Virus record (IMG/VR): IMGVR_UViG_3300032294_000464
Span: 1-25,347 of that record
Reading direction: 5' to 3' (one strand)
Length of the DNA stretch: 25,347 bases
Source of the DNA: a virus
The notes beneath the pieces are model-generated. The model was not told the DNA's origin. It ran no database searches and saw nothing but the letters and a program-made list of their open reading frames with translations. Below are positions 1-25,347 of this stretch, piece by piece. Within the stretch, counting starts at the first letter, position 1. Each line of letters opens with the position of its first letter. A program made the translations under genes and the position numbers.

Positions 1-2
1 GG

Positions 3-2447
3 TATATAAGTATTGACTATGGTACTAATAGAGGTATTTCAGGTGTTGACTATCAAACAATAGGTAGCCCATCTAGGTATGTACTTGAGTATAATAATGA
101 GACAATACTTGACACAGGATATGTAGGATTAAATAGTTCTGCAAATGTGTCCGCATTACTTGCAGCTGGAGTAAGCCAAGATGACATTAACTTAGTCTTC
201 CCATACGATGGATTAGTAGATAATGGGACTGGACATTTACTGTTTAAAAAGTTAATTACTGAACCAAACGCTGTACTTACAGTATATGCACCATTGAATG
301 GAGCCTCTTACATATTAAACAAAGTATCTACATACCTAAAGACATTTTATATCGATACAGCTGATGGAGTAGATACAACTGCTGCATGTTCTCAAACAGC
401 ATCTACTCAATATTGGCATAATGGATCTGGAACATATCCTATAACAGGAGATACAATATATACTGACTCAACTGGAACTGACTTATACAATGGTAATAAT
501 TCATATCACCTAGTAAGTGAGACAATGATGATGGCTCCTCCAGTAAGTGGTGGAATATATACATTTGTTAATGGAAACGGACTAGTTACTTTACATGGTT
601 CGTGTGACTGTAACGAAGCAGCTGTACCATTTGTTTATCAGGATGATATATACCTAACTGAAGGAGAGTCCATTAACCTATATCTACAAGCATCTGGAAA
701 TCCTACTAGTTGGCAATTGATTACTTCATGTGAGACATATGAGCTAACAGGAGGCACAAGAGGTACATTATATACCTATTCAGATTGTTATGGCAATTCA
801 CAGAACATAACAGTAGGTATAGATAATGTTCCTGTATATGTTTGCTCAACAAGTGGTGCGCCAACAATTGTGGTAGGAGATGGTACAGCTACTCTTTACG
901 ATAGCTTATGTCCTGAGTTCTTACTGCCTAAAGGATTAACGTTCTCTTCTGATACCGGCAACATTACAGGGACACCTGAAGAATCTTGTACATTTCCTTT
1001 AACATTAAGAGCTGTTAATTGTGTCGGATCGAGCGCATCAAAAGATATAAACATCATTATACAAACAGGCATCAAGTTAACACCTTTTGCTATTGATGTA
1101 GAAAACTTTGGAGATACTGGAGATGCTGCATGTGCCGTGTCACCAATATATAGTTTGTTGTATCACAATGGACAAGGAAGAGTTCCAACTGTAAATGATA
1201 CCATATACACAGACGCTACTGCTCAGGTTAAGTTTATGGGAGGAGGTCAGTGGTATCACATCGACCATTCGACATACTCTATTAAGATATGTGAGACAGG
1301 AAATGTATGTGAAAAGAATGAATGTCCTACAGTCACAACAACAACTACGTCAACAACAACTACCACAACTACAACTACTCTTCCAACAGGAGATTGGTTT
1401 GACGCAACGTTGTGTACTGACCCAACTGTTACAGCTGTGTTGTTTGACTCAACTACATTTGGTATAGTTGTAGGTGACTATGTTAAAACAAATGAGGGGA
1501 ACTGTTGGCAAATAACAGCTGTTACAACAGCATCGTTCCCATACCAAACAATAGAGAATCCTGTAAACTTATACACTGACTGTAGCGATTGTCTTGGTAT
1601 AACTACTACAACAACTACGACAACCACTACTACAGCACCTACATTTGCAGCGTTTAACATGGATCCTACCCAGTATCTATCTGCATATGACGCATGTGTA
1701 AATACAGGAGGTCCATATACATTGTTCTACCACAATGGGGTATCTGCACTACCTGTTATAGGCAACTTCGTATACTCTGACTCATTAGGAACAACTCCTG
1801 TAGTGGGGGATGGATACTGGTACAATGTGCCTACAATGGGTGGAGATTGGTCTATTCAAATATCATCTACAGGACAGGTGTTAGACTCTGTTGTTTGTTC
1901 AACTACAACCACAACTACCACAACGACAATACCTACAAATTACTATTTAGCAAGGATATGTGGTTCTGCTGGACCAAACGTAACAATAGGCCATCAGTCT
2001 TTATCAATATTGAGTAATGCTACAGTAGTTAAGTGTGACGATGGTAATTGTTATACGATACAGAATACAGGTACATTCTCTCCTTCTGTACCAATGGTGT
2101 TGTTTACATATCCTAACTGCTTCGCATGTACAGGCATCACAACAACAACTACAACGACATCTACGACAACAACTACAACGACATCAAGTACAACTACAAC
2201 TACGACTACAACACTTCCTCCATTGACAAACATATTCATGAGGTTTGGAACTAACCTTACAGTATGCAACGGAAACATTGGTCAGTACTATGTAGATGCT
2301 CCTGTAGGTATAAGTGGAAATAACCTATATAGATTGTTTCTAGGAAATTATATTCCTGCAAATGCCGGATATTACAGACAAATTAATAGCTTTGTTGCTT
2401 ATGAGTGGGACGGATCTGACTGGACCGGTAATTCAATAACATGCTAA
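3..2447 (+). CDS. Tail fibre / adhesin-like virion protein, 5'-truncated, with Thr-rich linkers
   Basis: The reading frame is open from the first bases of the window, so the true start lies upstream; the GTG at 147 is internal. The early part (to about 345) has the look of a domain repeated in Bacteroidetes phage tail proteins (a SRYVLEYN...DTGYVG... stretch followed by APLNGASY). Bases 840-1070 resemble a He_PIG Ig-like domain (PKGLTFSSDTGNITGTP). Two domain types then recur. Type A (bases 345-516, 1080-1262, 1644-1830) shares YHNG....P..GD..YTD..G and a WYH/WYN end. Type B (1395-1602, 1941-2138) has scattered Cys and ends CxxCxGI. They are joined by four Thr tracts. The final ~75 residues form another small domain. 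The likely role is extracellular receptor binding. The neighbouring glycosyltransferase overlaps its stop by 7 bases. No catalytic motif is seen. Tail fibre is inferred from architecture and position. Confidence 0.8.
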   Translation, partial: YISIDYGTNRGISGVDYQTIGSPSRYVLEYNNETILDTGYVGLNSSANVSALLAAGVSQDDINLVFPYDGLVDNGTGHLLFKKLITEPNAVLTVYAPLNGASYILNKVSTYLKTFYIDTADGVDTTAACSQTASTQYWHNGSGTYPITGDTIYTDSTGTDLYNGNNSYHLVSETMMMAPPVSGGIYTFVNGNGLVTLHGSCDCNEAAVPFVYQDDIYLTEGESINLYLQASGNPTSWQLITSCETYELTGGTRGTLYTYSDCYGNSQNITVGIDNVPVYVCSTSGAPTIVVGDGTATLYDSLCPEFLLPKGLTFSSDTGNITGTPEESCTFPLTLRAVNCVGSSASKDINIIIQTGIKLTPFAIDVENFGDTGDAACAVSPIYSLLYHNGQGRVPTVNDTIYTDATAQVKFMGGGQWYHIDHSTYSIKICETGNVCEKNECPTVTTTTTSTTTTTTTTTLPTGDWFDATLCTDPTVTAVLFDSTTFGIVVGDYVKTNEGNCWQITAVTTASFPYQTIENPVNLYTDCSDCLGITTTTTTTTTTTAPTFAAFNMDPTQYLSAYDACVNTGGPYTLFYHNGVSALPVIGNFVYSDSLGTTPVVGDGYWYNVPTMGGDWSIQISSTGQVLDSVVCSTTTTTTTTTIPTNYYLARICGSAGPNVTIGHQSLSILSNATVVKCDDGNCYTIQNTGTFSPSVPMVLFTYPNCFACTGITTTTTTTSTTTTTTTSSTTTTTTTTLPPLTNIFMRFGTNLTVCNGNIGQYYVDAPVGISGNNLYRLFLGNYIPANAGYYRQINSFVAYEWDGSDWTGNSITC
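1335..1379 (+). repeat. Thr-rich low-complexity tract 1 (ACN codons)
   Basis: Fifteen codons in a row, 14 Thr and one Ser, mixing ACA, ACT, ACG and ACC. It links a type A domain to a type B domain in the adhesin. In the protein it would be an extended, mucin-like linker that could be O-glycosylated. Confidence 0.85.
1602..1634 (+). repeat. Thr-rich low-complexity tract 2
   Basis: Eleven consecutive Thr codons follow the CLGI end of a type B domain and precede a type A domain. Synonymous codons are mixed, so this is not a pure triplet microsatellite. Confidence 0.85.
1902..1928 (+). repeat. Thr-rich low-complexity tract 3
   Basis: Nine consecutive Thr codons follow VVCS at the end of the third type A domain and precede IPT and the second type B domain. 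Confidence 0.85.
2139..2213 (+). repeat. Thr/Ser-rich low-complexity tract 4 (longest)
   Basis: Twenty-five codons, 22 Thr and 3 Ser, immediately after the CTGI end of the second type B domain and before the C-terminal domain. At the DNA level it is an (ACN)n array whose sub-blocks, such as ACTACAACGACA, occur twice, so it could change length by slippage or recombination. Confidence 0.85.
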
Positions 2448-3355
2448 AATTAATTTCAGCTCAACCTGCAATAGACTATTACGCTTGGCAGGTTGAGGTC
2501 TACCTTCACAACTTCATATCATTAGGATATAAGGAAGAAGATATTCACGTAGTTGCAGGATACCTAGAAGAGATTCCTGATTCGTGGTACAAGCTAAAGG
2601 AAAACTTCCCGAATGTAGGTATATACATATACCAAGACACAATGGGCGAGTGCGACTATCCTCCTGCAATACAGGCACATATACTAGAGAAGCACTTCAA
2701 GCAACACACGTACCTTAAAAACTGCTCTGTATTCTTCCACGACTGTGACTTTTTATTTACTAGGTACTTCGACTTTACTCCATTCCTAAATGACGATAAG
2801 TGGTACTTCAGTGATACTATCAGCTACATTGGAGCCAACTACATTAAGAGTAAAGATGAGTCTATACTTGATGGCATGTGTCAAATAATAGGCATAGAGC
2901 GTTCAGTAGTTGAGGCCAACCAAGAAAACTCTGGTGGCGCACAGAAGCTGATGAAGAACATTGATGCATCTTATTGGGCAGAGGTCTATAAAGGATGCAG
3001 AGAGATATATACATACCTAAGAAGTGTGAGCCATTTAAAGAAGGAAGGTGATCCGTATGGCATCCAATGTTGGACTGCAAGCATGTGGGCAGAACTATGG
3101 GTAGCCTGGAGGAGAGGACACGAGGTTGTTGTGCCAAGAGAGTTTGACTTCTGTTGGGCTACATGTCCATCTGAGAGATGGGACTATGTACACTTCTTTC
3201 ACAATGCAGGAGTACCTAACTCAAGTCAAGGGATGTTCTTCAAAGCTGCATACATAGATAAGTTTCCATTCAATGAAACATTGGACATAGATAAAAGCAG
3301 ATGTTCATATATGTACTACCAAGCAATGAAGTCTATCAATAGTTGTTTGGTATAA
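2441..3355 (+). CDS. Putative GT-A-like glycosyltransferase
   Basis: 304 residues. The ATG at 2441 overlaps the adhesin stop (ATGCTAA), so the two genes are probably co-translated. The motif FFHDCDFLFT puts D101-C-D103 at the end of a hydrophobic strand, which matches the DxD metal/nucleotide-sugar site of GT-A enzymes. A later GGAQ stretch and a C-terminal FDFCWATCP...FFHNAGV segment fit the acceptor side and the C-terminal His that often closes the metal site. There is no signal peptide or membrane segment, so it would act in the host cytoplasm during assembly. The substrate is unknown; the Thr tracts of the adjacent adhesin are attractive acceptors (inference). An alternative is modification of another virion component or of host surface glycan. 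The enzyme class is fairly likely, the acceptor is not established. Confidence 0.6.
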   Translation: MLKLISAQPAIDYYAWQVEVYLHNFISLGYKEEDIHVVAGYLEEIPDSWYKLKENFPNVGIYIYQDTMGECDYPPAIQAHILEKHFKQHTYLKNCSVFFHDCDFLFTRYFDFTPFLNDDKWYFSDTISYIGANYIKSKDESILDGMCQIIGIERSVVEANQENSGGAQKLMKNIDASYWAEVYKGCREIYTYLRSVSHLKKEGDPYGIQCWTASMWAELWVAWRRGHEVVVPREFDFCWATCPSERWDYVHFFHNAGVPNSSQGMFFKAAYIDKFPFNETLDIDKSRCSYMYYQAMKSINSCLV

Positions 3356-3369
3356 ATTTACTACCTTTG
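3343..3369 (+). promoter_or_regulatory. Bacteroidetes-type promoter for the tail/neck protein gene
   Basis: TACCTTTG at 3362-3369 matches the Bacteroidetes -7 consensus TAnnTTTG exactly. A TTG at 3343-3345 is a candidate -33 element, with spacing of 16 bases, slightly shorter than usual. The ATG follows four bases after the -7 box, so a transcript from here would be nearly leaderless. Confidence 0.6.
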
Positions 3370-3373
3370 CACT

Positions 3374-4105
3374 ATGCCAATTCCTAATACATTAACGTAT
3401 TCTCCATCTTCTAACGGCTGGACTTCGTTCTGGAGTTACAACCCAGATTGGATGTTAGGATTAAATAGTTCATTTTATACATGGAAGTTAGGTCAGCTAT
3501 ACAAGCATGATAGCAATAGTACACGTAATAATTTTTATGGCAGCAACTACGAATCTAAAATAACAACTGTCTTCAATGTAGAGCCTACTCAGAATAAGGT
3601 ATTTAAGACATTGGATTTAGAAAGTACACATCCTTGGAGTGCTACATTTACTACCGACTTAAGTAATGGGTATAATGATGCTAGTTACTTCGTTGAGAAA
3701 GAAGGTTCATGGATGACATATATTCGTAGCGTTGCAGGTACTAATGACAACCATGAATTATATACTCAGGGGTTGGGGCAGGTACTTGGATTGGTTCCTC
3801 CGAACACTATTGAGCTAGCAAATGTTGATAGTAACATTAGTGCAGGAGACTTGTTGTACGTGTACAATACAAACATAAACACACTAACATTAATTGGAAC
3901 GGTAACTAGTAATACAGATACGTCTGTAACTTTTACACTTGTTTCCTCGCCATCAGTTGGTGACTATATCGTATATATTAAAAATAACTTAGCTGAGTCT
4001 TTTGGGCTTAGAGGATACTATATGCAGGTAGAACTCTCTATCCTTGAGTCATCTCCAGTTGAGTTGTTTGAAGCAGCGTCATCAGTATTTAAAAGTTCTC
4101 CTTAA
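3374..4105 (+). CDS. Conserved tail/neck structural protein (Bacteroidetes podophage type)
   Basis: 243 residues. The N-terminal half has the pattern WTSFWSYNPDWMLGLNSSFYTWKLGQLYKH, then NNFYGSNYES, FKTLDLES and a KEGSWMTYIRS motif. The last ~100 residues are beta-rich (a GD-containing repeat) and end in GLRGYYMQVEL...VFKSSP. I recognise this combination from tail/neck (muzzle- or stabilisation-like) proteins of Bacteroidetes podophages, including crAss-like phages; this is from memory and not a database search. It would be part of the particle, probably at the portal/tail junction. It begins 18 bases after the glycosyltransferase stop, right behind a TAnnTTTG promoter. In some related phages this sequence is the C-terminal part of a larger protein; here it is a separate, shorter gene. 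Confidence 0.7.
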   Translation: MPIPNTLTYSPSSNGWTSFWSYNPDWMLGLNSSFYTWKLGQLYKHDSNSTRNNFYGSNYESKITTVFNVEPTQNKVFKTLDLESTHPWSATFTTDLSNGYNDASYFVEKEGSWMTYIRSVAGTNDNHELYTQGLGQVLGLVPPNTIELANVDSNISAGDLLYVYNTNINTLTLIGTVTSNTDTSVTFTLVSSPSVGDYIVYIKNNLAESFGLRGYYMQVELSILESSPVELFEAASSVFKSSP

Positions 4106-4116
4106 AAATTATAGAT

Positions 4117-4719
4117 ATGCCAATAGGACTAATTACAGGTTTAGCAACATCCTTATTAGGAACCGGAATGAGTATTGCTCAGATGGTGCAAGCCAATAAA
4201 GAAAAGAAGGCTGCTCAGAATGCAGCTTTAGCAGCTAAGAAACGAATTGAAGGGATATCTTCAGCTAATCCATTTGCAGAAGAAAAAGTAGCTGACCAAG
4301 GTTATAAGATGGCTATGGACGCTATTAAAAGTGGAACAGCACAAGGTCTTCAAGCGTTGCAAGGTGTTAATGATCCAGCATTATTTTTATCAGGAGTTGG
4401 CAACTTAACCGAAAATGCAAGAGCTGGGGCACTTGAAACAGGAGCTAAATTAGCTGAAGAACAAGCTAATTTATCACAGAGGAGAGCAGATGCGCAAGTT
4501 ATAATGAACAGAGATAAAGAACAAAGGATTGGTGAATTATATGCATCAGAACTTGAAGGCGCTGGATTAGCAGCAGGTACTGCACAAGCAAATAAGAACG
4601 CAGCTATTGGTGGAATATTTGAAAGTGCAGGAAGTGGTCTTGCAGCTGGATTAGGAGCTATTCCAACTTACTTTAAAAATCCAAATTTAGAGAAGTGGTT
4701 TGGAAATACTACCACATAA
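4117..4719 (+). CDS. Internal virion (DNA-ejection type) protein, small
   Basis: 200 residues. It starts with a hydrophobic Gly-rich segment (about residues 1-24, IGLITGLATSLLGTGMSIAQ), followed by a long Ala/Lys/Glu/Gln-rich helical region and a second Gly/Ala hydrophobic stretch near the C-terminus (about 160-185). This build is typical of podophage internal core/ejection proteins such as the T7 gp14 type, which enter the envelope on infection. It lies between the tail/neck gene and two larger internal proteins, in the expected gene order. The start follows an A-rich leader without a Shine-Dalgarno motif. The exact family is not identified; the function is inferred from composition and position. 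Confidence 0.6.
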   Translation: MPIGLITGLATSLLGTGMSIAQMVQANKEKKAAQNAALAAKKRIEGISSANPFAEEKVADQGYKMAMDAIKSGTAQGLQALQGVNDPALFLSGVGNLTENARAGALETGAKLAEEQANLSQRRADAQVIMNRDKEQRIGELYASELEGAGLAAGTAQANKNAAIGGIFESAGSGLAAGLGAIPTYFKNPNLEKWFGNTTT

Positions 4720-4737
4720 GGATAAAACATTATAATC

Positions 4738-6249
4738 ATGGCAGAAATTACATACGCTGGATATGTTCCAACATCAAGACCTGACTACAGTGCGTTATCT
4801 AATGAACTTGCTGAAAAGATTTATGGTGTATTAGATAAACGTCAAGAAAAAAGAGAGAAGCTTGATGAAGTAGAAAGAGTTAACCAAAAGTTATTAAACT
4901 CTTGGATTCCTGGTAAAAATCAAACATCAAACGACTTTATATTGAATGGTCTTGATAATGCTCGTAAGAATTTACTTCAGTGGAACAAAGACCTAAAAGC
5001 AGGAAAGATAACAGAATCAGAATATATTCGAAGGAATCGTAACCTTGAGGAAAACTACCAAATGCTTATCAATGTATTTAAAAGCAAAGATGAAAGGGTA
5101 GACGCTGTTATGCAACGACAGGAACCAGATGAAAATGGTTATGTTGCTGCTCCTGATTATGAAGTAGGTTTTCTATTGAAGGAGTTCGGTGATGATGTAT
5201 CAATGAGAAATAAACAACTGAAGGTTGATGAAAGCGGAGGAATGTATGCCGTTGAGGTTGATCCTGATACAGGTCTTGTCAAGAATCAAATAAAAGATGT
5301 TAGGGCAATGGCTAATCCTGATAACCTTGTTGGGATTAAATTAGATTTGACTTCAGCAGTAAATAAAGCAACTGAAAATTGGAGTCCTGACTTACTTTGG
5401 AGGGACTTAGGTCTTAAAGGAGAAGAGAATATTGAGACAATAAAAAGAAAAGAGGGATATGATCAATTACTTGCAAGAACTGTAAATTCAATTGCATCAG
5501 ATAATAATCCAAGAGCGCAGTTAAGTATACTTACAGATAATGGAGTGTTTAATCCTGCAAATGGATTTGAGATTGGAGACATGCGTGAGTATGTTAAAAG
5601 CGAAGAAGAATATAATCAAGCCCTTCAGCAAAAAATAGATGAGGAACTACAAACACTTAAAGAAGCTGGGAAGCCAGGAGAAGAAATTAAAGTTTCACCT
5701 GAAAGGATAAATAAACTTAAAGATCTCATTATTGTATGGAGTCAAAATGAAGATGGAGCATGGATGCCTCAACTTACTGAAGAACAAAAAAGACTTGCTA
5801 AAGATGCGGTAAAAAACCAAGTAGAATTTAGTTTCAGCGAAAAAGTTACAGGAACACCATTACAACCTTCTACTAGAGGAACTAGCGGCGGCGGCGGCGG
5901 TGGTAGAGGTCGACCCAAAGAAGAAAAGGATCCTAATAAATATGCTAAGATAGTTAAAGCATGGAATTCTAAAGATCAATTTGGACTTCAACTATTAAAT
6001 GATAATAGTAATTTTAGTATACGAGTAGAACCAGATGGTATTGCTATATATGATGAATTTGATGAATTGCAACATAAATCTAAAACATTAGATTCAAAAT
6101 TCATGGATTTATTCTTTGGAAATTCAGCAACTCAAATAGCAGAAGGACAAAGACAATCACAGAAATATTGGTCTGAAAATAAACCTGGTAAAAAAGCACC
6201 TAAAGGTAATGTTGGTAAAGCACCTAGACCTACAACTAAAAAAGGATAA
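4738..6249 (+). CDS. Internal virion protein, helical with a poly-Gly hinge
   Basis: 503 residues, soluble, no signal peptide or membrane segment. Residues about 25-130 are charged and helical (KRQEKREKLDEVERVNQKLL, then a predicted coiled coil). A middle acidic region follows. A Gly6 run with basic residues (about 384-393, GGGGGGRGRP) separates the body from a small C-terminal domain. The tail is Lys/Pro-rich (about 480-503) and could bind DNA. The hinge is encoded by GGC/GGT codons, a GC-rich island in an AT-rich gene. Sitting between a small ejection-like protein and the 2956-aa giant, it probably is a capsid cargo/core protein. I do not recognise a named family. Confidence 0.5.
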   Translation: MAEITYAGYVPTSRPDYSALSNELAEKIYGVLDKRQEKREKLDEVERVNQKLLNSWIPGKNQTSNDFILNGLDNARKNLLQWNKDLKAGKITESEYIRRNRNLEENYQMLINVFKSKDERVDAVMQRQEPDENGYVAAPDYEVGFLLKEFGDDVSMRNKQLKVDESGGMYAVEVDPDTGLVKNQIKDVRAMANPDNLVGIKLDLTSAVNKATENWSPDLLWRDLGLKGEENIETIKRKEGYDQLLARTVNSIASDNNPRAQLSILTDNGVFNPANGFEIGDMREYVKSEEEYNQALQQKIDEELQTLKEAGKPGEEIKVSPERINKLKDLIIVWSQNEDGAWMPQLTEEQKRLAKDAVKNQVEFSFSEKVTGTPLQPSTRGTSGGGGGGRGRPKEEKDPNKYAKIVKAWNSKDQFGLQLLNDNSNFSIRVEPDGIAIYDEFDELQHKSKTLDSKFMDLFFGNSATQIAEGQRQSQKYWSENKPGKKAPKGNVGKAPRPTTKKG

Positions 6250-6269
6250 TAATATATAAAAAATATAAC

Positions 6270-9200
6270 ATGCCTGGATATAGCGATCAAATATACAACT
6301 ACATTCTTAAATTGGATCCAACATATAAGAATGACGTTTCATTACAAGCGTTTAAATCAAAAATGGCTAACCCAACATATTCACGACAGATATATGATTG
6401 GATAGGGTCTGCTGATGCTACTTTTAAAAGTGATGTTTCATTTGATGCGTTTAGTTCACAAATGGGATATCCAAAAAAAAAAGTCACTACGGCATCTCCT
6501 GGAAGTGGGGCAGCAAAACCTTCTTCTTCGGGGCCGTTGTCGAAGGCAGTTAATGCTGGAGTACAAAAGGTTGTTGCGGCAGCTATCAAACCTGAGGGAT
6601 CTTATAAGTATCCAGGAAGGGAAGATGCGCTATATAAGAAGACAAACAATCAGTGGTATATTGACCTAGGTAAGACAGGTAAGTATGTCAAAATAAATGA
6701 GAAGAATAGGATTGATGCATTAGAGAAATATGCTAAGACATATACTCCTGACATTGTTAAATCCGCTACTCAAGTTGTTAAGGATATAGGGAAGGGTGCT
6801 ACAGAACTTATTTCAAAGACAACACCTCCAACTGCTGCTGAATTACAGAAGGATGTAAAGAAAGAGATTGATTATTTAGAGTCTCAGAAACAATTAAGCA
6901 ACAAAGAAATAGCAGATATATTTGGATGGAACGAATCAGATGTAGAACGAGTTGCAAGTTCATCCAGTAAAAGTACAACGCCTATTACAAAGGCTATGGC
7001 TGCTAATGCTATACCTGTTGTAAAAACAAATACAAGCCAGCCATCAATAGAACAGTTTTCTCAGAATGTTCAAAAGGTAATGAACGATTTAGGTGAAAAT
7101 GCATCTGAAGAGAAAAAACAAGAAAGACTAGAATACTATAACACTAAAGACCTTCAAACATATTTAAAAGGTGAGGGTTACGATGTAGATGTTAATGGTG
7201 ATAAGGAGGATGACAAAACGCAGAAAGCGTTAAAGCATTCTAACATGAAAGAACAAATGTTCATTGAGGACATGTATGAATCAATGGACCAATATGATAG
7301 AGTTTACGGACTAGTAAACGAAAACATGTTGGAGATGAGCGAGGAGGAAGCCGTTCCATTATTGAGGAAGTACTTTGGTAAAGACGGATTTACATTCAAT
7401 GAAACAGGTATTGGAAACTATGTAGAGGTAGTATCTCCAGGAAAAAAGAAACAGGTTTTTGAATTCAATACATCTGATCCTGAGAGCATAAGTAAACTTA
7501 GAGAATTTTTAGGAAATACTTATCTCGCTAAAAATGAGAAGAAAAAATATAATGACTTATTGAATGGAGATGATGTAGATATGAATGACCCTAGAGCTAG
7601 GGATAAATACTTCTATGACCTTACTACATTAATAGGACAGAATCCAGATAAATATGCGGATGTATTGGGTGATCCTGATGATATATTATCTGGAACTCAT
7701 CCAATTAAAAGTGCAATAGATAGAACAGCTTATAATATAAAAGCAGAATCTATTCAGTTGAATAAAGATTACGCAGCATTAAAAACAAGGATTGATAAAT
7801 ACAATGCTAACCCTGAAAAATATGGAAATCAGGAAAGAGCAGCCATTAATAATATTCTACATGACTTAAAGGTAAGAGAATACAATATCCTTAAAGACCA
7901 GAAGAAGATAACATCAATGGATAATTCTTTGAGAAGAATTACCGGAAAAAAAATTATAGAATCAAGAAAAAGTGGAGACTGGGCAGGTGTATTGACATCT
8001 CAGTTCTTTAAAGGAATTACAGCTATTCCATTGCTTTCAACTCAATTAGCAATGGATGCTCTTCCATATGCTGTTGGTGCTGAAAACTTTTTTGATCCAA
8101 TAACATATGATAGGTTAAAGACAATAGATGGATATAATGATTTAGAGATACAAGACTTAGGTGTCAAGAAATTAAAGCAAACCATTTATGGAGATATAGA
8201 AAGAGGTATATCAAATGTAGCTTCTTTTGGAACTACTACTCCTGAATATGTAAGTGACCCTGAACGCAATGACATTTTAAAAGGAGTGTCATTTATGGCT
8301 GAATCTGTTGGTACAGCAATGGCCGGTGGAGGAAGTGGAACGCTACAGAAGCTTGGATTCTTTGCCATGTCGTATAATGGTATGGAAAAAGAAATGATGG
8401 ACCCTCGTTTTGACGATATGTCAGAAACAGAGAAGAAGTTATATTCTGTACCATATGGTTTTGTTATTGGGGCATTAGAACGTTTTGGATATAATGCTCT
8501 TTCAGGAGGAGATAAATCTATAGTTAATAGATTAGCTTCAGGAGTTATAGGAAGAACATTGGCAGGCCTACCTAAAGACGCTACTATATCAACAATCAAA
8601 AGAGAAATCAATAAGAACGTTGGTAGAATGGTTGCTGACGGTGTTATCAACGTAGCAGGTGGAGCAGTAGCAGAAGGATCTACAGAGGCATTACAAAGAG
8701 TATTCGAAGTAGGAGAAAAGTATGCTATAAATCAGATTAAAGATAAAGAATACTTTCAAGGTATACCTGACATCACTACTTGGGAAGGTATTAAGAAAAC
8801 ATATGATTTAGCTAAGGAGGATTTCTATTACGCTGCAATTGGATCATTGGTGTTCTCAAGTGGTGTTAATTCAGTTCAGACTATGCAACAGTATAGGTTT
8901 AATAAAAAGACTGATGCTGAGTTTGATGTGCTATACAATAGTGTGTCCAATCCATTCTTGAGGAACATGACTGAGTTGGATATCAAGAGCAGGTTGGCTA
9001 AAGGAGAGATGACAAAAGAAGAGGCAGCAAGTCAAATCCAAGCGTTGAAGGATGTTGCCGGAAGACTTTCAAGAGTAAATCCTAATTTATCTTTGCGAGA
9101 CAAGAAAGATTCATTTAACTTAATACTCGAAAAAGAAAAGTTAGAAAAAGAAAAAGCTCCATTGGATGAGGCTTTACAAGCACCATACAATGAGAGAATA

Positions 9201-12200
9201 GCTGAAATAAATAACGAACTTAAAACAATAGCACAAAATGCCTTTCAAGAGCAAACAACAAGTGAAGTACCTGTTCAGCCAGAAGCCGCAGTTAGCGGAG
9301 AAATGGCGCAAGGAGTACCCCAAGCAGAACCTCAAGTCACTACCCAAGAAGGTGGGCAAGCAGTCCAAGAAGAAGTAAGGCCTATAGAAGAGGCGACTGC
9401 AAAAGCTCAAGAAGAAGTAGAGTCATATATTGTAGACAGGTTTAGGAATCTAAAACTAGAACCTGTAATAGATCCTCTTCTTAATAAAATGAATAATGCT
9501 GAGTATATTGATGATGCGGATATAGATAACGCATTAGAGATTATATTCAAAGAACTTGATGATATAGATAACTCAGAGTATTCAGACAATGTAAAAACTA
9601 ATGTTAAAGACAGCCTATTGAACTTGGCTGAAAAATTAGATAACTATGAATTTAGAACAAAGGATAAGACTGTCACAGTTGCCCAAAAGAGAGCAGCTGA
9701 TAGCACTAGAGAAAATGTACAAAAAGTTAAAGTCGAAGAGTTCTTCTCAGGAGCAAAAGCCATCCACAATGGAGAAGAAGTAGAATTTGATACTACTAAG
9801 GGTGTAGTAGAAGCCAAGCTTCCAAATGGAAATACCATTGTATTTGATACTCCATCGATGGAAGTAAAAGAAGATGGTATAGTTATAGGAGATGATGGAA
9901 ATCTATCTACTGTAACTATGGTTGATAGGTTTGGTAGTGAGTTCACATTTGATGGTGATATAGCATTAGATTTAGCAATAAAAGATAGACAGAATAAAAT
10001 AGGTGAAATACCACCTCCTGTCTTTGATATTGTAATGGAAGAGATGACTGTTAAGGAGCCTTATATTAAAGAGCGAACAGTACAACCTCAACCAACAGTT
10101 GAACCAACAGTAGAAACAGAAGTTACTCCTGTAGCTGAAGCACAGCCAACTATTGAGGCGCAACCTACAGAAGCACAACCAGTAGAAACACAACCGGTAG
10201 CTACTGAGGAAGAAGTTGATCAAGAGTTAGAAGCATTAAGAACGTTACTTCAAGGTACAGACGAACAGATTGATGAACAGGTATCCGGATTGGATATATC
10301 AAACCGTAACGATAAGGTTGCTGAGAATATAGCAAATGCAGCTAAAACGATATCTAGAATACTTCCTAATGTAGAGTTTATTGTTCACGATACTGAAGAG
10401 TCTTATAGACAAGCAACAGGAAATAATGCAAGAGGTACATATATACCCGAAGAGGGAGATACTAAACCTCAGATACACATTAACTCTAAAAAAGCAAACA
10501 ACAGAACAGCTGCACATGAAGTATTCCATGCTGTACTGTTGAACGCTGTAAAAAGTAATGAAGAGGCTCAGAGGTTAACAAAGAGCATGATCAATGCTGT
10601 CATGAAGTCTATGTCCAATATTGAAGGACAACAAGGATTAAAGAAATATCTTTATGACTTCGCAGATAACTATGAGTATAACGTAAGGGATGAAGAAAAG
10701 CTTGCAGAACTTTTGGGTGTACTTGCTACTAACTATAAAAACTTAGAAGCACCATCTAAAAATATCATCAAAAGATTCTTCGAAAGAATAGCTAAGTTGA
10801 TAGGTTTAAAACCTATGACAGATAGAGAAGTTGTAGACTTCATGAACACAATGGCAGATGCCTTGTATAAAGGTGAGGTTTTAACTAAGAGAGATATTGC
10901 TATGCTTCCTAAGCCTAGGAAGAAAAGTATATCAAACATTATTAAACGTTTCCAATCTGACTTCTCAGATGCATTCTCTAAGTTATCATTTGTATATGAC
11001 AAGAATGGAGAGGAGTTCAACAAGTTAGAAAAACAAGGATATATAACCAAAGACAAATCGTTATCTGACTTCAATGGTAAGTATATGTTCTTGCATCAGC
11101 CTGATGCAGCATTCTCCGGAATGATTTATAAAGATGGAGAGATTCTAGTTGAGGGTAAGGGAGGTGTGTTCTATCCTATAAAATTCCACAAGGATGGATA
11201 CTTCTGGGCAAGTACAGATAAGACAGCTAGTAAAATGGCTGAAGACTTAAACAAAGTATTTGAACAAAATGGTGGTGTTATTTATATGGCACTTACTTCT
11301 GCTCCTTATGACAAATTGTTATCAAGTACTACAATGTCCAATGCTGTTCTTGATTTCTTTTCATCTAAGGCATTTGATAAAAACTTCAAAATAACTGAGA
11401 ATCAATTTAAGGTAGCACTTAGAAATGCAGCTAATAACTTTGTCATTAAAACAGTGAAGAATGATGACGGAAAAGTTGTTTCTAAAAAGGTTGGTCTACA
11501 GCTAAACTTACCTGGTAATACTACGATTGCAGAGATGAAATCTGCAATAAAAGAAAAATTAAATCCAGACAATAGTTCTTTTGCTGACAGAAAAGAATTT
11601 GTTTTAGAGCTAATAAAATTAATGGCAGCTCAGATAAACAAAAATGATGTATCAATAGAACAATTTGGAAAGTTATTTTCTCAAGGTATTCAGAATAAAT
11701 ACTTTAAAGGAATTACTAAGACAGGTAAAGTATCTATATCTGCTGCAAATATGAGGCAAGCACTTTCTGAAATGCTTACTGAGCCTATATTAAAAGAAGA
11801 TATAGAAAGAAGTAAAGGAGGGCAAGTTTATGCTGTACTAGAATTAACCGGAAAGGTTAAAGGTGTTGACTCAGACAAACATGAGTCTTATCCAAAAGCA
11901 ATTCAATCTGAGGATGCTAATAACAAAGTAACTCTTCATATACTTAAAGACAGATTAAAATGGTCAGATGTATTTGAAGACTTTGAAACAAATAAAATTG
12001 TAGCTAAGGATAGATATCTAAAAGTTTATCCAACTAGTGGTGTATCTGTTAGAGGGTTAAAACTAAATACCGGTAAGATTACACCTCGACAACAACAGCC
12101 AGGTCAAAACATTAATCAAATTGTAACAACGGCAAGGAACAATAATTTCTCTGATGCAACTATTGAAAAGTTATTAAAGCAACAAGGATATACTGATGCA

Positions 12201-15140
12201 GAAATACAATCAGCTCTTACTGCTCCTAGAACTACCTTAGGAATAGATGAGATATTCAATAGAAGTAATCAAGCTCTTCAAAGACAATACGATACTCCTG
12301 CATATAAGCGTGCGTTAAGGTATGCCAATAAGATGATATTTGAACGCCAGGAAGCAATCAAAAGATTGATGAGAGGAATTAAGAATAAAGATGCATCTAG
12401 GGCGTACAACATGTTAATCAATAAAGCTGGTGCTACAGGTTTTGCAAGTACTAGATTTAAAGAAGCAGATAGAAAAATATATGGTCGATTAGGTGGTAAA
12501 ACTCCTATACAAAGAAAAGAGAATAGGGATGATTTAGATAAGATGATATACCTAAGAAGGTTTATTGCCATCAACGAAAACCTAAGAAAGAAAGGCGAAG
12601 AACCTTATATTGGTATGGGTGGATTTAATGAAGAAAAAGCAAGAGAAGGATTACAAAAAATAAAAGAAAGAATAGGAGAGAAAAAGTTTGAAAAATTCAG
12701 CAAAAGAGCCGACATATACTTTAATGAGTATAAGGAAAATTTAAAGATGTTGTATGAGTCTGGAAGAATTAATAAAGAAACATACGAAAACTTTAAAGAT
12801 ATAGAGTACTCTCCTATTAAAGTTATTAAGTATATCATTGATGATAATGCAGACCCTAGTGAAGTTGATACTCAAGCTGCTAAGTTAGGTATAAACAGAA
12901 AAGATATAATGAAACTTGGTAAACTAAATGAGAATGCTATAGTGTTCGATTCTAGGTGGTTACTAATGTTAAATATTCATACAGTAGCAGCAAGAGCATT
13001 TGAAAACGATATGCTAAGTTCTTTTGCAAAGGCAATAGATGAAGGTACAGAGGAAGAGCGTGAAGCTGTAGATCCATATATTAAAGCAAATCCTACCATA
13101 GGATCTAAGCAAGATGGAACACCAAAACAGAAGTATAACATGATGAATACTCCTGTAGGGTATACTGCTGTTAGTTATTTTGATAATGGAATACAAAAAA
13201 CATTAGTAGTTAAGGATGAGTATGCACAACAGCTTTTAGATATTAAAAATCTAGACTCATCACTTAGGTTTTTGTCTGCAATGACTCTAGGTAATGTACT
13301 TAGGTATTTTGCAACTGTAGGTAACCCGCTATTTATTATTGGTAACGTACCTGTAGATATTGTGAACGCTGCATTCTTTACAGATGTATATAGTCCTTTT
13401 AAACCTCTTGCTGTGCTTCAGGCAAGTACTGGTTTCTCATATAGATTTTTACAAGGAATAGCATATGATGTAGCTCCACTATATGAAGGAATAAGAAGAA
13501 TATTTAATAAAGATTACGATAAAGAAAGAAGAAACAAATTTTTATATGAGTTTGTAAGTCATGGTGGAACTGTAGATACTCTACATAGACAAGGGCTTAG
13601 GCCTCTAGAAAGAAACATGTTTCTTACTGGAACTAAAAAAGCAATAAATGATACCTTATTAAATACAGGTAGAGCCACTTCTTATTTGGGTTCTAAATCA
13701 GAAATTGCAATGAGGCTTGCTGTATATGCTAAACGTAAAAGAAATCTTATTGCTGAGTTTAAGAAAGAAAATAATGGAGAATCACCACAGGGACAAGAAC
13801 TTGATGATATCATGTGGGAAGCTGCAAGAGAGGGTCGAGAACTTATAGACTTTAGTCAAGGAGGTGAATTCATTAAAAAAGCAGATCAAGTTATTCCATA
13901 TCTAAATGCAGCTGTACAGGGATTAAGAAAGCAAGGTAGATTTGCTGTAGAAAATAAAATTCTTTTCGCATCCAATGTGCTACAAGGAATGGGAATGTTT
14001 GCAGGAATAGCAGCATACTCTTTAGCAAATGCTTATGCAGCAGCAAGTGATGAGGAAGAAGACAAAGACAAACAAAACCAAATGGTAATAGATACTCTTG
14101 ATTCAATATCTGAACATGAGAAATCACAGTACCATATTATATTTACCGGTAAAAAGAAAAAAGAAAACGGAAAAACTATACTTCAATATGTAAGGATTAA
14201 GAAACTTCCTTTCTTCTCAATTGCTACTACATATGCAGAACAATTTGCAATGAGGTACTGGATAAATAAAAACGGTGGTAAATATGACATTGATAACAAA
14301 CTTATTAAGTTAGTTATGGAAAAATCAATGCCACTACTTCCATCAGAGGTTGCATCAAGAAATCCAATGGTTGCAGCGTTAGTAGCATACAACTTTAACT
14401 ATGATTTCTTTACTAAAAAAGAAGTATTTAGAAATAAAGAAAAACTAAATATTAATCCAATATATGAAGGCATAGAAGACGATAAAGTAGAGGACTTCTT
14501 TAAAGTAATTGCTCCAGCATTAGGTATGTCACCTAAAAGAACGAAAGCAGCTGTTGAGAAGATTATTACATCTCCATCCACAAATCCATTGGTTCACGTA
14601 TTATATGGAGCAATGAATGGTATATTCTCTGATAAAACCGAACTTTCGGAGGATGTTAAGGTTGCAGGTGACATGATACTTGAGTCAGCAGAAAAGAAAA
14701 TGGTTCGTTATACTGATCCTGAAATACTTAGATACGTTCGTGAAGATAGAGATAAAGAAGAACAGATGAGAATACGTTCTGAAATATATCAAAGAGAACA
14801 GAAGGTAAATAAAATAATAAAAGATAAACTAGAGAAGAACGAAAAGTATACAAGTCAAGAATTAATGAAAATTGTTGAGGAGAACTTCCCTAAATATGAT
14901 AGAGAAAAATACTTTAAAAAGTATAAGACTAGAATGATGTTCCCTGATCTTGATAAACAAGTATTGGATATTGTTTATGAAGAAACTCCAGAAATACAGG
15001 CTCAAAAGCTATGGAGTAAGTATGGAAACTCTCTAGAGGAGGATGAAAAATCTGAATTGATTAAAGTAATGAGATCAATCAATAAAAAGATATCTCCAAA
15101 AGTATTTAGAATTTACAATGAAAAATACAAGAACAGATAA
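6270..15140 (+). CDS. Giant polyvalent internal virion protein (zincin motif, PG-binding-like, LPD-type domains)
   Basis: 2956 residues, a third of the window. In order: two ~34-aa tandem repeats (about 4-69; YS.QIY..I...D.T.K.DVS..AF.S.M); a small Y/W-rich module (112-158); a peptidoglycan-binding-like segment (295-325, LQTYLKGEGYDVDVNGD...TQKAL); hydrophobic Gly/Ala-rich stretches (about 571-603, 669-700, 785-870); a charged helical region (about 930-995); a Pro/Glu/Gln linker (about 998-1050); a beta domain (about 1150-1240); a second P/E/T/Q linker (1270-1324). Next is a metallopeptidase motif H1416-E-V-F-H1420, with E1480 a candidate third ligand. An LPD-like beta domain (about 1580-1700) and a helical LPD38-like region (NPLFIIGN at 2352, DFSQGGEF at 2527, hydrophobic 2567-2592) follow, then a charged tail. 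It is probably injected with the DNA and crosses the envelope. No DxDGD polymerase motif was seen. The ejection role is inferred. Confidence 0.75.
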   Translation: MPGYSDQIYNYILKLDPTYKNDVSLQAFKSKMANPTYSRQIYDWIGSADATFKSDVSFDAFSSQMGYPKKKVTTASPGSGAAKPSSSGPLSKAVNAGVQKVVAAAIKPEGSYKYPGREDALYKKTNNQWYIDLGKTGKYVKINEKNRIDALEKYAKTYTPDIVKSATQVVKDIGKGATELISKTTPPTAAELQKDVKKEIDYLESQKQLSNKEIADIFGWNESDVERVASSSSKSTTPITKAMAANAIPVVKTNTSQPSIEQFSQNVQKVMNDLGENASEEKKQERLEYYNTKDLQTYLKGEGYDVDVNGDKEDDKTQKALKHSNMKEQMFIEDMYESMDQYDRVYGLVNENMLEMSEEEAVPLLRKYFGKDGFTFNETGIGNYVEVVSPGKKKQVFEFNTSDPESISKLREFLGNTYLAKNEKKKYNDLLNGDDVDMNDPRARDKYFYDLTTLIGQNPDKYADVLGDPDDILSGTHPIKSAIDRTAYNIKAESIQLNKDYAALKTRIDKYNANPEKYGNQERAAINNILHDLKVREYNILKDQKKITSMDNSLRRITGKKIIESRKSGDWAGVLTSQFFKGITAIPLLSTQLAMDALPYAVGAENFFDPITYDRLKTIDGYNDLEIQDLGVKKLKQTIYGDIERGISNVASFGTTTPEYVSDPERNDILKGVSFMAESVGTAMAGGGSGTLQKLGFFAMSYNGMEKEMMDPRFDDMSETEKKLYSVPYGFVIGALERFGYNALSGGDKSIVNRLASGVIGRTLAGLPKDATISTIKREINKNVGRMVADGVINVAGGAVAEGSTEALQRVFEVGEKYAINQIKDKEYFQGIPDITTWEGIKKTYDLAKEDFYYAAIGSLVFSSGVNSVQTMQQYRFNKKTDAEFDVLYNSVSNPFLRNMTELDIKSRLAKGEMTKEEAASQIQALKDVAGRLSRVNPNLSLRDKKDSFNLILEKEKLEKEKAPLDEALQAPYNERIAEINNELKTIAQNAFQEQTTSEVPVQPEAAVSGEMAQGVPQAEPQVTTQEGGQAVQEEVRPIEEATAKAQEEVESYIVDRFRNLKLEPVIDPLLNKMNNAEYIDDADIDNALEIIFKELDDIDNSEYSDNVKTNVKDSLLNLAEKLDNYEFRTKDKTVTVAQKRAADSTRENVQKVKVEEFFSGAKAIHNGEEVEFDTTKGVVEAKLPNGNTIVFDTPSMEVKEDGIVIGDDGNLSTVTMVDRFGSEFTFDGDIALDLAIKDRQNKIGEIPPPVFDIVMEEMTVKEPYIKERTVQPQPTVEPTVETEVTPVAEAQPTIEAQPTEAQPVETQPVATEEEVDQELEALRTLLQGTDEQIDEQVSGLDISNRNDKVAENIANAAKTISRILPNVEFIVHDTEESYRQATGNNARGTYIPEEGDTKPQIHINSKKANNRTAAHEVFHAVLLNAVKSNEEAQRLTKSMINAVMKSMSNIEGQQGLKKYLYDFADNYEYNVRDEEKLAELLGVLATNYKNLEAPSKNIIKRFFERIAKLIGLKPMTDREVVDFMNTMADALYKGEVLTKRDIAMLPKPRKKSISNIIKRFQSDFSDAFSKLSFVYDKNGEEFNKLEKQGYITKDKSLSDFNGKYMFLHQPDAAFSGMIYKDGEILVEGKGGVFYPIKFHKDGYFWASTDKTASKMAEDLNKVFEQNGGVIYMALTSAPYDKLLSSTTMSNAVLDFFSSKAFDKNFKITENQFKVALRNAANNFVIKTVKNDDGKVVSKKVGLQLNLPGNTTIAEMKSAIKEKLNPDNSSFADRKEFVLELIKLMAAQINKNDVSIEQFGKLFSQGIQNKYFKGITKTGKVSISAANMRQALSEMLTEPILKEDIERSKGGQVYAVLELTGKVKGVDSDKHESYPKAIQSEDANNKVTLHILKDRLKWSDVFEDFETNKIVAKDRYLKVYPTSGVSVRGLKLNTGKITPRQQQPGQNINQIVTTARNNNFSDATIEKLLKQQGYTDAEIQSALTAPRTTLGIDEIFNRSNQALQRQYDTPAYKRALRYANKMIFERQEAIKRLMRGIKNKDASRAYNMLINKAGATGFASTRFKEADRKIYGRLGGKTPIQRKENRDDLDKMIYLRRFIAINENLRKKGEEPYIGMGGFNEEKAREGLQKIKERIGEKKFEKFSKRADIYFNEYKENLKMLYESGRINKETYENFKDIEYSPIKVIKYIIDDNADPSEVDTQAAKLGINRKDIMKLGKLNENAIVFDSRWLLMLNIHTVAARAFENDMLSSFAKAIDEGTEEEREAVDPYIKANPTIGSKQDGTPKQKYNMMNTPVGYTAVSYFDNGIQKTLVVKDEYAQQLLDIKNLDSSLRFLSAMTLGNVLRYFATVGNPLFIIGNVPVDIVNAAFFTDVYSPFKPLAVLQASTGFSYRFLQGIAYDVAPLYEGIRRIFNKDYDKERRNKFLYEFVSHGGTVDTLHRQGLRPLERNMFLTGTKKAINDTLLNTGRATSYLGSKSEIAMRLAVYAKRKRNLIAEFKKENNGESPQGQELDDIMWEAAREGRELIDFSQGGEFIKKADQVIPYLNAAVQGLRKQGRFAVENKILFASNVLQGMGMFAGIAAYSLANAYAAASDEEEDKDKQNQMVIDTLDSISEHEKSQYHIIFTGKKKKENGKTILQYVRIKKLPFFSIATTYAEQFAMRYWINKNGGKYDIDNKLIKLVMEKSMPLLPSEVASRNPMVAALVAYNFNYDFFTKKEVFRNKEKLNINPIYEGIEDDKVEDFFKVIAPALGMSPKRTKAAVEKIITSPSTNPLVHVLYGAMNGIFSDKTELSEDVKVAGDMILESAEKKMVRYTDPEILRYVREDRDKEEQMRIRSEIYQREQKVNKIIKDKLEKNEKYTSQELMKIVEENFPKYDREKYFKKYKTRMMFPDLDKQVLDIVYEETPEIQAQKLWSKYGNSLEEDEKSELIKVMRSINKKISPKVFRIYNEKYKNR

Positions 15141-15157
15141 CTTCTCTTTCACACTCA

Positions 15158-16165
15158 TCACTGGACTTTGCCATTGATGATTCGATAGTTACGGAATTCA
15201 TAGTCACCATTGGGTTCAGTCTCAATGGTGGCAAATCCGTGATTCCATTTATTGTAAGGGAAGTAGTCCGGTGACAATCCACACAAGGACCCGATAGAGA
15301 ACGTAGTAACTACGTTTCCGTTTACATCCTTCTCTGTGTGTTCACTAGTCTGATGGTGGTGTCCTACAGCACAGTTAGCCTTAGCCTTCATGTATAGACC
15401 TCTCGCACTATTCACAGGGCTAAACACACTCTGACCGAACTCATGACCATGCATTACGATCATGTTGCCCATACGGCACAATTGCTTGCTGTCTACCTGC
15501 TGAACTCCAAGCTCACCGAAGCGAAGTACCTCTGACAATTTAAAGTCCTTTATACCTAATAATTCGGGAGCCTTAGTCATCATGTAGTGTTCCCATCGAT
15601 CTTCGTGGTTACCCATCTTAAAGTAAATAGTACAGCTGAATGTATCTTGAAGCATACGTAAGAACTCACGAGTAAGCTCAATCTCTCCGGCAAGGTCTCT
15701 CTTAAGTCTATCTTTAATGAATCGAGATGCCTGATACATATCAATCGTATCTCCGTTCAAGTAAATGAAGTTAGGTTTGAAGTTAATGCCATGAGTAATG
15801 GCTGCCTCAAGAGCTGTCATGTCGTGGTAAGGTATGTGGATATCATTCATGATCAATCCACGATTATTACCTACAGGAATAAGGTAGTCATCCTTCTTTT
15901 GGTAGTCGCTCTCTGGAAGTTTAAAAGTACCTAGAGCTGCTTTCTTTTGCTCAGGAGTTCTCTCAAATTTCTCTCTCTTTTCGGTTTTACGTTCAATTCT
16001 TTCGTTCCTTCTGTATCTTACTGATTGACGAGCATCTTCTAATGTATTAAACATACTAGGATAATCTTCACAAATCATCTTAGCTATTGTAAGAGTAGGA
16101 TACTCAGGGAAATCTTCTAGGTACTCATAAATTACCTTGTCTAGTTCTTTACTTTTCGGACTCAT
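15158..16165 (-). CDS. Calcineurin-like metallophosphoesterase
   Basis: 335 residues from the chosen ATG at 16165. An N-terminal helical segment (about 1-70) looks like a small winged/HTH-type domain (TLTIAKMICEDYP...DARQSVR). The catalytic domain shows all five family motifs: NDIHIPYH (D108, H110), NGDTID (D139), GNHED (N186-H187), HGHEFG (H239) and GHHHQ (H269-H271). It should bind two metals and hydrolyse a phosphomonoester or diester. Whether the substrate is nucleic acid, nucleotide or protein is unknown. The frame stays open to an ATG at 16237, but that extension overlaps another gene with a good protein profile, so the internal start (17-base overlap) is preferred. It is the last gene of the - strand module and converges on the giant gene with a 17-base gap. 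Confidence 0.85.
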   Translation of the reverse strand: MSPKSKELDKVIYEYLEDFPEYPTLTIAKMICEDYPSMFNTLEDARQSVRYRRNERIERKTEKREKFERTPEQKKAALGTFKLPESDYQKKDDYLIPVGNNRGLIMNDIHIPYHDMTALEAAITHGINFKPNFIYLNGDTIDMYQASRFIKDRLKRDLAGEIELTREFLRMLQDTFSCTIYFKMGNHEDRWEHYMMTKAPELLGIKDFKLSEVLRFGELGVQQVDSKQLCRMGNMIVMHGHEFGQSVFSPVNSARGLYMKAKANCAVGHHHQTSEHTEKDVNGNVVTTFSIGSLCGLSPDYFPYNKWNHGFATIETEPNGDYEFRNYRIINGKVQ

Positions 16166-16328
16166 TTGAATAGGATCTTTGTACGTCTGTAAGCATCTTC
16201 TTAAGTTGTCTGATAGATTCTTCAACTTCTTCCTCATCCTTGTCTACCATTCCCTCATAGAGCCTAGCTCCTAGGTCATAGAATTCATTCATGACAGAAT
16301 TAACATAGACGAGTAATTCTTGATGCAC
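16149..16328 (-). CDS. Small acidic helical protein, newly proposed
   Basis: 59 residues from a GTG at 16328 (an ATG at 16292 gives 47). The sequence is strongly helical and acidic, with LYEGMVDKDEEEVEESIRQL followed by KKMLTDVQRS. The pattern (LYE..VD.D.EE.....I..L) resembles small phage proteins I have seen, but I cannot name a family. It fills what would otherwise be a 110-base gap between the phosphoesterase and the 16352 gene. A TATCTTTG box lies just upstream, placing a possible transcript start a few bases before the GTG. Its C-terminal half overlaps, in another frame, the first 24 codons of the longest phosphoesterase reading frame; that overlap argues that those 24 codons are not translated as phosphoesterase. 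Confidence 0.65.
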   Translation of the reverse strand: MHQELLVYVNSVMNEFYDLGARLYEGMVDKDEEEVEESIRQLKKMLTDVQRSYSNESEK

Positions 16329-16341
16329 AGTTGTTTTTTAA

Positions 16342-16349
16342 CAAAGATA
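16342..16349 (-). promoter_or_regulatory. Possible -7 promoter box (TATCTTTG)
   Basis: It matches TAnnTTTG on the - strand, overlaps nothing but the 3' edge of the upstream gene, and ends 14 bases before the GTG of the small gene. No convincing TTG -33 element is seen at the expected distance, so it is weaker than the promoter at 3343-3369. Confidence 0.35.
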
Positions 16350-16351
16350 TA

Positions 16352-16657
16352 TTATTTTTCCATAGGGTCATACATATTTTCAGCGACCCAATTTCTAAAT
16401 AACATAGCAACCTCATGTTGTTTGTCTGCCATATCTCTTATCTTCTGCTGGTATTCTTCATCAGTTAGTCCCTTGAATCTGCTTCTATCGTAGAACTTAT
16501 TATCGGCAGTTCTGATAATATCTAAGAACATATTCGCTCTTCTCTTAAGGTCTTGACGAAAGATGTTGCTGTCTCTCAGGTCCTCTATAAAGTCACCAAG
16601 CACTGGAAGAACAATCGCTAACGTAAGGTATTTTTGTGGGATGGATGGCTTCTTCAT
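16352..16657 (-). CDS. Hypothetical phage protein
   Basis: 101 residues from the ATG at 16657, which overlaps the upstream stop as ATGA, the arrangement used throughout this operon. An in-frame ATG at 16672 would add five residues. After a short N-terminus (MKKPSIPQKYLTLAIVLPVL) the protein is a set of amphipathic helices rich in R/K and D/E (DLRDSNIFRQDLKRRANMFL, then MADKQHEVAMLFRNWVAENM). There is no motif I can assign. The weakly hydrophobic N-terminus is too short and interrupted to call a membrane segment. Position inside the replication module is the only functional hint. Confidence 0.65.
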   Translation of the reverse strand: MKKPSIPQKYLTLAIVLPVLGDFIEDLRDSNIFRQDLKRRANMFLDIIRTADNKFYDRSRFKGLTDEEYQQKIRDMADKQHEVAMLFRNWVAENMYDPMEK

Positions 16658-17106
16658 TTTGGCAAGTGGCATTTAAGACAATATGTTTTATTGTCATATC
16701 CAACAAATGTAACCTTATGATCGCATATACATTTATCAGATTTGTACTTATACGCACCATAATTAAACTCTTTTAAGTATAGGTCAATGACTCTTTTAGT
16801 TTTTTCTAAGTCACTCTCAAACTGATTTTTCTTTCGGCATCGTACTATACGCTTAATGATATCGAACTCATACGAGTTTAGCTTATGATCTTCAGCAAAC
16901 TTATAAAGGCTTCCATTACTATTGTCGTAATGCTCATCCTCCTTCACTACCTCTACGTCATCAGAGTAGATGTACTTGATGCTGTCTCTAACTAGCACAG
17001 CATACGTTCCGCTATAGTCATCAGTACCAACTACTTCAAAGGTTCTACCAATGTGCATGTCATACCATGCATCCTCCTTCTTCGCTTTCTTTACTTTTAC
17101 TTTCAT
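16654..17106 (-). CDS. Zn-ribbon-containing hypothetical protein
   Basis: 150 residues from the ATG at 17106; a TTG at 17121 would add five. Residues 1-55 form a beta-rich, SH3-like module with the sequence AWYDMHIGRTFEVVGTDDYS...YAVLVRDS, a layout I have seen in small phage proteins. The middle (about 65-115) is helical and basic. The C-terminus has C126-x-C128-x-H and C143-x-x-C146, a probable zinc knuckle. This suggests a small nucleic-acid-binding or adaptor protein. It overlaps the upstream HTH-like gene by 47 bases and is joined by ATGA to the downstream gene. The precise function is not known. Confidence 0.7.
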   Translation of the reverse strand: MKVKVKKAKKEDAWYDMHIGRTFEVVGTDDYSGTYAVLVRDSIKYIYSDDVEVVKEDEHYDNSNGSLYKFAEDHKLNSYEFDIIKRIVRCRKKNQFESDLEKTKRVIDLYLKEFNYGAYKYKSDKCICDHKVTFVGYDNKTYCLKCHLPK

Positions 17107-17356
17107 AAAATTGTTTTTCAATTAAACTTAAATCATCGTATTTGTATTCAGGTATAAGCATCTCTGCTTCAGTTGCATAGTATGGTGCTGTCTTGCTTCC
17201 AAGCTTACATCTTCCAGGCTGTTCTCTATAGTAGAAGTGATACATGATTCTATCAAGAACTGTTGCAGTGATGTTATATTTCTTCTGTATCTCGACATGT
17301 CCTATATTACCGCCTAAGTACTCTCTATAAATCTGATATTCTAGTTGATGTTCCAT
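17060..17356 (-). CDS. Small HTH-like protein
   Basis: 98 residues. Residues about 5-45 (YQIYREYLGGNIGHVEIQKK, then YNITATVLDRIMYHFYYRE) match the shape of a homeodomain-like helix-turn-helix: a first helix, a short helix ending before YNI, and a recognition helix starting at TATVLDRIM. The rest is polar with an acidic, Ser/Glu-rich C-terminus. It could be a small DNA-binding regulator or accessory factor of the adjacent nuclease. It overlaps the VRR-NUC gene by 32 bases upstream and the Zn-ribbon gene downstream, so the cluster is tightly coupled. DNA binding is inferred from secondary structure pattern only. Confidence 0.6.
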   Translation of the reverse strand: MEHQLEYQIYREYLGGNIGHVEIQKKYNITATVLDRIMYHFYYREQPGRCKLGSKTAPYYATEAEMLIPEYKYDDLSLIEKQFYESKSKESEEGGCMV

Positions 17357-17585
17357 CGTGCATAAATACTTTAATTCCGTGTTCTTCTAATTCTTTTGCT
17401 CTGAACTTCTGTAGCTGACTAACCACACCACCAGGCCTTTTGACTTCGTAGAACTCACATGTACAGTCCTTAGGTATGGCGATGATGTCAGGTATTCCGT
17501 TCTTGTTGGTTACCGAAAGTTTGATAACGTAGTATCCCTTGGCCTCAAGGTCATTGATTAGTTTCTTTTGTACTTTCGCCTCCAC
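17325..17585 (-). CDS. VRR-NUC domain nuclease
   Basis: 86 residues, a single-domain VRR-NUC protein of normal phage length. The catalytic pattern is visible: N29-G-I-P-D33 (metal-binding Asp), E47-V-K49 (the ExK of the PD-(D/E)XK fold), and S56/Q59 in the following helix. The family cuts branched or flap DNA structures; in phages it often sits next to an SNF2-type helicase, as it does here two genes away. The start is a GTG at 17585, overlapping the upstream gene by 35 bases; upstream in-frame codons are open, so a few extra residues are possible. It probably acts with the helicase in recombination or Holliday-structure processing (inference). Confidence 0.85.
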   Translation of the reverse strand: MEAKVQKKLINDLEAKGYYVIKLSVTNKNGIPDIIAIPKDCTCEFYEVKRPGGVVSQLQKFRAKELEEHGIKVFMHDGTSTRISDL

Positions 17586-17805
17586 TGAACTTAACTGGAA
17601 ATCTATGCAAGTAAGGAGTTAGTTCCTTAAGCTTGGCAAACTTAATTAAATTCCCACTACTATCCAACACATTTACACTTTTAATAACAATACCTACGTC
17701 TTCAACGTACTCATACTCTGTCACCTCAAGGGATGCAGGAGGAGGTAGCTTTAGCTCAAAGGTCTTTACCAATAGCTGCACATTCGGGTCATCTAGTATA
17801 CTCAT
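17551..17805 (-). CDS. Hypothetical phage protein
   Basis: 84 residues from the ATG at 17805, which overlaps the preceding stop as ATGA. A TTG two codons upstream is unlikely. The sequence begins MSILDDPNVQLLVKTFELKL and then has a beta-rich stretch around VTEYEYVEDVGIVIKSVNVL, followed by a basic C-terminus. No motif or family recognised. Its conserved place between the SNF2-like helicase and the VRR-NUC nuclease suggests a role in the same process. Confidence 0.6.
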   Translation of the reverse strand: MSILDDPNVQLLVKTFELKLPPPASLEVTEYEYVEDVGIVIKSVNVLDSSGNLIKFAKLKELTPYLHRFPVKFSGGESTKETNQ

Positions 17806-18059
17806 AACCAATCACGTTCAATGTTATCCAACTCATTAATAACCTTTTCGTAGTATATCCTGTGGCGTTCGCAAAACCTACCAACCATTGTAGACATATC
17901 AGTAAACACCAACACATTAATGATTTGCTTTACTAGTATCTTAACACATTCCTTCCGATCTTCATGCGTCAATTCCCTGTCGTATTGTCCGTACCCATCG
18001 TGCGTGTCCACGAAATAAAATAGGTCATACAGTTGCTGTGCTTTTTCTTTAGGTGTCAT
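17802..18059 (-). CDS. Hypothetical phage protein (MTPKEKA-type N-terminus)
   Basis: 85 residues from the ATG at 18059; an ATG at 18077 would add six. The start at 18059 lies two bases after the helicase stop, whereas 18077 would overlap the helicase by 17. MTPKEKAQQLYDLFYFVDTH is a start seen in many short phage proteins of unknown function. The rest is helical (EDRKECVKILVKQIINVLVF, then RHRIYYEKVINELDNIERDW). No catalytic motif. It is joined to the next gene by an ATGA overlap. Confidence 0.65.
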   Translation of the reverse strand: MTPKEKAQQLYDLFYFVDTHDGYGQYDRELTHEDRKECVKILVKQIINVLVFTDMSTMVGRFCERHRIYYEKVINELDNIERDWL

Positions 18060-18060
18060 A

Positions 18061-19299
18061 TCACTTGAAATAATCATTTTTAAAAATATTAGTTGTATAC
18101 TTTTTCTTGCTCTTTACTACCTTATAAATCTTATCCTCTATTCCTCCATCAGCGAATATCCAGTACACTTTGTTGTACGCTCTATCCATTGTAGTCATCC
18201 TATCTCGTGCCTGCCAATAGGATACAGCACTATGCATAATGTTATAGAACACAAGATAGTCTGCATTTTTTAAGGTTATACCCTCACGACCTGACACTGT
18301 TTGTAAGGCTATAACCTTATACTTACCAGAGTCGAACTCATCGATATCTGTCGTTAGTTCTTCACCATATACCTCACGTAGTGCATCAAACTCTGCCTTG
18401 AATACATAGAAGATACCTATCCGTGAATTGGCGAAACGTTCTTTAATATACTCTGCTTTACTGAAGTCAAGGATCATTGAGTTACCACTCTCAAACTTAA
18501 CTGTGCCACTATACAGTTGATGTACTTTCTGCAACAGCTTTGCAGCTGTGTCTGCGAGTATCACCTCATTCTTCCCCTGCACAACTCTGTCTGCGAATAG
18601 TTTATCAACCATTTCATATGTGCGTGGTAGCATCCTAACGTGCAGCACCTCCTCATCTATAGTAGATTTGAACCCCGCTTGCTCCTGCGTATAGGTTGTC
18701 ATAATGTACTGTAGGTCAGCCATTATCTTATCCTCTATTCCATGCGAGTAGTCGTTGTACATGAACGCACCAACTCTCTTCTGTGCAGGCCTTACATAGT
18801 CTGCTGCCCATTTATAGAAGTTAGGATATCTCCTCCAAGGCGAGTAGTCTGATATCCAGAACTGATGGTACATCTGACTGAAGGACTCTGGTGAAGGTGT
18901 ACCACTCAGTAGGATGATTGGCTTACTGGAGAATAACTTCTTAAACAACTTGGCTCCTGTATTAGGCTTGGCTAGAGATCCGAAGCGATGGGACTCATCG
19001 TGTATCACAACATCGAACTTAGATGGATCCTCGATCTTGTGCATGGACTCATTGTTGGTAACTGTGATGTTGAAGTGATTATCAAAACCAAAGTCGCGAT
19101 AGTCTTCCTCGATGTTCTTAATTGCTTTTTTCTTAGTCAGGAACAACACTTCTTTTGCATAATATAACCTACACACCTCCATAGATGTTGCAGTCTTTCC
19201 GGTCCTTACACTCCATGCCATGTATAGTATGTTGTGCATCTTCAGGATGTTACATCCATTGATAGCACCTTGAGATTGGTAGCCTCGTAGCTCTTTCAT
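18061..19299 (-). CDS. SNF2-like SF2 DNA helicase/ATPase
   Basis: 412 residues with the standard two RecA-like domains. Q-motif-like LRGYQSQG at the start; Walker A R32-T-G-K-T36; Walker B D101-E-S-H104; motif III S132-G-T-P135; C-terminal motif V (VSGREGITLKNADYLVFYN) and motif VI Q363-A-R365-D-R367. This is a short phage SNF2-type enzyme without extra domains. It should translocate on or remodel DNA and is often found with VRR-NUC nucleases in phage genomes, as here. The start ATG overlaps the upstream stop as ATGA. Likely roles are replication-fork or recombination support; the exact activity (unwinding or translocation) cannot be told from sequence. Confidence 0.9.
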   Translation of the reverse strand: MKELRGYQSQGAINGCNILKMHNILYMAWSVRTGKTATSMEVCRLYYAKEVLFLTKKKAIKNIEEDYRDFGFDNHFNITVTNNESMHKIEDPSKFDVVIHDESHRFGSLAKPNTGAKLFKKLFSSKPIILLSGTPSPESFSQMYHQFWISDYSPWRRYPNFYKWAADYVRPAQKRVGAFMYNDYSHGIEDKIMADLQYIMTTYTQEQAGFKSTIDEEVLHVRMLPRTYEMVDKLFADRVVQGKNEVILADTAAKLLQKVHQLYSGTVKFESGNSMILDFSKAEYIKERFANSRIGIFYVFKAEFDALREVYGEELTTDIDEFDSGKYKVIALQTVSGREGITLKNADYLVFYNIMHSAVSYWQARDRMTTMDRAYNKVYWIFADGGIEDKIYKVVKSKKKYTTNIFKNDYFK

Positions 19300-19541
19300 A
19301 TGAAGGCTACATCATAACACCAGATAGGTGTTTGTTCTCCAACATACCCACCACTTACATTGTAGTTAAAATGTTCAATGGCATCTTCACTACTCATGTC
19401 TTCTTCAAGTATCTCAATACACTTAGAGACTGAGTATATTAATCTCATGCTGTGTACATCAAAACCAATTACTGCTTCATTAAATCCATCTGCAATCATA
19501 AATGTTTCATCTGGATAGTTTTCTAAAATGCTATTTAACAT
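19296..19541 (-). CDS. Small conserved phage protein (FNEAVIGFD...TPIW type)
   Basis: 81 residues from the ATG at 19541, ten bases after the primase stop; a longer frame reaching 19577 would overlap the primase end and is rejected. The sequence has MIADGFNEAVIGFDVHSMRL, then IYSVSKCIEILEEDMSSEDA and a C-terminal GEQTPIWCYD. I have seen this arrangement (DGF..A.IG.., M....A.E.F.YN, GE.TPIW) in small proteins of phages from several hosts, but no function is known to me. It is joined by ATGA to the SNF2-like helicase and lies behind the primase-helicase, so it belongs to the replication operon. Confidence 0.75.
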   Translation of the reverse strand: MLNSILENYPDETFMIADGFNEAVIGFDVHSMRLIYSVSKCIEILEEDMSSEDAIEHFNYNVSGGYVGEQTPIWCYDVAFI

Positions 19542-19551
19542 AATAAATAAA

Positions 19552-21942
19552 TTAAAAATTAAACTCACCTTGTTCATCAGGCTTCATCTCAAACCTGATC
19601 ATCTTACCATTACTACTCCTAAACGTTACCGGACGCTGATTAAACTGGAACTCTCCCCAAAGGTCTACCCATCTGTAGAACCTAGCAAGAGGTATACAGT
19701 ACTTACCTCGCTCGCTGTAGTCAGGGTTCTGTAACACAAAGCTACGATGTAAGTCTATACCTAACGTCTCGGATCCATTCTTAGTCATCACATTGAACCT
19801 ATCCTTACACCACTCGTAGAAGTCCATAGAAGTTTCAGCGATAAACTTCCTCTCTCGAAGGTTCTTGAACTGACTCTCCTGTAGGCCATTACGAAGGTAT
19901 AACTGTAGGTTAGCTATCATGTAGTTGTCGAACCTAGCCCACTCATCCTTGTCCCACTCTGTGAACAGCTGATGCCCAAACTCATGCTCTGGAGTAAAGC
20001 CCTTGTGATAATGCTGCGCGAACTCAAGCTCCCACTTACGTCTCTCAAAGGAATTACCTGCACCTTTAATAGCATAGTTTGTTGTGATAATAATCTTAGG
20101 ACTCTTCTCGAAAGGTATCTTAATAGCGTCCTTATTCTTCTTCTCAAGCGTTATCCCTTCCGTAATGATGGAGAACAGCTTCTCGAAGTCAAAGTACCGG
20201 CTAACGTCATCAAACACCAACAACTGAGTATCTGCCGATACTGTTTGATATGGGAACGACTTGTTAAATGTAAACGACTTACCATCAATAGTCACACATC
20301 TCTTCATGTGGCCTAGACTATTAACGAAGATCCCCTTACCTGTTCCTCCCTCCGGATTGTCGCTGATTACTTCATCGTTAATGATCACGGCTGGCGCATA
20401 GCTTGGTGGCTTGTAGCTATGCATGAGGTATCCTGCTGTCGATTCGATTGATCGTATCCTTATGTCATCCTTCCCTCCGATGTTGGCTATGAACTTCTTG
20501 TACACAGCGTTCTCATAGTCAGCCTTGACAAAGTCTCTGTTGATTATCTGCTTCTCCCATATGTATCCATCGATGTCGCTGTAATCCATAATCTCTGCAT
20601 CGTTGGATGTCACCTTCACCATACAGTTACGATAGTACAGGTATGCTGTATGTGCATTGTCTACCATGATGTTAGGCTTAATGGTGTTAAGGAATGACAG
20701 GTGGTCTTCCTTGAATAGGCCCTTCTTATCAGCAAAGTAGTTGTAGATACTCTTATCCTCTAGCTTGTACAAGTAGTCATTCAGCACTGCGTCCTTGATG
20801 GTAGTATCATATGCGTCTGAGATGATGTTATTGCCTACCTGCACAAACACGAACGTGTTACCATTCTCAACGTAGTACTTCCCGTATCCCATGTATTCTA
20901 GGTATTCCTTGTACAAGTGGTTGATATGCACCACGTTTCCCCTTGTGTTCTTCGACCAGAAGATAGTAACGTCATTGTCATTGGCATCCTGAGTAATACT
21001 CTTAATAACATCATGACTAACCGATGCGTTACGGCTCATGATTTCCCCAAGTGGCACACCTTGCTTGGCCATAGTACGTATGCTGTCTGTCCTGCTGTTG
21101 TCCTCATAGAACTTTGTTCCGTGTGCAGATACGTTCTTGTATGCACTGCGTAGGATGTTAAGAATCTCGCGCTCCTTTCCTCCCTCATCATAGGACAACA
21201 ACACTTGTCGTGCATCGCTCTCAGATACACCGAAGTCATTAAGCGCAGCAGCTAGAATGAATAGGTTATTATTCTTCTGACCTTGTACCATACCGAAGTC
21301 ACGCTCCCACCATACAAGTAGTCTACGCACAATCTCTTCGTGGTTTGTCAATCGTATAGTACTACGGCTAGTCTTCGTGTCATACACTAGGTGTTCTTCC
21401 TCTGTAAGGTCTTCCCATAGTGTGCTGTTCTCATTAATATATAGGTCTGGATCCCATGACTCGAAGCATACCCTGCTGATGTCCTTAGTGGTAGTATCGA
21501 ACTCAGGTACGTTGTAGTATCTTTTAAGTGACAGAAAGAAATTAACATGATTGTCGATGCTTGGTGGTATCTTTACTAGTACCTTCAAGCCATCGCCAGA
21601 TGGGCTAACAAACACCGCATATGAGTACTCGTCATTGATTAGGAACGCCTTGTAGTCAAGCATGCTCCACTCATCTAAGAAGCCATCGAAGTCTATGCAT
21701 ATAAGACCGCTGTGTTCTACGATTCCTTGCTTGCTTCTGTTGATGAACTTACCACTAAAACAAATGGCTGGAAGTAACTTCTTTAATTCGTTACGCTTGG
21801 ACTTGTTGTCAGCACCTTCGTATCTACGAATCTTCTCACACAGTTCTCGTGAGTTGCCGTTCTTTATTCTGTCCAACACCTTCTCTACCGGAAGGTAGTA
21901 AGGACTATCTGTTTGTTTTAAATCTCTAAATAACGTTATCAT
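19552..21942 (-). CDS. Primase-helicase: BT4734/VirE_N-type primase plus SF3-like helicase
   Basis: 796 residues. The N-terminal third matches BT4734-like (VirE_N) primase domains of Bacteroidetes: LICIDFDG holds acidic D84 and D86, and SPSGDGLKVLVKI (113-125) is the second conserved motif. The middle (about 195-480) resembles primase C-terminal helical and linker regions. The C-terminal helicase has Walker A GGTGKG at about 530, Walker B LLVFDD at about 576, and a TTNY sensor motif near 619, the SF3/D5-like arrangement used by replicative helicases. It should prime and unwind the phage DNA. It follows the terminator at 21958-21986. No DNA polymerase lies in this window. Confidence 0.9.
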   Translation of the reverse strand: MITLFRDLKQTDSPYYLPVEKVLDRIKNGNSRELCEKIRRYEGADNKSKRNELKKLLPAICFSGKFINRSKQGIVEHSGLICIDFDGFLDEWSMLDYKAFLINDEYSYAVFVSPSGDGLKVLVKIPPSIDNHVNFFLSLKRYYNVPEFDTTTKDISRVCFESWDPDLYINENSTLWEDLTEEEHLVYDTKTSRSTIRLTNHEEIVRRLLVWWERDFGMVQGQKNNNLFILAAALNDFGVSESDARQVLLSYDEGGKEREILNILRSAYKNVSAHGTKFYEDNSRTDSIRTMAKQGVPLGEIMSRNASVSHDVIKSITQDANDNDVTIFWSKNTRGNVVHINHLYKEYLEYMGYGKYYVENGNTFVFVQVGNNIISDAYDTTIKDAVLNDYLYKLEDKSIYNYFADKKGLFKEDHLSFLNTIKPNIMVDNAHTAYLYYRNCMVKVTSNDAEIMDYSDIDGYIWEKQIINRDFVKADYENAVYKKFIANIGGKDDIRIRSIESTAGYLMHSYKPPSYAPAVIINDEVISDNPEGGTGKGIFVNSLGHMKRCVTIDGKSFTFNKSFPYQTVSADTQLLVFDDVSRYFDFEKLFSIITEGITLEKKNKDAIKIPFEKSPKIIITTNYAIKGAGNSFERRKWELEFAQHYHKGFTPEHEFGHQLFTEWDKDEWARFDNYMIANLQLYLRNGLQESQFKNLRERKFIAETSMDFYEWCKDRFNVMTKNGSETLGIDLHRSFVLQNPDYSERGKYCIPLARFYRWVDLWGEFQFNQRPVTFRSSNGKMIRFEMKPDEQGEFNF

Positions 21943-21957
21943 GATTTTAATTTGGTT

Positions 21958-21986
21958 AAAAAACCCACAGACATTACATCTGTGGG
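21958..21986 (-). terminator. Rho-independent terminator between SSB and primase genes
   Basis: Read on the - strand, CCCACAGA and TCTGTGGG form a perfect 8-bp stem around a 7-base loop and are followed directly by six Ts. It lies 23 bases beyond the SSB stop and 16 bases before the primase ATG, so it could cut or damp transcription between early-abundant SSB and primase. Confidence 0.85.
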
Positions 21987-22008
21987 CTGAACTGTTTACG
22001 GTTATAGA

Positions 22009-22359
22009 TTAAAACGGAAGCTCCTCGTCATCACCTGGTATTACTTCTGTAATCGCTGCTTCAGGAGCTGAACTACCTGCTGACTCAATGCGCCATGCCT
22101 CTAGTGTGTTGAAGTACTTTACTTCTCCTTGTGGGGATGTCCACTCCCTACCACGTAGGTTGAAGGATACAGTAACGTTTTGTCCTACACTATAGGAATT
22201 AATGTTGTCGCATTTTGCTTGCGTCAATTGGAACGCAACATGTTGTGGATACTGATCGTGAGGAACAGTCAATACGAACTCACGCTTGCTAAACTTTTCT
22301 GATACAACCACTGTATCACCAATGTGCTTAAGCACACCTTCTACTTTGAAATCACTCAT
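22009..22359 (-). CDS. ssb: Single-stranded DNA-binding protein, DUF3127 type
   Basis: 116 residues. The sequence follows the DUF3127 pattern: G-V-L..IGDTVVVSEKFSKREFVL, YPQHVAFQ, GQNVTVSFNLRGREWTSP and KYFNTLEAWRIE, an OB-fold SSB type typical of Bacteroidetes and their phages. The C-terminus is acidic and ends DDEELPF, the tip that recruits partner proteins in bacterial SSBs. It would coat single-stranded DNA at the fork and in recombination. Its ATG overlaps the exonuclease stop (ATGA), and a strong terminator follows it. Confidence 0.9.
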   Translation of the reverse strand: MSDFKVEGVLKHIGDTVVVSEKFSKREFVLTVPHDQYPQHVAFQLTQAKCDNINSYSVGQNVTVSFNLRGREWTSPQGEVKYFNTLEAWRIESAGSSAPEAAITEVIPGDDEELPF

Positions 22360-23180
22360 CGGTTTTTATTTAATAATTGCTCTTTATACTCTGCTGCGAA
22401 CTTCATTGCAGCATTTATTCTTCTCTCCATGTGTTCGATGTCTGCATCTGTAAGCTCGACATCAACCACCGTTAAACGCATATTCAACGGAACGTTACTC
22501 ATAACATGCATGCTGTCATCCTCCCACTCCGGAACAAGCCCTTCAGGTGTGTCTGCTAGTGCATAGAATACTTCTCCGTGTCTCCACTCTTCGCCTGTCA
22601 TCATCTTAAGCATGTATAGGTATGTCTTCACCTGCCACACATGCGTAGCGTTGTAGGCATCCTCAGGTAGCTTTGGAAAGGTCTTCTTATTCCAAGCGGA
22701 CTTGGCATCCTTCACCTTCTTCTCAAGGTCACAAACAACGTCCGGATGTCCGACAATAATACCATGCCTAAGCTCGTAGTACTTGTCACCAGGCTTCTGC
22801 TTCTTGTGGTCCTTAAAGAACAGCCTGTTGTAAAGGTCGATGCTGTCATCCTCCACCTCGTTACCCTTCTCCGTTTCCTTGCTGCTGAACGTAGGCTTGT
22901 ATCCATACAGCTCCTCATCAACATACTCACGTATCAAGGTCTTCGCTCCCTGAGATAGTTCTACCTTTCCTTCTGAAAGGTTATGCACTATGTTTACTAA
23001 GCGATCGTACTCAGCCTCCATTTTTTCAGTAAGCTTAAGCTTGGCTCGTTTCTTTGGGTCTTCCTCTGTAAGGAAGTCCGCATGCCTCTGCTGTAGCTTA
23101 GACAGCTCTGCTGCTTGGCTGTCAGTTAAGCCATCCGTGCCTAAGAATAATGGCGCAATGTTATAGGTCCTTAGCTGCAT
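22356..23180 (-). CDS. PD-(D/E)XK exonuclease (lambda-exonuclease/YqaJ or Cas4-like)
   Basis: 274 residues. Catalytic core: HGIIVGHPDVV (D147), VKDAKSAW (D158-A-K160, the ExK position) and the helix WQVKTYLYM (Q183), with a candidate Glu at 109. The first 90 residues are helical, and the C-terminal ~50 residues form a helical cap. This is the PD-(D/E)XK layout of viral 5'-3' exonucleases of recombination. It probably resects ends so that SSB and an annealing protein can load; no known annealing protein was recognised here. It overlaps the next gene by ATGA and the preceding gene by 20 bases. Confidence 0.8.
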   Translation of the reverse strand: MQLRTYNIAPLFLGTDGLTDSQAAELSKLQQRHADFLTEEDPKKRAKLKLTEKMEAEYDRLVNIVHNLSEGKVELSQGAKTLIREYVDEELYGYKPTFSSKETEKGNEVEDDSIDLYNRLFFKDHKKQKPGDKYYELRHGIIVGHPDVVCDLEKKVKDAKSAWNKKTFPKLPEDAYNATHVWQVKTYLYMLKMMTGEEWRHGEVFYALADTPEGLVPEWEDDSMHVMSNVPLNMRLTVVDVELTDADIEHMERRINAAMKFAAEYKEQLLNKNR

Positions 23181-23670
23181 CTTCTAAAGCTTTACGTTGT
23201 TCTGCTGTTACTGTATACTTATCTAGTATACTCTTAATAGACATCGCCTTACTAGTGATCGATGCAATCGCTCGTGGTAGAGAATCATCTGGTAACGCAG
23301 GCTTCTTATTCGCTGCTTGCACCTGTGGTGCGCGAGAACTGAAGCGAAGCGCATCTACTTTCCCCTCCGGACTGCTGACCTTCTCAACACCTAGTGCGAC
23401 AGGCTTCCCAACGAAGAGGTCCTGCTCAACTGAATCAAACAACTTCTGTAGTCGTTTAAAGTTGGTGACGTTTACCACCATAGGTTTAGTGAACTCCTTA
23501 AGCTTGGCGAATACCTTTCGCTCCTTACCCATTTGTCCCACCATTTCGTCTTGAAAAAATTTCTCAACGTGAACCACAACCTGCTTGTAGTTCTTCTTCT
23601 GATCATCCCATAGGTCTACTGCACCTAGGTACTTATCAGACTCTTTGAAGTTAGCTCTCCAATGTGCCAT
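23161..23670 (-). CDS. Conserved phage protein of unknown function, adjacent to recombination genes
   Basis: 169 residues from the ATG at 23670 (MAHWRANFKESDKYLGAVDL). An ATG at 23718, coupled to the upstream stop as TAATG, would add 16 unconserved-looking residues. The pattern KYLG..DL, a V.VE.F strand, KPMVVNVTNFKRLQKLFDS, GKPV.LGVEKV and DALRF is one I recognise from many phages and some bacterial loci next to exonuclease and SSB genes. It is beta-rich at the N-terminus, with a loop-and-helix C-terminus, but has no catalytic motif. It may be a recombination or DNA-binding accessory (inference from position). Confidence 0.75.
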   Translation of the reverse strand: MAHWRANFKESDKYLGAVDLWDDQKKNYKQVVVHVEKFFQDEMVGQMGKERKVFAKLKEFTKPMVVNVTNFKRLQKLFDSVEQDLFVGKPVALGVEKVSSPEGKVDALRFSSRAPQVQAANKKPALPDDSLPRAIASITSKAMSIKSILDKYTVTAEQRKALEDAAKDL

Positions 23671-23717
23671 AATTAAATAAAATTGAATTGAGTTAAGACA
23701 GATTTCACCCTCTGTCA

Positions 23718-24119
23718 TTAGGGGTTACAAACATATGGTAAATTTGAATACAGTTGGTAAATCTCCTGTATTTTTTCCAATAGCATGTTCTTTCTTTCTA
23801 GTAATATCTGAAGCCTATCCATGTTGTCTTCGTTCCTACTGGCTAGGTCAACAAGGTAATTGGCTTTCTCCAAACGTTTGTTGTGAACCGACAATTGGTT
23901 GAGGTACATTCCTTGATACCATCCTTCACACTCACACGCGATCCACACCTCCTGAGATGCATCTTCGTAGTGGTCATGGTTAGTCATTGTGTTCTTAAGG
24001 ATAAACGTCCCGTCATTCATGCGCTCAATGCGTAGTCCACCATCGATAAAGAACCTACTCCTTAATGTTTCACAGATGAACCTTCCGTGTAGTTGCTCAA
24101 TCTCTTCCCATGCTTTCAT
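23718..24119 (-). CDS. Hypothetical phage protein
   Basis: 133 residues from the ATG at 24119; two further in-frame codons reach an ATG at 24125. The first half is beta-rich and contains FICETLRSRFFIDGGLRIER and a Cys pair (ACECEGWYQG). The second half is a long amphipathic helix rich in Glu, Arg and Leu (RLEKANYLVDLASR, RLQILLERKNMLLEKIQEIY), likely a coiled coil. No known family. It sits between the small LPED-type gene and the recombination cluster. Confidence 0.6.
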   Translation of the reverse strand: MKAWEEIEQLHGRFICETLRSRFFIDGGLRIERMNDGTFILKNTMTNHDHYEDASQEVWIACECEGWYQGMYLNQLSVHNKRLEKANYLVDLASRNEDNMDRLQILLERKNMLLEKIQEIYQLYSNLPYVCNP

Positions 24120-24121
24120 AA

Positions 24122-24343
24122 TCAAAAGTGTTTACCTATTCCGTATTCGTTAATCAACTCAGCTACAAACTTATTTATCTTTTCGTATGCATTATATTCT
24201 TCATCAGATAACTCTGCATATTTCAGCTTTTTTCGCAGCTCTTGATTAAGCTCCCAGATTACTTTAAAGAACTCAAACGCATCCTTGTACAAATCATAAT
24301 CATCCTGGTCTTCAGGTAGATTAAACTCTAGTGTTACTTTCAT
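24122..24343 (-). CDS. Small conserved phage protein (FNLPED type)
   Basis: 73 residues, starting MKVTLEFNLPEDQDDYDLYK. The remainder is helical: FFKVIWELNQELRKKLKYAE and a C-terminal FVAELINEYGIGKHF. The start pattern (a strand, LPEDQ..., W.....LR...K) recurs in short phage proteins I have seen, with no function I can name. It is the first gene of the early - strand run, 58 bases downstream of the methyltransferase. The upstream gap shows no TAnnTTTG promoter. Confidence 0.7.
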   Translation of the reverse strand: MKVTLEFNLPEDQDDYDLYKDAFEFFKVIWELNQELRKKLKYAELSDEEYNAYEKINKFVAELINEYGIGKHF

Positions 24344-24370
24344 ATTTTACATTTTAATTACCGTACTATT

Positions 24371-24402
24371 GTTACGCATAGCCATGAGTTACCTGCAAGT
24401 GC
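24371..24402 (+). repeat. Left flanking repeat of the methyltransferase cassette
   Basis: On the + strand it reads GTTACGCATAGCCATGA then GTTACCTGCAAGTGC. An inverted, imperfect copy lies at 25219-25246 and a direct, imperfect copy at 25321-25343. It abuts the methyltransferase stop codon. Confidence 0.55.
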
Positions 24403-25127
24403 TACATTTCGTTTCCAAATAGAGTTCCTGCTTGTAAATCTTTTTCTTTTCTTTTTTCTCCCACCTTTTCTAAAATGGTATTTTCTTTTTCTTTATCAAT
24501 TTCTGAAATTATGCAATCAATTCCATTCTGTTTGCACACTTTCATTGTAGTTCCACTTCCTCCAAATGGGTCATAAACTACATTCGGTTTGTTAGGTATT
24601 GCATCAAGTATATTTTGAACAATCCCATCAGGCATTACCGCTATGTGGTTTTGGTCTTTTCTTTGGTGCGTTGGTACTAATCTCCATACATCAGATAAAG
24701 AATTTTTATTCAGCAATTTTACTTTTGGGTTTTTAGTTAGCCAATAAATCCTTTCTGAAAATGGAAAGAAACGTATTTTGTCGCAATTCGCACTTTTACC
24801 CATATCCCAAGTAATTTCTTGCTTAATAACAAAATCAGTTTTCAAAAGCCATTCCATTGGGTGTATTGCTTTACCATCTTTTATTCTTACTTTATGGTTG
24901 TAAAACATACTTCCATTTTCAGAAAGCACTCTATAACATTCATTTAATACTTCAATTTGCCATTTTTGATAATCGTGTTCTTTCATATCATTGTTGGCAT
25001 AACTCCCAAATTGCAATCGGTTACTGTGCATTTTGCCTATGTTGTAAGGCGGTGAAGTAATAATCAAATCAATGTTATTATCTTCAAATCGTTTCAATGT
25101 TTCTTCACAAGGTTCTATATAAATCAT
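24402..25127 (-). CDS. Orphan DNA methyltransferase, beta class (N4-cytosine or N6-adenine)
   Basis: 241 residues, compact. Motif IV T24-S-P-P-Y28 near the N-terminus and motif I D186-P-F-G-G-S-G-T-T in the C-terminal third give the beta-class order, in which the catalytic motif precedes the AdoMet site. A region between them (about 85-160) is the probable target recognition part. Motif IV TSPPYN suits m4C or m6A; the sequence does not decide. No restriction enzyme gene is seen nearby, so it is an orphan enzyme that could protect phage DNA from host restriction or regulate genes. Its coding sequence looks AT-richer than the replication genes beside it, and it is bracketed by short repeats, which suggests acquisition by transfer. 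Confidence 0.9.
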   Translation of the reverse strand: MIYIEPCEETLKRFEDNNIDLIITSPPYNIGKMHSNRLQFGSYANNDMKEHDYQKWQIEVLNECYRVLSENGSMFYNHKVRIKDGKAIHPMEWLLKTDFVIKQEITWDMGKSANCDKIRFFPFSERIYWLTKNPKVKLLNKNSLSDVWRLVPTHQRKDQNHIAVMPDGIVQNILDAIPNKPNVVYDPFGGSGTTMKVCKQNGIDCIISEIDKEKENTILEKVGEKRKEKDLQAGTLFGNEM

Positions 25128-25218
25128 ATTTTTAATTTTTCAAATTAATATTTGCCATAGCACAAAAAAGAAAAGAAAAAGCGTTTGTGTTCCAATTCAA
25201 GTTTTGTGGTAATAATCC

Positions 25219-25246
25219 GCACCAGCAGGTAACACGTGCTATACGC
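25219..25246 (-). repeat. Inverted copy of the methyltransferase flanking repeat
   Basis: GCACCAGCAGGTAAC at 25219-25233 is the reverse complement of GTTACCTGCAAGTGC (24388-24402) at 13 of 15 positions; similarity continues outward through ATAGC. It places the methyltransferase inside imperfect inverted repeats. Confidence 0.6.
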
Positions 25247-25268
25247 CATTAAAACGAGCGTATAGCAC
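25236..25268. repeat. Perfect 11-bp inverted repeat (hairpin)
   Basis: GTGCTATACGC at 25236-25246 pairs exactly with GCGTATAGCAC at 25258-25268 around an 11-base loop. No T-run follows on either strand, so it does not look like a terminator. It may be a recombination or protein-binding site. Confidence 0.8.
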
Positions 25269-25320
25269 CATACGTTATAAGAAATGCAGTCGCTTGGGTC
25301 GCTCAATCCAATTAACACTC

Positions 25321-25343
25321 GTTACGCTATACAGATGCACCTG
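25321..25343 (+). repeat. Direct copy of the methyltransferase flanking repeat
   Basis: GTTACGCTATACAGATG followed by CACCTGC resembles bases 24371-24396 in the same orientation with a few gaps. If real, it bounds a unit of about 950 bases carrying the methyltransferase. The copy runs close to the window edge, so its full extent is not visible. Confidence 0.45.
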
Positions 25344-25347
25344 CCGA

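Follow-up and report, generated by a model that had tools for sequence, protein, structure and literature searches.

A predicted GT-A glycosyltransferase of phages accompanies threonine-rich tracts in neighbouring virion proteins, its putative acceptors

Why should a phage gene for a structural protein interrupted by long runs of threonine be followed, with overlap, by a gene for what looks like a glycosyltransferase, and does the second protein act on the first? An initial reading of the locus, made from the sequence alone, proposed that the phage O-glycosylates its own receptor-binding protein in the cytoplasm of the host. The window (by which I mean the whole stretch of DNA that was analyzed) is the virus record IMGVR_UViG_3300032294_000464, positions 1 to 25,347, with a length of 25,347 bases. 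Because the product of its third gene is a muzzle-type virion protein, I place the virus among the crAss-like phages or their relatives. The closest isolates as judged by the muzzle gene are Cellulophaga phage phi46:3 (Pachyviridae) and Flavobacterium elemo phages. The features of the locus are collected in Table 1. Elsewhere in the window, positions 6270-15140 encode a protein of 2956 aa that finds no match in Pfam and has an HExxH-like motif, HEVFH; it is probably a giant protein associated with the virion in crAss-like phages. The minus strand at 24402-25127, within a replication-side operon, encodes a DNA N6/N4 methyltransferase (PF01555, E = 2e-31).

Table 1. Features of the locus, in positions of the window. 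GT+ and GT- denote phages with and without the enzyme gene.
Feature	Position	Strand	Remarks
Adhesin (modular tail-region protein), C-terminal 814 aa	3..2447	+	phrog_21885; ORF open at window edge
C-terminal extension: four Thr tracts connecting small beta modules	1326..2444	+	Not in nearest GT- orthologues
Thr tract 1 (TTTTTSTTTTTTTTT)	1335..1379	+	Run of at least 8 T/S
Thr tract 2 (11 Thr)	1602..1634	+	Run of at least 8 T/S
Thr tract 3 (STTTTTTTTT)	1899..1928	+	Run of at least 8 T/S
Thr tract 4 (TTTTTTTSTTTTTTTSSTTTTTTTT)	2139..2213	+	Run of at least 8 T/S
Overlap of 7 bases, GT start/adhesin stop	2441..2447	+	GT ATG 2441-2443, adhesin TAA 2445-2447
Predicted GT-A-fold glycosyltransferase (GT), 304 aa	2441..3355	+	phrog_4417; DxD at residues 101-103; conserved H254-N-A-G
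Muzzle-type virion protein	3374..4105	+	crAss_MUZ_C domain, E 5e-18 (Pfam); syntenic anchor for GT+/GT- comparison

I will refer to the tail-region protein as the adhesin, the name given to it in the sequence-only reading, although the name is not confirmable by fold, since a Foldseek search of the C-terminal extension against the PDB gave no fold match. Within the protein Pfam recognizes a putative Ig domain (He_PIG) alone. The reading frame begins before the window, and so the start previously assigned to it, at position 1080, marks only the C-terminal part of a protein that has about 958 aa at full length in close relatives. The AlphaFold model of the extension shows modules mostly with pLDDT values of 70-90, and the segments of low confidence (below 50) lie exactly at the tracts, as fits a role for the tracts as spacers.

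A tract was defined in the adhesin as at least 8 consecutive T/S residues. The four tracts found in this way total 56 Thr and 5 Ser, the same tracts and the same count of threonines that had been noted from the sequence, where the serines had been put at 4 (the fifth opens tract 3). The longest T/S run, 25 residues, compares with a maximum of 11 and a mean of 4.5 in 2000 residue shuffles of the same protein. All four threonine codons are used in the tracts (ACA 28, ACT 17, ACG 7, ACC 4), and this mixture rules out the simple expansion of a DNA repeat as their origin.

The gene that follows does overlap the stop codon of the adhesin by 7 bases, as had been claimed, and in relatives the two genes mostly overlap or lie within about 10 bases of each other. 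Residues 2-300 of its product match the profile phrog_4417 over its full length (positions 1-292 of 293, E = 1.4e-62), a family annotated in PHROGs v4 as of "unknown function" that includes "prophage pi2 protein 34". The enzyme family has at least 588 matches in IMG/VR and homologues in 74 isolate-phage records, mostly from phages of Lactobacillus, Enterococcus, Staphylococcus and Lactococcus, with one Chryseobacterium phage. The sequence-only reading had called the enzyme GT-A-like, DxD-bearing and free of a signal peptide, with structure prediction as the check on its fold, and each of these points was borne out. The AlphaFold model, built on an alignment of 32 sequences (pLDDT 95.3, pTM 0.92), found its best fold matches in the PDB among GT-A enzymes: UGGT catalytic domains, LgtC, blood-group transferases and XXYLT1 (E about 1e-6). 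The TM-scores of 0.36-0.52 (with identities of about 10%) place it in a distinct family within the fold. Both aspartates of D101-C-D103 are invariant in the 32 sequences, which have 35-89% identity to the window enzyme, and H254-N-A-G is invariant in the same alignment. There is no hydrophobic leader; residues 2-9 form the first strand of the predicted fold. Comparisons with known families gave no sequence match for the enzyme profile among PDB sequences, no Pfam family for the window enzyme (a weak Stealth_CR2 match in 2 of the 32 members and nothing consistent), and, with Pfam searches of the window enzyme and the 32 members, no significant relation to CAZy families GT8 or GT24. The phrog_4417 enzyme is likely, judging from the predicted structure, a soluble GT-A nucleotide-sugar transferase.

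A survey of related phages for the joint occurrence of enzyme and tracts had been proposed in the sequence-only reading, and I approached it from both genes. The enzyme, used as bait, recovered 105 IMG/VR loci, in which Thr-rich runs with a minimum of about 7 residues were sought within 6 kb (7 true loci that the automatic ORF filter had missed, owing to a longer overlapping frame, were covered separately in this survey). A run was present in 91 loci, nearly always in the gene just upstream. Among the 14 loci lacking one, three (L047, L120 and L123) have 7-Thr patterns elsewhere in the record, two have other threonine repeats (TTTVEP in L052 and TPTP in L053), and four (L116, L118, L121 and L133) have the enzyme and no poly-Thr in the sequence covered; the rest are short contigs or records searched in part. 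Enzyme without tracts, the case named beforehand as speaking against the proposal, is thus absent from nearly all close relatives, and in the sequence covered only a few remote viral members, with about 40% identity, lack tracts. Because of these, some members of the family may act on other acceptors. Several remote viral loci (L047, L120, L123, L126 and L130, and also L052) share a conserved neighbour of about 290 aa downstream of the enzyme gene, starting with MIINKATYGGQDC or similar, and the L052 copy matched no Pfam family.

With the muzzle gene as bait, the syntenic locus was compared in 78 loci that had enough upstream sequence, many of them in fragmentary records. Enzyme and tracts were both present in 36 and both absent in 40, with one locus of each mixed type, so that Thr runs occur in 36 of 37 GT+ loci and are missing from 40 of 41 GT- loci (Fisher p = 6e-20, a value that ignores relatedness). 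The expected co-occurrence was therefore found at the muzzle locus. The sole locus with the enzyme and no tract, L225, has TTTVAP repeats (TTTVAPTTT), and the sole locus with a tract and no enzyme, L208, has a short run that is read in another frame and lies about 3 kb away from the muzzle gene. When 30 GT- records were searched as a whole, the enzyme was absent from all 30 and a 6-Thr DNA pattern from 27. On the best muzzle tree the state of the enzyme changes at least 8 times. Independent contrasts, restricted to well-supported branches of that tree, number four (alone too few to reach p < 0.05), and the tracts change in the same direction as the enzyme in about three of them (in all four when L225 is classed as Thr-rich), with no change in the opposite direction.

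Two details, the boundary of the extension and the kind of linker, render the association specific. In the nine nearest GT- phages the orthologous frame is complete (557-619 aa) and stops at or next to adhesin residue 586 (586/587), and orthology spans residues 1-586 of the full-length relative. This point maps to about position 1325 of the window, where tract 1 begins in GT+ phages. Since the GT- frames end where tract 1 begins, the Thr-linked extension and the enzyme gene look like one unit that was inserted or lost; the muzzle tree does not separate gain from loss. A clade of GT- phages (L181, L195, L203 and L226) has modules equivalent to those of the extension, joined by CGSTPPTPPTPPAGG or a near copy (of the TPPTPP type), and its GT+ sister L222 has in their place CTSSTTTTTLPSG and further poly-Thr linkers. 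The long branch of L222 makes its sister position less sure than the support value suggests. From these comparisons of sequence, the enzyme and the Thr tracts would seem to behave as one exchangeable cassette.

It might be argued that the tracts are unmodified, flexible linkers of low complexity and that they accompany the enzyme through phylogenetic inertia or by chance. Poly-Thr linkers can be produced by repeat expansion, and the tracts do fall at low confidence in the AlphaFold model. The muzzle tree, however, shows at least 8 changes of the trait, with the tracts concordant; the Thr codons are mixed; the same modules are connected in GT- relatives by linkers rich in proline; and poly-Thr is nearly absent from the 30 GT- records. 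The pairing is found besides in phages of Firmicutes, considered below, and I regard the explanation as very improbable.

The isolate phages extend the pairing beyond the crAss-like locus. All 12 GT+ isolates examined, from Firmicutes and Bacteroidota, carry tails or linkers rich in threonine, on nearby proteins that are often capsid or major tail proteins. Three of them could be set against GT- relatives (the GT- sides covering stretches of 28-40 kb, sometimes short of the whole genome). Coetzeevirus R3.3 has Thr tails on both the major capsid protein (MCP) and the major tail protein (MTP), whereas in Coetzeevirus phiJL-1 and Bassarid neither the enzyme nor either tail is present. The contrast is repeated between phiFL2B and the GT- Streptococcus prophages Javan513 and GBSInt4, and between Lactococcus phage 1706 and P078 together with actinophages, all GT-. 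Thr-rich tails or linkers also lie near the enzyme gene in bIL285, 4995_1, vB-SscS-F1, Bacchae, 521B, iLp84, VPE25 and MA9V-3. The most remote member among the isolates, orf49 of LP65, adjoins gp50 and gp51, both with TTTETQTQTQ tails. The annotation of gp51, drawn from 2-D gels and mass spectrometry, calls it a structural protein. The TETQTQTQ-type repeats of these two proteins (L229:4064-6107) suggest, by their sequence, acceptor motifs beyond pure poly-Thr.

As phages of Gram-positive bacteria pair the family with tails on capsid and tail-tube proteins, the general substrate would be the Thr-rich parts of virion proteins. The original proposal of a receptor-binding protein as acceptor is therefore supported as to a virion protein with Thr tracts and gains no support as to receptor binding.

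Bacterial homologues of the enzyme occur in Pedobacter, Sphingobacterium, Chitinophaga and Chryseobacterium, near genes for short GG-leader peptides (with matches to the TIGR04149 leader below cut-off), a C39-peptidase ABC exporter and a LanC-like protein. This context independently suggests a peptide-modifying enzyme. In the Bacteroidota loci concerned (L069-L089) most of the enzymes have a C-terminal extension, and the loci may possibly represent an undescribed class of glycosylated RiPP clusters.

These observations bear on a second alternative, that the enzyme modifies some other target (a glycan of the host surface, a cell-wall polymer or phage DNA) and lies near the Thr genes through a shared late operon or unit of transfer. 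There are well-known phage glycosyltransferases that alter the O-antigen of the host or the DNA of the phage, and some remote members of the family have no Thr tracts in the sequence covered. Yet the tracts follow the enzyme through unrelated neighbourhoods (the crAss-like muzzle locus, MCP and MTP of siphophages, and Herelleviridae), the linkers are swapped at specific junctions, the enzyme has no membrane anchor, and its bacterial members adjoin peptide-processing genes. I consider such a target unlikely.

Very probably, then, the GT-A enzyme O-glycosylates the Thr tracts of the neighbouring virion protein in the host cytoplasm. This likely function is stated from the predicted GT-A fold, the gene overlap, the co-occurrence, the linker swap and the tails of capsid and tail proteins; catalysis, acceptor, sugar and physical role are what I infer from them. 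Late in infection, a soluble, DxD-dependent enzyme would act in the cytoplasm, placing sugars on threonines of the tracts (and on some serines) before or during assembly of the virion, and the overlap of the genes would cause enzyme and substrate to be made together. Phages that carry the cassette would lengthen a structural protein with Thr-linked modules, using poly-Thr in place of the TPP-type linkers of GT- relatives, and in phages of Gram-positive bacteria capsid and tail proteins would gain Thr tails. Once glycosylated, the tracts would probably serve as extended, hydrophilic spacers resistant to proteases, and would also display the glycan; stiffness, protease resistance and display are all conjectural. 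The comparative evidence accordingly strongly favours the central claim of the sequence-only reading, that a phage enzyme glycosylates the phage's own Thr-tract virion protein, and gives no support to its restriction to a receptor-binding protein.

A refinement compatible with glycosylation of the tracts is that the enzyme only primes them, and that a host enzyme or a second phage glycosyltransferase builds most of the glycan, as a longer oligosaccharide. L225 (6216-7976) encodes a fusion of the phage enzyme with a further domain that is GT2-like (a weak Pfam match, below cut-off), and this suggests a two-sugar glycan in that phage; a GT2 gene adjoins the enzyme in L118, and the sugar-transferase-like orf42 of LP65 lies about 3 kb from the enzyme gene. 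A second glycosyltransferase next to the enzyme is nonetheless exceptional among the loci inspected by family search, which covered a minority of neighbours, and I hold the refinement to be possible and somewhat doubtful.

For the family at large, it is probable, if a little less so than the function of the window enzyme, that phrog_4417 comprises widespread phage protein O-glycosyltransferases for Thr-rich tracts, forming with the tracts a mobile cassette of phages of Bacteroidota and Firmicutes and related to enzymes of RiPP-like clusters. The open-licence literature yielded no functional paper on the phrog_4417 family, on phage poly-Thr or on "pi2 protein 34", and earlier work is possible. 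If the proposal is true, a protein family of unknown role gains a function, and poly-Thr tails on capsid and tail proteins gain a reason. Phages of Bacteroidota, lactobacilli, lactococci, enterococci and staphylococci would then commonly glycosylate themselves, and a poly-Thr tail or linker beside a phrog_4417 gene would be a simple signature of it in sequence. Lactococcus 1706, Lactobacillus iLp84 and Coetzeevirus R3.3, with natural GT- relatives, would be easy test systems, and an enzyme so small and soluble, acting on Thr tags that can be encoded genetically, would make a useful tool.

How does the proposed system compare with known ones? UGGT, LgtC and the blood-group enzymes GTA and GTB belong to CAZy families GT24, GT8 and GT6, respectively, and GT8 enzymes carry a metal-binding histidine in a motif. 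The window enzyme resembles these and XXYLT1 in fold and DxD, and its invariant H-x-x-G recalls the GT8 histidine, but it differs from them to the extent given by the low TM-scores and identity and by the lack of a PDB sequence match. It is like the RiPP-type clusters of Bacteroidota in that its homologues there sit beside GG-leader peptides, a C39-peptidase exporter and a LanC-like protein, and unlike them in that phage structural genes are absent from those clusters and that the bacterial enzymes are mostly extended at the C-terminus.

Virion glycosylation encoded by phages is documented in the open-licence literature mainly for mycobacteriophages. There, glycosyltransferases (Che8 gp110, Corndog gp38 and the Myrna GT) are reported to decorate the phages' own capsid and tail-tube proteins at their C-termini (Freeman et al. 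2023, via PMC12363180 and PMC12619734). The present case shares with these a phage-encoded glycosyltransferase genetically linked to a candidate acceptor among virion proteins (by overlap in the window and in 36 of 37 GT+ loci) and Ser/Thr-rich tails of MCP and MTP that are present in GT+ members and absent in GT- relatives, as in the R3.3, phiFL2B and 1706 contrasts. Neither hmmsearch nor hhalign found homology between Che8 gp108-gp110 and the phrog_4417 family. In the window, moreover, the modification is one that I infer, the candidate acceptor is a nearly pure Thr tract, and the tracts lie in linkers of a modular tail-region protein rather than in a capsid tail. What would be new with respect to the mycobacteriophages, on the sequences compared, is an enzyme family not detectably related to Che8 gp108-gp110 and at work in phages of other phyla.

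Follow-up and report, generated by a model that had tools for sequence, protein, structure and literature searches.

A DNA methyltransferase gene in a probable integron-type cassette of a phage likely to infect Bacteroidetes

A DNA methyltransferase gene bounded by related repeats at the edge of a phage contig raises the question of what kind of unit the repeats delimit, and by what means that unit may have moved. The locus lies at the end of positions 1 to 25,347 of the IMG/VR virus record IMGVR_UViG_3300032294_000464, a 25,347-nucleotide stretch of DNA that is called the window throughout. The gene (24402-25127, minus strand) encodes a 241-aa protein of the N6_N4_Mtase family (PF01555, E 2.4e-31; phrog_67, E 8e-41) with the motifs TSPPY and FGGSGT. 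It is the only sizeable gene-like ORF with a family match in the unit, and no transposase was found between the terminal inverted repeats. The methyltransferase fits the orphan phage N6_N4 class, as the neighboring ORFs of 73, 135, and 185 aa have no endonuclease match, the other side being cut by the contig end. The evidence presented here makes it very probable that the unit is an integron-type gene cassette residing in a phage that probably infects Bacteroidetes.

The attC site beside the methyltransferase gene

Upstream of the gene, the minus strand at 25225-25281 is an attC site with the R''-L''-loop-L'-R' hairpin architecture and its unequal spacers. Specifically, the R'' box TTATAAC (25274-25280) is followed by a 5-nt spacer, L'' (25258-25268), the loop TCGTTTTAATG (25247-25257), L' (25236-25246), a 2-nt spacer, and the R' box GTTACCT (25227-25233). 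A covariance model, built with the window left out from 15 sites in other contigs and two public phage genomes, matched the site at 76.6 bits (E 8.2e-22) in the sense of the gene versus 16.5 bits on the opposite strand; since the reference sites were picked by a pattern that included the loop and the GTT/AAC cores, the model describes this attC lineage rather than attC sites generally. In the reference structure, 12 pairs show changes on both sides, and its covariation score was equalled by none of 500 shuffles and lay far above that of slid versions. An “ATAGC block” recorded in the first-pass annotation proved real, forming the perfect 11-bp hairpin GTGCTATACGC / GCGTATAGCAC of the two L arms (25236-25268; folding z-score about -4 on both strands). 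The two R boxes retain the GTT and AAC cores while departing from the full GTTRRRY/RYYYAAC consensus, and GTTAGGC serves as R' in other cassettes of the same arrays.

This intact site, the only one in the window, would close an earlier, mostly unseen cassette, and its R' box starts the methyltransferase cassette; the contig end falls inside the array. A frame whose 3' end spans 25275-25346 on the minus strand, RQVHLYSVTSVNWIERPKRLHFL, runs without interruption from the contig end until a stop within the R'' box and probably belongs to that preceding cassette; no homologue of it was found. The same frame covers 25321-25343, where a third, direct copy of the repeat had been proposed. That copy did not hold up: its alignment to the left element is weak (random-window p about 0.006 and shuffle p about 0.01, both before correction for the search), and neither 25321-25343 nor 24371-24402 gave a significant match to the attC model. 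Elsewhere in the window, a model match at 3408 (E 0.32) lies within an ORF and was taken as chance. An Rfam search of the region returned no meaningful match, and no similar repeat was found in a plasmid collection.

Boundaries and the joint change of both ends

Homology delimits the cassette, from R' to R'' box, at 24388-25233 on the minus strand, giving about 846 bp in place of the roughly 950 bases first estimated, with the predicted crossover G|TT between 25233 and 25232. Its 5' untranslated leader, beginning GTTACCTGCTGGTGCGG (25128-25232), is of a type common to cassettes with other modification genes. The 3' end, GCACTTGCAGGTAAC (24388-24402), includes the R'' box and is complementary at 13 of 15 positions to the 5' end, GTTACCTGCTGGTGC (25219-25233). 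The inverted left/right pair described earlier, GTTACCTGCAAGTGC and GCACCAGCAGGTAAC, was thereby confirmed, and no 15-mer as similar occurs elsewhere in the window or in any of 20 shuffles. The left “copy” itself consists of the R'' box that belongs to the cassette together with half an attC site, the remaining part of which (24376-24387) was recognized by sequence comparison as the 5-nt spacer TCATG and an L''-like GCTATGC, with the loop, L', and R' missing.

The boundaries are seen most clearly in an unrelated phage, L006, whose methyltransferase region has 91.8% DNA identity to the window. The alignment runs from 25234 to 24388 and reaches no farther than the R' and R'' boxes; the flanking sequences show no homology, which upholds the earlier view that a repeat-bounded methyltransferase cassette moves among phages. 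A second phage cassette, in L005, has the same 5' edge as the window; on the 3' side the aligner overran the box at little identity, with divergence right after GCAGGTAA. The single gene, the order of gene then attC, and the boundaries at R boxes all fit the assignment of a methyltransferase cassette.

Across phages, the two cassette ends change in step (GTTATAAGC/GCTTATAAC, GTTAGTGGC/GCCACTAAC, and GTTACCTGC/GCAGGTAAC), as they do in the Polaribacter phage P12002L (GTTGTATG/CATACAAC). This covariation, together with the boundary data, already contradicts the idea of an ordinary phage methyltransferase gene that happens to lie next to transcription terminators or chance repeats. A hairpin next to a gene can of course be a terminator, and free-standing phage methyltransferases are common; yet conserved boxes with unequal 5-nt and 2-nt spacers, the recurrence of the same ends beside unrelated genes, and the occurrence of such sites in arrays leave that reading highly improbable.

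How the cassette may move

Movement of an integron-type cassette would proceed through an excised circle, in which base pairing between the two ends would create the outer stem of its attC. Such circles would then enter attC-like sites through the action of a tyrosine recombinase supplied in trans, most likely an integron integrase of the host. Between the window and L006, both ends differ together while the genes are about 92% identical, and replacement of the attC in the circle stage is the simplest account that we can infer for this. The earlier interpretation is supported in part: the mechanism is very probably integron attC recombination rather than that of a generic repeat-bounded unit, and the supposed third repeat becomes superfluous.

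Only R'', the 5-nt spacer, and the L''-like block are left of the downstream attC, a half site that suggests simple excision of the cassette is now impaired or at least doubtful. The downstream attC is apparently truncated in L005, L018, L070, and L087 as well. A possible, if rather doubtful, alternative is that the cassette, having arrived by attC recombination, has become an immobile relic and now spreads among phages through ordinary homologous recombination in the leader, tail, and attC sequences that cassettes have in common. The repeated truncation and the lack of an integrase in this phage and its relatives would both suit such a history; however, the boundaries fall exactly at R boxes with outer flanks that share no homology, and the joint change of both ends between the window and L006 is not readily given by exchange in a linear array. 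As a separate observation, the tails of the window (24376-24387), L018, L070, and L087 share a pattern of R'', 5 nt, eight bases ending in CG, and then YAAY. A viral scan with this truncated-tail motif yielded three new contigs in which the matches lay inside coding sequence without a cassette, so that it remains a weak observation.

With respect to the recombinase, the window contains no match to TIGR02249 or PF00589, and no PF00589 gene was found in relatives of 58, 26, 66, and 61 kb; the window is therefore not a complete integron, being without an intI gene. Searches for IntI in the cassette-bearing records gave matches below the family cut-off only, as was likewise the case in all 14 control genomes. 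Several other cassette-bearing phages do possess Xer-like tyrosine recombinases, and in two phage contigs these lie directly 3' of the methyltransferase cassette (L005, L097; L136:3360-4223 (-), L138:8974-9777 (-)). A phage-encoded Xer-like enzyme might accordingly be the mover, as its position in L005 and L097 and its presence in some other cassette-bearing viral contigs would indicate. We consider this improbable, given that most of 29 viral records have no such match, that the window and its relatives are without a PF00589 gene, and that temperate phages carry such enzymes anyway. The Xer-like recombinases scored below the integron-integrase cut-off, with the model stretch at about 180-240 unmatched. 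A host integron integrase acting in trans is favored as the most likely agent.

The phage and its relatives

Primase matches to phages of Flavobacterium, Polaribacter, Nonlabens, Cellulophaga, and Bacteroides make a Bacteroidetes host likely. Among 14 relatives found in viral contigs, no copy of the gene was seen wherever the site was readable, in keeping with part of what the first-pass annotation had anticipated, although a clean empty site was not obtained, as the window's contig stops within the array and the nearest relatives either end before the site or are too diverged. The two closest (L021 and L024) end at window 23946 and 24044, short of the cassette site. A more distant one, the 66-kb contig L031, carries a homologue of the neighboring 73-aa gene, is too diverged for base-exact comparison, and gave no attC match in the 20.8 kb that was read. 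Conversely, the 61-kb contig L033 has attC-flanked small-ORF cassettes at 3500-4200 in the same early region, which therefore seems to gain and lose cassettes. Two further features of the window may be mentioned: a single 2956-aa ORF at 6270-15140, unusually large for a phage gene, and a long ORF at 3-2447 with several threonine runs between repeat-like domains, perhaps a virion surface protein.

Precedents and the wider pool

Cassettes of this kind have already been published. Integrons or their components have been reported in 21 phages, with five cassette methyltransferases and 17 CALINs among 10,705 phage genomes, and recombination of phage attC sites by IntI1 has been shown experimentally (Qi et al. 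2023; PMC9892861). For P12002L, one of two tested sites was recombined, namely P12002L_attC2 (PMC9892861). The CALIN of this marine flavobacterium phage resembles the window in its methyltransferase cassettes split by attC sites with the loop TCGTTTTAATG, in the tail GCACTTG...AAC and leader CTGGTGCG, and in having no integrase reported beside the cassettes (PMC9892861). By gene content, however, P12002L belongs to a different phage family, and the window has one intact attC plus a half site as opposed to the two or more sites of the CALIN rule, although more may lie beyond the contig end, which falls inside the array. Likewise, the 634-kb uncultured phage LR745206.1 has a nearly identical attC and the same leader, which precedes a D12 methyltransferase, with a C5 methyltransferase in the next cassette; it is a different phage, with a longer array that includes further small genes. 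The cassettes of bacterial chromosomal integrons share the attC architecture, the single gene per cassette, and the gene/attC polarity. Unlike them, the window has no integrase that could be found, its complementary ends reach past the 7-bp R boxes (13 of 15 positions), and its exact cassette start hardly occurs in the 84,980 prokaryote species genomes searched. The window is thus a further phage integron methyltransferase cassette, in another phage lineage.

The same repeat was found around other genes in other genomes, as had been suggested for a mobile unit. Among IMG/VR viral contigs the cassette start TGTTACCTGCTGGTGCGG occurs in 56 stretches, and a further 12 came from the 84,980 prokaryote genomes; as these collections are unlike in size and habitat, counts are given and no rate. 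Of the 12 prokaryote stretches, eight lie outside any attC context and resemble chance matches. The remaining four, MAG contigs with lengths of 3.7 to 44 kb, are assigned to Chitinophagales, “Clostridia”, Bacteroidetes, and “Nitrosotalea”, and may be phage contigs binned with cells: one encodes a phage-type DNA polymerase (L051), another a helicase loader and a pyrophosphatase with phage relatives (L049), and a third has a weak endolysin match (L047). A looser pattern matched one of 298 genomes belonging to the order of the Chitinophagales MAG. A match to phrog_2, which we take to be the large terminase subunit, is present in 13 of the 29 longer viral records that contain either the leader or the looser pattern. 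An origin from a host chromosome, as once proposed, is not supported for a cassette type found almost only in viral contigs.

Among 47 mostly non-redundant ORFs lying behind the leader, Pfam identified N6_N4 methylases (15) and D12 (14), C5 (7), and Mom (4) genes, so that modification genes make up about 40 of the 47, assuming that no protein was counted twice. In cassettes with other R' boxes at the same loci, about 11-12 of 29 are methyltransferases, a difference that reaches nominal significance (Fisher p about 1e-4 or less), although the sequences are related and the sample is non-random. The methyltransferase would act on phage DNA by modifying the sites that restriction enzymes of the host cut. 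It is an evenly balanced prospect that phages, largely of Bacteroidetes, maintain a resident cassette pool with a common frame (the leader GTTACCTGCTGGTGCGG and the tail GCACTTGCAGGTAAC) into which non-homologous N6/N4, D12, C5, and Mom genes are slotted, and that attC recombination lets the phages swap these as anti-restriction modules, for the most part without involving the integron arrays of bacteria.

The usual view is that phages acquire anti-restriction genes through illegitimate or homologous recombination. With a common site-specific cassette system, phages that have no integrase of their own could swap DNA-modification specificities quickly, and the viral-contig data point to a broader phage-borne pool, centered on DNA modification, than the few published cases would indicate. 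Such a pool would make it testable whether host integron integrases provide a gene-exchange service for phages. It is apparently unreported so far: the literature, which was incompletely covered, contained no report of Mom cassettes, of unrelated modification genes within a common frame, or of a concentration in viral contigs, and this is absence of evidence only.

Finally, two observations concern individual cassettes. The frame of the methyltransferase cassettes also surrounds Mom-type DNA-modification genes (PF25680, phrog_1384), at L014:184-903 (-), L066:5802-6434 (+), L058:3100-3819 (-), and L094:3917-4579 (+). The same frame, with the R' box GTTAGTG and a non-methyltransferase gene (phrog_2650), also occurs in L129, a 232-kb contig in a genome from the order of the Chitinophagales MAG; this contig sits in a cellular assembly and represents either a prophage or a true bacterial cassette.
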